Below, piece by piece: positions 1 to 54,859 of a stretch of 54,859 nt of DNA (position 1 is the stretch's first letter; each line of letters begins with the position of its first letter). Made by a program: the position numbers and the translations under genes. The notes below the pieces were generated by a model. That model searched no databases and had not been told where the DNA came from. It saw only the letters and a list, made by a program, of their open reading frames with translations. Origin of the DNA: a virus; IMG/VR virus record IMGVR_UViG_3300021077_000076, positions 1-54,859 of that record; one strand, written 5' to 3'.

Positions 1-185
1 GCCATCCACGCCCGCACGCGCGTGCCTCTCTCCGGAACATGGCGAGCGAAAAGCGGACCGCCGGGAAGGGGTTCCTGAAGCCTCTGCCAGCCTTCGTCGA
101 GTTGTTCCCGCGAGACATGTCCAAGCTCGCGCTCGACCAGCACGACGAAATTCTCGATCTTGCGCTCGCGGTTAGGCTCGATCAT
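1..185 (-). CDS. Hypothetical protein, 3' end beyond window
   Basis: An ATG at 185 opens a frame that stays open to the window edge, giving at least 61 residues starting MIEPNRERK. A good Shine-Dalgarno (GGGAGG) lies about 8 nt upstream. The start overlaps the last codons of the endolysin-like gene, as is usual for this genome. The visible part is charged and helical, with no recognisable domain. The product is incomplete, so no function can be proposed. Confidence 0.55.
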   Translation of the reverse strand, partial: MIEPNRERKIENFVVLVERELGHVSREQLDEGWQRLQEPLPGGPLFARHVPERGTRVRAWM

Positions 186-873
186 CACCAAGCCTCCCGG
201 TCGTTCTGGCGGGGTCGTCGTCGAGCTCTACGCGCAATCGATCGTCGCGTTCGATGGCACGTGCCACGTGCGTATTGGCCTTGTCGAGATCGCGCTTCGT
301 CTTGGCAAAAGCTGGCGGATCGAGCGCGATGGTGTCGTACTGCCGTCCGCTCGACGCATAGTCCTTGAGCAAATCGAAGTCGTTGGCTTCGATCCATTCC
401 ACCTCCCACCCATTCAGCGTGGCGTTTTTCTCCGCGATTTCGAGCGGACGTTGGTTGATGATGAATTCCTCCAGCACCGCGCGCGGCCGCAGTTCGCCCA
501 AGTTGGCCAGCAGGTAGCGCAGGCCGAACGCCCGCATCTGCGGCAGCGGCACGCTTGAATAGCTCTTGCCCTCGAAGTCGCAGCAGAGACGTTCCCTTGG
601 TTGTAGCGGACCAACGACATCGGCGAAGTGTTCGGCCTGCGTCGATGGGTCGGTCTCGGCGTGGAAGAAGTGATACCAGATCGCCATCGTGAAGCTCGGG
701 CAGTTGGCGCGGAACCCGTCCCGGTGCCGCTCGAACTGATCGTCAACGGCATGGGCTCCCTCGGTGGCCTTGGCCCCGAAGAATGTCGCCCCACTTGCCG
801 CCAGAGCAACCCAATCCCGGACGGGCTTCCAATGCGACACATCCGGGCCCCATGGCATTTGCGAGATGTCCAT
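172..873 (-). CDS. GH25-type lysozyme-like endolysin with embedded methyltransferase-like segment
   Basis: The first ~125 residues of the 233-aa product resemble glycoside hydrolase family 25 (muramidase) proteins: GPDVSHW with Asp11, KATEG at 35-39, YHFF at 67-70 and an acidic strand DFEG at 99-102. Residues ~138-199 do not fit GH25. They resemble the SAM-domain core of RlmI-like 23S rRNA cytosine methyltransferases, ending in the motif-IV sequence DPPAFAK (185-191). The last ~34 residues match neither. The gene follows the last tail gene with no gap, a usual place for a lysis enzyme. The GH25 domain looks C-terminally incomplete, so activity is doubtful. A chimeric assembly near the contig end is a real alternative. 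Confidence 0.6.
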   Translation of the reverse strand: MDISQMPWGPDVSHWKPVRDWVALAASGATFFGAKATEGAHAVDDQFERHRDGFRANCPSFTMAIWYHFFHAETDPSTQAEHFADVVGPLQPRERLCCDFEGKSYSSVPLPQMRAFGLRYLLANLGELRPRAVLEEFIINQRPLEIAEKNATLNGWEVEWIEANDFDLLKDYASSGRQYDTIALDPPAFAKTKRDLDKANTHVARAIERDDRLRVELDDDPARTTGRLGDDRA

Positions 874-3800
874 TTAACCCACCCTCCTTGCACTGAGCAT
901 ACTTCCCTGTCTCACGATAGACGGGTACGACCCATCCGCTGTCTGTTGCGCGAACTGCAGCAGGACGGTCCCATCTGTGTTGGCGATCAGAAGCCCGTCG
1001 ATCTCGATCAGGCCGCCGTTGAACCCGGCCGTGACTTGCGTGGCACCGAATTCCGTCTCGCTGGTCAGGACGTCCATCAGAGCGGGCGAATGTACGCTTT
1101 CTACGTCGGTGGCATAGACCTTGACCTCCGCGTGACCGTTGCCATCTCCGACGGATGCCGTTCCCGCCATCTTCCATCGCGCGCCACCGGTCTCCGAAAG
1201 ATCCACCCGCAAACGTGCGCGGAACTCGTACTGGTATCCAGCCTGTACCGTCACCTCCAGATCTGTGTTCGCCAGCACGACGCTCGTCGTGGAGAAGTCG
1301 TCCGCGAGCATGGAGAACTGCTCTTCGATGATCTGGGGTTGCCAGAAGGCGAAGCAGTAGGATCCCGAAGCACCTGGCCCAATCATCAGAGGTTGCCCGA
1401 TGCGGACGTTCTGCCCGCTCTTGAAGTCCGTCGGCGATGAGCGCGCGACGACCGTGCCAATGTTTCCCGGGTCGCCACTGAGGAACAGCCACTTTCCAAT
1501 CGCCGGCAAGGCGGTGCCTGGATCCATTCGGATCACCATCGTTTCGTCGTTCCCGACGATGACGTAGCCGCCCGTCACGTGGCTCACGTAGTCGTCGACG
1601 CTCACGGCATTGGTGAGGGCGACGCCTTGAAGGACGTTGCCGAAGCTTGCCGGGATGAGGCTGCCGTCGCTGAGCTGGACCCCGACTACTACGCCGACTG
1701 GGAACACGTAGTTCCCCGGCGACTCGCCCAATGGGTAGTCGAAGCTCTGATACTGCATCGGCTCGCCTCGTGGGCACGGCAGGATATCGTTGGCGTAGCC
1801 CTGTCCAGTCAGCGAACACAACACACGCTGCGCTCCGACGATCTCGAAGCCCGTCACACCGAGAGAGTCCCAAGTGAGGGACAGAAATTGCACGCCGAGA
1901 TCAACGTTGAAATAGAGCAGAGCACCGGTTCCGGCCAGCGGGCCGCCGTCGAAGTCGATGGTAGCCTCGTAGTGTCCAGTCAAGAGAGCTAGCAATGGTG
2001 AGTCGAAAACTTGGCCAAACGGATCGAGCAAGCTCCACACCTTGACGCGTGCCCCGTCCGGGCATTGGCCGATGCCCAGCACTGGGGAGATCGGAGCCTC
2101 GCTCGGACGCGTGAGCACGGCGATGTTGAACGACGACGCTTGCATTCCAGCCAGGAGTATTTGCGGTGGTTGACCGGGTGAGATCTGGCCGAGAACATCG
2201 TTGTCGTACACGCTCAACTGGCCTGGTGTTGATAGCGTGAGTGGTTGCCACACCTGACTGTGGCTTAATTCGATCGACTCCGACGCTTGCACATTGCCAC
2301 CGACCACGAGCTGTGAGAATCGGATCTCCAGGTTTTGCGCGTTCCCAGAGCTGAGGCCATGTGGATTGTAGAGACCGAACCCGGTATTGTTGGCCGACCC
2401 ACTCTCATCGGCGAGAAAGTTGTTGAACGACGACTGCCCGAACAGAGAGAGGTGGGCAAACTCGCAGCAAGTGTATTGCGCTCCGTTGCCCCACTGTCCC
2501 GCATAGGCGTTGTCGACATTCACACCGGCTGTTTCGACGACGCTATTGTTGGATCCCGTGGTCTGGCCTTCCACGTGCGCAAACATCAAAACGCCGGGAT
2601 TTTCGAGCCAGAGCTTGTCACCGGGGTTGACGGTGCCCTGCGTGAGTCGGACGTAGAAAATCGAGGAATTCTCGCTTTCGTCGGAGTGGTACCAGGCTCC
2701 CTGTCCCATCGCCGTCGTCACGCCCGGTTCCGTCGGATCCTCGCATCGCACGCGGAACGATCCCATATCAGTCAGCGCGGGAAAAGAGCCGATCGCGCCG
2801 GCCAGGGTGATGCTCGTGATGTCCGGCCAGTTCGCACCATACGCTGCTGACGAGAAGGCCAGAAACGAGCCATCAAGCTCGGTACCTGGAAACGCTGTCA
2901 CCAAGCCAAGTCGGATCCGATCCTCGGTGCTGTTGGTCAGATCTGACCCGCGGAAAATCTGACAGTTGTAGTCAACCATCGCGGTCCGATCGATCGTGCC
3001 GTGGTTGTCGCCCGGCATTTGGTCGTAGACCAAGCCACCGGCGATTGGCTTGCACAGCACCACGTATTTTCTCGTAGCGCCCACGGGAGGGATGATCGCG
3101 GCGAGACGGCCCATCGTCTTGATCGCTACGGGCGTGGTCCGGTCTGGCGTGAAGACACTCAGAGGTGGCGCGTCGATGTATCCGATGTTCGCGTCGTCAC
3201 CGGCGTTTCCGTCGAGGAAGAAGTACCGAATCAGGGTGCGATCCCAGTTCGCCACGTCGCCTACGCCACCACCACCGGACGCTGTGATTTGAATTTTCCG
3301 CACGCCTCCGTCAGTGACTGTCGCAAGGGTGACGTTCGCCCCCCCCTTCAGTTTCGTATCGAGGAACGCCGGATCCGGATCCGTCGAATTGGCCTTCACG
3401 TCGTGGGCATCGCCACCGCCACCACCGTCTGCAATCTTTCGGAACCATCGGTTTAGCATCTTGATGATGCCCTGCTGGATGAGCGGGTCAGCCTGGTCCT
3501 CGTTCGTTTCGAACGGCCCGATAAGACGCAAAGGCCGGCCATCGGGGTCAGTGATGTTTTCTAGGTAGGAGCATCCCCCGCGAATGATCGTTGCATCGGT
3601 GGCACCCCCATTGACCATACACCAAACGATGTAGGTGCCCTTGATGTCGACCGTGATATTCGCCGTCGGCGAGGTGCCGAGCGAAATCGGTTCAATGCCG
3701 GCGCCGCCAGATGCCGAGCCCTCGGGACGCCAGAGCATCCACTGATAGCTGTTGACCCCCGTGACGTCGCTCAGGGCGAACGACATCACCGATCCCGCCG

Positions 3801-3876
3801 CTGCGTCCTGCCTCCATGTGGTAGTCGGCGGGAGGGCGTCCTTCCGGACCTGAATGGTGACGCTTGAGAACGGCAT
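874..3876 (-). CDS. Large tail-associated structural protein (hypothetical)
   Basis: A 1000-residue protein, the largest in the window, encoded directly after the baseplate and wedge genes. It has glycine-rich linkers near residue 150 (GGGGG) and 205, and long beta-rich stretches without charged repeats. Such a protein at the distal end of a contractile-tail gene block is usually a tail fibre or baseplate-appendage protein, and that assignment rests on position. The start was chosen at MPFSSVTIQV, 3 nt after the upstream gene's stop. No catalytic motif was recognised. Confidence 0.7.
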   Translation of the reverse strand: MPFSSVTIQVRKDALPPTTTWRQDAAAGSVMSFALSDVTGVNSYQWMLWRPEGSASGGAGIEPISLGTSPTANITVDIKGTYIVWCMVNGGATDATIIRGGCSYLENITDPDGRPLRLIGPFETNEDQADPLIQQGIIKMLNRWFRKIADGGGGGDAHDVKANSTDPDPAFLDTKLKGGANVTLATVTDGGVRKIQITASGGGGVGDVANWDRTLIRYFFLDGNAGDDANIGYIDAPPLSVFTPDRTTPVAIKTMGRLAAIIPPVGATRKYVVLCKPIAGGLVYDQMPGDNHGTIDRTAMVDYNCQIFRGSDLTNSTEDRIRLGLVTAFPGTELDGSFLAFSSAAYGANWPDITSITLAGAIGSFPALTDMGSFRVRCEDPTEPGVTTAMGQGAWYHSDESENSSIFYVRLTQGTVNPGDKLWLENPGVLMFAHVEGQTTGSNNSVVETAGVNVDNAYAGQWGNGAQYTCCEFAHLSLFGQSSFNNFLADESGSANNTGFGLYNPHGLSSGNAQNLEIRFSQLVVGGNVQASESIELSHSQVWQPLTLSTPGQLSVYDNDVLGQISPGQPPQILLAGMQASSFNIAVLTRPSEAPISPVLGIGQCPDGARVKVWSLLDPFGQVFDSPLLALLTGHYEATIDFDGGPLAGTGALLYFNVDLGVQFLSLTWDSLGVTGFEIVGAQRVLCSLTGQGYANDILPCPRGEPMQYQSFDYPLGESPGNYVFPVGVVVGVQLSDGSLIPASFGNVLQGVALTNAVSVDDYVSHVTGGYVIVGNDETMVIRMDPGTALPAIGKWLFLSGDPGNIGTVVARSSPTDFKSGQNVRIGQPLMIGPGASGSYCFAFWQPQIIEEQFSMLADDFSTTSVVLANTDLEVTVQAGYQYEFRARLRVDLSETGGARWKMAGTASVGDGNGHAEVKVYATDVESVHSPALMDVLTSETEFGATQVTAGFNGGLIEIDGLLIANTDGTVLLQFAQQTADGSYPSIVRQGSMLSARRVG

Positions 3877-3879
3877 GGC

Positions 3880-5382
3880 TCACCTCGCGAGGCGGGGGAC
3901 GTTCATCTTGTAGGCCGTGGGCGTGATGCTGAGAATTCCAGTTGCCACGCCTTTGTAGTAGATCGTCGCAGCCTGGGCCGACGAAACGCGCACGAGCCGC
4001 TGCTGGAATTCGTCGTCGAGTTGTGCGATGGCGAATGAATCGGATCCACCGCCACAACTGACGCTTGCTAAGTCACCCGATGAGCTTCCCGCATACGCGA
4101 TGAATAATTCTACGACTGGAGACACCGCCGGTAGGGATCCAAGTGTCCACGCCGTATAGGAGACCTCGGGTGTGCTGATCGGCGTTTCTTTGAAGCCGTT
4201 CGTTACCGTCGCCTGCAAGGTCGCCACTTGGGTGACAGCTCCGCGAATCCAGTCTCCATCGTAGTAGGCGCGAACATTCGTTCCTGTTCCTGCGCCGTAG
4301 AATGCCAAACCTATGTAGACACAGGCTGCCCTTGGGAACGCAGTGGCCGGGCTCGCAATGGCAAGCGTTGCCTTCGGGTATCCAAGGGGATCGGGTGCCG
4401 TGGCCGAAAGGACCAGATGCACGGGAATCGGCGTCCCGCCCAGCGCCACTGGGCCATAGTTCATCATTGGCTGGTGCCGGCCACCGCACAGGTAGAGGTA
4501 ATAGGGTTTGTCGTTCCCGGGTGGTGCGTTAGTCGGAGGAGCCGCAGTGTCATTCTCTACGATGGCCTGGCCAGTTCCCTGGAACGTCAGCAGCTCGCCG
4601 TCAATGACGAGACGATGGACCACGGCGCTTCCGAGTGGCAGCACAGCACTCGCCAGCGTCAGCTTGGGCTCGCATCCATGGAGGATCCCGTGCTGGCTTG
4701 TGCCTGGAAACTCGATCACCCGCCACGCCCGGCGCACCGGCAGAAATGCCGTGGAGTCCGCTACTGCAGGCGGAACGAAGACGTCGAACAGTGCCAGCGT
4801 GCCTGCGGGAATTGTGGGGGGGACTGGGGCAGTCGCCGCCGTACCAGCGATCACGCTGATTGTCGCCAGCGGGTTTGATGTCTTATAGACGTTCTGCGGC
4901 GCCACTGTTCGCAGACTTGGATCAAGCAGAATGTTTCGGCTTGTGATGTCGGCGAGCTGGTCTCCAGGCGTTGCGACCACGGTGCAAATCACAGGGTGGG
5001 TCGCATCAGGCGTTCCGCCACCCGGCCAGCTGATAGTCTGTGCAGGCCAGCGCAGGAGCTGATAGCCCGAGATGTCCGGATTTGCTGGCGTCGCGGGTAG
5101 AACGCCCTCGCCAGCACCCAGGTCCATATCGAACACACCCGCAATTCCGTCAAGAGACGGCGGCTGCGTCGTGCCCGAAAGCGGCTGGCTGTTGGTCCCC
5201 TTTGCCCCAGCCCCAAAGTCGTCGAAGGTTCCAGAAGCCGGATCGTAGAAGTCGGCCCGCACACTGCGGCTCTGGGCGGCGTCCATTAACTCGCGCCCCG
5301 CCAGGGTCCCGATGCGGTTCAGATCGGTTGACAGGATCTGTTCCCGTGCGCTCTGGTTCATTCGTGAGGGGATACCGGCCAT
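3880..5382 (-). CDS. Tail/baseplate-distal structural protein (hypothetical)
   Basis: A 500-residue protein between the J-like baseplate gene and the 1000-aa tail protein. The N-terminus is helical and mentions of Asn/Arg-rich segments (MNQSAREQIL) give way to Pro/Gly/Ala-rich beta-type sequence. No enzymatic motif was seen. The gene order suggests a baseplate-fibre adaptor or fibre component. RBS-like AGGAAAA precedes the ATG. Confidence 0.65.
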   Translation of the reverse strand: MAGIPSRMNQSAREQILSTDLNRIGTLAGRELMDAAQSRSVRADFYDPASGTFDDFGAGAKGTNSQPLSGTTQPPSLDGIAGVFDMDLGAGEGVLPATPANPDISGYQLLRWPAQTISWPGGGTPDATHPVICTVVATPGDQLADITSRNILLDPSLRTVAPQNVYKTSNPLATISVIAGTAATAPVPPTIPAGTLALFDVFVPPAVADSTAFLPVRRAWRVIEFPGTSQHGILHGCEPKLTLASAVLPLGSAVVHRLVIDGELLTFQGTGQAIVENDTAAPPTNAPPGNDKPYYLYLCGGRHQPMMNYGPVALGGTPIPVHLVLSATAPDPLGYPKATLAIASPATAFPRAACVYIGLAFYGAGTGTNVRAYYDGDWIRGAVTQVATLQATVTNGFKETPISTPEVSYTAWTLGSLPAVSPVVELFIAYAGSSSGDLASVSCGGGSDSFAIAQLDDEFQQRLVRVSSAQAATIYYKGVATGILSITPTAYKMNVPRLAR

Positions 5383-5406
5383 GATGTTTTCCTTTCGCTC
5401 AGCCTA

Positions 5407-6858
5407 TCACAGGGTCATCTGGGTGACCCAAAAGGTGCCGACGGCCCGCAAGGTGTTTGAGACCGAGCTGGCCACCAAAAGTAAGATCGCTGCGACCTGG
5501 CCGCTGAAGTAGCCAAGCTTCTCCAACTCGAACGTCCGAAGCGGTAGACCGTCGATTGGCGCAATCCAATCCGTCACTATCACGCTGCTGTCAGCAAGAA
5601 TCATTGCAAACATAAACGCGTCTGTGCTGGGATCGATCGGTCCCACGGTCACCAGGCCCTGCCGTACCATCCAAGCGGATCCGGTCGGCGGCGCGAGTAC
5701 GAAGGCCATGGTTCCCGCCGGGTCTGCCACCACTTCGCCAACCCCACCAAGGCGCATGCTGTTCTCGACGTAGGTATCGAACTGGACCCCGCCCGCGCGC
5801 TTCACCCGGGCCTCCTCGCTGATCGCATGCAGAGCGGCCGTCAACGACGGCGCGAGCCCGATGTCCGGAAACCCCCAAGCTTGGTCATCGCAGAACGTAT
5901 CGTCACCGTAGCAGCCAGACCCGTCTGGCTCGGTCAGCTGACCTGCCACCGCAAGCCTGAAGTAGGCGCGGCCTTGTCGAAGGTCGGGGACCTCAAGCGT
6001 GCGAAACGGCTGCTTGCCGGTCAGGTCGTCACCAAGGGCGTCGTCGCAGAAGTCAGATTCTGCGAACAGAGAATCGGCAAAGACGAGCTCAAGCTCCATC
6101 CTCGCGGCGTCGCTGGACTGGTCCCGGTAGGGTTCGACCATGTACGTGTCCGGGAGCTGGCCCTGCGCCCCGTGGACCGCCTCCTGAATCGCCTTGGGTG
6201 TGGCGGCCTCTGGAATCAGCCTGACCCGCAGCCGGTACGCCTCTCCATCCTCGCCCGCCTGTCGCCGACAGCCCCGCTCGTCACCGTGCATCGACAGCCA
6301 GTCCATCTCGGCTCCGGTGACGGCGGTCGCAAACCCATAGGTGGTGTACCCACCCGGGCCTAGGATGACGTCGCTGACGCTGTCCAGAACCGCCGTGCTG
6401 AGCGGATCGATGATTGCGTCCACTGGGTCGCCTGGTGCCAGCACATCGTCAAAGACTGGGTCGGTGGTATTGGCCAGGTCAATCTGTCGAACTGTCCGCA
6501 GGGGCAGTAGGATGCTCGTCTGGTGGGCCGCCACGGGAACGTCAAGCGCCACCAGCAACTGAACGCCTCGCGCGTCAACGAACATGAACCCCTTGGGGAT
6601 CAGCGCCGTGGTCGTGAGATCAGGCCTGGTGATGGTCAGGTCGCAGGATCCTGACCTCCCAGTGGGCGCCGTGGAGATGGAGCACGCCTCCACCTGTTGC
6701 ATCACGGCCTTGCTCGTCGCTTCGGCGATGGCCAGCTTGGCGTTGATGATTGCCGCGCCGTCGGGAGTCGCCATGAAGTCCGACAGCCAATTCTCATCGC
6801 ACGTGCGGCGAAGCAGGGCCAAGCCATCGGCCTGAGTGAGGGGGCCGGAGTCACTCAT
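5407..6858 (-). CDS. Second baseplate J-like protein
   Basis: A 483-residue protein whose middle (about 205-230) contains YRLRVRLIPEAATPKAIQEA. This resembles the central region of Baseplate_J/gp47 wedge proteins, where a Tyr-Arg-x-Arg helix precedes the partially conserved domain. It is translationally coupled to the preceding, more typical gpJ homologue (stop at 6855 inside this start). Two adjacent J-like genes are common in large baseplates. The assignment is by partial motif and neighbourhood. Confidence 0.6.
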   Translation of the reverse strand: MSDSGPLTQADGLALLRRTCDENWLSDFMATPDGAAIINAKLAIAEATSKAVMQQVEACSISTAPTGRSGSCDLTITRPDLTTTALIPKGFMFVDARGVQLLVALDVPVAAHQTSILLPLRTVRQIDLANTTDPVFDDVLAPGDPVDAIIDPLSTAVLDSVSDVILGPGGYTTYGFATAVTGAEMDWLSMHGDERGCRRQAGEDGEAYRLRVRLIPEAATPKAIQEAVHGAQGQLPDTYMVEPYRDQSSDAARMELELVFADSLFAESDFCDDALGDDLTGKQPFRTLEVPDLRQGRAYFRLAVAGQLTEPDGSGCYGDDTFCDDQAWGFPDIGLAPSLTAALHAISEEARVKRAGGVQFDTYVENSMRLGGVGEVVADPAGTMAFVLAPPTGSAWMVRQGLVTVGPIDPSTDAFMFAMILADSSVIVTDWIAPIDGLPLRTFELEKLGYFSGQVAAILLLVASSVSNTLRAVGTFWVTQMTL

Positions 6859-7973
6859 ACAAAGGTGATCCCTGTGCTGAGGATTCGGATCATCACCGTC
6901 GGGTCGAACGGCACGACGTCACCTAGAGGATAAAGAAGGGCACCATCGGAGACGATCACCCCCGGAACGTTTTGCGCCGCCGAGATGAGCGCCGAGCGGA
7001 ACAGGATGCCGTTATCGGGACCGGGGGGCAGGAACTGCGAAACAGCTACGCAGACGGCACGCACGCGCGAGATCGCCAGCTTCTCGTCGAAGCCCAGCTT
7101 GAAGGCCAGGTGCCATTGGACAGTCTGGTACTCGACGGTCCCGCTCAGTACAAAGACCGGGATTCCAGCCGCCCGCCACTTGAGCAGCGAGTCCGAGACG
7201 GCCGTGACCATGGTGGAGGTCGCGTTGCCTGAGCGATCTCCGATCACGAGTTGCACGGCCCCAGCCGGGAATCCTCCGAGTGGGTTGACGATCTCAGTCG
7301 CCGTTGCCACGGCCACGCCCGGGACCTGCTTGGCGCCGTACTCGATTGCCCCAAGAATCGCCTTGCTGACAGTTGGGAAAAAGCCTCGGATCCGGCCGAG
7401 GAACTGGATATCGCTCTCGGTATCGGTTCCGCCCGCCGCCGGCCCTGGATTGTTGACCGTAATGGTCGAGTCAAACGGCCCAGTCGAGAAGGCGGTCACG
7501 GTGTTGGCGTTGACGTTCGTCGCCGAGCCCACCGTCGCGGCCGTGGCCGAGACCTGCACGATGGTGTCCCAGTCTCCAAAGGTAGCGTCCTGGTCAAGCC
7601 CGAACTGCACTCCGTCCGCCGTCTGCACGACCGACCCCGCCGAGTAGACACCCGGGGTGGCTACGCCGGGCATCGGCCGAGCCAGCACCAAGTCGACCGA
7701 TGCCGGCGTCGCGCTGAAGCGGGTCAAACCATATCGATCGTAAGCCTCCCGATCGAGCTGGGCACCGCGGGCCGTCTCGGCGAAGACCCCACGCATGGCT
7801 GCGGCCCCGCGCGAGGCCACCTCCTCGCCGATGACCGAGTCGATGCCGATGACGAGGTTCAGATCGCTGCCCGGAATGTCGGCCACTGCCGGGTTGAGCT
7901 TTATGTTTGGCGTCCCAGCGACGGCTGCCCGGCCCACCGCAAATAGAGAAGAGCGATCGACGAAAAGACTCAT
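6855..7973 (-). CDS. Baseplate wedge protein, gpJ family
   Basis: A 372-aa product beginning MSLFVDRSSL. Features typical of Baseplate_J are an early Asp-Arg-Glu-Ala-Tyr-Asp-Arg segment, the FSTGPFDS/NPGPAAGGTDTES region where a Gly-Gly-x-Asp-x-Glu motif is normally found, and an EYGAKQVPGV helix. The start at 7973 was preferred to a longer frame because its ATG overlaps the stop of the gp25-like gene (ATGA). It acts in the baseplate wedge that surrounds the hub and triggers sheath contraction. Confidence 0.85.
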   Translation of the reverse strand: MSLFVDRSSLFAVGRAAVAGTPNIKLNPAVADIPGSDLNLVIGIDSVIGEEVASRGAAAMRGVFAETARGAQLDREAYDRYGLTRFSATPASVDLVLARPMPGVATPGVYSAGSVVQTADGVQFGLDQDATFGDWDTIVQVSATAATVGSATNVNANTVTAFSTGPFDSTITVNNPGPAAGGTDTESDIQFLGRIRGFFPTVSKAILGAIEYGAKQVPGVAVATATEIVNPLGGFPAGAVQLVIGDRSGNATSTMVTAVSDSLLKWRAAGIPVFVLSGTVEYQTVQWHLAFKLGFDEKLAISRVRAVCVAVSQFLPPGPDNGILFRSALISAAQNVPGVIVSDGALLYPLGDVVPFDPTVMIRILSTGITFV

Positions 7974-8761
7974 GGGGTGACCCCTCCATTGGGCAAGGCC
8001 GAGGCACTGGCTGTCAGGTCCTGGCCGTCGGAAGTCTTCGCCCGTATCGTCAGCGCCAGCAGGCCGCGAGAATCCATCACGATGCTGGTCTGCGATTGCA
8101 CGACGTCGGGCTCTTGCTGCACCCCTTGGGCGAGGTCCGTCTTGATCGAGGTGAGGTTGTCGCGCGTGGCCGGCGTCTTGAAGTCGGTGGCCAGGCCGTA
8201 GCCGGGCAGGCATGCGAAGCTGTTCTTTTTGACCATCGCCCGCCGCAAGACGCGTTTCTTCGTGCCCGGCAATCCTTCGTGGTGGGCCCAATCCCCAGAA
8301 CTGTCCACGGTGATGCCTGGCTGAAACGGATCCGTCGCCAGGTCGACCAGCCCCGTCCGCCGGCGGATCTGCCGGGTGCGTACCGGACGGATGGCCCCGA
8401 CGAAGCTGGCCGAGTAGGGCGGACCAATCGCCAGCCCAAGCGCAGAGACGAGCGCCGGCTTGGCCGTCACCTGGTAGGTGAGCCCAACGACCAGCGGGTG
8501 GTCAGTCTGCACGTCCAGGGCGTACTCGCCGGGATTGAAGACCCCGAAGGCTGGGTATGCGATGACGTTCGGCAAGACTCCGACGCAGAACAAGGTAGCC
8601 CCGGTACCGACGGTAATCGTGACCCCGTAGTTGGCAGGGTTCCGCCCGTCGTCCAAAGCCGAGCTGCTCTTGTGCTTCGGCTCCGAGCTGAACACGACCC
8701 GCACCACCTGGCCGCCCACCGCGAGGGCGCGAACAACGTTGAAGGTGGTGATGAAGGGCAT
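7970..8761 (-). CDS. Baseplate wedge subunit, gp25/gpW-like C-terminal domain (putative)
   Basis: A 263-aa protein. The last ~100 residues (CLPGYGL..., DLAQGVQQEPDV..., LLALTIRAKT) have the order of elements seen in GPW/gp25 proteins: an FxxxYGxxL segment, a helix ending in EP-x-V, and an L-x-I-x-I-x-A terminal strand. The N-terminal ~150 residues are an extra domain of unknown role. It lies between the spike and gpJ genes, exactly where gp25 is found in P2-, Mu- and T4-like baseplate operons. Confidence 0.6.
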   Translation of the reverse strand: MPFITTFNVVRALAVGGQVVRVVFSSEPKHKSSSALDDGRNPANYGVTITVGTGATLFCVGVLPNVIAYPAFGVFNPGEYALDVQTDHPLVVGLTYQVTAKPALVSALGLAIGPPYSASFVGAIRPVRTRQIRRRTGLVDLATDPFQPGITVDSSGDWAHHEGLPGTKKRVLRRAMVKKNSFACLPGYGLATDFKTPATRDNLTSIKTDLAQGVQQEPDVVQSQTSIVMDSRGLLALTIRAKTSDGQDLTASASALPNGGVTP

Positions 8762-8785
8762 TGGGTGAATCCTATCACTCCGCGA

Positions 8786-9628
8786 CTATTTGGTCTTGGT
8801 CACCGTTGAGTTGAAGGTTGGGAGCTCGGCCAGGAATGCCGTGAAGGCAGCGAGAAGGGCAGAGAACCCTGGACCCAGCGGGGAGAGGGCTGGGTTAGCC
8901 GGGAGAGTAGCAGCGGTATAAAGCGCTGACGCAGCCGCTTCGGCCGCTCCAATGAAAGTGGTCTCCGCAACCGTTCGGGTCTGCCCGAGCTGCACCGGCT
9001 CGACCGCATCCGCCCCCCCCAGCTGTACCGATGGCGCCGTCACGACCGCCCCGCTCGAATCGAGGTCGATCTTGGTTCCGTTCGCGTTCAGCTCGATCGC
9101 CTTCGAGGTCGTGACCGTGGCATTGCCATCCTGGTCGAGCGTGACCTGGACGCCCCCAGCTGTCCTGATGTCGATCGGCACAGACTTCGCGTAGATAAGC
9201 AGCCGGTCGTTGCCGAAGATGGGCTTGCCGCTGTCGGTGGGCTGCCGGTTGGAGCGCGAGTGCAGGATGTTGGTGATGATCCCGCCGGTCAGATCGCCAT
9301 CGGGGAAGTCGCACTTCACAATGTCGCCCGGACGGATCGGAGCCAAGATGGTCACGTCGCCCGCCTGGATCCCGGCGTACCGGCAGGTGACCGGAATCAT
9401 CAGCGGCTCCAGCTTCACGTCGACGTCGACGCCGTCGCTGGCGTTCCAGACCGCCGCCTTGTCATTCGGGTTGAACTCTCCCGTTTCGGTGTCGACCGTC
9501 GCGACGGTGCCGTTGCTACACCAGTAGCGCAGGTCTGCTCCCACGCTGCGGGCCGCCTTCCGGAAGTTCTCCGAGTCGATGCTGTTGCGGATGTTGGTCC
9601 CGAAGCGATGCCGTGTCGCCGCCATCAC
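8786..9628 (-). CDS. Baseplate spike/central hub protein, gpV-like
   Basis: A 280-aa protein with an OB-fold-like core around residues 75-125 (IRPGDIVKCDFPDGD followed by GGIITNI), as in phage baseplate assembly protein V and VgrG/gp5 spikes. A repetitive beta region follows (IDIRTAGG, VTLDQDGNATVT, IDLDSSGAVV), typical of the triple-stranded beta-helix. The C-terminus is Ala/Leu-rich. The start overlaps the stop of the upstream hub gene by 4 nt. It probably forms the membrane-piercing tip. Confidence 0.8.
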   Translation of the reverse strand: MMAATRHRFGTNIRNSIDSENFRKAARSVGADLRYWCSNGTVATVDTETGEFNPNDKAAVWNASDGVDVDVKLEPLMIPVTCRYAGIQAGDVTILAPIRPGDIVKCDFPDGDLTGGIITNILHSRSNRQPTDSGKPIFGNDRLLIYAKSVPIDIRTAGGVQVTLDQDGNATVTTSKAIELNANGTKIDLDSSGAVVTAPSVQLGGADAVEPVQLGQTRTVAETTFIGAAEAAASALYTAATLPANPALSPLGPGFSALLAAFTAFLAELPTFNSTVTKTK

Positions 9629-11781
9629 TGCACCTGCCTACTCTGCTGGCGCCCGACCTTGTCCAGCACGGCCGCGGTCTCTACGTCCTGCGCCGTCTGC
9701 TTCTTAGCAGCTGGGCTCGTCTTCTTGAGCTTGGCGACGTCGTTCTTCTTCTGATCGTCTGTGGCGAAGGTCTTGGGGTCGTTGTCGGGCATGTAGTTGC
9801 TGAGCTCCATGTGCGCGCTGAAGCCCTCTTCTGCGGAGAAATGCAGGTGCACCGCCCGGCAGTAGTACACGTCTGGCAGCTTCGCCGCCCGGTAGGCAGC
9901 CTGAATCTTGCGTGCCGTCTCTTCAATCTTGGCCTGGTCGAGGCTTCCGTCCGTGCGCCAAGCCCCCCAGCGATCGTTCTGCTTGGTCAGCAGCCCGACG
10001 ATGTTGTTCGCTTTCGTGTCGTAGAACTCCGAGAGCGTGCTGATGACGAGGTTTCCGTCCTGTTCGGACTTCTGGGCGACCGTGACGTGCACCGGGCTGC
10101 CGGCGCAGAGCTTGAGGATGTCAGGATTGTCGTTGTGGTTCTCGACTAGGGTTCCGGCCTGCTGACTCGCCACCGGGTCGATGTAGCTGGCCAGTTCGTC
10201 GGTCTCAAGCTCAATGGTCAGTTCATGCCGGGTGAGTTGGTGGTAGATGCTGCACGCGGCCTGTTCGAGCATTCCCATGTCTCGGATGCCCTTGAGAACG
10301 AAGGTGCGGACGACATTGATCATCCCGCCCCCCTTTTCGTGCATCTTGTTGGCCTTTTTGCCCTTGTGCTTGTAGAGCGGTCCGCTCGGGTAGCGCGCGG
10401 AAAGAACACGCAGGGTGGCGTCGGCGTCGGGATTGTAGCTTCGCACCTCGACGGCGCTGACCCGGACCTTGCCAAGCTTGCGCGCCAGCTTCATCTTCGC
10501 GAGGTTGTGGCCCCAGACCATGAAGCGCACGTCGCTGTGAACCTTCTTCCCGGCGATCGTGAGGTCGCGGCTGAAGCCATCGCGGGCGCCGCCCTGGATC
10601 GAGATTGCGCTATCGATGTCGTCGAGGAAGGCCTGCGGCGGGCTGATGAGCAAGCAGTTGGCCGGGTTGACGGTCTGGACTTTACCATCCGTGCTGCCCG
10701 TCCCGGCGGGCAGCGACGGGCAATACATCGGGATGCATCCGCACAGCTCGCACGCCTGCGTGATGAGATCCCAGATGCTCATGCCGTCGGCGTCGACCGC
10801 CTTGGGTGGCATTGATGGCGATCCGCCAGTTGCGCTGTCGCCCTGGCCCTTGGCATCGGCGCCGTCACTCGGGTTGTCCGTCACCGGGTTCGGCTCCTGC
10901 CCAGGCACGGATCCATTCGAGGCGTTGCGGCTGGCCGCGGTCTGGAGGGATCGGTTCAAGGTCTTGCGGTCCAGAAACGGTTCTTTGCTCGGGTCGGCCG
11001 CGTACCAGTACGCCCGGAACGGATCGCCTCCGGTATCGCCCGAGGTGGGCGGGTACAGGGCCAGGATCCGATTGACGTAGGTGGTGAGGGCTTCGCACGC
11101 GCCCTGGATCATGTACGCCTTGGCCTGGGCCGCGATCTTGCCGTCGATGAGCACGCTCTCGTAGCTGCGCGCCTTGATGTGGATCACGCCGCTAGATTCG
11201 TCGTGCTCCATCTCGGGCAGGTCGATGTAGCCATTGAACCGCAGGATGCTGGTCTTGCTGATGTCGGGCTTCAAATGCCACTTGTCTGGGCTGGCGAAGT
11301 CCTCTGCGGTCACGGTCCCGATCCAAGCTTCCACTCGGCATTCCCTCATGATACGCGGGTCGAGCGGCATGTCCTGGAACGGGAACGCGGCCGTCAGCTC
11401 GTTCGCCGTGCGGAAGCTTTTGTCCTCGATGTCCATCTCGGTCGGCACGGTCACGAACGACACCGAAAACTCGTCGCCCTTGCCCTGGGGACCGGCGGCG
11501 GAATCCTTGCCAGCGGTCGCCGCCTGCCGCTGGAGGCTCTTGGCCAGCGCTGACAGGCCGACCATCGCCGCCTGCGATCTGCTGGCGCCTGTGACTCGCC
11601 CAGCGGCCTCCTGTGCAATCTGAGCCTCGACTACGGCCCGGTCTGCTGCCGCCTTCGCCTGGGCGTTCTTATAGGGTTTCTCTCCGTCCTGGGCACTTGA
11701 GTCGTCGGTCTGTCCGAAGTCCTCAAGGCGCACGAACAGACGCAAGAACCAGGCTGGTCGGTAGTACCGAGGCTCCGTCAC
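9625..11781 (-). CDS. Baseplate hub protein (gpD/gp27-like)
   Basis: A 718-aa protein directly upstream of the gpV-like spike gene. Sequence such as VEAWIGTVTAEDF, FNGYIDLPEMEHDES and IKARSYESVLIDGKI matches the pattern of late-control gpD/gp27 hub proteins, where a strand with G-x-I-D-x-x-x followed by a LID-like segment builds the first barrel. A GTG start at 11781 was chosen because GGAGG lies 6 nt upstream. That start also overlaps the stop of the preceding small frame (GTGA). Confidence 0.75.
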   Translation of the reverse strand: MTEPRYYRPAWFLRLFVRLEDFGQTDDSSAQDGEKPYKNAQAKAAADRAVVEAQIAQEAAGRVTGASRSQAAMVGLSALAKSLQRQAATAGKDSAAGPQGKGDEFSVSFVTVPTEMDIEDKSFRTANELTAAFPFQDMPLDPRIMRECRVEAWIGTVTAEDFASPDKWHLKPDISKTSILRFNGYIDLPEMEHDESSGVIHIKARSYESVLIDGKIAAQAKAYMIQGACEALTTYVNRILALYPPTSGDTGGDPFRAYWYAADPSKEPFLDRKTLNRSLQTAASRNASNGSVPGQEPNPVTDNPSDGADAKGQGDSATGGSPSMPPKAVDADGMSIWDLITQACELCGCIPMYCPSLPAGTGSTDGKVQTVNPANCLLISPPQAFLDDIDSAISIQGGARDGFSRDLTIAGKKVHSDVRFMVWGHNLAKMKLARKLGKVRVSAVEVRSYNPDADATLRVLSARYPSGPLYKHKGKKANKMHEKGGGMINVVRTFVLKGIRDMGMLEQAACSIYHQLTRHELTIELETDELASYIDPVASQQAGTLVENHNDNPDILKLCAGSPVHVTVAQKSEQDGNLVISTLSEFYDTKANNIVGLLTKQNDRWGAWRTDGSLDQAKIEETARKIQAAYRAAKLPDVYYCRAVHLHFSAEEGFSAHMELSNYMPDNDPKTFATDDQKKNDVAKLKKTSPAAKKQTAQDVETAAVLDKVGRQQSRQVQ

Positions 11782-12095
11782 CGTCGCCTCCGCCGCTTCT
11801 CAATGGCTGCAATTCTACCGGGTACTCCTCCGAGGCGCGGTAGCCTAGCGACACGCTTGGGACGAAAGAAGAGTTGACGAAGTATGCGCCATGCATCCCG
11901 TGTTCTTGGTGGCCCGGCATTGCATATTCTTCTAACTGTTATGCAAGGATGAACGATCTCGAAGTCAATGGCCTTTTGGCCCCACCAAAGTTCGTAAAAG
12001 AACCGTCGAGCGTCATGTCGCATTACTCGAATCGAGTACCGCATGATAGTAGGAAAACTCAAGAGTTGGCCCCCGTGGTCGGGCTGTTTCCCCAC
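11778..12095 (-). CDS. Hypothetical basic protein (doubtful)
   Basis: An open frame of up to 105 aa fills the gap between the LysM-type gene and the hub gene. Translation could begin at the Met opening MRYSIRVMRHD. Its stop overlaps the hub GTG start (GTGA), which argues for translation. The sequence is strongly basic, ending in a run of Arg. The DNA is noticeably less GC-rich than the neighbours and no family was recognised. It could instead be a non-coding spacer. Confidence 0.3.
   Translation of the reverse strand: MGKQPDHGGQLLSFPTIMRYSIRVMRHDARRFFYELWWGQKAIDFEIVHPCITVRRICNAGPPRTRDAWRILRQLFFRPKRVARLPRLGGVPGRIAAIEKRRRRR
12024..12038. repeat. Perfect 7+1+7 palindrome
   Basis: tactcga-a-tcgagta lies in the AT-richer gap before the hub gene. 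A dyad of this size could be a protein-binding site or a small RNA hairpin. Nothing else supports either role. Confidence 0.4.
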
Positions 12096-13321
12096 GCCTC
12101 CTGGAGCACCGTTTGGTAGCTGGCCTGGGCGGGCACGTATATCGGCGGCGCTCCGAGGTCACTCGGCCCGGATGACGTGGCCGGGACCTCGCTGGAGTCC
12201 AAATCGTTGAAATCTGCGATCAAGATCCAAGGGTCGGGGTTCCCATAGTATTTGGCAGCCACGTCCCGCAGGTCGCTTCCGGCGGGCGGACGCACGATGG
12301 CGATGATGTCCGGGACCTGCTTGGCGGCGATCGAAGCATCGGTCTGCGCCGCCTGCGCGGCCATCTGGTCCCACTGGTGGACCAGGTCGAACTGCGTGGT
12401 TTGTCCGTCCAGGCGCGAGAGCGGGTCGTCGGTGGGATACCTGGCGAGCTGCGCGCGCTCCGCCTGAATCCGGAAGTCCTTGGCCGCTGACTCGTCGACT
12501 GGCCCGCCCTGCTGAGTGGACAGCACTCCGGCGAACAGTCCGCACGCGGACCCCAGAGCTGCCCGTCCGTTGGCGCAGGCCATGACTACGAGATTGCACA
12601 TGCCTCGTACCCGGTCGGCGATGGCGCTTGGAAGCTCGGCCGCTGTCTGCAGCATGTCCGAGGCACCGTTGACCACGTTGGTGGCGTCGAAAATCGCATT
12701 CTGGACTTCGTCGAGCGCATCGGAAACGGCGAGCATTTCGTTCGTGCCCGTCGCGATTCCCGACCACGCGATGTCGATCCAGCTCTGCGTCGCCTCCTGC
12801 GTCTCCTCCAGCACTTCCGACAGTTCGGTGAAGCTGTCCTGTTTGACGATGCTCGCCGAGAAGGTCGGCGGCTTGGTCTGCAGCGCATCCCCTCGCCACT
12901 CGAAGGTGATGCTCCACTCGATGTCCTGGGCGCGGTTGTACTTGGGCTCGTACTTGGAGATCCGACCCCGCTGAACGATGGCCGGGTCTTCGCCGTTGGT
13001 CAGTGCGCGCCCGCCCCAGCGCACTTCCACCGGCACGCCCTTGTCGCACAGAATCCCGATCTGAAGGTCCAAGGCGCGGGCCCCACCCTCGCCGAGGTCG
13101 AAGTCCATCCACCGGCCTGTCATCGTGGTCGGCGGTCGGGTCGGACCGGTCACCGTCTGGGTCGCAACAGGATTGCCGGTGTAGTACGTCGTCTTGCCCC
13201 GCTGCTCGCGCGCGAAGGTCGTGCCCTTATAGGGTAGCGCGCCGCCGGTCAGCTTGATCGGGGCGTAGTTGCCCTCCAAGGGAATGATCTCGACGAGCCC
13301 TTGTTCCGACGCGTCAGCCAT
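12059..13321 (-). CDS. Tail/baseplate LysM-type protein (XkdP/gp53-like role)
   Basis: A 420-aa protein coupled to the tape-measure gene (TGATG overlap). The C-terminus (about 345-410) contains PPAGSDLRDVAAKYYGNPD, WILIADFNDLD and a terminal P-x-Y-V-P element, the layout of LysM-like domains in tail proteins encoded just after the tape measure. The N-terminal half has beta-rich segments like DNA-circularisation/gpN-type tail proteins. It probably links the tube terminus to the baseplate hub. Confidence 0.7.
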   Translation of the reverse strand: MADASEQGLVEIIPLEGNYAPIKLTGGALPYKGTTFAREQRGKTTYYTGNPVATQTVTGPTRPPTTMTGRWMDFDLGEGGARALDLQIGILCDKGVPVEVRWGGRALTNGEDPAIVQRGRISKYEPKYNRAQDIEWSITFEWRGDALQTKPPTFSASIVKQDSFTELSEVLEETQEATQSWIDIAWSGIATGTNEMLAVSDALDEVQNAIFDATNVVNGASDMLQTAAELPSAIADRVRGMCNLVVMACANGRAALGSACGLFAGVLSTQQGGPVDESAAKDFRIQAERAQLARYPTDDPLSRLDGQTTQFDLVHQWDQMAAQAAQTDASIAAKQVPDIIAIVRPPAGSDLRDVAAKYYGNPDPWILIADFNDLDSSEVPATSSGPSDLGAPPIYVPAQASYQTVLQEAWGNSPTTGANS

Positions 13322-15030
13322 CAGGCACCCAATGCATTTGTTGTGGCGCCGCGGGGGGCGTTGACCATGTGGTCGATCTCATTCACGGCCTTGTGGAAGA
13401 CGCGGTCCGGGTCGGCCTCCTTGAATTCCTGGGTTAGCGAGACGTGGTTGATGTACGTGTTGTGCTCGTTCTTCGGGATATGTGGCGAGGGTCCTTTGCC
13501 CAACTCTGGGTTCGCGGCAAGCAGCTGGGCGGCGAAGTTGTTGAGCAGGGTCGACACCCGCCCCGCGGCCTCGTCAAGCACGCCGGGGGCCTGCACGCTC
13601 TTGGCCGACATGCCGGCGATGCCGTACATTCCGAGCTGCTTGGCGGCAATCCCGGGCTCCATCGCCTTGAGTTCGGCCGCCAGTGTTTCACGGGAAAGCA
13701 TCTGGCCAGGCTTGAGCCCGTAGGCCGCGAACGCGGTCTGGAGATGGCCCATCGTCTTCGAAACAGAGTCCTCGTGGAGCGCCGATGACATGGCCTTTGC
13801 GCCGGCCGTGAGGGCCGTCATGGCGCGCGGAGCTGCCGCCTGCTTGGTCAGTCCTTCCGACTGCGTTTTGTCGATATACGCGGCCAGGCCTTGAAGACCA
13901 ACGTATAGCACTCCCAGAGCGCCGCTCGCGATTCCGAGCTGACCCGCAAAATGAGAAAGACCTCCGGTAGCAGCACCGGCCGCCGGGCCCAGTGCCCCGA
14001 GCATCGAGGTCAATCCGCCAGCGGCCCCACCAGGGGACATGGTCCAGCTCGCCAGCTTGAATGAGCCCCAGATGGCGGCGATCTCTTTCCAGTGATCGAG
14101 CAGGAATGATGTCACGTCCTTCATCGTTCGGAACGCGCTGACCAGCTTCTCGCCGTACTCGGCCGCGATGCTCTTGCCGTTCTCACGCACGCTGGTGATG
14201 TTCTTCGCCCACTCCCGCAGGCTCTTGCTCTGCTCCTGGAACAAAGGCCCAGTTAGGTCGCGCACGATGTTATCGACGGCGATCTTGATGTCCGCCATCG
14301 CCCCAGCCATGCCACCGCCCATCCCAACCGCCGCCGGTACGAGATCGCCCATCGCCTTTTGAATCTTGGCGAAGCGCTGGGTCTCCGACATCTTGTGGAA
14401 CTCTTTCATGTTCCCGACGGAGAAGCGCAGCTGCTTGTTGAAGTCGTCGAAGCCGCGAATGTTGCCGGTCATCACGGCCCGGCTGATCGATGTCGCCGCC
14501 ATCTCTGCGCTGGTGCCCAGCACCGTCTCGCTGGCGGCGAGCTTCTCGGTCAGATCAAGCATCTGCTCTTGTGTCAGGTTGTGCCGGGTGCCGATCGCGT
14601 AGGCCGACTTGTAGACGTTGGCCAGCTCGCCGCGGGTCTTGTGGAGCTTTCCCTCAGACGCCTCCAGCTTGTCGACGATCTCCTTGCCCTCGGCCAGGGA
14701 GTACGTCCACCGCTCGGCCGCCGAGACGTCGCTACGCCAGCCGCCGAAGGCGAAGTGGACACCGGCGATCTTTTTCGCCGCCCCTTCGAGCTCAAGGTTG
14801 GCTTCCTTGGCCTTACCGGCGATCTCGTGAAACCCGAACCCGAGCCCTACGGCACCGAGTGCCCCCATGGCCGTGCTGTGCGCGAACTCCTTGACCTTCG
14901 ACGTGGCCTTCTCGGTCGCGTGGTGCACGCGCTCGAAGGCGCTGGCCATCTTCTCAGCGACAGGGCTGGCCTTGTCGGTTGCTGTAAAGGCAATTCCTTC
15001 AACCGCTGTCGTTCGCTCAGCTTCGCTCAT
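13321..15030 (-). CDS. Tape measure protein
   Basis: A 569-aa protein, long-helical and Ala/Lys/Glu-rich in the first ~330 residues. A hydrophobic Gly/Ala-rich block follows (about 330-385, with AAGAATGGL-like runs) typical of the membrane-active part of tape measures. It sits directly after the frameshifted tail assembly chaperone, the diagnostic position. At about 0.15 nm per residue the tail would be roughly 85 nm, which is an inference from length. No peptidase or lysozyme domain was seen. Confidence 0.9.
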   Translation of the reverse strand: MSEAERTTAVEGIAFTATDKASPVAEKMASAFERVHHATEKATSKVKEFAHSTAMGALGAVGLGFGFHEIAGKAKEANLELEGAAKKIAGVHFAFGGWRSDVSAAERWTYSLAEGKEIVDKLEASEGKLHKTRGELANVYKSAYAIGTRHNLTQEQMLDLTEKLAASETVLGTSAEMAATSISRAVMTGNIRGFDDFNKQLRFSVGNMKEFHKMSETQRFAKIQKAMGDLVPAAVGMGGGMAGAMADIKIAVDNIVRDLTGPLFQEQSKSLREWAKNITSVRENGKSIAAEYGEKLVSAFRTMKDVTSFLLDHWKEIAAIWGSFKLASWTMSPGGAAGGLTSMLGALGPAAGAATGGLSHFAGQLGIASGALGVLYVGLQGLAAYIDKTQSEGLTKQAAAPRAMTALTAGAKAMSSALHEDSVSKTMGHLQTAFAAYGLKPGQMLSRETLAAELKAMEPGIAAKQLGMYGIAGMSAKSVQAPGVLDEAAGRVSTLLNNFAAQLLAANPELGKGPSPHIPKNEHNTYINHVSLTQEFKEADPDRVFHKAVNEIDHMVNAPRGATTNALGA

Positions 15031-15033
15031 GGT

Positions 15034-15641
15034 TCACGTCGGGGGTTGGCTTGGGGTGTTTTCCTTCTCGACTATCCGCGAAATGGCCTCGCGAAAGGCC
15101 CCCAGCTCTTCTCTCGTGAGGCGAAGTATTTCAGAAAGTGGTTGGTGTCCGTACCTGGCGATATAGGCGATGTCGTCCCATTGGGCACGTTCGAGACGGG
15201 CTAGGACGTCGTCTCGACCGTTTCGCTGGCTAAAAAATCCGCAGCTTGGGACCTCCTGGGAATGGAGATGCTCTGGAAGCCCTGCACGACCAGGTCTCGC
15301 ACCTGCGCCGAGAGACCGCGGAAGAACTGCTCCTTCTGGTCGTTTTCCCAGGTGATGGGCTTGCCGTCGGCGGCTACGACCGCACGCATGGCGCCCTCAT
15401 AGCTGAAGTCCACGTTCTTCAGACGGCTGGCCGCAAGCGCCGCCTGCTCTTCCTCGAAGGTGAGCTGACGCAACGTCACCGAGGTCGGATCTGTCTCCAA
15501 CTCACGCACGCCCTTGTCAATCAGGGTCTTCTTGCCATCCTTGTCGGTCGCGTATTTGGGTCCAGGAATTTGGAACGTGTGACGGGGCAAGCGCGCCGTG
15601 AGGGCGCTCGCCATCGATTGCAGGTTCGGTGTCTCGGCCAT
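15034..15641 (-). CDS. Tail assembly chaperone, -1 frameshift product
   Basis: Ribosomes that slip -1 at TTTTTTA (15231-15237) leave the short chaperone frame after codon 137. They then read 65 further codons, starting Ser-Gln-Arg, to a TGA at 15034-15036, giving 202 residues. The extension is helical and charged (DDVLARLERAQW, LTREELGAFREAI) and ends just before the tape-measure ATG. This matches lambda G/GT and P2 E/E', where the long form bridges the tape measure and tube subunits. Without this reading the 170-bp gap before the tape measure would be unexplained. Confidence 0.85.
15187..15221 (-). promoter_or_regulatory. Frameshift-stimulating hairpin
   Basis: Nine nucleotides after the slippery heptamer, ACGGTCGAGACG pairs with CGTCTCGAACGT: 8 bp, one G-A mismatch and 3 bp, closing an 11-nt loop that contains the zero-frame TAG stop. 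Spacing and stem size fit stimulatory elements of -1 frameshifting. A pseudoknot was not evident by eye. Confidence 0.75.
15201..15641 (-). CDS. Tail assembly chaperone, short form
   Basis: A 146-aa product starting MAETPNLQSM behind a strong AGGAGG. It lies between the tail tube and tape-measure genes, the fixed position of gpG/gpE-type chaperones. The body (TLRQLTFEEEQAALAASRL) is typical of phage tail assembly chaperones. Its last nine codons are alternative to the -1 extension, and its TAG stop lies inside the loop of the downstream hairpin. Confidence 0.85.
   Translation of the reverse strand: MAETPNLQSMASALTARLPRHTFQIPGPKYATDKDGKKTLIDKGVRELETDPTSVTLRQLTFEEEQAALAASRLKNVDFSYEGAMRAVVAADGKPITWENDQKEQFFRGLSAQVRDLVVQGFQSISIPRRSQAADFLASETVETTS
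15231..15237 (-). promoter_or_regulatory. Programmed -1 frameshift slippery site T TTT TTA
   Basis: Read on the minus strand in the zero frame as GAT TTT TTA, this is a canonical X XXY YYZ heptamer (the same heptamer used by HIV-1). P- and A-site tRNAs can re-pair on TTT TTT after a one-base slip. The -1 frame is open for 65 codons to the edge of the tape-measure gene. Confidence 0.88.
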
Positions 15642-15650
15642 GTGGTCCTC

Positions 15651-16091
15651 CTAGAACAAGGGAATGTAGCGGTCGGACTTCGCCGCGAACGTCATGCCGA
15701 CGAAGGCCTCGCGGCTGCTGATGTCCACGTTTCCGATGTCACTGAACTTCAGATCGGGAATGCTGATCTTGAAGATCGCCCCCGATGGGAAGGCCAGCCG
15801 GAACGCCAGGTTGAGCTGGATCGTCGACTGCCCGGTGCGGGCGCGATTGTAGAGCGCGAGCTGCATCTGGAAGATCTGCGTCCCCTCGGGCTCGACCGTG
15901 AAACCCGTGTCGATCTCGTCGAAGATCTCCCGGTGTCGTTTGGCGGCCTCGCCTAGGAACCCCTCCGATAGCAACGTCACGACCGGCTTGAAGCTCGCGA
16001 CCTTGATGGCCGTCGTCTCGTTCAGCAAGACGCCGTTCTGGGTCATCCGCAGCGTCGTGTCTCGGCCAAGAATCCGGAAATCATTTGCCAT
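15651..16091 (-). CDS. Tail tube protein
   Basis: A 146-aa protein immediately downstream of the sheath gene and upstream of the chaperone gene, the conserved order sheath-tube-chaperone. Length and beta-rich composition (FTVEPEGTQIFQMQLALYN, STIQLNLAFRL) fit tail tube monomers. Six-fold rings of it would form the DNA conduit. Confidence 0.82.
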   Translation of the reverse strand: MANDFRILGRDTTLRMTQNGVLLNETTAIKVASFKPVVTLLSEGFLGEAAKRHREIFDEIDTGFTVEPEGTQIFQMQLALYNRARTGQSTIQLNLAFRLAFPSGAIFKISIPDLKFSDIGNVDISSREAFVGMTFAAKSDRYIPLF

Positions 16092-16103
16092 GGTGAAGCT
16101 CCT

Positions 16104-17924
16104 TTACGCGGCCTGGGAGATGATGACGTTCGGGCCGATCATGCTGTTGATGACGATGGTCTTCTGCGATCCGTACATCTGGACTTCGAGCTGGTAGAGG
16201 AACACACCTTTCCCGTTGAGGGTCGGGGTGTTGCCGGCGTCGGCGCCGTCCTTCACCAGGTAGGCCAGCGCCCGCGATTCCCCGATGCCGGGATTGACGA
16301 GGTTCTCCAGGTAGATCCGCATATCGCCCGCGAAGGCGTCCTGACGCTCCTGGGTGCCAGGCAGCTTCGAGTACTTCGTCGCGAGCGCGAAAACGACGTC
16401 CTGGATCTCGTCGGCGAAGCTACGACGGTTGTCGTCGACGCGGCTCTGGTTCGTGAGCGGGTTCGCCCCGGTCACGCCCGAGTAGAACCACCACCCCGCC
16501 GATCGATCTTTGGTGAACCACGCCACTCCGGCGGCCTTCATCGCTACATAGTCCGCCTCCTGTAGCGGATTCGCAGCGAAGCACGGCTCCTGGGCGTCGA
16601 CGGCTTGAATATCGGCGTTGAACGGGTTGCCGACCGAGGACAGGTACTGGCTGCGGCCATCGTTGGCCAAGTTGACGACCATGGCCGCACGAGAACCGCA
16701 CGAGCTGATCAGGATGTCGGCGTTCAGCTCGGTCGAGAAGACCTGAATGAACGGGCCATCTGCCCAGTAGCGGTCGTCATCGTCACCAGTCACGCCGTCG
16801 GCCGAAATAAGCCCGGTATAGACGCCCTTCGCCGTCACGGCCTGGGCTGCGCTGATCCCGAGGGCGGGCGCGGTCGTAACCATGGCCTTGCGACCACGGC
16901 CGACCTTGCTGGACTCGATCGCGTTGTTCCAGAGCTTCGCTCGCAGCATCTTGCCGCCGGTGCTGGGCGCCAGGCCGTTGGTCTGGTAGTTACGAGCCGA
17001 CCAGATGGCCACGATGTCGTTCGTCGCGTCCACGCCCGGCAGGGTCTTGTCGATCGTCGCCAAGTACTGCATGAGCAGGCGGTTGGACAGCGTATCGGGA
17101 CTCGGGGCCGCGCCGCCGCCAGCAGGCGCGAAGATCGCTGTGGCCGACGCAGCCGCGTTGATGGTCGAAGGCGTACCCGAGATGACGGTTCCGGCGTTCA
17201 CACCCGGGAGGTCGGTGTCGATCAGGGTATTGAGACCCGCGATGGCAAGCGTCGTGCCCTTGACGAAGAAAGCCGTAGCTCCGGTGGTCGCGCCCGAAGT
17301 GACGTAGGTCAACTGCCCGGTGGTCGCGTCCTGGACGAAGCTGATCGCCAAAGTGAACGAGCCCGCGCAGGTCGTGCCCTGGGGGATCCGGATGGTCTGC
17401 GAAAGCGCCACGACGACCGTCGCAAGGCCGATCGTGTTGTCGGCGAAGCGCGTGCCGGCCGGGATGATGATGTCCTTGTTCGTCACGCCGCTGGTGATGT
17501 CGGCTGCGTTCACCGTGACGGCAAAGGATACGAACGCCTTGGCGACGCTGCTGTTGTCCACCACCATATCGCAGTCGACGCGCTGAATAACCAGGCCCGA
17601 GAAGGTCTTGCCCTTCAGCTCGGCCCATCCATTGCCGTCGTAGGTGACGCCAGAACCGTCTTGCGCCGCAGTCGACGGGTCGACGCCACCCTGACTGATG
17701 AGTGGCATCTTGGTCGCATCGGGCATGAAGAGCGCGCTGGCATCGCCGGGGGTGTTGATGATGGTCGGAGCGAACGGCCCGGCCGGGAACTCTCCCACGA
17801 GACAGGCCCGCACGGTTCCCTGGCCAACCGGCTGATTCGGCCCCGAGTTGTCGACAACGACGATGCGTTCGAGCTCCAGCAGCTTCTGCAGACTCGGCAT
17901 CAGGCTTGTGCGCAATAGAAACAT
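16104..17924 (-). CDS. Contractile tail sheath protein
   Basis: A 606-aa protein. The C-terminal part has the conserved sheath features: a W-S-A-R-N-Y segment, QPxF-type residues, WFTKDRSAGWWFYSG, NQSRVDDNRR and a helical ERQDAFAGDMRIYLENL stretch, where FIExSL-like sequence normally occurs. A Ser/Thr/Ala-rich insertion (about 150-270) would form an outer domain. It is followed by the tube gene. This is the main evidence that the phage has a contractile tail. Confidence 0.9.
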   Translation of the reverse strand: MFLLRTSLMPSLQKLLELERIVVVDNSGPNQPVGQGTVRACLVGEFPAGPFAPTIINTPGDASALFMPDATKMPLISQGGVDPSTAAQDGSGVTYDGNGWAELKGKTFSGLVIQRVDCDMVVDNSSVAKAFVSFAVTVNAADITSGVTNKDIIIPAGTRFADNTIGLATVVVALSQTIRIPQGTTCAGSFTLAISFVQDATTGQLTYVTSGATTGATAFFVKGTTLAIAGLNTLIDTDLPGVNAGTVISGTPSTINAAASATAIFAPAGGGAAPSPDTLSNRLLMQYLATIDKTLPGVDATNDIVAIWSARNYQTNGLAPSTGGKMLRAKLWNNAIESSKVGRGRKAMVTTAPALGISAAQAVTAKGVYTGLISADGVTGDDDDRYWADGPFIQVFSTELNADILISSCGSRAAMVVNLANDGRSQYLSSVGNPFNADIQAVDAQEPCFAANPLQEADYVAMKAAGVAWFTKDRSAGWWFYSGVTGANPLTNQSRVDDNRRSFADEIQDVVFALATKYSKLPGTQERQDAFAGDMRIYLENLVNPGIGESRALAYLVKDGADAGNTPTLNGKGVFLYQLEVQMYGSQKTIVINSMIGPNVIISQAA

Positions 17925-17933
17925 GGCTGTCTC

Positions 17934-18623
17934 CTATGGGGCGGTGAACGTGGACGTCGCGAACGGATTGCCGGCCGAATCGACCAGCTGTTTCGTCACT
18001 TGCAGGGCCATTGGCCACACGGGCACGACCTGCACCTTGGGGGCGCTGGCCGAAATCGTGAACGCCGCATCCCGTTTTTCTCTCATGGCCGCGTCCTCAT
18101 TATCTATCACGGCGCCTGCCAGCAGGGCAAACCTCCCGGTGATGCCGTAGTACTCGGGCAACGGAACCACGAGGCCGTACCTGGGTCCCGTCTGGTCCAT
18201 CAGGTTGTCCACCGGCTGGAACAAGTCCTCGATCGCCTGCATGAGCTGCGAGCGCTCGCCAGACAGATTCGTGCGGATCACGAGCTGGAACTCAGTCTGA
18301 AGCTCGGCGGTCTTCTGCAGGCCCCAGCCCGGCATTCCCTTGGGCTCCCAGGTCTCCTCAAGAAGACGCGGGGTCATCTGGGAATCGGCATACTTGAACT
18401 CGCCCGGTAGGACACAGGCCGCCGGGAAGACGCCGGTTTCGAGAAAATCCGGCCACTCGTCGTAGACGGCCGCAAAGTTCTGCGCCTGGCTGCCTGGAAA
18501 CGTGAGTCCCTGAACGAGCCGCCCCAGCGCCACGGCAAGCGCGTTTCTGACGCCGATGCTCGCCTTGCGGCTGAACTGCGCCAGCGGCATCTGGGCGGGC
18601 AGGGAATTGAAGTTGATGGTCAC
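17934..18623 (-). CDS. Tail terminator/neck-type structural protein (putative)
   Basis: A 229-aa protein encoded between an HK97-gp10-like gene and the sheath gene, where tail terminators and connectors of contractile phages are encoded. It contains helices followed by alternating strands (ELQTEFQLVIRTNLSGERSQLMQAIEDLF), resembling the alpha/beta fold of terminators. It overlaps the previous gene by 4 nt. The name rests mostly on position. Confidence 0.55.
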   Translation of the reverse strand: MTINFNSLPAQMPLAQFSRKASIGVRNALAVALGRLVQGLTFPGSQAQNFAAVYDEWPDFLETGVFPAACVLPGEFKYADSQMTPRLLEETWEPKGMPGWGLQKTAELQTEFQLVIRTNLSGERSQLMQAIEDLFQPVDNLMDQTGPRYGLVVPLPEYYGITGRFALLAGAVIDNEDAAMREKRDAAFTISASAPKVQVVPVWPMALQVTKQLVDSAGNPFATSTFTAP

Positions 18624-19210
18624 AATGCCACCCCCCGCACCAGCAGGCCCTCGACATCGTCAATCACCCTCCGGGTCAGCTCCGCCTTCATTCCGCCGAT
18701 GACGTTCTTGGCGGGGAGTCCGCGGCGCTTGATGGCGCGTGCGATAAGGAAGGCAATGGCGCGCGCGCGATTGTCCTGCTGCCAGCGCGATCGAAAACGG
18801 AAGGCGCTCTTCTCGGTCCCATCAGCGCGCATCTTCCTCCGCGCGCGCCGCTCGTGTTTCGACATCGGAGCCCGGTCCATGCCGTGCAAGTGCACCCAAC
18901 GGGCCAGCGCCTCCTGTCCTGCCCTGGAAACTCCAACGCCAGCCCGCCGGCCACGATCGATGATCGATGCCTGGATGGTCGGGTTGTAGAACAGCGCCCC
19001 GTCGGTGATGTCCTTTACCTTGCCGCTGCGCTTGTAGTCGCCGGTGTTGACCGGCTGGTACGGCTTGACGCCCGCAATAGCGGTCTGGAAGAGTACGGGC
19101 GCGTGCATGCGCACCGAAATTCGGATCTGCTGAACGATGCCCGTTTGGTAGCGCTGCACAATCTGCTTGGGCCACCTGACGAGGTCGGAAATCTGGACCG
19201 AAGAGGCCAT
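18620..19210 (-). CDS. HK97 gp10-like tail completion/neck protein
   Basis: A 196-aa basic protein. PVNTGDYKRSG followed by a strand and NPTIQASIIDRGRRAGVG matches the P-V-x-T-G-x-L-R-x-S and Y-x-x-x-x-E-x-G-t segments of HK97 gp10/gpS-type completion proteins. A terminal helix (LTRRVIDDVEGLLV) follows. Coupled start and stop overlaps on both sides place it in the neck operon. Confidence 0.65.
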   Translation of the reverse strand: MASSVQISDLVRWPKQIVQRYQTGIVQQIRISVRMHAPVLFQTAIAGVKPYQPVNTGDYKRSGKVKDITDGALFYNPTIQASIIDRGRRAGVGVSRAGQEALARWVHLHGMDRAPMSKHERRARRKMRADGTEKSAFRFRSRWQQDNRARAIAFLIARAIKRRGLPAKNVIGGMKAELTRRVIDDVEGLLVRGVAL

Positions 19211-19821
19211 CAGGCCTGCCTCCGGTCGAAGGTCTGGTTGCGGCTGCGATCCACCATCTGCTTATTGAGAGGCACCCGCCAGTGGCTCCCGCCGCGCATG
19301 AGCGTAGGGGCCGCCGCATGGACGTAGCGTCGGGGCGTCGTCCTGGGGAATCCGGGGCGGTTCTCCTGCACTTCCCAGAAGTACTCGCCGTTCCGCTTGC
19401 CCGTTCGGGTAATCGCCGGGTCGATCAGGTCTGGCGTCTTCCCGGTCAGATCGTCCTCGCTGTACTTCGCGCTGATGCGGTCGACGACGATCCCGCCTTC
19501 CTCGACCCGACCGAAGGCGCTCAACACCTCGGTGGTCGCGCTCATGTCCCGAATTCGCGGGGTGGGCAGGATCTCCCGCCGACTGATCTCCAGCGGGTTG
19601 CCCTCCCCGACCTTGTTGCCCGACCAGAGCACATGGACGATGAACACCCGGTATGGCCGCAGCCCCATCGCAGTTGCGATCTGCCGGATGTTGTCGATGG
19701 TCGGCGACAGCTCGCTCATAAAGCTTGCACGCACCTCATCGGGCCGCAACGGCCGCACCGACCCCGCGAGCTCGGGAAGCTCGGCCGCGGGGTCGTTCTG
19801 TTGTGTGCGGTCGCCGGCCAT
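19210..19821 (-). CDS. Neck/head-tail connector protein (hypothetical)
   Basis: A 203-aa protein overlapping the next gene by one base. It is charged, with repeated Arg-Thr-Pro segments, and no recognised motif. Its place between small head-proximal genes and the gp10-like gene suggests a connector or tail-completion role. Confidence 0.5.
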   Translation of the reverse strand: MAGDRTQQNDPAAELPELAGSVRPLRPDEVRASFMSELSPTIDNIRQIATAMGLRPYRVFIVHVLWSGNKVGEGNPLEISRREILPTPRIRDMSATTEVLSAFGRVEEGGIVVDRISAKYSEDDLTGKTPDLIDPAITRTGKRNGEYFWEVQENRPGFPRTTPRRYVHAAAPTLMRGGSHWRVPLNKQMVDRSRNQTFDRRQA

Positions 19822-19835
19822 TTGAGGCCTCGCGA

Positions 19836-20063
19836 TCAGGTCAGGACGCCGAGGGCGTCAACCCAGTCCGTGCCCGTGCTGAAATTCCAGGCCAGGTCGT
19901 CGGTATTCCAAATACCGGTTCCTGGGAGAAACGTCGAGGCATCCGGGCGGGTGGCGTCGGTGCAGACCTGGCGCGACTGGACCGCGGGCATGCCAACGGT
20001 CTCGGTCTGGCGGAAGGCTCCGTTGCCCAGGTCTTCGGTCAAGATGTTCTTCGATTCGGCCAT
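19836..20063 (-). CDS. Small hypothetical structural-region protein
   Basis: A 75-aa acidic protein starting MAESKNILTED with an AAGGAGA-type RBS. No domain was recognised. It ends 14 nt before the connector-like gene and is co-oriented with the neck operon. Confidence 0.55.
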   Translation of the reverse strand: MAESKNILTEDLGNGAFRQTETVGMPAVQSRQVCTDATRPDASTFLPGTGIWNTDDLAWNFSTGTDWVDALGVLT

Positions 20064-20101
20064 GATGACTTCTCCTTGTCGGGGCGAAAAAGGAACCCGC
20101 G

Positions 20102-20953
20102 CTAGGCGAGCGTGTGGTTGTGTGCCGGCGACGTCGGGGTCACCGTGAAGTTGTACCAGAACGCGAATGAGTGCGCGCCGTCCGCCGGGGTCGTCGGGGC
20201 GATGGTCATGGCCGTGGCGTCGACGGTTCCCACCGTCTCGTCGAGACCGTTGACCTGCTCCTTGTAGACCGCGAAAGCCGTGGCGGCCGGGCTCTTGTTT
20301 GTCGGGACGCCGAGAGCGGTCCCGAGGCCAATCGAGACGGATCCGGCAAATCCGCTGCCACCAGAGATGGTCGCACTGGTCAGGGTGGCATATGCCTTGT
20401 CCGTGACGACGGTGCGTGTGCCAGCCCCAACCGCGATATCGATTGCCTGCGTGGCGGCGTTGCCGTTCTGGTCGACGCCGACTAGGGTCAGGGTGCCGGC
20501 GGTGGATCCGGTGATGATGCGGACCTGGAGCTTGCGGGCCACATCGGGCTGCAAAAGGATGGTCAGCGCCACGTTGGACGGAAGAACCGTGTTCACGACG
20601 CTGATCAGCTCGGCCAGCTTGGTGGTGGTCGGGAACTCGACCTTCCGCGCCTGCACGAGCGCGCTGACGGTCGTGGTGGTGTTCTGCACCGTCACGCCGT
20701 TGACGTTGGCGCCGACCGTGAGGGTGCCCACGGCGAACTCCGGGATGCCGTTGCTCCAGAAGTAGGCCAGGGTCCCGGCGCGCTGGGTTTCGAGCGCGGT
20801 GTAGTCGCCGGCCACGAGCCCCTTCAACTCGCTGCTGACGTTGACCGCAGGCCCGTAGGTCAGGGAGCCGACCTTGGCGGGAGCGGTAATAGAGCGGGAG
20901 CCCTTTGCGAGCACGACGTCGGTGCCGGTGAGATTTGTAACGATTAGAGACAT
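20102..20953 (-). CDS. Virion structural protein (putative decoration/connector)
   Basis: A 283-aa product from MSLIVTNLTG. The longer frame was rejected because it would run through the end of the HNH gene and lacks an RBS. Ser/Thr/Val/Gly-rich beta composition with repeated short strands, few charges and no enzymatic motif suggests a virion surface protein. An HNH gene intervenes between it and the capsid-proximal genes. Confidence 0.55.
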   Translation of the reverse strand: MSLIVTNLTGTDVVLAKGSRSITAPAKVGSLTYGPAVNVSSELKGLVAGDYTALETQRAGTLAYFWSNGIPEFAVGTLTVGANVNGVTVQNTTTTVSALVQARKVEFPTTTKLAELISVVNTVLPSNVALTILLQPDVARKLQVRIITGSTAGTLTLVGVDQNGNAATQAIDIAVGAGTRTVVTDKAYATLTSATISGGSGFAGSVSIGLGTALGVPTNKSPAATAFAVYKEQVNGLDETVGTVDATAMTIAPTTPADGAHSFAFWYNFTVTPTSPAHNHTLA

Positions 20954-20963
20954 TTGTGATCCT

Positions 20964-21623
20964 TCAGTTGAGAGGTTTATTGAGCGCTCTCCATTCCTCT
21001 GGAGTTCGCGCGTTTTTACTTCGGTTGCATGTACCGCAGGCTGGAACAATGTTCTCAGCGGTAGTTCCTCCACCCCTGGAAACTGGTATGACGTGATCTT
21101 GTTCCATCTTTCCACTGGTTCCGCAGTAGGCACAGCGCCCCTGATACAGTTCGAGGATCGCCGCCCACTGTTGCACCGTTAGGGTGGCAAGGGAATTGGC
21201 CAATCTAGCCCTTCTCCGATTCCCTACTGTACGGACAATTTCACGTACCTTTTCCGGATTTGCCGCCCGCCATCGCGCATTGCTTGCCTTTACTTGTTCA
21301 CGGTTCTGCTGATAGTAGAAGCGTTGCTGGGCAAGAATGATTTGCTTACGTTTCTGATATGACGCTCGGGCCTTCTCACGACATTCATCTATGCGCTCCT
21401 CTCTTTGTTTTTTGGCCCTCTGACATCGTTCTTTCAGATGTGCCCTGGACCATTCGAGAGATCGCTTTTTGTTCAGCTCTACGTATTCAGCCGACTCGCG
21501 ACGTTTTTTCTCCTTGATCTGCATGCATTCCGCACAGTACGCGCTGAGTCCGTCACGCCGAGACGCGTGCCGACGAAATCCCTCCTTCGGCTTATCTCGC
21601 TTGCATGATGGACAGTGCTTCAT
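20964..21623 (-). CDS. HNH homing-type endonuclease
   Basis: A 219-aa protein with an N-terminal zinc knuckle (CPSC at 4-7, paired with CAEC near 30), a long basic coiled region and a C-terminal HNH nuclease. The nuclease has CAYCG, the catalytic QDHVIP, a GG-x-x-x-x-x-N segment and CGTCN. The DNA is clearly less GC-rich than the flanking virion genes. It interrupts a structural operon, both hallmarks of a free-standing homing endonuclease that arrived by transfer. Confidence 0.88.
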   Translation of the reverse strand: MKHCPSCKRDKPKEGFRRHASRRDGLSAYCAECMQIKEKKRRESAEYVELNKKRSLEWSRAHLKERCQRAKKQREERIDECREKARASYQKRKQIILAQQRFYYQQNREQVKASNARWRAANPEKVREIVRTVGNRRRARLANSLATLTVQQWAAILELYQGRCAYCGTSGKMEQDHVIPVSRGGGTTAENIVPACGTCNRSKNARTPEEWRALNKPLN

Positions 21624-21629
21624 GGCTCC

Positions 21630-22049
21630 TCAGTTGGCGACAGGAATGTTCAGCGGCGGTCTGCCGCCCGATTGGAAAGCGGAAGCGTAAGCGTTGATGG
21701 GCGCCCCCAGGTTGTCGTAGAGCTTCTGCACCCAGTAGCGGTATTCCCCGCGAAGCTGGTCGGCCTCGTCGGGGTTCAGATCGATCTCATCGACTGACCT
21801 GGCCACCATGCGGGTCTGGGCCAGCATGATGTTGTTCTCGGTGATGTCGCACTTTGCGACCAGGTTCCGGATGATGGCGATGGCCGTGTCTGGAATGTGC
21901 TCCATCGCCTGCTCGACCAGGAAGGCCGGCTGGGTAGCGGCCGGGATACCCAGAATGATCGCGCTCGCTGGAGTTACCTGCAAATATCCGCCATGATAGC
22001 GGATTCTCGCCTTCTCCTCTTCTGTGAGAACTGCGAGCGCCATCGTCAC
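21630..22049 (-). CDS. Hypothetical head-proximal protein
   Basis: A 139-aa mostly helical protein downstream of the capsid region, with LTEEEKARIRYHGGY at the N-terminus and an acidic DEIDLNPDEADQL segment. Proteins of this size two genes after the major capsid gene are often head completion or connector proteins. Nothing in the sequence proves that here. Confidence 0.55.
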   Translation of the reverse strand: MTMALAVLTEEEKARIRYHGGYLQVTPASAIILGIPAATQPAFLVEQAMEHIPDTAIAIIRNLVAKCDITENNIMLAQTRMVARSVDEIDLNPDEADQLRGEYRYWVQKLYDNLGAPINAYASAFQSGGRPPLNIPVAN

Positions 22050-22060
22050 CTAGGTCGCGC

Positions 22061-22300
22061 TCAGGCGACCTCCTCAAGCTGCACGCCCTGCGAGATCAGG
22101 GCCTTGATGTCGTACCCGTGACTGGAGATCGTCTTGCCCTTGGTCAGCGTGTAGCAGCTTCCACCGCGCGCAATCTGAGCCTCTTCCTTCACTCGGAAGC
22201 GCTTCTCTCCCGTGCCAGTGCGCATTGACTGCTGCACGGACGGCTGGGTCTCTTCGCTGCGGTTCTGCTGATTGTTGTTCTGCTGGTTCGGGTTCGCCAT
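22061..22300 (-). CDS. Small hypothetical protein after capsid RNA
   Basis: A 79-aa protein with an Asn/Gln-rich N-terminus and a compact C-terminus (FRVKEEAQIARGGSCYTL). The C-terminus resembles the short Lys/Gly-rich proteins often found next to phage capsid genes. The RBS AAGGAGAACGTC precedes the ATG. It is the first gene after the structured RNA element, so its translation could be affected by that RNA. Confidence 0.6.
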   Translation of the reverse strand: MANPNQQNNNQQNRSEETQPSVQQSMRTGTGEKRFRVKEEAQIARGGSCYTLTKGKTISSHGYDIKALISQGVQLEEVA

Positions 22301-22331
22301 GACGTTCTCCTTGATTCCACGAGTGGAAAAG

Positions 22332-22666
22332 TAGACCAGACGGGAGTCAGAGTGGGTCAGGACGAACGACTGAAGTCGATGTCCTTACCATAGCGCTAAC
22401 GCGGCTAGGAGCGTACACCACAAGACTACCCGTCTGGCGTCGCAGACATGAGCGGGTAGGGCCGAAGCCCGCCGTCAACGTGAGCGACAATGGCAGACCG
22501 AAGTCTGCCGCAAGGTCGGAACGAGTCCGACCAGTAATCGAAGGTCCGAAGACCAACGATTTCAGTCCAGCCGAAGCTGGACAGAACCTTCGCGGGCACA
22601 CCCCCGCCGTCGTATGGACGAACGGCGAGGATGATCGGCTCCGCATTGTGGACCTTTCGGCGATCA
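22332..22666 (-). ncRNA. Structured RNA downstream of the major capsid gene (no family recognised)
   Basis: This is the largest stretch without a convincing gene. On the minus strand it folds, by eye, into a chain of hairpins. They are at 22632-22666 (6 bp, containing the capsid stop codon), 22602-22630 (9 bp with a U-G wobble plus 3 bp), 22561-22586 (7+3 bp, cUUCGg), 22537-22560 (4+4 bp, cUUCGg), 22514-22532 (7 bp), 22492-22509 (7 bp, cUUCGg) and 22459-22470 (4 bp, cUUCGg). A second domain is closed by 22336-22344 with 22429-22437 (9 bp). It encloses 22352-22355/22418-22421, which encloses hairpins 22359-22385 and 22388-22409. G-U wobbles and UUCG loops point to the minus strand. A frame crossing the first part was considered but has no RBS. 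Confidence 0.7.
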
Positions 22667-24028
22667 ACTTCCGTGGACACACACGCTGGCGCGCTTGTAG
22701 GTCGCCGGGCTGCTGGTCGCCGTCGCGTCGGTCGGGATCGCCCAGTCGCCTGAGAACGACCACGCGGCCGAGGTCGTCTGCTGGAGGCGATCCATCGGGG
22801 CGCGGAGGATGAGGCGGATACGCTCGGTGAGGATCTGCATGCCGCCGTTGACGACCGAGAACTCGCCGATCTTGCCCTGCACGCCGGATTCAGAGATGTA
22901 CTTCGACTCGTCGAGGAACTTCTCTTCAATGGCGCCCTGGCCGGTGACGATCGGGCGGTGAAGAACCACGCCCGCCGGGTTGGTGGTCTCGAACGCGGTC
23001 GTGAAGCCGTCCACCGGGTCTTCGTTGACCGTCGCGGTCGTCGGGCACTCGTTGTTGCGATAGACGGTCGCGCCCAGCAAGAACGCGATGGCGAACTTGC
23101 GATAGTGGATGTAATCGGGCATCGACTGGTTCAGCCGCTGAAACTCGTTGTCGCCGAAGATCTGCGACTGCGAGATCGGGTCGAGGTGATAGTGGTACGT
23201 CCCGTCCTCGTGGGTCGGCACGTTGTCGAACTGCAGCTGGGCGATCTGGGCCCGGATGTCGGCCATCCGGAACTGGTCGGTCGACGCGACGTCATCGACG
23301 CGCGTGCCGCCGCCCGAGTAGACAATCTGCGAGCGGTTGACCGCGAGCACTGCCTGGCGGTCGAGCGTGGTCACGTTCGCCGTGAGGGTCAGGGTACCGC
23401 TGTGGATCTCATCTCCCGCGATATCGGAAGTGAAGCCAGTGCAGGTATAGGCCACTCCGTTGACTGTGATCGACAGCGGGTTGGATGCGCTGACGATGGT
23501 CGGGCGGCCATTGAACAGCTTGCGGGTGAATCCCGCGAGGTTCTTCACCGGCATCGCGGTCCCAGGACCGTAGGCGCCATTGGCCACGGTGTTGCCCGCG
23601 ACGTAGCAGTTGTACAGCTTGTCGCGCACACCGCGGTTGATGCTCTGCCCAGCGTGGACACCGAGCTGATGCATGTTGCGCAAATACTGAGAGGCCAGCG
23701 TCACGTAGCTGGTCGGCATGTGGGTGTCGATTGAGCGTCCGTACTGCTGCGCCGTCGCTTCCCACTGTTCGATCGGGTACTGGACCGTCGGCACTTCCGC
23801 GTTCGGATTGATCGGACGCGTGGTTGGTGCGATGAGGCCCGCCCGGGTGAACGTCTGATTCGCTCCCAGGTTCACCGGCCACAGCTCCGCCACGGCCTCC
23901 AGCCGGAAGAGCAGGCGCGGGAACAGAGGGTCGCGGAATGTCCGTTGCAGCGTCCGGTCCTGAATGGCCGAGACGACGCCAGCGTTGAAACTGGTGTTGA
24001 CGATTGAACCGTCGGGGAAGTTTGCCAT
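22664..24028 (-). CDS. Major capsid protein
   Basis: A 454-aa protein starting MANFPDGSIV, preceded by the scaffold gene's promoter-proximal neighbour set and followed by the structured RNA. Features are a helical N-arm (LQRTFRDPLFPRLLF), a P-domain-like region with LGVHAGQSINRG, and a C-terminal segment (IRLILRAPMDRLQQTTSAAW) ending in the ATYKRA-type tail common to HK97-fold capsids. Size and location fit. The 122-bp gap upstream contains AGGAGCTGACC as RBS and no clear promoter. Confidence 0.85.
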   Translation of the reverse strand: MANFPDGSIVNTSFNAGVVSAIQDRTLQRTFRDPLFPRLLFRLEAVAELWPVNLGANQTFTRAGLIAPTTRPINPNAEVPTVQYPIEQWEATAQQYGRSIDTHMPTSYVTLASQYLRNMHQLGVHAGQSINRGVRDKLYNCYVAGNTVANGAYGPGTAMPVKNLAGFTRKLFNGRPTIVSASNPLSITVNGVAYTCTGFTSDIAGDEIHSGTLTLTANVTTLDRQAVLAVNRSQIVYSGGGTRVDDVASTDQFRMADIRAQIAQLQFDNVPTHEDGTYHYHLDPISQSQIFGDNEFQRLNQSMPDYIHYRKFAIAFLLGATVYRNNECPTTATVNEDPVDGFTTAFETTNPAGVVLHRPIVTGQGAIEEKFLDESKYISESGVQGKIGEFSVVNGGMQILTERIRLILRAPMDRLQQTTSAAWSFSGDWAIPTDATATSSPATYKRASVCVHGS

Positions 24029-24150
24029 GGGTCAGCTCCTATTTCCTTGGGGCGAGCGCACGATCAAGGGATCTCACATATCGACGCATTCGTCAATTGG
24101 ATCCCCTGGCGCGCTCTGTCCAACCAAGGGATCAAATCCTGAACCTTTCA

Positions 24151-24957
24151 CTACATGCCAGGAACATAGCCGTAGCTCCTTTGCCGGGCGGCGAATTCCT
24201 GGGGACTGTCTTCTTCGGCGTTTCTATCCACCGTTGGCTCGCCCGCAGTGGCAGGCTTCGGCTTCACTTCGCCGGTAGCAGTCGACTCGGGCGGGGTCGT
24301 GGTGGGCGCAACGACTGTCTTGGGCGGGGGCGCCGCTGGGGCGGCGGCAGTCGCGAATAGAACCGGGTGCGTTTCCTTCAGCTTGCCAAAGAAGGTCTCC
24401 GGCTGAAGAGTCGCATCTTTGCCTACCGCACGGGCGAACAGCGTGACCGCGTAGTCTGGATCCGTGATGCCAGCGATGCGCGCCTCGGCCCTGAGCTCGG
24501 CCTCCACGCGGGCGTCGTTGGCATTGCGCAGCCGCTTTTCGAGCTTCTTGACTGCCTGCCCGCCTTCGCGAGTCAGCTTCTCGTTGCTCTTACGCAGCCT
24601 CTCGTTTTCGGCTCGCAGTTGAGCAACGGCCGCGTCAGCGGTGTTGGTAGCCGCCGTCTTGCCGCCACCTGCCGCCACTGTGCCGCCGGCCTTGATGAGT
24701 CTTTCGGCTTCCTCAATCGTGACCCCGGTACGCCGACGAATCTCGGCCGCCGCTTCTCGCTGGACCCGGGCCTTGAACGCGGCCTCGGGAATCTCGATGA
24801 TGCCCTTGCGCTTCCCCTGCTGTTGCTGCCCCTGCTTCTTGGGCTTCGGCGCAGCTGCCTGAGCCGGTGGGGCGGCTGGCGGTGTTACGACAGTCGTTCC
24901 CTGTGCCGATGGGTCGGCGTTCGGATCGGGAGTGTTGAGGGGTAGTTGGTCTGCCAT
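24151..24957 (-). CDS. Capsid scaffolding protein
   Basis: A 268-aa low-complexity protein directly upstream of the capsid gene. Pro/Ala/Gln-rich N-terminal (1-50) and C-terminal (210-268) tails flank a charged coiled coil (about 110-165, VAQLRAENERLRKSNEKLTR). A helical region around 165-200 has the LFARAVGKDATLQPETFF pattern. This architecture is typical of phage scaffolds that are lost or cleaved during maturation. No protease domain is fused to it, and no familiar prohead protease is encoded nearby. Confidence 0.8.
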   Translation of the reverse strand: MADQLPLNTPDPNADPSAQGTTVVTPPAAPPAQAAAPKPKKQGQQQQGKRKGIIEIPEAAFKARVQREAAAEIRRRTGVTIEEAERLIKAGGTVAAGGGKTAATNTADAAVAQLRAENERLRKSNEKLTREGGQAVKKLEKRLRNANDARVEAELRAEARIAGITDPDYAVTLFARAVGKDATLQPETFFGKLKETHPVLFATAAAPAAPPPKTVVAPTTTPPESTATGEVKPKPATAGEPTVDRNAEEDSPQEFAARQRSYGYVPGM

Positions 24958-25053
24958 GACGTCTCCTGTACTCGCCGGTTAACCGCCCGGTGGTGGCGTT
25001 GCAGAGAGTCTGCGGGTTTTGTGTCGGGACAGCCTCCAGAGAAGGCCGTGAAA

Positions 25054-25488
25054 TCAGAGGGTGGCCTGACCGGAAGGAAGATCGGCCAGCAAGCTCGAAG
25101 CGAGGTCGGTCGAGACTGCGTAGGTGAAGCTGGCGGTGAGGGCGAGATCGGCAGCGGCGAAGAGAACCTTCTTGCCACCGTCCCACACGCATTCACCGGC
25201 CGCGGGAACGAGTGCGCCGGGACCGCTGATCGGACCGCGGCGGAGCTTCTTCACACCCGTCGCCGAGCCGCCGGAAACGGAGGCAACCACGCATTGGAAG
25301 AGGCCAGCCGAGGTCGGGGCGTTCGCCAGGGTCGAGACGTTTGACGTCACGGCGATGCCGGTCTCGGTGAAACCCATCTTCGAGGCTGCGTAGGCGAGCA
25401 AGGTGCCGAGCCCGAGCTTGACGGACGCGTCGCCGAGCTGGTTGATGTTGCCGGAATCAATAACGGATTGCAGGGAAGAAGTGGTCAT
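25054..25488 (-). CDS. Small head structural protein (putative decoration)
   Basis: A 144-aa Ser/Ala/Gly-rich, beta-type protein two genes before the scaffold. Composition (TASFTYAVSTDLASSLL) and size fit a capsid decoration or minor head protein. No motif was recognised. Confidence 0.55.
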   Translation of the reverse strand: MTTSSLQSVIDSGNINQLGDASVKLGLGTLLAYAASKMGFTETGIAVTSNVSTLANAPTSAGLFQCVVASVSGGSATGVKKLRRGPISGPGALVPAAGECVWDGGKKVLFAAADLALTASFTYAVSTDLASSLLADLPSGQATL

Positions 25489-25505
25489 GAAGGAAACCTC
25501 CAGGG

Positions 25506-25901
25506 TCAGGAAACATCGCCAGCGATCAAAAGTTCGATGTCCGCGGTGCCGACGAGATTGATCGCAGTGATCTCGTCTCCCGAGTTGGGGGAATGCCAGA
25601 GCAGCAACGAACTGACCTTGATGGCCTGGTCGGTGCCGGATGGGCTGGTGATGAGAACCTTGATCGACGAGCCGTTGATGACCCGCAGACCAAGAAAGCG
25701 CCCCTTGGTGATTGAATCGAACGACACCGCATAGGGCACAAGGTCAGTCGCGCCGACAACGCTCAGCCGCGTCGCCTTCGAGGCCGCGTAGGTCCCGTTG
25801 AAGGACGTATTGAGCATGTCGGACAGCGAAGGTCCGCCGGGGACGGGCGTTGGCTGCCCCGTCACGGATCCGCTGTGCCAGATGGTGACCGACTGGGCCA
25901 C
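25506..25901 (-). CDS. Small head structural protein (hypothetical)
   Basis: A 131-aa protein with alternating hydrophobic strands and few charges (LVPYAVSFDSI, FLGLRVINGSSI), likely a compact beta fold. It lies in the head-gene cluster upstream of the scaffold gene. A capsid-associated role is inferred from context only. Confidence 0.5.
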   Translation of the reverse strand: MAQSVTIWHSGSVTGQPTPVPGGPSLSDMLNTSFNGTYAASKATRLSVVGATDLVPYAVSFDSITKGRFLGLRVINGSSIKVLITSPSGTDQAIKVSSLLLWHSPNSGDEITAINLVGTADIELLIAGDVS

Positions 25902-25902
25902 G

Positions 25903-26085
25903 TTACCCCATCTGCTTCAGGCCGGTGCCGGCGAGCGGAGTCTCTCTAACCGGGTTTACGCGAGTGCCCCAGGCCTCGTCCTCGCTCATCTTGGGCAGGC
26001 CGTTGTCGGGCTTGCCGTGCGTGCGGTCGTACTCGTCCAGGGGATCCTTCGGTTCGCCTTTGCCAGTGCTCTCGTCGGTAGCCAT
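25903..26085 (-). CDS. Small hypothetical protein
   Basis: A 60-aa hydrophilic, probably disordered protein (DEYDRTHGKPDNG) with an AGGAGGGCATC RBS, tightly spaced between neighbours. Unknown function. Confidence 0.5.
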   Translation of the reverse strand: MATDESTGKGEPKDPLDEYDRTHGKPDNGLPKMSEDEAWGTRVNPVRETPLAGTGLKQMG

Positions 26086-26094
26086 GATGCCCTC

Positions 26095-26565
26095 CTACTT
26101 CGCGTACTCGCACTTGCCGCTTCCGCATACGCACGTGGCGCCGCGGTCGCAGCCGCATTCGCAACCGTCGCAACCGCAGACGCAGCCGCGCTCGGCTTGC
26201 TTCTGGTCGCCTTCGGTTTCGTCGTCTTCCTCGTCTTCGTCTTCCTCGTCGCCCGCCGCTTCCTCCAGCTCCTTCGCCTGCTCGGTGAGGTCTTGCTGCT
26301 GAACGGTCAGGTCGTCGATGGTCTTCTGGATGGCGTCGGCGTCCTCGACCTGGCCCTTGGCCTTCTCAAGCATCTCGATTGCCTCGCACAGCTCCTCGGC
26401 GGCGTGACTCACGCACTCGTGCGCGGGGGGCGGGGGCTCGCCGTCGGTCTGATCGCCGTCGTCGGCTTGGACGTCTTCGGGAAGCGCACCATCGTCGCCA
26501 CCGGGGCCAGTCTTGCCGGCCTTGCGGGCGGCCCAGTTCGCGTAATCGTGTTGGACGTCGGCCAT
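26095..26565 (-). CDS. Acidic coiled-coil protein with metallothionein-like Cys-rich tail
   Basis: A 156-aa protein with three parts. The N-terminus contains YANWAARK. An acidic coiled coil spans about 51-102, then an almost purely Asp/Glu run spans 106-120. The last 29 residues hold nine cysteines (128, 130, 132, 135, 137, 139, 145, 147, 152) in CxC and CxxC spacings separated by Gly and Asp. That tail could bind zinc, iron or copper clusters, or be disulfide-bonded in the virion. No homologous family was recognised. It lies among capsid-region genes with a good RBS. Confidence 0.65.
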   Translation of the reverse strand: MADVQHDYANWAARKAGKTGPGGDDGALPEDVQADDGDQTDGEPPPPAHECVSHAAEELCEAIEMLEKAKGQVEDADAIQKTIDDLTVQQQDLTEQAKELEEAAGDEEDEDEEDDETEGDQKQAERGCVCGCDGCECGCDRGATCVCGSGKCEYAK

Positions 26566-26568
26566 GGG

Positions 26569-26760
26569 CTACCCCTTCTTGAGATTCTTGCACGGCGCCG
26601 GTGGCGTCGGCGGGTTGACGGCGTGGGCGCCGTAGTCGGGAGCAGGACGCTTGCCGGCGTCGGCTGTCGGGCAGCCTGCTTCGCTGTCGTAGCCAGCTTC
26701 GCCATCGGCGAACAAGCTGGACTCGTTGACCTTCAGAGCGATTTCCCTGGGCGATGGCAT
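26569..26760 (-). CDS. Small hypothetical protein
   Basis: A 63-aa Pro/Gly-rich protein, coupled to the previous gene by a one-base overlap (stop and start share position 26760). It ends CKNLKKG. No recognisable domain. Confidence 0.45.
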   Translation of the reverse strand: MPSPREIALKVNESSLFADGEAGYDSEAGCPTADAGKRPAPDYGAHAVNPPTPPAPCKNLKKG

Positions 26761-27035
26761 CAGCGTCCTCCTTTGAGATTGGCGTAGCTGTGGCGATTCT
26801 TCACCGGCGCGCCAGAGTCAGTCGGGTCGTCATCGAGACCGCCGCTGGCAATCCGAGCTTCCTTGGCGTAGCTTCCGACATCGGGCGTCCGTACTTCCCG
26901 CTCGATTCCCTCGGGCAAAAGGACACTGTTCACCGCGGGGGGGAGTCGACCGGGCTGGTCTTTGCCTGCCATGCCGAAGATTCTGTCATAACTCTGCGTT
27001 GCGCTGGGATAGCCTGCGTGCCCATCGTTTGACAT
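26760..27035 (-). CDS. Small hypothetical protein
   Basis: A 91-aa hydrophilic protein. Its start codon lies within 30 bp of the divergent plus-strand HTH gene, and its ATG overlaps the -35 hexamer of that gene's promoter. Unknown function. Confidence 0.5.
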   Translation of the reverse strand: MSNDGHAGYPSATQSYDRIFGMAGKDQPGRLPPAVNSVLLPEGIEREVRTPDVGSYAKEARIASGGLDDDPTDSGAPVKNRHSYANLKGGR

Positions 27036-27058
27036 ACCCGCGCGCTAGTGCTTAGCTT
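27029..27058 (+). promoter_or_regulatory. Leaderless-type promoter of the HTH gene
   Basis: A perfect -35 TTGACA (27029-27034), an 18-bp spacer and TAGCTT (27053-27058) sit 6 bp before the ATG at 27065. Transcription would begin at or next to the start codon, and no Shine-Dalgarno is present. Confidence 0.4.
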
Positions 27059-27064
27059 CTAGGT

Positions 27065-27280
27065 ATGAAACTCACGAGCACGACGACGCTACCAGATGAG
27101 CATCGCGCCCGGATCATCGCCATGCGGATAAAGCACGGCATTTACCAATCGGCGCATCTACTCGGGATCAGCCGTCAAGCAATCGACAGAGCAATTGGAG
27201 GCCTGGCGATCCACAAAGGCACCGCCGCGTTCATAGCTCAGCAGATTGCGAAGCGGGATGCGGAGGGTAAGCAGCCTTAG
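27065..27280 (+). CDS. Small HTH DNA-binding protein
   Basis: A 71-aa protein and the first gene of the only plus-strand cluster. A helix-turn-helix is visible around 27-50 (YQSAHLLGISRQAIDRAIGG), with the small residue and turn glycine in the expected places. The ATG lacks a Shine-Dalgarno but lies 6 bp after a -10-like element, suggesting a leaderless transcript. It may regulate its own cluster or the divergent late genes. Confidence 0.6.
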   Translation: MKLTSTTTLPDEHRARIIAMRIKHGIYQSAHLLGISRQAIDRAIGGLAIHKGTAAFIAQQIAKRDAEGKQP

Positions 27281-27319
27281 CGCGTGTGCTAGGCTGCGCA
27301 GTGAAAGCAAGGTGACCTC

Positions 27320-27505
27320 ATGTCGATCATTGGTCTGGTGTTGGTGCTGATTCTCGCCGGTGTGGTCCTCTCCTACGTCCCCATGGATGGCAGGATCAAG
27401 ACAATTATCATCGTCGTTTTGGCCCTCGTCACCGTCGGGTGGCTGATGAGCTACTTCGGACTCTGGGGCTACCTCTCGACCGGGCCGAACCACCGGCTTC
27501 GGTAG
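27320..27505 (+). CDS. Small two-helix membrane protein (Thivi_2564-like)
   Basis: A 61-aa protein with two transmembrane segments (about 3-20 and 27-48) separated by a short P-M-D-G-x-I-K loop. This pattern matches the small membrane protein family named after Thivi_2564 that many bacteria carry (from memory). The RBS AAGGTGACCTC precedes the ATG. The role in a phage is unknown; anti-holin or envelope functions are speculation. Confidence 0.65.
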   Translation: MSIIGLVLVLILAGVVLSYVPMDGRIKTIIIVVLALVTVGWLMSYFGLWGYLSTGPNHRLR

Positions 27506-27542
27506 CCTTGGGTCGCGGCGCCCGTGATACCCTCGGCCCAAG

Positions 27543-28049
27543 ATGCCGAAGGGTGGACTGACCAGCGTCGAATACGCGTTCTACCGCCGGCAAGCCCGCT
27601 TTATCGCCCGCCAGGTCGCTCCGCCACATCTCGTGGACGACATGGTGGCGGAAGGCATGGTGAGCTTGGTCACGTCGCTTCGGTCGTTCGACCCGGCCCG
27701 CCAGGTGTCCCTTGGGGCCTACGTCCTCCAGCGCATGCGGTGGGCGATCCTGGAAGCTCTTCGAGCGGCCAGGCCCGGTAGCCGGCTGGAATGGTCGCGC
27801 GGGATTTTCTACGACGAGGTTCCTCTACTTCGAGCTCGCGAACTGTCTGGGGAGACATCCGTGAGCACGGACAGGGTCGACCTTGCCCGAGCCATCGATC
27901 ATCTGTCACCCAAGCGGAGGCAATTTATGCGGGCGTACCTCGCCACCGGAGACGTCGCCCAGGCTGCGGCGGCCGTGGGGATGTCGGTCAACTGCGGTCA
28001 CCAGCACTACTTCCACGCGGTCAGGGAGCTGCGGAAAACCCTAAAATGA
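27543..28049 (+). CDS. Sigma-70-like RNA polymerase sigma factor
   Basis: A 168-aa protein. A region-2-like helix set is at about 9-75 (HLVDDMVAEGMVSLV, then SFDPARQVSLGAYVLQRMRW), matching the core-binding and -10 recognition helices. Region 4 is at about 113-166, with LSPKRRQFMRAYLATGDVAQ and an HTH ending in AVRELRKTLK. The length is that of small group-4 or phage sigma factors. It could redirect host polymerase to phage promoters. It is encoded opposite to all late genes, fitting an early or regulatory role. Confidence 0.8.
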   Translation: MPKGGLTSVEYAFYRRQARFIARQVAPPHLVDDMVAEGMVSLVTSLRSFDPARQVSLGAYVLQRMRWAILEALRAARPGSRLEWSRGIFYDEVPLLRARELSGETSVSTDRVDLARAIDHLSPKRRQFMRAYLATGDVAQAAAAVGMSVNCGHQHYFHAVRELRKTLK

Positions 28050-28078
28050 GAACGGCCCACCCACTTTCGAGGGCGGGC
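28042..28078 (-). terminator. Intrinsic terminator between convergent genes
   Basis: On the minus strand GCCCGCCC pairs with GGGTGGGC (8 bp including one G-U) around an 8-nt loop. CGTTCTCATTTT follows. It lies between the converging ends of the sigma-factor gene and the 140-aa gene. On the plus strand the stem has an A-C mismatch and no T-run. Confidence 0.55.
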
Positions 28079-28112
28079 TGCGTAATAAGTGACACGTAGG
28101 CTACGGGGTAAC

Positions 28113-28535
28113 CTAGTCGTCGTCCTTCTCGTACGTACGTTCGGTGATGAATGCCTGAAGAGCGGCGCCCTGGAAGTCCTGCACCTTGGCGTCCACGTAG
28201 GCTTTGATCTGGGGGAAGAACTGGATGAGCACCGTCCAGACGTCGGCCTGCGAAGGCGGGGCATGGTGGCGAGCAGCCAGGGAGCGCTGAAGCATTTCGT
28301 CGCCATCGTTGCGGGCTTCGCGTGCTTCGCGAATCTCTGCGGCGAAGGTCTGGCTGGCTGGAACCTTGTACGTCGGCTCGCCGACCGGCTTGGACCGTTC
28401 GGTCGGCAACGTCCACATTGCCCTCGTCTGCATCCGCTCGACCGAGTTCTCCAGCCTAGCTAGAGCCTCCTCGATGCGGGTGACCTGCTCCGGGGTGACT
28501 TGCTGCGCGCGTGGTCTTGTCTTCCAGAATCTCAT
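28113..28535 (-). CDS. Hypothetical helical protein
   Basis: A 140-aa protein starting MRFWKTRPRAQQ, chosen over a longer frame because GAGGAAG lies 6 nt upstream and the start overlaps a small upstream frame (ATGA). A predicted coiled coil spans about 15-45 (VTRIEEALARLENSVERM). A helical C-terminus ends in an acidic tail (EKDDD). It lies next to the minor head gene; function unknown. Confidence 0.6.
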   Translation of the reverse strand: MRFWKTRPRAQQVTPEQVTRIEEALARLENSVERMQTRAMWTLPTERSKPVGEPTYKVPASQTFAAEIREAREARNDGDEMLQRSLAARHHAPPSQADVWTVLIQFFPQIKAYVDAKVQDFQGAALQAFITERTYEKDDD

Positions 28536-28609
28536 GGCTTCCTCATTGTGCGTTTGGAGTTGCTTACTTTTCCAGATGACCACAGATCGGGCATGGTTCG
28601 GGTAGCCAT
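28532..28609 (-). CDS. 25-residue peptide (small ORF)
   Basis: A basic 25-aa frame beginning MATRTMPDLW. AAAGGAG lies upstream of the ATG, and the stop overlaps the next gene's ATG (ATGA). A conspicuous hairpin precedes it. It may be a genuine micro-protein or a translational coupler controlling the 140-aa gene. Confidence 0.45.
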   Translation of the reverse strand: MATRTMPDLWSSGKVSNSKRTMRKP

Positions 28610-28623
28610 CTCCAGGTCTCCTT

Positions 28624-28690
28624 TGTGTGTCCTTTGGGTGAATCCCTGGACACACGTATTGTTGATCACTTCTGGCCGTTTTACGCCAGA
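28624..28690 (-). promoter_or_regulatory. Two tandem stem-loops in a 5' leader
   Basis: TTCTGGC/GCCAGAA (7 bp, 8-nt loop, 28669-28690) and GTGTGTCC/GGACACAC (8 bp, 28624-28654, with an inner GGG/CCC) occupy the gap after the minor head gene. The second stem ends a few bases before the AAAGGAG of the 25-aa frame. Neither has a U-tract, so an mRNA control or processing element is more likely than a terminator. Confidence 0.5.
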
Positions 28691-28721
28691 ACAGTTTTCG
28701 GCCCGACGCGATACGTCTGGG

Positions 28722-29633
28722 CTACAGCCCGCGCGGCATTCGAGGGTCGACCGGGCCAGAATGCGCGGGGGCGCCGTGATAGTCGGCCCGCCAGGGGATG
28801 GAGACCTCACGATCGTTACTTCTGTTCGGGGGCTGGAGGTACTCCACGCGCTCGACGCCGCCACCCTTGACCGGCTTCATCCAGACGAAGGGATGATCGA
28901 ACGGAACCGTTTGCCCATTCAGCTGCTTCGAATCGTCCCCGGTGCGTTGGTCGAACGTGGCGACTAGCCGCTTCATGAGTCCAGGCACCTCGTGCGCTAC
29001 CTCGTGCAGGCTGCGCTGGTTCGTGACGCCATAGGCATACGCACCTTCGGTCCGAACAATTCGCTCTGCCCTGTACCGCTCGTGGTCGAAGATCCCGCCC
29101 TTCGCGGCGATGCGGTTCACGGTCTGGTCGACGCTGTCCCCCCTGATCATCGAGAGCGCGAGCTGGTTCCGCACCCGCTCGATCGTCGGCATCGGGTAGT
29201 TGCCGACCAGCTTGTGATATCTCATCAGCAACGTTGGCTCGATTCCACGGTACACCCGCGCGAACACGCCGGCCTCTTCGAGCCGCAGCACGGGCTCAGC
29301 CCCGGAGAACCGTTTCTCGAATGCCTTGATTGCTGAAACAACATGCCGCTGGGCGAGCGTCGCGGTGGCGAGACCGTTGTTGTCAAGCTGGGTGGCCAGG
29401 CCAGACTGGAAGACCTTCAGGCCATCGCGCACCTGCAGCAGCACCTGGCGCAAGTGGAACGCCGTGAAGCTCTGGTCCTTGCCCGCCCGCCGCAGGCCCG
29501 CCAGCTCAGCTTCGAGCTCGGCCCGCACGGTCTCGTAGAGGGAGCTCACTTTGCGGACGCCGCCCAGCTCGATCACGCCTTGCAACTGAGCGCGGTGGAG
29601 ATTTATCACCTGGGCAACGATAGATGAGGGCAC
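28722..29633 (-). CDS. SPP1 gp7/Mu gpF-like minor head morphogenesis protein
   Basis: A 303-aa protein. Near residues 185-215 it has RAERIVRTEGAYAYGVTNQR, the signature of the phage Mu F-like/SPP1 gp7 domain (a-R-x-I-a-R-T-E-x-x-x-a). Upstream helices are preceded by a Q-L-A-L-S-M-I-R-G segment typical of this family. Such proteins bind the portal and enter the capsid with DNA. It lies downstream of the portal and upstream of the capsid genes, as expected. Confidence 0.82.
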   Translation of the reverse strand: MPSSIVAQVINLHRAQLQGVIELGGVRKVSSLYETVRAELEAELAGLRRAGKDQSFTAFHLRQVLLQVRDGLKVFQSGLATQLDNNGLATATLAQRHVVSAIKAFEKRFSGAEPVLRLEEAGVFARVYRGIEPTLLMRYHKLVGNYPMPTIERVRNQLALSMIRGDSVDQTVNRIAAKGGIFDHERYRAERIVRTEGAYAYGVTNQRSLHEVAHEVPGLMKRLVATFDQRTGDDSKQLNGQTVPFDHPFVWMKPVKGGGVERVEYLQPPNRSNDREVSIPWRADYHGAPAHSGPVDPRMPRGL

Positions 29634-29636
29634 CGG

Positions 29637-30104
29637 CTACTCGTCTTTCTTGCCGGTCCCTCGCATTGGCGGCGGCGTCTTGCCGTTCTCGATAGCCCGC
29701 TCGCGCTGATGGCAAACGTCGTGGCACTTGGCGCACAGAATCGAGACGAAGCGATCGTCCTTCGGCCCGTCGGCCTTCGTTGCGGCGGCGCGCAGCTTCG
29801 GGTTCTGCCAGGACTTCAGGCTCTCGAAGATTTCCTTGGGGTGGCCAGAGGAATGGTCACAGTCCAAATCCTCCTTGGGCGTCGGGCAGTACGGGTTGGA
29901 ACAGCGATACTTCGCCGCCCTCATCCGCTGCAGCACGAGGTTGGAATCGAGTCCACCTTTTCCCTCGTGCGCGAGCGTGGCCCCAGCCGCTTTGGCCTCG
30001 CGCTGGATGGTGGCCACGACGTCGCTGTCGGTCTTCGCCTTGGCGGCCTGGTGGCGCGAGGCCTTCACCTTGCGACGGGCCCATGCTTCGAGCTTGCGTG
30101 GCAT
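29637..30104 (-). CDS. HNH-like nuclease (putative)
   Basis: A 155-aa basic protein. CSNPYC (about 68-73), then DCDHSSGHP with the Asp-His pair, and a C-terminal CAKCHDVCHQRER form the zinc and catalytic scaffold of an HNH/beta-beta-alpha-metal nuclease. The N-terminus carries LEAWARRK, similar to other proteins of this cluster. Phage HNH proteins near the head genes often assist terminase cleavage. Here its neighbours are minor head and phosphatase genes. Confidence 0.6.
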   Translation of the reverse strand: MPRKLEAWARRKVKASRHQAAKAKTDSDVVATIQREAKAAGATLAHEGKGGLDSNLVLQRMRAAKYRCSNPYCPTPKEDLDCDHSSGHPKEIFESLKSWQNPKLRAAATKADGPKDDRFVSILCAKCHDVCHQRERAIENGKTPPPMRGTGKKDE

Positions 30105-30646
30105 CAGCCCCCCGCTCCCTTCAGCGGTGTCGACCCGCGGGCCAGCACGGCGCCTTCAGGGAAGGCCCGCATTGCCTGGCCGTCTTGGCTGGTCGCGAAC
30201 TCCGAACAGTTTCCCGCCTCCTGAATCGTCAGGGGCGAAGGGTTGCCCGCCATGGCGTCGTAGCCGCCACCTTCCGGCACGAGGTCGGGCAGGCCGGCCA
30301 GTAGCTCGGCGTAGGGGTCTTTGTCCGCTGGCTTGACCAGCACGCAGGTTTCGACTCGCGCGGTGGCGTGGCCGGGAGCGAACTGGCTTGTGATCGGTTG
30401 GGGCACGAACGGCCGCACTCCCGAGGGTTGGCGCGGCGGCGGCACGAAGGTGGATGGCGCAGGCGCGGCCTGCTGCGGAGTCAGCGGCACGAGGATGTAG
30501 TTGCCGTTCTGGAACCCCCACGCATAGCCGGCGGGAGGTATGGGCAATACCGCGGGGGCCGCCTGCTGCTGTACCTGGCGCGGTTCTTCCGCCGGTCGTT
30601 GCCCGCGGCCTGTGCGGCGTTGTGCCCACGAAGAGAAATCAGCCAT
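30104..30646 (-). CDS. Pro-rich hypothetical protein
   Basis: A 180-aa protein with N-terminus MADFSSWAQRR, a long Pro/Gln/Ala-rich disordered segment (20-95) and a short ordered C-terminal part. It overlaps both neighbours by 1-8 nt. The N-terminal WA-x-R element recurs in three other proteins of the head cluster. Confidence 0.55.
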   Translation of the reverse strand: MADFSSWAQRRTGRGQRPAEEPRQVQQQAAPAVLPIPPAGYAWGFQNGNYILVPLTPQQAAPAPSTFVPPPRQPSGVRPFVPQPITSQFAPGHATARVETCVLVKPADKDPYAELLAGLPDLVPEGGGYDAMAGNPSPLTIQEAGNCSEFATSQDGQAMRAFPEGAVLARGSTPLKGAGG

Positions 30647-31178
30647 TTGTTGACCCTCCTGGAGCCCGCAAATCCGCCCACTGCCGGTCGAGTCCGGCCA
30701 GTTCAGGATGAAAGCCTAAAGCGACCATCTCGCTGTAGGCTAATGCCTTCGTCCATTTGTCGAGGAGCACGCGTACATGGCCGCACGCGAGCCCGGTCCT
30801 GTCGTGACCGTTCACGCAGTGGATGAGATAGGTTTCGCCGGTGGTGTCCATCAGCAAGATCTGCTGTTCGATTTCCGCCCAGACGCTCGGGTCTGGTTTC
30901 TCGAAAACTTCTTCGACAGCAGGAATCAGGCCGTTTGGGTCGGTCCGCGGTTCAATGCCAAGCTCGCGCACATCCCACCCCATCGCGCGCGCCGGCTCGT
31001 CGCTACCCTCGTCGTCGAAGTTCAGCTTCAAGACCCGCACGCGTTTGCCGTCGAACAGCGTGCGCAGGTAATCCCAACCCTCTACCGTCGGCTGCCCCGA
31101 GCGGTAGACGTTGTTGCGCACGAACCTCAGGTTTGGCACTCCGTGTGCTCGGCATTCCTCAAGTGGTCCATCAGACAT
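30639..31178 (-). CDS. Dual-specificity/tyrosine phosphatase-like protein
   Basis: A 179-aa product from MSDGPLEECR (AGGAGG 7 nt upstream). The active-site loop is HCVNGHDRTG with Cys121 and Arg127, the CX5R signature of cysteine-based phosphatases. An early VYRSGQPTVEGWDYL segment is typical of Siw14/DSP-like enzymes. Substrates could be phosphoproteins, inositol phosphates or RNA caps; nothing decides between them. It sits two genes from a HAD-type phosphatase. Confidence 0.75.
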   Translation of the reverse strand: MSDGPLEECRAHGVPNLRFVRNNVYRSGQPTVEGWDYLRTLFDGKRVRVLKLNFDDEGSDEPARAMGWDVRELGIEPRTDPNGLIPAVEEVFEKPDPSVWAEIEQQILLMDTTGETYLIHCVNGHDRTGLACGHVRVLLDKWTKALAYSEMVALGFHPELAGLDRQWADLRAPGGSTNG

Positions 31179-31356
31179 TGTGGTCCTCCTCGCTCTCATG
31201 AGCCCTCTCGATATCCGCGCGAGCCGCTTCGATCAACAGCCGCCGTGTTCGGTTGTCGAGCGTCGGTAATGATCGGGTCAATTCCTCATCCAAGAACTTA
31301 GGATGCGGCGTCGAACTACATGGGGCGGGGGGGAATTCGGTCGGCATCTTGGTCAT
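31171..31356 (-). CDS. Small hypothetical protein
   Basis: A 61-aa protein with a Pro-rich N-terminus and a helical, charged C-terminus (TRRLLIEAARADIERA). It overlaps the phosphatase gene start. Unknown function. Confidence 0.45.
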   Translation of the reverse strand: MTKMPTEFPPAPCSSTPHPKFLDEELTRSLPTLDNRTRRLLIEAARADIERAHESEEDHNV

Positions 31357-31357
31357 C

Positions 31358-31741
31358 CTATCCGAATTGCCGTTTCAAGATCGCCCAGTCGGGCGGCAGA
31401 GAAAGGTCTTCAATGAAGGCGTCCACCAGCGGCTTACCCGGGCTTGTCCATATCTCGTCGAACATCTCCCAGACCCCGACCGCCTTCAGGAATGTCCGCA
31501 TTTCCTCGAAGAGTTGCCACTGGAACCGGGTCCGTGACGGCACCTCGCCGTACTGCCAGAAACGCCCAGCCTCGTCTTCGAGCACCGGTGCGGCTCCATC
31601 GGGCGTGGAGCGCGCAGAGTGCAGAGTCAAGTGATGGCCGGAAACCTTGAACGCGCGCATGGCCTCGGCCGCGCCTGGGCGCAGGCGCAGAGGTGGACCG
31701 TCGGAGAGAGTCTTGTCGAAATCGATGGCAATCCTAATCAC
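31358..31741 (-). CDS. HAD-family phosphatase
   Basis: A 127-aa protein opening IAIDFDKTLSDG, the HAD motif I with nucleophile Asp7 and Asp9. Motif II-like LHSARS comes near residue 40. A C-terminal DAFIEDLSLP supplies the acidic motif IV region. The size matches small phage HAD hydrolases, including 3'-phosphatase-type enzymes. Its start overlaps the previous gene by 4 nt. Confidence 0.65.
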   Translation of the reverse strand: MIRIAIDFDKTLSDGPPLRLRPGAAEAMRAFKVSGHHLTLHSARSTPDGAAPVLEDEAGRFWQYGEVPSRTRFQWQLFEEMRTFLKAVGVWEMFDEIWTSPGKPLVDAFIEDLSLPPDWAILKRQFG

Positions 31742-32181
31742 GTCGATCGACCTCCAACCGTCATCATATTGGTTACGTCCTTCACATGCTGTGCGTGCGC
31801 GTCGTCTTCCTGCCTACTCTTCTCCACTCGCTTTTGATACGCCTGGAATTCCGGATGAGATTCCACCTTGGCGATTGCCGTCTTGAGTCTGGCGTAGTTG
31901 TCCTTGCTCACTCCGATACGACCAAGACTTGCGACAGCTCCTTGCGGATTGTTCTTTAGCGGTCGCAGGTTGATCGCTGAACCGCCCTCCTCTTCTTTTC
32001 CGCCTAGAGAGACATGTAGATCGGTTGAATATCCATCCTTGGCCAGCTTGAATTTTCCGGTCCCGGCATAATCTTGTTCTTCTTTCCGTAGGCTTACAGA
32101 GACCTGCACTGGTAGCCCTGCCGAAGTTTTCCACTCGACCTTTTCTTGCGCTAGCACCATGCCTATCCGCGTGACGCCCAC
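31738..32181 (-). CDS. Hypothetical protein coupled to transposase
   Basis: A 147-aa charged protein. A GTG start at 32181 was chosen because GGAG lies about 8 nt upstream and it overlaps the transposase stop by one base; ATG at 32160 is an alternative. The N-terminal half is beta-like, and the C-terminal half helical (ARLKTAIAKVESHPEFQAYQ). No family was recognised. The frame ends coupled to the HAD gene. Confidence 0.5.
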   Translation of the reverse strand: MGVTRIGMVLAQEKVEWKTSAGLPVQVSVSLRKEEQDYAGTGKFKLAKDGYSTDLHVSLGGKEEEGGSAINLRPLKNNPQGAVASLGRIGVSKDNYARLKTAIAKVESHPEFQAYQKRVEKSRQEDDAHAQHVKDVTNMMTVGGRST

Positions 32182-33221
32182 TACGATTCTCCGACAAAGG
32201 CTACATCCGTGAAACTAGGGTGTTTGCAATCTGCGTCGTACAACTCGGCATAAGTGAGGCTTTCGGTATTTGAACCGATTCCGAGAATCGAGCGGAAGCT
32301 GTTGAACGGGTAGAACCGGCGATTGAACCGAAACGTGAACTCGTTCAGGTAGGCTTGCAAGTGTTGCGGGCTCACCCCGTGATGGATGCCCAAGAGCCAC
32401 GCCTTGAGGTTTGAGAACACCAAATGGATGAGGGGCATCTTCTCCTCTGCCACGTTCGGATCGCCGTTCTCCGCGAAAGCCTGATGCTTGAAATCGTACT
32501 TCTTGAGACTGGCGTAGCTCGGGCAGTCGTCCGTGATGATGTCGGAGCCCGGCGCGATGGCAGAGCGCGCGAAACTGACCAGCGACTTGGCGGTGCGGTC
32601 GGGTACCACGGCTAGCCGAATCCGGCCCGCGTAGCGCCCACCACGGCGAGGAATGGCCTTGCTCTGCTCGCCAAGGGGATTCTCGCTTGGTTTCGGACCC
32701 TTGCGCTTGCAAACCTCCACGCAGCCCACCACGAGGGTCTTGTGATGGGTGCCCTTGCCTTCACCGCGCGTCTTGCCTCCGATCCAAACCTCGTCAAGTT
32801 CAACCGTGTTGGTGCCACCGATTTGGTCGGCATCGTCTCGAACCATACCTGAGCGCAACTTATGGAGAATCTGGAAGGCCGTCTCGTACCTGCCGATCCC
32901 AAGCTGACGCTGAAACTGGACGGCCGACATGCCCGGCGTCAAGCTCGCCACGAGATAGGCACCCCAGAACCACGTCAGCAACGAAGTGTGGCTGTCCTGC
33001 ATGATGGTTCCGGACATCAGGTAGGTGTCCTTGCGGCAGGCCCGGCATCGTAGTACCTGCGGCTTGGCGGCGAAGCGGAAAGGGTCAGCAGCGTGTTCGC
33101 ATGACGAACACACGAAACCGTCGGGCCAGCGAACTTGCTCCATGTAGGTGGCGCAGGCGGCATCATTCGGGAAGAGTTGCTGGAACTCCAGGAGACTCTT
33201 GGGAAAAGGTAGGCTTTTCAC
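32181..33221 (-). CDS. IS1595-type (ISXO2-like) transposase
   Basis: A 346-aa protein. N-terminal zinc ribbon: CSSCEHA paired with CRACRK (about 38-62). Then the ISXO2-like DDE/DDN-type catalytic domain: TVELDEVWIGGK (first Asp), TDDCPSY (second Asp) and the later IHLVFSNLKAWLLGIHHGV with ...YLNEFTFRFNRR, the family hallmark. A GTG start is preceded by GGAGG and overlaps the previous frame's TGA. No terminal inverted repeats or target duplication could be found by eye. Confidence 0.85.
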   Translation of the reverse strand: MKSLPFPKSLLEFQQLFPNDAACATYMEQVRWPDGFVCSSCEHAADPFRFAAKPQVLRCRACRKDTYLMSGTIMQDSHTSLLTWFWGAYLVASLTPGMSAVQFQRQLGIGRYETAFQILHKLRSGMVRDDADQIGGTNTVELDEVWIGGKTRGEGKGTHHKTLVVGCVEVCKRKGPKPSENPLGEQSKAIPRRGGRYAGRIRLAVVPDRTAKSLVSFARSAIAPGSDIITDDCPSYASLKKYDFKHQAFAENGDPNVAEEKMPLIHLVFSNLKAWLLGIHHGVSPQHLQAYLNEFTFRFNRRFYPFNSFRSILGIGSNTESLTYAELYDADCKHPSFTDVAFVGES

Positions 33222-33750
33222 AGATCCTCCGATGTGATCGGATTCCGATCAGCAAATTCCAGCCCTGTCATCTCCGATCCCGTAACGTGTACCATTTCCC
33301 GCTCAATTGTTGTTTTGGTTGTGCCTCTTATGTTGGCCTCGCGGCCACTGTCATACGATTTGCAGGATGTTAGCGAGAGCACTCCACCAAAGCGCACCGC
33401 TTTGACAGCGTAGTCCCGGCCACCGATGGTCGCTGTGGCCGAATTCCACTCCCTGATCCGTAGAACGTCTTCTGAGGTGAGCCAAGCAGGAGCCTGTAGT
33501 AGCCGACAAGAGTTGGCTTTCTTTCAAGGACCGTGGGAGTCGGGAAGACATGTTCATCTCGGATCCCCGCTGCTGCCAAAATGCGCACGGCGTCTGATGG
33601 CGCATACTTGGAAAGCTCTTTCTTGATCTGGGGCGCGTCAGAGTCGGCCAGGGCCTCTGCCAAAGCTTCCGCAAGCCACAGTTTGCGGGCTGCTACGAGC
33701 TGATGGTGAAACCCAATCTGACGGGTGGGGTCCGGAGCTTTGATCGTCAT
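33218..33750 (-). pseudogene. Restriction-endonuclease-like gene, frameshifted (XcyI-like N-terminus, tentative)
   Basis: The frame starting at 33750 overlaps the methyltransferase stop (ATGA) and encodes ~100 residues. These include SKYAPSDAVRILAAAGIRDE and LVGYYRLLLGSPQKTFYGSG, which from memory resemble XcyI-family endonucleases. After about 33450 the good coding signal moves to the -1 frame (IGGRDYAVKAVRFGGVLSLT). That frame runs to a TGA at 33218 overlapping the transposase GTG. No slippery heptamer is present, so a one-base lesion or sequencing error is likely. The joined length, ~176 aa, is short for XcyI. Confidence 0.45.
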
Positions 33751-34745
33751 TTGACTATGGCACCATTTAGACGTCGCTCAGCAATGGCAACGTACTCGGG
33801 ATTCAGTTCAACGCCCACGAACCTTCGCTGCAAGGCCAGGGCTACCAAGCCCGTGGTCCCGGCTCCGAGAAAAGGATCGAGCACGAGGGATCCGGTTCGG
33901 CTTGCAAGCCTGATACACGGATCGACCAATGCCGGTGGGAAAGTAGCGAAGTGGGCTTCCGGAAATGGCCGGGTATTGATGTCCAGAACAGACCGAATAT
34001 TCCTGTCGTTAGGACCGCGAACGGAGGAAGAATCGTAATAGTAGTGAGCTTGCTTGCTGAACAAGAACACATACTCGTGGCTTCTCGTGGGGCGATCCTT
34101 GACACTCTCGGGTTGACAGTTTGGCTTGTTCCAGATCAGATCTGTTCGCAAGTACCATCCCGCCGCTTGGAGGGCAAAAGCCAGACGCCAAGGGACACCG
34201 ATTAGGTCCTTCGGCTTCAGCCCTTCGGGGGTTGGAGGGCGGATGTTCATCGCCCGCACAGGGTTCTTCTTATCCGGTGCGCGCCACGTGCGACCACCCG
34301 ATGTGTAGGAATCGCCTATGTTCAACCAGAGCGTCCCATCATCGCGCAGCGTTCGGTATACCTCATTGAAAACCGCCACCAGACTCCGCAGATAGTCCTC
34401 TAGCGACTCCTCCAGCCCGATTTGGCCCTTGATGTGATAGTTGCGAAGCGACCAGTAGGGGGGAGATGTGACACAGGTCTGAAAGACGCCACTAGGCATC
34501 TTGGCGAGAAGTTTCTGGCTATCCCCGATTGCAAGCAGGGACGCCCCGTCAGCCGATTTGAAATAGCGAGTCATCTGATCCCCGGAAGGATCGCGAACGA
34601 CACAGACGCTCGGCCCAGGGGCAGGGCGCCTAATGATTTTGCTGGCGACAGTTGGCAGCGTGAGTTGGTGCACAACCTTCGTTATCGGCGGTGACCTTCT
34701 GGAAGTTGCTGACATCTGTGACGGCATTCCAATTCGTGTTTCCAT
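33747..34745 (-). CDS. Beta-class DNA methyltransferase (probably N4-cytosine)
   Basis: A 332-aa product. Catalytic motif IV TSPPYW (about 93-98) precedes the SAM-binding motif I DPFLGAGTTG (about 290-299) and the following VGVELNPEY, the order of beta-class enzymes. TSPPYW is the form seen in N4-cytosine methyltransferases. WLNIGD and LRTDLIWNKPN are further family segments. The ATG at 34745 was chosen because a promoter lies 6 bp upstream (leaderless); MTRYFKSADG at 34574 is an alternative start. It heads a coupled gene chain. Confidence 0.85.
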   Translation of the reverse strand: METRIGMPSQMSATSRRSPPITKVVHQLTLPTVASKIIRRPAPGPSVCVVRDPSGDQMTRYFKSADGASLLAIGDSQKLLAKMPSGVFQTCVTSPPYWSLRNYHIKGQIGLEESLEDYLRSLVAVFNEVYRTLRDDGTLWLNIGDSYTSGGRTWRAPDKKNPVRAMNIRPPTPEGLKPKDLIGVPWRLAFALQAAGWYLRTDLIWNKPNCQPESVKDRPTRSHEYVFLFSKQAHYYYDSSSVRGPNDRNIRSVLDINTRPFPEAHFATFPPALVDPCIRLASRTGSLVLDPFLGAGTTGLVALALQRRFVGVELNPEYVAIAERRLNGAIVK

Positions 34746-34751
34746 GATCAA

Positions 34752-34780
34752 AGACTAACCGATCTTGTGGTGGTTGTCAA
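34752..34780 (-). promoter_or_regulatory. Leaderless-type promoter of the methyltransferase
   Basis: On the minus strand TTGACA (34775-34780), a 17-bp spacer and TAGTCT (34752-34757) lie 6 bp before the ATG at 34745. The -35 overlaps the stop codon of the upstream gene. The layout matches that of the plus-strand HTH gene. Confidence 0.45.
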
Positions 34781-35079
34781 CCGGATAAGCATGCTAGCAC
34801 TGATGTTTGGTACTTCCCGTGAGGATAATCCGGTAATGGTGGCGAACGAGTGACTGAGATGGGAGGCGGGGCACTCCCGCCTTTTCCCATCTCTTTGATC
34901 TCTCGCGCCTTGCCTTCGGCGATCATCTTCTTGGCATCTTCGGCGCGATGATACCGAATCGCGCGGATCACACCGCGCGCGGTATGAACATCAACCTCAA
35001 CCGGAACCAGCCCTGGCGCTGCACGCATCGCGAGTCGCTTGCGCTGTTTACGTTTCGCCCAATCGCTAAAGTCTCTCAA
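34777..35079 (-). CDS. Small hypothetical protein with WAxR N-terminus
   Basis: A 100-aa basic protein with a TTG start (MRDFSDWAKRK) preceded by GGGGGG. It overlaps the portal stop (TTGA). A middle segment (VDVHTARGVIRAIRYHR) is strand-helix-like. Its N-terminus resembles that of the Pro-rich protein at 30104-30646. Function unknown. Confidence 0.5.
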   Translation of the reverse strand: MRDFSDWAKRKQRKRLAMRAAPGLVPVEVDVHTARGVIRAIRYHRAEDAKKMIAEGKAREIKEMGKGGSAPPPISVTRSPPLPDYPHGKYQTSVLACLSG

Positions 35080-36740
35080 GGCTTACCCCCCTGCCCGGCC
35101 GGCTGGTTCGGCGCCTCGTTCTTGTCAGCTCCTGGCGGTGGCGGCGTGTTCAGGTCATCGAACATGCTGGCCGCTTCGTCGGCCTTCTGCTTTTCGATCT
35201 TGGCGATCATTGCATTCGCGTCCTGCACCCCGAAGATGGGCGCGGCGGCGTTGACGGCCGTATCGCCGTCGATCAGCTCGCCGGTCTTTGCCGACAGGAT
35301 CGTCGTGACCTGCATGTTCTTGTCGTTCTCAGTGGGCGAGAAGTACGCGCCCCACTTGAGCCGGATCCATCCGCCTGGCCCGAGCACCCGCGGCGAACCG
35401 TCGGCGCGCTTCGGGAGGTCGATCTCCAGGACAACCGTCTTGTCGCCCTGCTGGGATTCGACGCCGTGGAACTTCCGCGCCATCATCTCAGCCAGGCGCA
35501 GGATGGGGATCACCCCGCAGTCGCCCCACTGCGATCGGAACTCGTCGGCCTGTTCGAGCATGGGCGCGTAGATGTACTCCATCGCCTTCGCCGACTGGGC
35601 GGCGCCCGACAGCTTCTCGGGGTCGGCCAGCACGCAACGGGTAACGTCCAAGATGTTCTGCTTCAGCCGGTCGACCAGCTTGTGCCCGGCTTCCACACCG
35701 CTCGCGATCATCTCCAGGTATTTGGCGTCGCCCTGGCTGCCGACGTAGAGGGCGTTGTCGCTGCCCTTCCGTACCGACCCGCCCATGGCCAGCAGTTCCT
35801 TCGGGTCGATCTTGAGCACCAGCGTCGGGTCGAGGTTGAGGAGTAGCGCCTTGTTCATCTGCGAGAGTAGCCGGTCGATCGTGTCAAACGATTGCCAAGC
35901 GCCCTGGCAGTCGGGGTCGCCGTCCTCTTGCTCAATGACCGGCTTGTTCTGAATCCACACGCCCGGGAACACGCGCAGGCCGTGCTCGGCCGTCGACTCG
36001 ATTTGCCAGGCGAGGTTCGCCGCCGGCTCCAGCTTCACCGGCTTGTACACGGTGTCGTCCTGGTCGGTGATGATCCTCCGGTAGAGGTACTCCACCAACC
36101 GAGTGGTGACCTCGCCAGTCTTGGGGTCGGTCGAGAACTCCTCCTGCGGGTAGCGGTAGATGATGAGTGCCGCCAGCGGTTCGAGCGCGCGGCGATCCTT
36201 CCAGAGGATCTGGACGTGCTTCGGGTTGTGGACCTGCATCACGAAGCGACCGCGCTTCAGGTGCAGGGTTACCATCACCGAACCGCACGCCCCACCAACG
36301 GCTCGGGCCTCGCGCCACCGCGCCCAGAAGCGCATCTGCTCCATGCACGCGTGGAGAAAGTCGTCGGTGTCCGGGTCGCCCTCGACCTCGACATCGGGCT
36401 TGCGCGCATCGCTGAACAGCAGGCCGGTGAAGCGGTCGACGATCGCTTTCGCCAGGTTGTACGGCGCCGTAGGACGCTTCTGGCGGGCCAGTAGGTTGAG
36501 CGCCGGTTGACTCCAGCCAAAAGGGACCTGGACGTTGGGGCTTACTGTCTCAGCTGCGTCGGCGTTCTGGCCCCACCAGTCGAACTGAAGGTGGGCGTAC
36601 TGAAGGCAGTTATAGTGGGATTCCCATCTGTTGATCTGCCGGAACCTCTGGGTTTCACCAACGACGGCGTTGTCGCAGAAATATTTCTTCACGTCCGCAG
36701 CGAGCGGAATCCTCACTTGCACGTTGGCAGTCTGGCTCAT
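35076..36740 (-). CDS. Portal protein
   Basis: A 554-aa protein. N-terminal RFRQINRWESHY and LAKAIVDRFTGLLFS, a central beta-rich wing domain (HNPKHVQILWKDRR, VTTRLVEYLYRR), the crown/stem helices (FDTIDRLLSQMNKALLLNLDPTLVLKID, SAKAMEYIYAPMLEQADEFRSQWG) and a disordered Pro/Gln C-terminus fit SPP1/T7-type portals. It is the dodecameric DNA gate that joins terminase, capsid and neck. Start and stop overlap neighbouring genes. Confidence 0.85.
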   Translation of the reverse strand: MSQTANVQVRIPLAADVKKYFCDNAVVGETQRFRQINRWESHYNCLQYAHLQFDWWGQNADAAETVSPNVQVPFGWSQPALNLLARQKRPTAPYNLAKAIVDRFTGLLFSDARKPDVEVEGDPDTDDFLHACMEQMRFWARWREARAVGGACGSVMVTLHLKRGRFVMQVHNPKHVQILWKDRRALEPLAALIIYRYPQEEFSTDPKTGEVTTRLVEYLYRRIITDQDDTVYKPVKLEPAANLAWQIESTAEHGLRVFPGVWIQNKPVIEQEDGDPDCQGAWQSFDTIDRLLSQMNKALLLNLDPTLVLKIDPKELLAMGGSVRKGSDNALYVGSQGDAKYLEMIASGVEAGHKLVDRLKQNILDVTRCVLADPEKLSGAAQSAKAMEYIYAPMLEQADEFRSQWGDCGVIPILRLAEMMARKFHGVESQQGDKTVVLEIDLPKRADGSPRVLGPGGWIRLKWGAYFSPTENDKNMQVTTILSAKTGELIDGDTAVNAAAPIFGVQDANAMIAKIEKQKADEAASMFDDLNTPPPPGADKNEAPNQPAGQGGKP

Positions 36741-37645
36741 GGCATCACCAAGGCAAAGCGGTCCTGCGACCGGTAGCGGACTTGACCGTAATACGGCGAG
36801 TAAGCCTCGTACGAAAGGTTTTGGTTGGCCTCGTCGAAGCGTAGGTCAGACACCCAACCTCCACCGTACGGCACCTGATACTGATAGTTGCACTCAATCT
36901 GGTGGCACACGGTGCCGTCTCCGCGCGTATTCGTGCGATGCCGGACAATCTGCGCGCCGTCATAATCTGCGTCGACGTGGCCACAGAGCACGATGCGCAC
37001 AGCACTGCGCGCGCTGGCCAGGTTGGCCCACAGTTCAGCGCCAGCGCTATGCCCTTCGGTCGGTGTGGTTTCCAGCACCGACCCGATGGCCGTCGCGGCC
37101 GTTTCCTGCGTGCCGTCCCAGTTAAGCCAGCAATGCGTCACCAGCATGACCGGCATACCCGGGTGCGCGTCGATGATGCCCGCCGCCCACGTGACAACCG
37201 CATCGCGCGGCAACCACTCGAGGCAAACCACCAGCCACTCGCGCCCCGCCAGAGTCACCAAACCCCAGGTGTTTTCGACGTGACCCGCGGTCATGGGCGT
37301 GAGCCACGATGAAAGCTGTACGTAGGTGTTGATGAGGGTTGTGCGAGTCAGGATCGGCAAGTAGTCATGGTTGCCGGGCACCGCAGCCCACTTGATGCCG
37401 GCGGCAGTCAAGCGCCCCAGCTGCGTTTGCACGACAGGCCAGTTGGGCAGATACAGGCCGGTCACGTTGTCGTCGACTAGGTCGCCGAGAAGCAGCACAA
37501 GGTCCGGGCTTTGAGCGATGGCCCAGGTAATCTGGTCCGCAAAAATCGACGGGTCATTCGAGGTCGCGTATTGCGGATCGGAGATGGTCAGCACCCGCCC
37601 GGGTTTCACGGCCGACTCACGCGCGAGCAAAGAAGGATGCGTCAT
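36737..37645 (-). CDS. Calcineurin-like metallophosphoesterase
   Basis: A 302-aa protein with the ordered metal-binding motifs ISDPQY (Asp23), LLGDLVDD (54-58), PGNHDY (90-95), a VTHCW segment and CGHVD. The usual D-x-H of motif I is D-x-Q. The C-terminal ~60 residues are beta-rich. Phosphomonoester, phosphodiester or surface-polymer substrates are all possible. Coupled to the LamG-type gene (upstream) and portal (downstream), it may be virion-associated. Confidence 0.8.
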   Translation of the reverse strand: MTHPSLLARESAVKPGRVLTISDPQYATSNDPSIFADQITWAIAQSPDLVLLLGDLVDDNVTGLYLPNWPVVQTQLGRLTAAGIKWAAVPGNHDYLPILTRTTLINTYVQLSSWLTPMTAGHVENTWGLVTLAGREWLVVCLEWLPRDAVVTWAAGIIDAHPGMPVMLVTHCWLNWDGTQETAATAIGSVLETTPTEGHSAGAELWANLASARSAVRIVLCGHVDADYDGAQIVRHRTNTRGDGTVCHQIECNYQYQVPYGGGWVSDLRFDEANQNLSYEAYSPYYGQVRYRSQDRFALVMP

Positions 37646-38673
37646 CAGTACCGCTTCGCTCCCTTGTTGTAGAGCGCCTTAAGGTATGCCGCCGAACGCG
37701 CCACAGATTCGATCCAAGAGGGCCCCTGGTAGAGGTCGCCGCCCTCGCCCGTGAGTGCCGTGGGCTCTCCAAAAATCCAGGGCGAAGTCCCACCGGCACG
37801 CCACCCGATGTTCCCGGTTTGCGCCAGCGCAGTCCCGACCTCCAACCCGTTGCAGTAAAGATGCACGAAGGCGCCATCGTAGACACCCGACAGCAGACAC
37901 CACTCGCCCGTCGGCACAATCATTGCCGACCCAACACCCACAGCCACGTAGCTGGCACCCGACGTATAGACGCTGAAGTACAGTCCGCCGGCTGCGTTCA
38001 TGTAGAGCGCGACAATCTGAAAGGGGGCGTTCCACGCGCTCGGCGCATAGGGTTTATGAATGATGCGGCACGAACCCGTCGCCCGCTTGTAGACGATGAT
38101 TTTCACCCATACCGAAACGGTCAGCAGATTCCCGGCAGGTTCAAATGCCCCGGCTGCGGACGCAATACCGATGTCGGTTGTGCTGCCGGGTAAAAAGACG
38201 CTGCCGCCCAGTCCGCCCGTAATGCCAGGTTGCCCTTGCGGCCCCACGCACGCACAGATCGGGGTTCCCCGTGCGGCTGAAAAGTCGAGTGTCCCCGTGA
38301 CCTCGTTCTTGTAGTTGGTCCCGTTCCATAGATCGTTCCACTTCATATAGGCCAGCGTGCTCGCATCCATGCCCGGATCGGCATAGGGAGGGATCGCAAC
38401 CGCGGACTGCGGCTTGTACGAAAGTCCCGTCGGCGAGGTCGAATCCTCGGTGAGAACGTTGCCATCGGTTCCGCTCACGTGCTGGGCGACAAGTCCCGTC
38501 GCCGTCTCGACGGCGATATCCCCCTTCGTCGCGAGCGAAACCACGTCGAGCTGACTTGAGGGAACCTTGCTGTCGGAACCGAGCGTCGCCACACCGTTCG
38601 CTGCCGCCTTTTGCGTGGTTGGAACGTATCCATCCAGAGAGATGGGTGGGCCTCCGCAGCGTTGATAGCTCAT
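37645..38673 (-). CDS. LamG/concanavalin-like tail-fibre-type protein
   Basis: A 342-aa protein. The N-terminus has the fibre-type element AANGVATLGSDSKVPSSQL, found where fibres are anchored. The C-terminal ~200 residues have the alternating strands of a concanavalin/LamG fold (LTVSVWVKIIVYKR, GEWCLLSGVYDGAFVHLYCNGLEVG). It probably binds host-surface polysaccharide. It lies apart from the main fibre cluster at 50-53 kb. Confidence 0.7.
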   Translation of the reverse strand: MSYQRCGGPPISLDGYVPTTQKAAANGVATLGSDSKVPSSQLDVVSLATKGDIAVETATGLVAQHVSGTDGNVLTEDSTSPTGLSYKPQSAVAIPPYADPGMDASTLAYMKWNDLWNGTNYKNEVTGTLDFSAARGTPICACVGPQGQPGITGGLGGSVFLPGSTTDIGIASAAGAFEPAGNLLTVSVWVKIIVYKRATGSCRIIHKPYAPSAWNAPFQIVALYMNAAGGLYFSVYTSGASYVAVGVGSAMIVPTGEWCLLSGVYDGAFVHLYCNGLEVGTALAQTGNIGWRAGGTSPWIFGEPTALTGEGGDLYQGPSWIESVARSAAYLKALYNKGAKRY

Positions 38674-38942
38674 AGCTCTACCTTACCACCGGTAGCCTCT
38701 GGGATGATAGCCGCGCTCAAGGCCCGTACCCAAATCCGGTTCCACCAGCTCGGCCGCAGGGCCGCCACCTGAGCGTCAAGTTCCACCGGAACGCCTTCCA
38801 TGCTGGTCACGGTCGGATCCGGCATGGTATTGGCGAGGACCCGCAGGACCCGCGCTACCGGGGCACGAACGACCGAATCGTCCGCTGGTTCTCCATCCGG
38901 TGTTGTCGGATCTGCTCCTGTTGGGACATGTCCTTGATCCAT
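38670..38942 (-). CDS. Small hypothetical protein
   Basis: A 90-aa protein. The ATG at 38942 was chosen because GGAGGAG lies 8 nt upstream; it overlaps the end of the preceding gene by 88 bp in another frame. The C-terminus (ALRPSWWNRIWVRALSAAI) is amphipathic. Its stop overlaps the LamG-type start. Confidence 0.5.
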   Translation of the reverse strand: MDQGHVPTGADPTTPDGEPADDSVVRAPVARVLRVLANTMPDPTVTSMEGVPVELDAQVAALRPSWWNRIWVRALSAAIIPEATGGKVEL

Positions 38943-39316
38943 CGCCAAAACTCCTCCGGCCCGCTGAACCAGGCCGCGACCTGTGCTTCCGTCAGTGCCA
39001 GCCGCTTCGGCAATTTCCTGTCCGCCGGCCTCCGCCACTGGGCTTCGAGAATTGGCCGCGACGGCTCGAATGGGTTCGTTGACTCGCAGCCGGGCGGAAT
39101 GGTGTTTGCCGGCCAGTACACGAATCCCGCCCGCTCCAAGGCCTGCTTGAACTGCTCGATTCTCCGGCCGTGCTGGGACTCTGCCACCACCTCCCGGTGC
39201 TGGACTGGGTCGAAGGCAGGGCGGGCTGGAGAATCGGCCGCTGACGTCCCGTCCTTGATCGCCTGCATCGTGCGGGCAAATTCCTCTTGATTGAACGGCG
39301 CCAGCGGCGTTGCCAT
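38855..39316 (-). CDS. Hypothetical protein
   Basis: A 153-aa charged, helical protein starting MATPLAPFNQEEF, coupled to the 48-aa gene upstream by TGATG. The middle contains ERAGFVYWPANTIPPG and the C-terminus WFSGPEEFWRWIKDM. No family was recognised. Confidence 0.55.
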   Translation of the reverse strand: MATPLAPFNQEEFARTMQAIKDGTSAADSPARPAFDPVQHREVVAESQHGRRIEQFKQALERAGFVYWPANTIPPGCESTNPFEPSRPILEAQWRRPADRKLPKRLALTEAQVAAWFSGPEEFWRWIKDMSQQEQIRQHRMENQRTIRSFVPR

Positions 39317-39462
39317 CAGGACCCCAGGGGGATGATGGGGGTGAGGGGCGTTGCCTCGGTGTGCTTCGGCTCGGCCACCTCGCCCTTGTCGAGCGGCGGG
39401 TGCGGCTGGAACTTTGGCGTGTGCTCGTCTTGGTCGCAGTCGCGCTTGCGTTCGTCTGCCAT
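39316..39462 (-). CDS. Small hypothetical protein
   Basis: A 48-aa hydrophilic protein starting MADERKRDCDQDEH. The short start has GGAGG 5 nt upstream, whereas the longer frame runs into the sedolisin gene without an RBS. Its stop overlaps the next start by one base. Confidence 0.5.
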   Translation of the reverse strand: MADERKRDCDQDEHTPKFQPHPPLDKGEVAEPKHTEATPLTPIIPLGS

Positions 39463-39506
39463 GGGAACCTCCAGGGAGAAGCCTATCACAACGGGGCGGG
39501 AGTGGT

Positions 39507-40703
39507 TTAGACGGACTTGCCGTCTACCGTCACGCCGATCCCGGTCCCGGTCACCACGATGGTCCGGGTGGTGGGCGGGGTGGGCGTTGGGGTGGGAGTG
39601 GGCGGCGTCGGGGTGGGTACGGGCACCGGCTGCAGGGAGCCCAGCAGCTTGGTCACCACGGGCACGCCCAGGCCGGTACAGCAATCGTAGCCAGACTTAG
39701 CCACGTAGGTCCCGTTGTTGCCCGAGGTGATGTCCCGCATGGCGCCGGCCGCCAGAGCGTAGATAGCCGCCGATAGGTTGCCGACGTTCGCGCCCAGGGT
39801 CGCGGACAGGTACGCCGCGATGGCCGCCCACATGGGCGCAACCGCGCTGGTTCCACCCACCACGGTGGGCCCGCTCGTCGAGTCCACGACGATGTTCCAG
39901 CCGGTGTTGGGATCCGCGCAGCCCGCGACGTCGGGGACGCCGCGCATCTTGTTGCCCGGAACGCCGGCCTTCGCCTGGTAACTCGGCAGGGAGAACTTCG
40001 CGCTCACGCCTCCGCCAGTCGCGCCGCCCGAGCTGCCGTCGTTCCACACGACCTCGGAATTGGGGGACAGCGATGGCAGGCTGGTGCCGCCGCATCCGAC
40101 CACGTTGGGTGACGATGCCGGGAAGTCCACGTGCTTGCCCGTCTCACCATCGCTCGAACCGTTGTCGCCAGCCGCACAGGTGACCGTGATGCCGGCAGCC
40201 GTGGCAGCCTGAAATGCGTTGTTGAAGGCCGTGATCGAAGCAGAAGGCCAGTCGTCTTCCGGCCCGCCCCACGAAATAGAGATGCAGTCCATCTTGTCCG
40301 TGATGGCCTGCTGGATCGCCGCCAAGAAGCCGTCGTCCGTATTGGGAGCCATGTAGCAGTGCAGTGCCGCGCCGGGGGCCATGCCTCCGACCACGCACAG
40401 GTCGAGCATGACCTCCACGTAGTCGCCTGCCGTATCGCCCGGCTGGTTGGTCGCTCCGCTGATCGAGTGGAACACCACCGGTGCCACCGCAGGATAGCCG
40501 AGCGACTTGAAATAAGCTGTCAGGACCGCCTGGTCAAAACCGCCCCCGAGCTCGATGACTGCAATCTTCTTGCCCGCGCCAACCGCCGCGCTCATCGGTA
40601 GTCCGTAGAAGGCCGCGAGCTGCTTGGGCGTGTAGTTGACCCCCGTGACGTGGGAGCGGATGCGCGAGAACTTGTAGTATGGGCGAATCTTCAGTTTCGA
40701 CAT
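39507..40703 (-). CDS. Sedolisin (S53) serine-carboxyl peptidase, kumamolisin-like, no propeptide
   Basis: A 398-aa protein closely following kumamolisin-type catalytic domains. The Glu97-x3-Asp101 pair (VEVMLD), the oxyanion Asp180 (AAGDNGS), the nucleophile Ser286 in GGTSAVAP and a C-terminal Ca-site region (DITSGNN, CTGLGVP) are all present. ISISWGGPED and GRGVPDVAG-like segments also match. The ~170-residue inhibitory prodomain of secreted sedolisins is missing and there is no signal peptide. The C-terminus adds a Pro-Thr repeat linker and a short strand-like tail, suggesting display on a particle. Confidence 0.88.
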   Translation of the reverse strand: MSKLKIRPYYKFSRIRSHVTGVNYTPKQLAAFYGLPMSAAVGAGKKIAVIELGGGFDQAVLTAYFKSLGYPAVAPVVFHSISGATNQPGDTAGDYVEVMLDLCVVGGMAPGAALHCYMAPNTDDGFLAAIQQAITDKMDCISISWGGPEDDWPSASITAFNNAFQAATAAGITVTCAAGDNGSSDGETGKHVDFPASSPNVVGCGGTSLPSLSPNSEVVWNDGSSGGATGGGVSAKFSLPSYQAKAGVPGNKMRGVPDVAGCADPNTGWNIVVDSTSGPTVVGGTSAVAPMWAAIAAYLSATLGANVGNLSAAIYALAAGAMRDITSGNNGTYVAKSGYDCCTGLGVPVVTKLLGSLQPVPVPTPTPPTPTPTPTPPTTRTIVVTGTGIGVTVDGKSV

Positions 40704-40753
40704 GGCAGTGTGCCTTTCGGTGTTGGGTGGATGTGGTTGGGCGGAACGGGGCT

Positions 40754-41104
40754 TCAGCGCCCATATCCGCCGTGGTCCGGCAACATCGGGATGGGGTTTT
40801 CGAAGCCAATCTTCTTCTTGTCGGTCTCGCCGCCGTTGTAGTAGCGCGATCGGGCCGCCATCTCGATCTCGGTCTCGTGGCCGGGGCCGACTGCACCGAG
40901 CGACCGATACTCCTTTTCCTCGGCCACCACCTTCGCGTCCCAGATGGCGTTCATCTGGTCCGCCGCCATGACCCGAATTCTCTTCAGGTCGGCGGGCAAG
41001 CAGGTCGGCTCGCTCGCGGTGCGCTTCAGCATCACCACGTCGAAGGGGCAGGTCGTGGGCTTCTCGGTCCGGGGGGCGTCGTTCATTTCGCGGGGGTCAG
41101 ACAT
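40754..41104 (-). CDS. Hypothetical protein
   Basis: A 116-aa charged protein (MSDPREMNDAP start, GGAG upstream), probably largely disordered, ending in a GGETDKKKIGF / PMLPDHGGYGR tail. It lies just upstream of the sedolisin gene and may be co-translated with it. Confidence 0.5.
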   Translation of the reverse strand: MSDPREMNDAPRTEKPTTCPFDVVMLKRTASEPTCLPADLKRIRVMAADQMNAIWDAKVVAEEKEYRSLGAVGPGHETEIEMAARSRYYNGGETDKKKIGFENPIPMLPDHGGYGR

Positions 41105-41361
41105 TGGGGACTCCTATTGCTCTTTGTCTCGTTGGACTTTTCTAAGAGCCGTTGTAGACGCCGGCTCTTGATTTCCGGTCCTACCTGCTTCAACTCCAGT
41201 CCATACTCGCTTGGCTCTATGGCCTCGAAGTCTATATCGGACCGCCGCTTCAGGGGTGTATCGAATTTCCGCCAGCTATCGCGTACAACATGCTGCGGAC
41301 GCTTGAATCGTCGGTCAACGGAGACAACTCCTGGCCATAGACGCTCGTGCTGCTCGACCAT
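41083..41361 (-). CDS. Hypothetical protein downstream of regulator
   Basis: A 92-aa basic protein that overlaps the XRE gene by 47 bp and the next gene by 22 bp. The DNA is less GC-rich than average. There is no clear RBS, so translation may depend on coupling to the regulator. Unknown function. Confidence 0.4.
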   Translation of the reverse strand: MVEQHERLWPGVVSVDRRFKRPQHVVRDSWRKFDTPLKRRSDIDFEAIEPSEYGLELKQVGPEIKSRRLQRLLEKSNETKSNRSPQCLTPAK

Positions 41362-41527
41362 GGATGATCTTCTCGAAGGCCAGGTCGAGCTTCTGCGCGA
41401 CGTCCCGCCGGGGCAGGACCTCGGCCGCCTCGATGCGGGCCAGCTCCCGGATGCTGACGCCGGAAAGCTGGGCCATTTCCCTCTGGCCGACGCCGAGGAT
41501 TACGCGGAGGAGCTTGATGGCGAACAT
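41315..41527 (-). CDS. XRE/Cro-type HTH regulator
   Basis: A ~70-aa protein. The helix-turn-helix REMAQLSGVSIRELARIEA has the Q-x-x-x-A-x-x-x-G-x-x pattern of the XRE family. A second helical part (RRDVAQKLDLAFEKII) follows. A longer form from GTG 41557 is possible, but the ATG at 41527 lies 7 bp after a promoter-like element and inside a 9-bp dyad. That fits a leaderless, self-regulated gene. Confidence 0.7.
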   Translation of the reverse strand: MFAIKLLRVILGVGQREMAQLSGVSIRELARIEAAEVLPRRDVAQKLDLAFEKIIHGRAARASMARSCLR

Positions 41528-41564
41528 CTGGCAGTAATCTGCCAGATTCGTAGCCACCGGTCAA
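41526..41564 (-). promoter_or_regulatory. Promoter with overlapping operator-like dyad of the XRE gene
   Basis: TTGACC (41559-41564), an 18-bp spacer and AGATTA (41535-41540) precede the ATG at 41527. A perfect 9-bp dyad, ATCTGGCAG-4 bp-CTGCCAGAT (41526-41547), is centred on the -10-like element and reaches the start codon. Binding there would block both transcription and initiation. Confidence 0.4.
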
Positions 41565-41570
41565 TCCCCC

Positions 41571-41615
41571 AAAAAAGGAGTAGCCCTCACCGGGAGGACC
41601 AATCTCGGTGAGGGC
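41571..41615 (-). terminator. Rho-independent terminator
   Basis: On the minus strand GCCCTCACCG pairs with CGGTGAGGGC (10 bp, 13-nt loop). A TTTTTT run (41571-41576) follows 6 nt after the stem. It ends the small transcription unit of the 67-aa gene and insulates the XRE gene. Confidence 0.85.
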
Positions 41616-41655
41616 CCAGAAGGACCACGAACATGCAGGACCTATGCTGCCACGG

Positions 41656-41859
41656 TTAGGCGGCGTCCGTCAAGTCGCGCAGTAGGGGCCGCTCGACGCT
41701 CGTCATCCTGGCTGGGTCAGAGAAGACCAGCTCCTGCTCTGCGATGATGGCGGCCCGCTTGGCGCGAATCTCCGCCAGCGCCTGGGCGCACGCCTGCTGC
41801 CCGCAAACGCAAACCTTATCCCGGACGACACTCCATCTCAGCTTTTCCGCAGTTCCCAT
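41656..41859 (-). CDS. Small hypothetical protein with CxC motif
   Basis: A 67-aa helical protein with VCVCGQQAC near the N-terminus. It has its own upstream promoter-like sequence and a strong terminator downstream, so it may be expressed independently of the late operon. Unknown function. Confidence 0.5.
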   Translation of the reverse strand: MGTAEKLRWSVVRDKVCVCGQQACAQALAEIRAKRAAIIAEQELVFSDPARMTSVERPLLRDLTDAA

Positions 41860-41876
41860 GGCATGACCTCATGTTC

Positions 41877-41907
41877 GATATATGGCACCGTATGATCACG
41901 AGGTCAA
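41877..41907 (-). promoter_or_regulatory. Possible sigma-70 promoter
   Basis: TTGACC (41902-41907) and TATATC (41877-41882) are 19 bp apart in the gap before the 67-aa gene, in an AT-richer patch. GACCTC/GAGGTC form a spaced dyad around it. The spacing is longer than ideal. Confidence 0.3.
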
Positions 41908-41926
41908 GCGCGTTTCGCTAGTCGTG

Positions 41927-42808
41927 CTACTTGGTCATGGTGATCTGAGCCGAGGCGACGTAGGTGCAGGTCCCCACAGACCAGCCGTCCTTGGAGCGGT
42001 CGGCGGTGGTGAGGCAGGCGTGCAGCAGCGTTGTCGGTCCGCTCAGTTCGATTGACGGCGGGGTAAACGTACCGAGAGCCACATGCCCACTCGACGGTCC
42101 GGCAGACCCGCCAATGATATTCGGCTGCGTATCCGTGATGTCGCCGGTGTAGATCACCACGCTGCGCCCCGCAATGTCGGCCGTCGAGGTCAGCTGGAAA
42201 TACAGCGCCACGGCACCTATCGCGTACTCGTGGAATGTGAGCCCTACGCCAGTCAGGCTGTCGCCCAAGCCATCGTTGGTCGCCTCGGGTATCGTATCGC
42301 CCGTATAGCCCGAGCCCACCGTCAGGCTGTTGGCGATCGATTTGGTGTCCGCGGGCGTAGGCTTGGCGTCGGGCTGTGAGGCCGGCATCAGGTCGGCTCT
42401 TCCACCCGTGTCGGGCGCGCCGGTGTCAGCCGTGCCGACCGGGACCGTGTCCTGCTTGCCCGTGTCTGGGGTGCCGGCGTCTGCGGCTTGGGTTGTTCGA
42501 GCCGGCGCCAGTCCACTCTCATTTTCTGAGCACCCCGTCAAGAACAGAGCGGCGAGCGTCAGAGCGAATGCCCACGCGAACGCCGCAAGCAGTACGGACC
42601 GCAAGCTACCTGGGCACCTCTCCGCCCTGACGGCTTCCAGGCCCAGCCCAAAGGCCTCTCGGTAGAGCCTCTTGGCGTCGGGCAGTCCCAGCAGACCGCC
42701 GTTAACCAGAACCTCAAGGCGCCTGCGTACACACCCCGGGCCAGCAGCCCGAAGCAACGCCAATGTTGTGTTCTGACCTGCCGCCTCAATACGTTCCGCG
42801 TTAAGCAT
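41927..42808 (-). CDS. Putative lipoprotein with N-terminal extension
   Basis: A 293-aa frame from the ATG at 42808 (GGAGG upstream, TAA of the previous gene just before). Residues ~69-90 form a hydrophobic segment ending in the lipobox LTGC. A ~45-residue Thr/Asp/Gly/Pro-rich linker (DAGTPDTGKQD and similar) and a beta-rich C-terminal domain follow. A lipobox 90 residues into a protein is abnormal. A TTG at 42604 would give a normal signal peptide, so two products or an internal start are possible. The linker style is common in Myxococcota. Confidence 0.6.
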   Translation of the reverse strand: MLNAERIEAAGQNTTLALLRAAGPGCVRRRLEVLVNGGLLGLPDAKRLYREAFGLGLEAVRAERCPGSLRSVLLAAFAWAFALTLAALFLTGCSENESGLAPARTTQAADAGTPDTGKQDTVPVGTADTGAPDTGGRADLMPASQPDAKPTPADTKSIANSLTVGSGYTGDTIPEATNDGLGDSLTGVGLTFHEYAIGAVALYFQLTSTADIAGRSVVIYTGDITDTQPNIIGGSAGPSSGHVALGTFTPPSIELSGPTTLLHACLTTADRSKDGWSVGTCTYVASAQITMTK

Positions 42809-43010
42809 CACCCACCTCCGACATGAGCTCACCGTACCGAGCCTGAACCTGCGACACCGCCACCTTGCCGTCGCCAATCAGCGCGCAGATGCGGGCGACA
42901 ACTCGCTCGCGGCCGGCTACTCGCAGGATGGCCCGCTGGGCGTCCGTGAGCTCGCTTCCCTTGATGATCCGGTAGGTTCCGATGGCGGCGGGCAAAAGCT
43001 TCTTCTTCAT
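42801..43010 (-). CDS. Small hypothetical protein, first gene after a strong promoter
   Basis: A 69-aa basic/helical protein (MKKKLLPAAIG start, GGAGG 5 nt upstream). The longer frame adds a Thr run without an RBS. LTDAQRAILRVAGRERVVARI is HTH-compatible but not diagnostic. It overlaps the lipoprotein gene. Confidence 0.55.
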   Translation of the reverse strand: MKKKLLPAAIGTYRIIKGSELTDAQRAILRVAGRERVVARICALIGDGKVAVSQVQARYGELMSEVGDA

Positions 43011-43049
43011 GGGGTCCTCCGTGGTGGTCGTCGTTGTCGTCACACCTAT

Positions 43050-43078
43050 ATTATTACGCTAGTCCTGCTATTTGTAAA
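43050..43078 (-). promoter_or_regulatory. Sigma-70-type promoter
   Basis: TTTACA (43073-43078), an exact 17-bp spacer and AATAAT (43050-43055) each match consensus at five of six positions. The 5' leader of ~40 nt leads to the 69-aa gene. It immediately follows a terminator, restarting transcription after the terminase gene. Confidence 0.7.
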
Positions 43079-43106
43079 GAAAGAATCGGACGCAACTCAT
43101 GTCCGA
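43076..43106 (-). terminator. Probable intrinsic terminator after terminase gene
   Basis: On the minus strand TCGGAC pairs with GTCCGA (6 bp, 9-nt loop) and is followed by TTCTTTCTTT. It lies 36 bp after the terminase nuclease stop and abuts the next promoter. Confidence 0.6.
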
Positions 43107-43141
43107 TAAAACCCTATATGAGTCGCGGACTTAGGCACCGT

Positions 43142-43929
43142 TTAGCGGTCGTTGATGCCCTGAATGCCGCCGGTCCCGCCCACTCCGAGGTTCCCGCCGG
43201 TGCCCCATTTCGAGATCGCCTCGCGGCTGAAGAACATCGCCATGCAGGTATCTGTCGAAGCCCCCATCGGATAGTCGTGCATCTCGCCCTTCCACACGCA
43301 CCACCCACATCGGCAATGGGGCGGGTGGCCCTCGAACTCCGCGCTCGGGATCACCCAGGCCTTATTTTTGAATTCGATCTCCATCCCGGGCATGCCAAAG
43401 ACCGGGTTGACCTTGCTCGCGAACCCAGTCGTGTAGCTCTCAACCATGTACCAGTAGCTCGTGTCGCCGGGAGTCTGCTTGATCCAGTCGATGAGGCTCT
43501 GCTGGTAGCCGTTGTTTTCGACCATGATCACCCGCAGGTTCGGATGGCGGGCGTGAACGCCAGCGAGCTGGGCCGCGACCTCGGGGCTCTTCCAGGCGCC
43601 GCACAGAACCTCGACCGGGTAGCGCCGCTGCGTGGTCGGGTCGACCGCCACGACGAAGATCACGTTGCCTGGTCGCTTGTCGCCCGCGAGATCAACGCCC
43701 GCGAAGGTAGGCCAGGCCCGGCGGATGATCTCCCCGACGACGATGCCAGGGGTATAGCAATCCTCGAAGTGCGGGAACATTCGCTCGGCGTCGGTGAATG
43801 CTGACTGGCGGAAACCTAACCCCGCTCGAATGAGCGGGGGTTAGTCTCCTGTTCTTCCAACAACCTGTCGGTAGGCCAGTGTTCCGTCCACACTGGGATG
43901 CTTGGGAGTTTGAGGACCGGGTTAGTCAT
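43142..43929 (-). CDS. Terminase large subunit, nuclease domain only; frame interrupted
   Basis: The ATG at 43929 (TGATG overlap with the RuvC-like gene) opens 37 codons ending NPRSFERG, then TAG. The homologous sequence continues in another frame from TTC at 43813 (FRQSAFTDAERMFPHFE) for 223 codons to 43142. Joined, the 260 aa contain the interdomain linker and the RNase-H-like nuclease: GVDLAGDK (Asp), VIMVENNGYQQ (Glu) and STDTCMAMFF (Asp). The ATPase domain is absent from this gene and from the window. The break sits at a 12-bp hairpin between two GGT codons 5 nt apart. Either a bypass or a lesion or sequencing error explains it. Confidence 0.75.
43815..43843 (-). other. Hairpin at the terminase frame break
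   Basis: On the minus strand CTAACCCC(C)GCTC pairs with GAGCGGGGTTAG: 12 bp with one bulged C and the 4-nt loop ATTC. The 3' arm contains the last sense codon GGT and the TAG stop. A second GGT follows two bases later and precedes the resumed frame. Confidence 0.7.
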
Positions 43930-44438
43930 CAGGCCGCACGCTTCCCGGAGATCTTCCACGCCACGCGCGCGTACTCGGCTAGGAACAGAGCGTCCACCCG
44001 TCCGTCCCGTAGACCGCCGCGTGGACCGTGCAGCTGGGCACAGATTGGGTGACCCTGGAACCGCTGTTTGAGCGCCATCGCCTCGGCGCGCTTGTCGTTC
44101 GCGATTCCGGCCAACATGACACGCTTCCAGGTCTGGGGGGCTACCAGGTTCGGAGGGATGCGGAACATCCCGCAGATGGCAAGCCAGGCGCCGTAACCCA
44201 CGCCGAACGAGAACGCCGACGCCTTGCCGTCGCTTGGCATCGAGTGCACCTTTTCCATCACAACGATGGCCGGGCCGGACGCGCATGCCGTCTCGAAGGC
44301 TTTCCACATCCCGAAGAAATCGTACTCGCCTGCGGTGAGCGGGCAGTCGCGCACTTCAATCTGCCTGCGCTCGCCATCCATCCATGCCAGCGCGCCGTGA
44401 AGGCCCGGGTCGATGCCGATAAAGGTCGGCCCTACCAT
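43929..44438 (-). CDS. RuvC-like Holliday junction resolvase
   Basis: A 169-aa protein with the RNase-H-fold active site of RuvC: FIGIDPGLHG (Asp10), VVMEKVHS (Glu62) and LRDGRVDALFLAEYA (Asp145, Asp149). The GVGYGAWLAI helix also fits. Phage RuvC proteins trim branched DNA before packaging, consistent with the overlap with the terminase gene. Its start overlaps a small membrane-protein gene. Confidence 0.82.
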   Translation of the reverse strand: MVGPTFIGIDPGLHGALAWMDGERRQIEVRDCPLTAGEYDFFGMWKAFETACASGPAIVVMEKVHSMPSDGKASAFSFGVGYGAWLAICGMFRIPPNLVAPQTWKRVMLAGIANDKRAEAMALKQRFQGHPICAQLHGPRGGLRDGRVDALFLAEYARVAWKISGKRAA

Positions 44439-44569
44439 CGAACCCTATCCTGCTTGCGCTGCGCCCGCTCCTTGCGGCTCCAGGGTACCGCCATTGAATT
44501 GCAGCCCAGCAGGTACCCGCAGCAGAACAGCGCCGCGCCTGCGATTCCGAGACAAACCCAGGTCAGCAT
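44432..44569 (-). CDS. Small single-span membrane protein
   Basis: A 45-aa protein. Residues ~2-24 are a Cys/Gly-rich transmembrane helix (LTWVCLGIAGAALFCCGYLL), followed by a basic tail (RKERAQRKQ). The ATG overlaps the upstream stop (TGATG) and the stop lies inside the RuvC start region, so it is probably translated. Role unknown. Confidence 0.5.
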   Translation of the reverse strand: MLTWVCLGIAGAALFCCGYLLGCNSMAVPWSRKERAQRKQDRVRW

Positions 44570-44829
44570 CAGGCCCGCCCCCGGTTGAAGTGGCCCGGCT
44601 TGATCTTGGCGTGGGTCATGGTCTCGGCCAGCGTTGCGCCCGAGGCTTCTCCGATCACCCTCTCGACGTCGAGGCTCAGCAGCTCTTTCCACACCTCGGA
44701 CCGGCTGTCCCGGTAGCCCTGGCAGAAGTCCTCTAATTCGGAGACGACGTCATCACCGTGGCCGGGCGGCATGGCTTTGAAGGCCTTGATGAAGTCATGG
44801 ATAAGCTGGTAACGGCTGAACTTTCTCAA
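44569..44829 (-). CDS. Small hypothetical protein
   Basis: An 86-aa helical protein with a TTG start chosen because GGAGG lies 7 nt upstream. Contains VVSELEDFCQGYRDSRSEVW. It overlaps the metallopeptidase gene by 35 bp. Unknown function. Confidence 0.5.
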   Translation of the reverse strand: MRKFSRYQLIHDFIKAFKAMPPGHGDDVVSELEDFCQGYRDSRSEVWKELLSLDVERVIGEASGATLAETMTHAKIKPGHFNRGRA

Positions 44830-46183
44830 GTTGGTCCTCCTGTACGATCACGACCGGTGGCGGACTCGCGACCTCTAGCCGCGCTGCTATAACCAACCAC
44901 TCGATATTTTCGAACTGTGCCGCAATGCCGAGGTGCTTGCCGATGCCGTAGTCCAGGGCATAGCTATGCGTGAACGTATCGATCGCCAGCAGCACCCGGC
45001 ACTCCGCCGGCACCGCCCCGTTGCCATCGATCATCGCGTTCTGCATCCGCCCACGGCGGTCATCCCAGAGAGTCAGCGCCCAGCCTTCCGAGCTGGCCGC
45101 GCAGCAGAGCCGCAGGTCGAGGAGGTAGGACTCCCACGAACCCCACGTACGCGCGACCTCCATCAGCAAGCGCTCGCTCGGCGGGGCGTCTGGGGTGGGT
45201 CCGGCGAAGCGTCCGAGCTGGGCAAAGTGCGCCTCGTGCAGGACCACGGCGTTGTAGGCGGCCGGCTCCTGGCGTAGCAGCTCGGCGTGTTCGCTCCATC
45301 CCGTGGGGGTCATCAGGGGCGGCGCCGCGGTACCGATGTCGAGCGCAGCTGCCACGGTGCGGGTTTCCATCTGGTACGGTTCGCGCCGCCCGAGGTAGGT
45401 GTTGACGGCCGCGCCGCTGAACTTTCCCGCCGCCCAGCAGGCCTCGACATACTCCAGCTTGCGCAAGGCCACCGGCCACTCGGCGTACTGCTGGCGCCAG
45501 TTGCTCGCGGGGTCGAGCCAACACGCGAAGGTCTCCGCCCAGTCTTCGTCGGGGTGCTTCTGAGCGTAGTGGGCCCTCACCCCCACCAGGTACTCGACAA
45601 AGTCCCGGCTGCCTTCCGAGGGCGTGAAGTCCTCGCGGTACGGCGCCCGGCTATCGCCGAAGACATCCTGCCAGCCAGCCTCACGCCAGAGCTCGAACGC
45701 GTAGCAGAGAGCGTGCCCGGCCTCGTGGCGAAGGGTGCGGAACATCTCCTCGGGCGTGTAGGCGGCGCGGGCGCTGCGATTGGCGAGTCGCCAGAGGGTC
45801 GGGTTGGCATAGGGCCAAGGGATATTGATGCTCACGGCCCGGTCTGCCGTCCAGAAGTCATCGCCGTTCGTTCCGAGATACCAGGCCGGACGAAAGACGA
45901 TCCCCCGGGCCGCCAGGTCGTTGCTGACCGTCTGCAGACACTCGGCCAGCGTTCCGACCGGGCGCAGGTCGAGCTTCGCTACCGGCGTGCGCAGCAGGGC
46001 CTCGGTCGTGGCGTCGCTTGCCGGCGCGTTTGCGGCCCGCCATTCCACCACCGGGTAGGCAGCCTCGATCGCGTTCAGGCGGTCGACAGCCTGCCGATAG
46101 AGGGCCAGGTGTGCCGCGAGAGCGCGATCGCTGATACCACGAAGACGGCCGAGAAGGTACGAGTAGTCGATGGGCTGGATCAC
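44795..46183 (-). CDS. Zincin metallopeptidase fused to a superoxide-dismutase-like domain
   Basis: A 462-aa product from a GTG that overlaps the upstream micro-lipoprotein stop (GTGA). N-terminal half: LRHEAGHALCYAF with the zinc ligands His153 and His157 and catalytic Glu154. A likely third ligand is Glu217 in EDWAETFACWL. This pattern matches the putative zinc-binding metallopeptidase family Peptidase_Mx. C-terminal half (about 290-440): LHEAHFAQLG, WGSWESYLLDL, GWALTLWD and LLAIDTFTHSYALDYG with Asp402-x3-His406, resembling Fe/Mn-SOD. Two metal sites in one phage protein are unusual. A lysis-region or virion role is possible. Confidence 0.78.
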   Translation of the reverse strand: MIQPIDYSYLLGRLRGISDRALAAHLALYRQAVDRLNAIEAAYPVVEWRAANAPASDATTEALLRTPVAKLDLRPVGTLAECLQTVSNDLAARGIVFRPAWYLGTNGDDFWTADRAVSINIPWPYANPTLWRLANRSARAAYTPEEMFRTLRHEAGHALCYAFELWREAGWQDVFGDSRAPYREDFTPSEGSRDFVEYLVGVRAHYAQKHPDEDWAETFACWLDPASNWRQQYAEWPVALRKLEYVEACWAAGKFSGAAVNTYLGRREPYQMETRTVAAALDIGTAAPPLMTPTGWSEHAELLRQEPAAYNAVVLHEAHFAQLGRFAGPTPDAPPSERLLMEVARTWGSWESYLLDLRLCCAASSEGWALTLWDDRRGRMQNAMIDGNGAVPAECRVLLAIDTFTHSYALDYGIGKHLGIAAQFENIEWLVIAARLEVASPPPVVIVQEDQLEKVQPLPAYP

Positions 46184-46305
46184 AGACAGAGTTCCCTTTC
46201 GTCGCACCAACGATCGAGCGCCGGCTCGCCCGGCCAGCGGGGCTGCTGCTTGGGTGGACGGCAGCCCACAAGAACCAGGACCACGACCAGCACGAGAAGC
46301 CTCAC
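46180..46305 (-). CDS. Micro-lipoprotein, o-spanin-like candidate
   Basis: A 41-aa frame from GTG 46305 (GTGA overlap with the papain-like gene stop) to TGA 46180 (GTGA overlap with the metallopeptidase start). Residues 2-14 are a hydrophobic signal ending in the lipobox LVGC at Cys15. The mature part is 27 residues, Pro-rich (RPPKQQPRWPGEP), with two further Cys. Size and composition resemble Rz1-type outer-membrane spanins. Confidence 0.6.
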   Translation of the reverse strand: MRLLVLVVVLVLVGCRPPKQQPRWPGEPALDRWCDERELCL

Positions 46306-47021
46306 AGCTGCTCCGCGACCTTCAGCAGGCGATCGTAGGCCAACGCGCTCATGACCCGCATCTTCTCGCTAACTGCCAGGTACATCTCATTGCACCGGGC
46401 CGCCAGGAAGTCTGGCGTGATATCCACGGGCTTTCCCCAGGACTTCGCTCTGATGAGCCCCGGCGACCATGAAATGATCTCGACCGCGTGGCCGCCCCAG
46501 ATGCGCTTGTCGGCCGCCACAGCCGCGTCCCATCGGTCTGTCGTCTGGCAGGCCACCGGGAGCGTAAGCCCCGCGAGAAGCGGCCCGCCCACCGCAACGG
46601 CCGAAGCCAGGTGCACGGGGTCGCCGAATCCGACGCTGAAGAAGCGATCGAACTTCACGCCTGCGACGCCATCGCGCAGGAGGTAGTTCATCAGGTCGAG
46701 AAGCACGACACCCTTGTCGCCCTGGAATGTACCGTCCCACCCGAGGTCTCGGTAGATCTTCAATGCGTCGTCGACGGTAAGCGGAAGTTGGATTCCGAGC
46801 AACGCCGCAAGCGTCTTGAGCAGGTTGACCGCCGCAGCCGGGCCGCAGTTTCCCCACGTGTCGTTGCCGAGGCAGTCCGGATCCCAAGCCAGGCCTAGCT
46901 GCCAGTCCCGTGGAGTCGCCGCTAGCAACGGGTCGCTTGGCAAAAAGTCGTGCAGCTTCGCGACCAGCGCCACGCGCGCAGGGTCGTGCGCCTGAAGGCC
47001 TAGCTTGAGATGACCGAACAT
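46302..47021 (-). CDS. Papain-like fold cysteine peptidase or inactive homologue
   Basis: A 239-aa protein. WGNCGPAAAVNLL places Cys59 at the start of the usual helix. WGGHAVEIIS provides His178 on the expected strand, and AKSWGK (193-196) corresponds to papain's NSWG, with Lys in place of the catalytic Asn. Order and spacing fit a C1-like peptidase. The missing Asn makes activity uncertain. No signal peptide. It starts the coupled run papain-like, micro-lipoprotein, zincin-SOD. Confidence 0.65.
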   Translation of the reverse strand: MFGHLKLGLQAHDPARVALVAKLHDFLPSDPLLAATPRDWQLGLAWDPDCLGNDTWGNCGPAAAVNLLKTLAALLGIQLPLTVDDALKIYRDLGWDGTFQGDKGVVLLDLMNYLLRDGVAGVKFDRFFSVGFGDPVHLASAVAVGGPLLAGLTLPVACQTTDRWDAAVAADKRIWGGHAVEIISWSPGLIRAKSWGKPVDITPDFLAARCNEMYLAVSEKMRVMSALAYDRLLKVAEQL

Positions 47022-47028
47022 TGCTGCC

Positions 47029-47418
47029 TCACTTCGCCGGTGTGTAGCTGTTCCGGATGCTGATGTTGTGCTGGGCCAGCCAGTCGTTCGCGTTCTTGCG
47101 CAGGGCCAGGTCTGCCGGCGTTGCCGATGCCGTACTCACCCTGACGTTCGTCCGCTGCGCAAGAGCGGCGACCACGCACGCCACCTCGTCGATCGTGAAT
47201 TTACCCTCGGTAACGAGTCCGGACAGGCAGACCGCGTAGTCCTGGGAAACAACGCCAAGCAGACACGTCTCGATTGCTCCGAGAGCGGCGCTCGATTCCG
47301 GGTTGACCTTCGCGCAGTCGACGGTCGCGTTCCAGAACTGGTCGGGCGTAACGTTGTGGCAGGCTGGGGCCGGGGTCAGAAAAGCGAGAGCAAGAAGGCA
47401 GGTGAACAGAGTGCGCAT
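47029..47418 (-). CDS. Secreted or lipid-anchored hypothetical protein
   Basis: A 129-aa product from MRTLFTCLLAL (AAAGGATCACC RBS). The N-terminal signal peptide ends APAC, a possible lipobox, at residue 20. Four more Cys in the mature part (CAKVN, CLLG, CLSG, CVVA) suggest disulfides in the periplasm. No domain recognised. It lies in the putative lysis region. Confidence 0.6.
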   Translation of the reverse strand: MRTLFTCLLALAFLTPAPACHNVTPDQFWNATVDCAKVNPESSAALGAIETCLLGVVSQDYAVCLSGLVTEGKFTIDEVACVVAALAQRTNVRVSTASATPADLALRKNANDWLAQHNISIRNSYTPAK

Positions 47419-47447
47419 TGGTGATCCTTTCGTTCGAGGTTTGGGAG

Positions 47448-47816
47448 CTACTTCGTCTTGCGAGGCAACACCGGAGTCTCTGCGTCGATGCGAGAGACTG
47501 GCACGGTCACGCTTCCAGGATCCGGAGTCCTTGCTACTCGGATCATGGGCGCCACGTTGTCCCGGCTCGGGTTCCAGGGCGCCTGCGCGCCAGGAGGCGT
47601 CGCGAGCCCGAGCAGTGCCAGGGTCTTGCGCAGGAACGGCATCGCCAGGGCAAGGCCGCCGCAGGCAGTCGCCGCGTAGCCAAGCAAGTGCACGATGCCG
47701 ATTACGTGCGGGATGCCACTGGCGGCCAGCCAAGCCGACGCAGCTGAGAAATCTGGACCCGCAATGGCGAGACCACCAAGAACGAAGAGCACGGTGTTGA
47801 GATTGAGTCGGATCAT
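47448..47816 (-). CDS. Holin-like membrane protein (putative)
   Basis: A 122-aa product from MIRLNLNTVLFVLGG (GGAGG 8 nt upstream). Two hydrophobic helices (about 8-30 and 38-60) are followed by a ~50-residue soluble tail. Topology, size and the neighbourhood of other small membrane proteins fit a holin. Sequence alone cannot confirm it. Confidence 0.5.
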   Translation of the reverse strand: MIRLNLNTVLFVLGGLAIAGPDFSAASAWLAASGIPHVIGIVHLLGYAATACGGLALAMPFLRKTLALLGLATPPGAQAPWNPSRDNVAPMIRVARTPDPGSVTVPVSRIDAETPVLPRKTK

Positions 47817-47835
47817 GATCGGTCCTCCTTTGCTG

Positions 47836-48039
47836 TCAGTCTTTGAGTCTTCCGATGCGGAGCCACTTCCAAAGCTTACTCCTTCCCCGGCGCGCCGAGG
47901 CGGCGTCAATCTGCCGATGGTTTCCCACGACCCCGCGCGTGTTGAACCGAGCGTGCGCGAGCCACCACAAGAGCAAGCCTATCAAAATCGCCAGGACCGT
48001 GCAGGCGCCGACCAGGCAGGCGACAAACACGGCAGTCAT
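47836..48039 (-). CDS. Small single-span membrane protein
   Basis: A 67-aa protein. An N-terminal transmembrane helix (about 4-28) precedes a basic cytoplasmic tail rich in Arg and Lys. It overlaps the upstream gene by 4 nt. A lysis or envelope role is inferred from context only. Confidence 0.5.
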   Translation of the reverse strand: MTAVFVACLVGACTVLAILIGLLLWWLAHARFNTRGVVGNHRQIDAASARRGRSKLWKWLRIGRLKD

Positions 48040-48443
48040 CTGGAAACCAAGATGCTGTCATTTTCGATCTCTTTCAACTGTGCGTGGATGACCCCAAGTT
48101 CTTTGAGTGCTTCGCGGACCTCGACTCGCACGGCTTCCTTCAGCTCCGCTCGAACCCCTGCGGCGACGACCTCCTTGAAGACGCTTTTCGCCGTGAACCA
48201 CCCGATCGTGTTCAGCGTGAGCAGGGCTCCGAGGAGGACACAGGCGAGCACGCTCCATCGGCGCAACACGCGCAAGGCCGGACACCACCGCTGATGGGTG
48301 TGCACGTAGCGCTGAACGTAGCCCACCGTGGCACCCTCGTTCAAGGCCTCCTGTAGCGCATGGGGCGATGGCGTTTCGTCGAGAGCGCGCTGCTCACCGG
48401 TATCCGTGAGGGGGTCAATGATGCCGAGCGGATTATCACTCAT
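48036..48443 (-). CDS. Membrane protein with C-terminal amphipathic coil (i-spanin-like candidate)
   Basis: A 135-aa product from MSDNPLGIID, chosen because GGAG lies 7 nt upstream. A ~60-residue soluble N-terminus, one transmembrane helix (about 62-84) and a charged amphipathic helix (VRAELKEAVRVEVREAL) follow. An inner-membrane anchor with a coiled periplasmic arm is the layout of an i-spanin, but the long N-terminus is atypical. Confidence 0.5.
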   Translation of the reverse strand: MSDNPLGIIDPLTDTGEQRALDETPSPHALQEALNEGATVGYVQRYVHTHQRWCPALRVLRRWSVLACVLLGALLTLNTIGWFTAKSVFKEVVAAGVRAELKEAVRVEVREALKELGVIHAQLKEIENDSILVSR

Positions 48444-48488
48444 GACGTGCTCCAATTGCGCCCCGGTGCTTAGCCCACCGGGCCAGGC

Positions 48489-48833
48489 CTACTTCTTTTC
48501 GTCGTCTGCCGTGCGCAGCCGATCGATGAACTTGCAAACGACGCGCTCGACGAACGAGCCGCCGGCCACCGTGCCCTCGGCGCCGTACTTCTCCAGAAGG
48601 TAATCTTTGGTCCCGCTCTCGATGTCGACCACGACCTCAGCGGTCGGCCACTGGGTCCACGGGGTCGCGTTCCTCGCGCCACCCGGGAGGGCCAGCTCTT
48701 CGATGCGTTCGAGCTGCATCTGCTCGAAGGCCCGGTTTTTCCGTTTCCGGTTGCTGTGGTTGGTCTCGGCCTGGGCTCCGGAGAGGGCCATGTACAGGCA
48801 GACAAGCTCCCGGTCGTTCGTGGTGAATTTCAT
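48489..48833 (-). CDS. Hypothetical protein
   Basis: A 114-aa product from MKFTTNDREL (AGGAGG 5 nt upstream). It is helical and basic in the middle (NRKRKNRAFEQM) with a C-terminal VERVVCKFIDRLRTADDEKK. The longer frame from 48887 lacks an RBS. Unknown function. Confidence 0.55.
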   Translation of the reverse strand: MKFTTNDRELVCLYMALSGAQAETNHSNRKRKNRAFEQMQLERIEELALPGGARNATPWTQWPTAEVVVDIESGTKDYLLEKYGAEGTVAGGSFVERVVCKFIDRLRTADDEKK

Positions 48834-48883
48834 TGCGCCTCCTGCCGTAACACTAAGCGACTGGCACTTTCCGGTCAAGATCA

Positions 48884-48997
48884 TCACGTCCAGAAGGGGT
48901 GGTAGGTGTTCTGCTGGTCGATGCCCATGACGGTACCGTTCTGGTACTCGTACATGCCGGCGATGCCTCCGAGGGATGGGTACGGTAGGTATGACAT
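48884..48997 (-). CDS. 37-residue peptide
   Basis: The frame starts MSYLPYPSLGG, is rich in Tyr, Gly and Pro, and ends NTYHPFWT. It fills the gap after the SGNH gene, and only a weak AAGGT precedes it. Composition resembles short virion or fibre-associated peptides. Confidence 0.4.
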   Translation of the reverse strand: MSYLPYPSLGGIAGMYEYQNGTVMGIDQQNTYHPFWT

Positions 48998-49017
48998 CTT
49001 TGAATCTTACCTTGTTC

Positions 49018-50235
49018 TCAGTTCGTGACCGTCTTGCTGAAAATCAGGCACCAGTTGTGCATGGGCATGTTGATTCCGGACGGGTCGAAGACGATGGAGT
49101 CTCCTTGGGAATCTCGCAGGGTTCCGCGCGCGCCAGTCACCCGTCCAGGCCCCGTCTGTCCCACAGTGCCCTGCCACGCGTAGTTGACCACGGCGTTGGC
49201 CGGTATCGACGTCGAGCAGACGATGTTCACTGCGTTGGTTCCGGAGATTGAGACGGAGTTGATCGTGAGCGGCGTGGTGCCGTCTGCCTGGTATACCTGG
49301 AACCCCTCGTTCGCGATGGCCGTGATCCACGACCGGTCGAAGGTTAACTGACCAATTGGGTTAAACGTGAGAGTAATAGTCGACCCGCTTCGGGTGCATG
49401 ACTGCGGCGACAGAGCCGCCCAGCTCACCGACCCGTCATAGACGAGGCGCTTGTACGCGAGCCCGAGGTACGCCCCGAGCCACTTGCTGCTGCTGTTATT
49501 AAGGTGCCACTCCATCCCGGGGACGTACTCGAACTGGTACATCGCACAAGCCATCCTAAGGAATGCTGGCAGTGCGGTCGCGGCGTCTGTCTGGGCGAGG
49601 GCGATGGACGGCGTGGGAGTAGGAGCGTAGAGGTGGCTCGCGATCTGAGCGACGAGCGTGATCGGTCCGAAGGCCTGCAGGGCGCAGATCCCGGCGTTTG
49701 CGCGCCACGCTGTCGCGAGCGCTTGTAACTTGCTGTTGTACGTCGCCCTCGTCGTACCCTCGGTGTAGTCGTTCTCGCCCTGGATCCAGGCCATCGCCTG
49801 CGCGGCGTAGCTCCACCCCGCTTGACCGGCCAGCAACTGGCCGTACTGCACTTGCTGTAACAACCTAGCATAGCTGACCGTACCGGGTGACAGGGCCGCG
49901 ATGTCGACGCCTCCCTGCCCGGGGGACGTCATGTGCATCCGGTACGCGGCGGCCGCTGGGTTCTCAGCCGCTATCAACTGCGAGATCATCTGTGCGGCGC
50001 CATAGCATGGAGTCTCGCCAATGGCATTGTTCGACGGACAGAGCTGCTCGACTAATGCCGACAGCGACGCGTAGGACACCTCGTAACCATGCGCTGGGTA
50101 GTCGACTTGTGGTCTCACACCGTCCACGAACATCTTGTGGGTCAGCGACGGTACCGACGACAGGATCGGCTCCATTATGCTCCCCGACATCGCCCCGAGT
50201 GAGAGGCTCTGCCCGTTGATGGCGAAGCAGTTCAT
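49018..50235 (-). CDS. SGNH/sialate-O-acetylesterase-like tail protein
   Basis: A 405-aa product from MNCFAINGQSLSLG. INGQSLS carries the block-I Ser of SGNH esterases, AMAWIQGENDY matches the GEND block of the SASA family, and MEWHLN supplies a candidate catalytic His. A C-terminal beta domain (about 300-405) resembles carbohydrate-binding or fibre tips. It probably deacetylates host surface polysaccharide. It lies within the fibre-like gene cluster. Confidence 0.72.
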   Translation of the reverse strand: MNCFAINGQSLSLGAMSGSIMEPILSSVPSLTHKMFVDGVRPQVDYPAHGYEVSYASLSALVEQLCPSNNAIGETPCYGAAQMISQLIAAENPAAAAYRMHMTSPGQGGVDIAALSPGTVSYARLLQQVQYGQLLAGQAGWSYAAQAMAWIQGENDYTEGTTRATYNSKLQALATAWRANAGICALQAFGPITLVAQIASHLYAPTPTPSIALAQTDAATALPAFLRMACAMYQFEYVPGMEWHLNNSSSKWLGAYLGLAYKRLVYDGSVSWAALSPQSCTRSGSTITLTFNPIGQLTFDRSWITAIANEGFQVYQADGTTPLTINSVSISGTNAVNIVCSTSIPANAVVNYAWQGTVGQTGPGRVTGARGTLRDSQGDSIVFDPSGINMPMHNWCLIFSKTVTN

Positions 50236-50260
50236 ATCTGCCGGCCCAGCGGCCCGCAGA

Positions 50261-50911
50261 TTAGAGCCGGACGAGTGTTGCAGTAGTGATCGCATCCATC
50301 GCACCTGCCACAGAAGCCACGACTCCGATCGACTGGATCTCGCTCAGTGGGAGACCGGTCAGCGTGATGAGCGCGTGGCGATTGAGATAAGCAGAGACGG
50401 AGGAGTTGTAGAACGTCGTCAATACGCTGAACAGCTGGGCATTGTTCCCCGACTTGGGCGCTAGACACTCGATGATGGCCGTGAACACATGGGTCGCGGG
50501 TCCGACGTTGACGATGAAATTGATCGGGCTTGTATTGGCGACGGCAACTTGCCCGGCGGTCGAACCGTAACCATAAAAGTCGACGAACTGAGATGACGCC
50601 GGTAGAGCTGCGTTGACCCGCAACCCGATCGCGCACGTGGCGTTGACGGTCCCCTGGAGTATCAGCCGAAATCCTCCGAGAGTGTCGCACGCGAGGTTCG
50701 CCACAAGCGCCGTCGTGTCCCACGTCGTCTTCGTCGTACCGAACGTGCCCGAAACGGTGTGGAGCGGGGACCACTGGGTGTTCCCGGTTCCCCACTTGAC
50801 CCACCCCTTCGTACCGTCGACCGTCTCAACGATCGTGCCAACAGGATCGGCCAGACCGCTGACGCTCGGGTCGAAGTTGTTCGCGATCGAAAGTGGTGTG
50901 CCAAAGCTCAT
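50261..50911 (-). CDS. Virion structural protein, fibre cluster (hypothetical)
   Basis: A 216-aa product from MSFGTPLSIA (AAGGAG upstream). Beta-rich with few charges, including WVKWGTGNTQWSP and repeated hydrophobic strands. Its position between the fibre gene and the SGNH esterase suggests a tail-appendage component. Confidence 0.6.
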   Translation of the reverse strand: MSFGTPLSIANNFDPSVSGLADPVGTIVETVDGTKGWVKWGTGNTQWSPLHTVSGTFGTTKTTWDTTALVANLACDTLGGFRLILQGTVNATCAIGLRVNAALPASSQFVDFYGYGSTAGQVAVANTSPINFIVNVGPATHVFTAIIECLAPKSGNNAQLFSVLTTFYNSSVSAYLNRHALITLTGLPLSEIQSIGVVASVAGAMDAITTATLVRL

Positions 50912-50924
50912 GCAGACTCCTTCG

Positions 50925-52511
50925 CTAGAAGATCTCCCAGTTGCTGGTGGTGGCATTGGCCACGAGCCAGATCGTCGACCCCGTTACGTTCTGCACGTAG
51001 TTCCCCGCCACGTTCTCGATCTTGTCGCCGCCATTCCGCACCAGGGTGATGTTGTTGACAGCAGCGTTGTAGCCACTGTCCTTGGAGCCGATCACGAACC
51101 CGTCGCTAACCGTCGCGATGGATGGCAGGTTCAGCGAGATAGCGGCCGTCCCAGTACGTCGCACATGAAGTAGGAAGTCAGTCGGCAGGATAGTGTACGG
51201 ACCCGCGACGTTGACGTCGGTCCCGTGTACGGTCTGCCCCCCTCTAAACTTGATGCTCCCGTCCAGGCCGAGCGACCAGCTTCGAGTCGCACTGGCCGGA
51301 CCTGCCCCCGTAAAGGCAGGAGCGGCGATCTTGAGAGAGTAGCAATCGGTCACGACGACCGCAGATGCAGCCGATACGGTGGGCTGCCCAATGTTCACGA
51401 AGGCCAGCGCGGTAATCGGGGTGGTGGCGCCGGTGAGCGTGAGTGTTGCCGCTGCTACGGACACACCATTCCATGCGGCTCCGCCTGCGGCCACTACCGT
51501 CGCGGTTGGCACAAATTGCGATGCCCCCGCCTGTACCCACAACGCCAGGGGCGTCGTGATGGTGGCGTTCGCTCCTGCGATAGGTGCCCCGGTGATCGCG
51601 ACTGTCGCTCCGGTCGTGACCGTCGATGCTGCCGCGAAGGCATAGGTGCGGGCCTGCACGAGGAAATCGCGCTGGGTGGTGATCGCACCGGTTGCCCAGG
51701 TCTTGATGGCCGAGAGATTGAAGTTGGCGTCGGGGACCTCCGTCGAGGCCGTGAGGTTCGTGTGGGCCGCCGCGACCTGCGTGACACCGGTGAAGGTCCC
51801 GCTCGAAACGGGCGCCGGGTTGACGAGGAGCAGGCTGAGCAGCCGTACCGCGCCGGTCACCCCGAGCGACCACGCATTGGTCAAAGTCGCGTTTCCGGCG
51901 CCGATTGGAGGTGCCCCGATTCGGACCGTGTAGGCGTCGGTCACGGTCAGCAGGCCGGCGCCGCCGCCCGTCGTAATAGTCGGTTGATGGAAGTGCGCCG
52001 CGACCAGCTCAGTGACCGTGACGTTGCCCGCCCCCATGGTCGCCGTGAGCGTGGAATTCTCCACACGGAGACCGTCCCAGATGGAACCAGCCGCAGGGGA
52101 AGCGATGGTCTTGGAGGTCGAAATCGCCAGTGCGCTTGTCGCGTTGGCGCCGGCTCCACCAATCCTGAGAGTGGCGTTGGTAGCATCCCAGAACAGGTTT
52201 GCGTTGTCTTCGGTGAGTGTTCCAGGTCCCGCCGCAAATGGAATAGATCCTGGGGTGAATCCTCCTACAGCGGACGAATCCAATGCGTGCCGAGCGCCAA
52301 GCGCATCGGTCCAGTACAGGTGTGTGCCGTCCGATTCGAGCGCGCCAGATGCCGGTACCGTCAGCACCACGCCCGGAGCTACGTACGCACAGGCGAGCCC
52401 AGCTCCAGCTTGTCCAGCGCTCAGCTTGAGGATATCGACGACGAGGGCGTCGGGACCGTTGAGAGCGTGATGGGCGCCGCTTTCCAGAACCAGCGGTCTG
52501 AAGTCTGACAT
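50925..52511 (-). CDS. Tail-fibre-like protein with internal duplication
   Basis: A 528-aa Ala/Thr/Gly/Val-rich protein. Two ~85-residue stretches align with each other: one holds WDGLRV, TDAYTVRIGAP and AWSLGV, the other WNGVSV, TDCYSLKIAAP and SWSLGLDG. A weaker third copy lies between. A C-terminal segment (VNNITLVRNGGDKIENV) is typical of fibre tips that use repeated beta-strands. The N-terminus would attach to the virion. Confidence 0.65.
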   Translation of the reverse strand: MSDFRPLVLESGAHHALNGPDALVVDILKLSAGQAGAGLACAYVAPGVVLTVPASGALESDGTHLYWTDALGARHALDSSAVGGFTPGSIPFAAGPGTLTEDNANLFWDATNATLRIGGAGANATSALAISTSKTIASPAAGSIWDGLRVENSTLTATMGAGNVTVTELVAAHFHQPTITTGGGAGLLTVTDAYTVRIGAPPIGAGNATLTNAWSLGVTGAVRLLSLLLVNPAPVSSGTFTGVTQVAAAHTNLTASTEVPDANFNLSAIKTWATGAITTQRDFLVQARTYAFAAASTVTTGATVAITGAPIAGANATITTPLALWVQAGASQFVPTATVVAAGGAAWNGVSVAAATLTLTGATTPITALAFVNIGQPTVSAASAVVVTDCYSLKIAAPAFTGAGPASATRSWSLGLDGSIKFRGGQTVHGTDVNVAGPYTILPTDFLLHVRRTGTAAISLNLPSIATVSDGFVIGSKDSGYNAAVNNITLVRNGGDKIENVAGNYVQNVTGSTIWLVANATTSNWEIF

Positions 52512-52521
52512 GGGTTGTGTC

Positions 52522-52935
52522 CTACAGTACGGTGTAGTCGTCGTCAGCGACCGAGATCGTCAGGGTCGTTGTATCCTTGGCACGCCCGAGGCCTTCGACG
52601 ACGTTACCAGAAACTGGGGTCGCCGGTGGCGTCGCCGTGATCTGGCCCGCCACCATCGCCGCGAAATACTGTGTCCCAGCGACAAGGCCGACGAATCCTC
52701 CCAGGTCGCCTGACGACCGCAGAAGCCCCGAGGTTGGGGTCGGCTTCGAGACGATGAACCCCCACACCGGCATGGTCGCCATCGAGGTCGCGTTGGCCTT
52801 GGCGTAGAGGTCCGACGCTTTGAGGTAGACGGCATCCCGCACCGCAACCGCGGCTTCGACCGTGACCATCACGTCGGAATTTGTAGAGCTGCCAGATGAA
52901 GGTGACGTCCACCGCGAGTAGGTGCCAGTGGTCAT
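52522..52935 (-). CDS. Small structural protein, fibre cluster
   Basis: A 137-aa protein. AVYLKASDLYAKANATSMATMPVWGFIVSKP and GLGRAKDTTTLTI follow the pattern of small beta-sandwich modules often attached to phage fibres or decorations (family name not recalled). It lies directly before the fibre-like gene and overlaps the previous gene by 4 nt. Confidence 0.6.
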   Translation of the reverse strand: MTTGTYSRWTSPSSGSSTNSDVMVTVEAAVAVRDAVYLKASDLYAKANATSMATMPVWGFIVSKPTPTSGLLRSSGDLGGFVGLVAGTQYFAAMVAGQITATPPATPVSGNVVEGLGRAKDTTTLTISVADDDYTVL

Positions 52936-53291
52936 TGGTCCCTCGTGACTTTGCCCACGATCACATCCCCAGCGCCGCCGCCCGTGCGCGCGTAGACGGC
53001 CCGGATGAAGGCCATGTCGGTCTCGATTCCGTCAGCGCACGAAGACCCGGCCGCGCCCGCAGGCGAGCTCAGGGACGGCGTGAAGGTCCCAGGCATGTCG
53101 AACGGCAAGACCTTGTCCTGGCTGACCTGGAATGACAGCGCGCCCGTCGGGGCGTGGCTGGCACCGCTCCAGTCGAACGCGAACGAGATATGTCCGTGCG
53201 TGACGGCAATCCACTCCCCGGTCAGGGACTGCCCGAGATCGCCGGATTGCCCCCCAGACGACCAGTAAAACGTGGTGGTATCGGTTCGCAT
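52932..53291 (-). CDS. Hypothetical structural protein
   Basis: A 119-aa beta-type protein (YWSSGGQSGDLGQSLTGEW, HISFAFDWSG). Coupled to the next gene, so probably part of the same virion module. No motif recognised. Confidence 0.5.
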   Translation of the reverse strand: MRTDTTTFYWSSGGQSGDLGQSLTGEWIAVTHGHISFAFDWSGASHAPTGALSFQVSQDKVLPFDMPGTFTPSLSSPAGAAGSSCADGIETDMAFIRAVYARTGGGAGDVIVGKVTRDQ

Positions 53292-53356
53292 TCGGCACCT
53301 CTCTCGTAGATGCCGATAGCTTCTCGCGTTCTGGGGCGCCGGTCAAGTCAGTTGGG

Positions 53357-53551
53357 CTAGAACCCCCAGATCGGTCTGAATCCGTTCGAGACGATTGAAT
53401 TACCTTGGATAACGGTCTGCGTCCCACCGAACGTGTAGGATCCACCCATCTCCTGGATAGCACGCTCGACTCTCTGAGCCCTATTTCTCCGAGCCGCAAG
53501 CTTCTGACGCTTACGCTGATCTTGCACCTTGGTTCTCCTCTTGCGGCCCAT
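53357..53551 (-). CDS. Small basic protein
   Basis: A 64-aa protein. The first 30 residues are almost wholly Arg/Lys/Gln (MGRKRRTKVQDQRKRQ) and likely bind nucleic acid. The rest is Gly/Ser-rich and ends NGFRPIWGF. It starts 3 nt after the previous gene. Confidence 0.5.
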   Translation of the reverse strand: MGRKRRTKVQDQRKRQKLAARRNRAQRVERAIQEMGGSYTFGGTQTVIQGNSIVSNGFRPIWGF

Positions 53552-53554
53552 GGT

Positions 53555-53899
53555 CTAGTTACGGCGTGCGCGCCTCAGCTCCCTGGAGGCGTGCTTGGCC
53601 GCGTCCACCAGGGTCGCCATGATGAAGCTGTTGTCCTTCCCCACGTGGTCGGGCTTCAGGCTCTCGACGAAGTAGAGCAGTGCTGCCATCTGGCCTTGGT
53701 TCATGGGCCGGAACTGCTCCAGGAACTCCACGAGCCGGCCAAGTGTATCTACGAACGCCTCGGAGAGCTGGCGGCGGTTCGCGGCTGCCAGAAGCTTGAT
53801 GGGCACCCGCTGGGCGAGACGCTCCTCCAGGGCCTGAATCAGCGTGGCGGATTCGTCGGCTTCGGCTGGGCTTGCGGTGGGTTGGGTCGGGTCGGTCAT
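53555..53899 (-). CDS. Hypothetical helical protein
   Basis: A 114-aa helical protein (FVDTLGRLVEFLEQF, MAALLYFVESLKPDH) with an AAGGAGAATCACG RBS. No family recognised. Confidence 0.5.
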   Translation of the reverse strand: MTDPTQPTASPAEADESATLIQALEERLAQRVPIKLLAAANRRQLSEAFVDTLGRLVEFLEQFRPMNQGQMAALLYFVESLKPDHVGKDNSFIMATLVDAAKHASRELRRARRN

Positions 53900-53936
53900 C
53901 GTGATTCTCCTTGCGGAAGTGCGATCTCTTTCATTT

Positions 53937-54236
53937 TTACCTGTTATTTACGTGCCATTGGAGCATGGCAGCATCGCCTTCCCTACGACATTCCGGACAC
54001 GTAGCGGCCTCCGGTTCGATCGTCCAGGCCTCGCGGATGCTCGCCCCACATAGTGGCGTGTGCTCGGGCTCGACCACCAGGTGCAGGATGGGCGGCGCCA
54101 CGTGGGGAAGGTCGATGGGCGGCCGGGCGGGCGGCGTCTGGGCAGGTTGAGCGCTCCGTTGTCCCAGCCAGCGCAGGACCAGCAGCGCGGTCACGAACAC
54201 CACCAGGACCGCAACTGGAAAGACCCACGCGTTCAT
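53937..54236 (-). CDS. Membrane protein with C-terminal zinc-ribbon-like motif
   Basis: A 99-aa product from MNAWVFPVAVL, overlapping the previous stop (ATGA). One N-terminal transmembrane helix (about 5-24), then a Pro-rich linker. A C-terminal CG...CPECRREG pair could bind zinc. Unknown function. Confidence 0.5.
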   Translation of the reverse strand: MNAWVFPVAVLVVFVTALLVLRWLGQRSAQPAQTPPARPPIDLPHVAPPILHLVVEPEHTPLCGASIREAWTIEPEAATCPECRREGDAAMLQWHVNNR

Positions 54237-54859
54237 CCTGCCGCCTTCATCTTTCGGATCGTGAACAGCGCAGCCTCGGCAGGAGGGCAACGAGCGAGCA
54301 TCACGGATCGGGCATCGTCGGATGGTTCCGCCTCGATCATCTCGGCCGTGATGAGGTGTGGCTGCTCCACGACTATGCCTGGCACCCGCACCCCGTGAAT
54401 CGAGTAGAGCCGCGATCCGTCACGCCAGAGGCAGAATGGTCCAGTCTCGCTGTGCGGTTTGTTGCTGCCGTCGACCGTAAGCTGCGCCGGCCTGTCGCTG
54501 ACGATACAGAATTTGGAGTGCATCCAGCGCGGACCCGAGTGAATCGCAGCCTGCTCGTAGTGGTCCCAATTCGAGTAGTCCAGATCGAGCTGAGCTACGT
54601 ACCGACCGAACGATAGATATGAGCACCACCCGGACCACTGATTACCGCCGTTCTGCATCCGCCACGCCTTCGCCGCACAGCCCAGCGCTTTGACCGCTGA
54701 CTCTCGCATCAGATGAGTCGATAGACGTATCATATCTACCACGTCGCATCCACCTAGACCCCACCACTGCTCGGTCGCCTGCTCGGTCGCCTGCGTGGTC
54801 GCCCGCGCGGTCGCCCGCGCGGTCGCCTGCGCGGTCGCCTGCTCGGTCGCCTGCTCGGT
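54233..54859 (-). CDS. DUF6745-like protein, 5' end beyond window
   Basis: The frame is open from the window end to 54233, 208 codons visible. The first ~30 residues are a tandem ATEQ-type tetrapeptide repeat encoded by a 12-bp DNA repeat. The rest has LWRDGSRLYSIHGVRVP and ITAEMIEAEPSDDARSVMLAR, matching my recollection of DUF6745, whose members carry similar Ala-Thr-Gln coils. An internal ATG at 54742 is probably not the true start. Function of the family is unknown. Confidence 0.6.
   Translation of the reverse strand, partial: TEQATEQATAQATARATARATTQATEQATEQWWGLGGCDVVDMIRLSTHLMRESAVKALGCAAKAWRMQNGGNQWSGWCSYLSFGRYVAQLDLDYSNWDHYEQAAIHSGPRWMHSKFCIVSDRPAQLTVDGSNKPHSETGPFCLWRDGSRLYSIHGVRVPGIVVEQPHLITAEMIEAEPSDDARSVMLARCPPAEAALFTIRKMKAAG
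54768..54859. repeat. 12-bp tandem repeat, about 7.7 copies
   Basis: Units are variants of gctcggtcgcct with substitutions at two or three positions, all in frame with the truncated minus-strand gene. The array reaches the window end, so its full length is unknown. Such repeats often stop an assembly. Confidence 0.85.

Follow-up and report, generated by a model that had tools for sequence, protein, structure and literature searches.

A conserved structured RNA family with a pseudoknotted three-way junction precedes a small gene downstream of the major capsid gene in soil phages

The pRNA of phage phi29 is a small structured phage RNA linked to head function, Mu-gpT-DE is a structured motif located next to a phage capsid gene, and the put RNA of phage HK022 is composed of two short stem-loops. 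The put RNA is a phage leader RNA that acts on early genes (PMC9378689). The EAR/epsC RNA of the Bacillales is a pseudoknotted structured RNA found upstream of the genes of long operons and acts on transcription elongation (PMC2864571). ROOL and GOLLD are ornate structured RNAs of large size that occur in phages, usually near tRNA islands, and have no known function (PMC12286853). In the tisB mRNA, a pseudoknot is needed for standby translation (PMC7708055).

A structured RNA was identified in the IMG/VR virus record IMGVR_UViG_3300021077_000076, in which the whole stretch of DNA analysed (54,859 bases) is referred to here as the window. The RNA (22332-22666) lies on the minus strand, as do all other window features given below, between the major capsid protein gene (22664-24028) and a 79-codon gene (22061-22300). 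The capsid protein (454 aa) matches PHROG 1357, major head protein (E 1.8e-8), and is 35% identical to its annotated counterpart in Streptomyces phage Kromp. The 79-aa small protein has a homologous C-terminal domain in every member of the RNA family described below, but gave no match in Pfam and PHROGs; its gene carries a Shine-Dalgarno-like AAGGAG (22307-22312). Two genes downstream of the start of the small gene is an Endonuclease VII/HNH endonuclease gene (20964-21623). Other genes of the window encode a 398-aa protein with a subtilase (Peptidase_S8) family match (39507-40703) and a 471-aa protein, unusual in a phage, with a putative zinc metallopeptidase domain (residues 155-233) and an Fe/Mn superoxide dismutase C-terminal domain (residues 345-443) (44795-46210).

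The minimum free energy of 22332-22666 is -162.4 kcal/mol, which lies below that of every one of 100 dinucleotide shuffles (-124.2 ± 5.4; z -7.03). The record-wide background of 273 minus-strand 335-nt windows (15 shuffles each) has a mean z of -0.35 (sd 1.21) and a lowest value of -4.1. Three of these windows, 34601-34935, 28601-28935 and 41401-41735, reach z values of about -3.9 to -4.1 with 15 shuffles and are possibly further structured stretches. A tRNA search of the region was negative, and an Rfam 15 scan of the window, with a library including EAR/epsC, ROOL, GOLLD, phi29 pRNA, riboswitches and ribozymes, gave no match at the gathering threshold; a scan of the region and five relatives at a relaxed E-value gave chance-level matches only. 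A protein-coding reading of the stretch was rejected, as the differences between L002 and L005, two of the relatives introduced below, are spread evenly over codon positions (15/10/12) and stop codons break the frames across members.

The capsid protein and its alignment were used to scan IMG/VR for relatives (capsid identity about 36-100%), and in many of these the stretch after the capsid gene is a visibly diverged form of the same RNA. The 164-nt 3' part of the RNA (window 22490-22327) of four close copies, L002-L005, was used as the seed, with the structure assigned by hand; L002 and the window are non-independent copies, as the L002 capsid protein is identical and the core score is the same. 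The models used were a covariance model of the four seeds (R1), a 12-member covariance model (R2) and a sequence-only model of the four seeds (R3). Over 80 sources (789 kb), R1 matched L006, L013, L011, L008, L010, L036, L007 and L009 with E-values of 4e-18 to 0.025. Each of these matches has the capsid gene on one side and the following small gene on the other, and the remaining matches had E > 1. In the comparison with R3, R1 matched these eight and also L022, with E-values of 7e-19 to 0.004. All E-values are rough because the calibration was shortened.

The relatives recovered by R1 are 40-50% identical to the four seeds. R3 misses L007, L009, L011 and L036, places L022 wrongly and gives L006 16.6 bits, compared with 78.4 bits for R1; as R1 finds what R3 loses, detection depends on base pairs. 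A covariance model from homologous loci, the check that the sequence-only reading had proposed, recovers diverged relatives in a structure-dependent way. R2 extended the family by L022, L023 and L042, and the RNA is present in 15 IMG/VR phage records (soil phages), with one copy per record and no second copy found within any of them. A degenerate DNA pattern run over 2.9 million viral contigs returned four known members and 12 chance matches that do not fold alike. Among cultured phages, only distant capsid relatives were found (Kromp, 35%; Komagataeibacter phages, 28%), and no RNA was detected in Kromp or phiKX1. The search of bacterial genomes yielded one distant capsid relative without the RNA at that locus, and a DNA similarity search in phages and plasmids gave no match.

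The 5' stem region of the RNA (22594-22666) includes the capsid stop codon. The sequence-only reading had placed a first hairpin here; the region does fold, but it is the least conserved part, and the number and sequence of its hairpins vary between relatives. It is followed by an array of four local hairpins (22491-22593; about 22586-22561, 22560-22537, 22532-22514 and 22509-22492), three of which have C(UUCG)G loops. In the four closest copies, the array contains 8 pairs with compensatory changes and is 98.4% paired (0/500 shuffles), while the hairpin count at this position varies from about 0 to 4 among other relatives, with none in L009.

The family core is the 3' part of the structured stretch (22327-22490, 164 nt), and the minimal unit is about 165 nt long. 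It comprises a domain A and a three-way junction B, which encloses an H-type pseudoknot and, except in L042, a second hairpin, and has a long closing stem followed by a U-rich tract. Domain A (22439-22488; helices 1-3 of alignment A8) is an internally looped stem. Its cap is a C(UUCG)G hairpin, which has a conserved bulge (UAC/CAC) on the 3' side and is the fourth of the four such hairpins noted from the sequence, all of which are present. The three helices of domain A are 86.7, 88.6 and 93.3% paired over 15 sequences, and 15 of the 16 pairs show both-side changes in at least one sequence. The closing stem B1 (5' arm, 22424-22438; 3' arm, 22335-22348; helix 4) covaries at 14 of 14 pairs. The inner stem B2 (GUGG, 22418-22421; CCAC, 22352-22355) is 98.3% paired over the 15 sequences and covaries at 4 of 4 pairs. 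Hairpin B3 (22388-22409; CC-UAGC/GCUA-U-GG with a bulged U; helix 6), the second stem of the pseudoknot, is 94.4% paired with 4 of 6 pairs covarying. Hairpin B4 (22360-22384; helices 7-8), in which 8 of 8 pairs covary, is absent from L042, the most distant member. The U-rich tract lies directly 3' of B1 (CUACUUUU; 22327-22334), with a 4-nt lead-in in the window.

The following elements of the earlier description are present and covary: the 9-bp helix (22336-22344 with 22429-22437) with the pairs that extend it past a bulge, the inner stem of 4 bp, and the two hairpins that this stem encloses. An alternative state in which 22429-22437 would pair with an upstream stretch had also been proposed; pairing of this B1 arm with domain A or with upstream sequence is no better than that of shuffled arms in 11 of 12 members, and such a two-state switch is unsupported beyond the nearest copies. 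By eye, a candidate contact is formed by a conserved CAAG before the first hairpin and a CUUG near the third. A pairing of the conserved UACC bulge of domain A with the B3 loop was dropped, as it fails in several members.

The three-way junction with two hairpins was correctly described in the sequence-only reading, but the first of the hairpins is not plain. The junction strand just 5' of B3 (ACGC, 22411-22414) pairs with the B3 loop (GCGU, 22399-22402), and the linker lengths are compatible with a classical H-type pseudoknot. The corresponding strands are UAUCGC/GCGAUA in L006, UCGC/GCGA in L011, CCCG/CGGG in L009 and CGCG/CGCG in L010 and, by eye, CCC/GGG in L007 and L008, CGUG/CACG in L036, CACG/CGUG in L022 and CGCU/AGCG in L023. 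A pseudoknot of at least 3 bp was found at constrained positions in 9 of 9 lineages (loop exchange between members, P 0.002; letter shuffles, 0/5000), and in fixed alignment columns it is 70.0% paired, compared with 57.8 ± 3.5% after shuffling (0/500) and at most 48% in slid versions; these statistics are somewhat generous, as the pseudoknot was found by inspection after alignment.

Base pairs of the core are maintained by compensatory changes throughout the family. In the four seeds, both sides changed in 13 pairs and a single side in none. Among the 12 members, the proportion of paired cells is 91.5%, compared with 64.0% after shuffling; compensatory changes occur in 42 of 48 pairs, and the covariation score is 0.751, compared with 0.239 ± 0.020 for shuffled alignments. 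The values for the 15 members are 90.9% (61.4% shuffled), 45 of 48 and 0.747 (0.216 ± 0.018 shuffled), respectively, and the structure slid by 1-3 columns leaves 34-45% paired. Model alignments flatter the structure, as they are fitted to it; in a hand alignment of 12 members, 10 helices were 98.4% paired, whereas exchange of 3' strands between members lowered pairing to 55.7% on average and 63.7% at most. Aligned identity between lineages is 36-55%. As the fold, including the pseudoknot, is kept while the letters change almost completely, the folded RNA itself must do a job. The sequence-only reading had claimed that the minus strand encodes a structured, functional RNA and had named a conserved protein in this stretch or a lack of covariation as grounds for giving that claim up; neither was found, and the folding energy together with the very strong covariation strongly supports it. 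The RNA is a conserved, non-coding, structured RNA family.

The RNA lies in the sense of the late genes, and its core precedes a gene of one small-protein family in 15 of 15 records, this gene opening the segment after the capsid gene. The distance from the end of B1 to the start codon of the small gene is 10-40 nt, whereas the distance from the capsid stop codon to the core is 86-1994 nt. Inserted between the capsid gene and the RNA are a terminator and an HNH-like gene in L003, a small frame in L010, a coiled-coil-like frame in L036 and three frames in L022, one of them ATP-pyrophosphatase-like. Adjacency to the capsid gene, which the sequence-only reading had emphasised, is misleading, as in some records intervening genes part the RNA from the capsid gene and leave it beside the small gene, its constant neighbour; this close association with the small gene is in part to be expected, since the short gap has little room for insertions. 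The inserted L003 gene (6420-7300) encodes an HNH-like zinc-finger protein and has the capsid terminator on one side and the RNA on the other, and similar post-capsid frames occur in L010, L027 and L037. The gene inserted in L022 (4806-5699) is PAPS-reductase/ATP-pyrophosphatase-like and carries an SGGKDSAAM motif.

One fully supported group of 26 in the capsid tree holds 14 of the 15 rows with the RNA, L042 being placed outside it; within this group no copy was detectable in L014/L015, L024/L027 and L026/L034/L035. From this distribution, the element seems to be old, inherited vertically and lost several times, unless some copies have diverged past detection. L042 contains about 500 nt of very strongly structured sequence between the capsid and small genes (6345-6853; MFE -289.9 kcal/mol for 616 nt from 6345), and the core match is confined to the last part of this stretch. 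Post-capsid RNAs seen by eye in L016 (1665-2000), L019 (6480-6710) and L025 (6393-6603) have a B-like domain with a long closing stem, a CCC/GGG pseudoknot and a GGGGUUA loop and no recognisable domain A. They are possibly a second subfamily and were left out of the member count, as none of them is matched by the models.

The 12 nt after B1 contain a mean of 6.5 U over the 15 members, compared with 1.9 for the loci as a whole, and are U-rich in every member; six of them (L008, L010, L011, L013, L022 and L036) have a run of U6 or longer. With about 75 nt inside it, B1 does not resemble a simple terminator. The tract is weak (CUACUUUU) in the window and the copies closest to it, and L042 has it at a distance from the stem; the function common to all members may therefore be something other than termination. 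Where relatives lack the RNA, the capsid gene is usually followed by a plain hairpin resembling a terminator. L003 and L009 have a simple terminator behind the capsid gene and then, ahead of the RNA, a promoter-like TTGACA sequence (P 0.05 and 0.01, respectively, by shuffling), and these are the only two records with a convincing promoter-like sequence upstream of the RNA. The short gap between the RNA and the small gene is too small for a second promoter.

The RNA is best read as the putative leader of a head-completion operon, because the spacing from B1 to the small gene is constant, the distance to the capsid gene is variable and two copies have their own promoter-like sequence. The U-rich tract and the leader position suggest transcription control at the boundary between the capsid and head-completion genes, and control of transcriptional read-through would be the likeliest mechanism. 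The nascent RNA would fold as the polymerase came through, whether out of the capsid gene or off a promoter a short way upstream. B1 and the U tract would then act as a large intrinsic terminator or pause, the strength of which would be set by the pseudoknotted fold, itself tuned, if at all, by a phage protein or the polymerase. The resulting read-through would fix the ratio of transcription of the head-completion and tail genes to that of the capsid gene. We assign a probability of roughly 0.4 to this cis-acting (intercistronic) leader, in which B1 and the U tract serve as a terminator or pause set by the fold. Against it, a conserved, mutually exclusive antiterminator pairing is absent; a rigid aptamer controlled by a ligand is possible. 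Among the options offered by the sequence-only reading, a control element for downstream expression fits best, although the link it drew to the capsid gene misled.

As a translational or mRNA-processing leader, a tentative alternative, the pseudoknot and the U-rich strand would form a ribosome standby site, a repressor site, an exonuclease block or a processing site at which the capsid mRNA is parted from the downstream mRNA. The constant spacing of 10-40 nt, the U-rich tract ahead of the start codon and the pseudoknot of the tisB mRNA as a precedent (PMC7708055) are in its favour, and no Shine-Dalgarno sequence is found between the RNA and the start codon in L007 and L008; an ordinary one is present in most members, however, and the U tract often has the place and make-up of a terminator tail. 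The ordinary stable hairpins and terminator expected of GC-rich DNA, which folds readily, with simple terminators at this position in the RNA-less relatives, would require no specific conserved fold. This explanation is extremely improbable given the 45 of 48 compensatory pairs, an architecture that stays fixed at 36-55% identity between lineages and the conserved pseudoknot.

An autonomous RNA device of the late programme in place of a passive leader, which would either modify its own polymerase in the manner of put or EAR or be released for head assembly, is a rather doubtful prospect taken as a whole. The released form would be a separate non-coding RNA with its 3' end at the U tract, acting in head assembly or packaging or free like ROOL and GOLLD, and it is unlikely. 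It would fit the self-contained unit of promoter, RNA and U tract in L009 and possibly other records, the single copy per record, the location in the head gene cluster and the compact pseudoknotted fold, but the RNA is always beside the small gene (15/15 records), the pattern scan of viral contigs gave only known members and chance matches, and related phage lineages lack a detectable copy. Processive antitermination, in which the RNA would bind its own polymerase and allow read-through of later terminators of the late operon, is less probable still. The RNA has a pseudoknot, is located between genes of a long series and, in L003 and L009, lies close to a promoter-like sequence, and put and EAR provide existing examples (PMC9378689, PMC2864571); its own 3' end, however, is terminator-like, and it has no Rfam match. 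The reading preferred here remains that of a leader that would govern read-through into the head-completion genes.

The output of capsid and head-completion genes is very unequal, and its control is poorly understood in most phages; a conserved pseudoknotted RNA at the boundary makes this question testable. The fold is defined well enough for mutational testing, because the covariation is exceptionally clear, and the covariance model and the minimal unit allow searches of other phages and of metatranscriptomes. To our knowledge, no other RNA family is fixed at the start of a head-completion gene in a broad group of tailed phages.

The sequence-only reading had drawn a parallel with Mu-gpT-DE, but no Rfam family matches, and the present RNA is tied to the following gene and not to the capsid gene. 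The phi29 pRNA likewise differs in that the present RNA is without an Rfam match, and any packaging or virion role of it would be hypothetical. ROOL and GOLLD resemble it as large ornate phage RNAs, but are longer, have another structure and usually lie near tRNA islands (PMC12286853), whereas the present RNA, again without an Rfam match, is tied to one gene position. Like the put RNA, it is a putative phage leader that may act on its own polymerase; put, however, acts on early genes (PMC9378689), whereas a three-way junction with a pseudoknot precedes late head genes here. EAR/epsC shares the pseudoknotted structure and the location upstream of long-operon genes (PMC2864571), but occurs in other hosts and with other genes, and the present RNA lacks an Rfam match and ends in a terminator-like tract. 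The tisB mRNA is similar in having a pseudoknot upstream of the start codon and a single strand nearby (PMC7708055), whereas its standby site lies about 100 nt 5' of the ribosome-binding site, which is sequestered, and the phage RNA ends beside the start codon. Structured pseudoknotted leader RNAs of phages are a known kind; the present family, its architecture and its fixed place are new as far as tested, in comparison with Rfam, a 2010 motif survey, a 2025 paper on ornate RNAs and the put and tisB papers.
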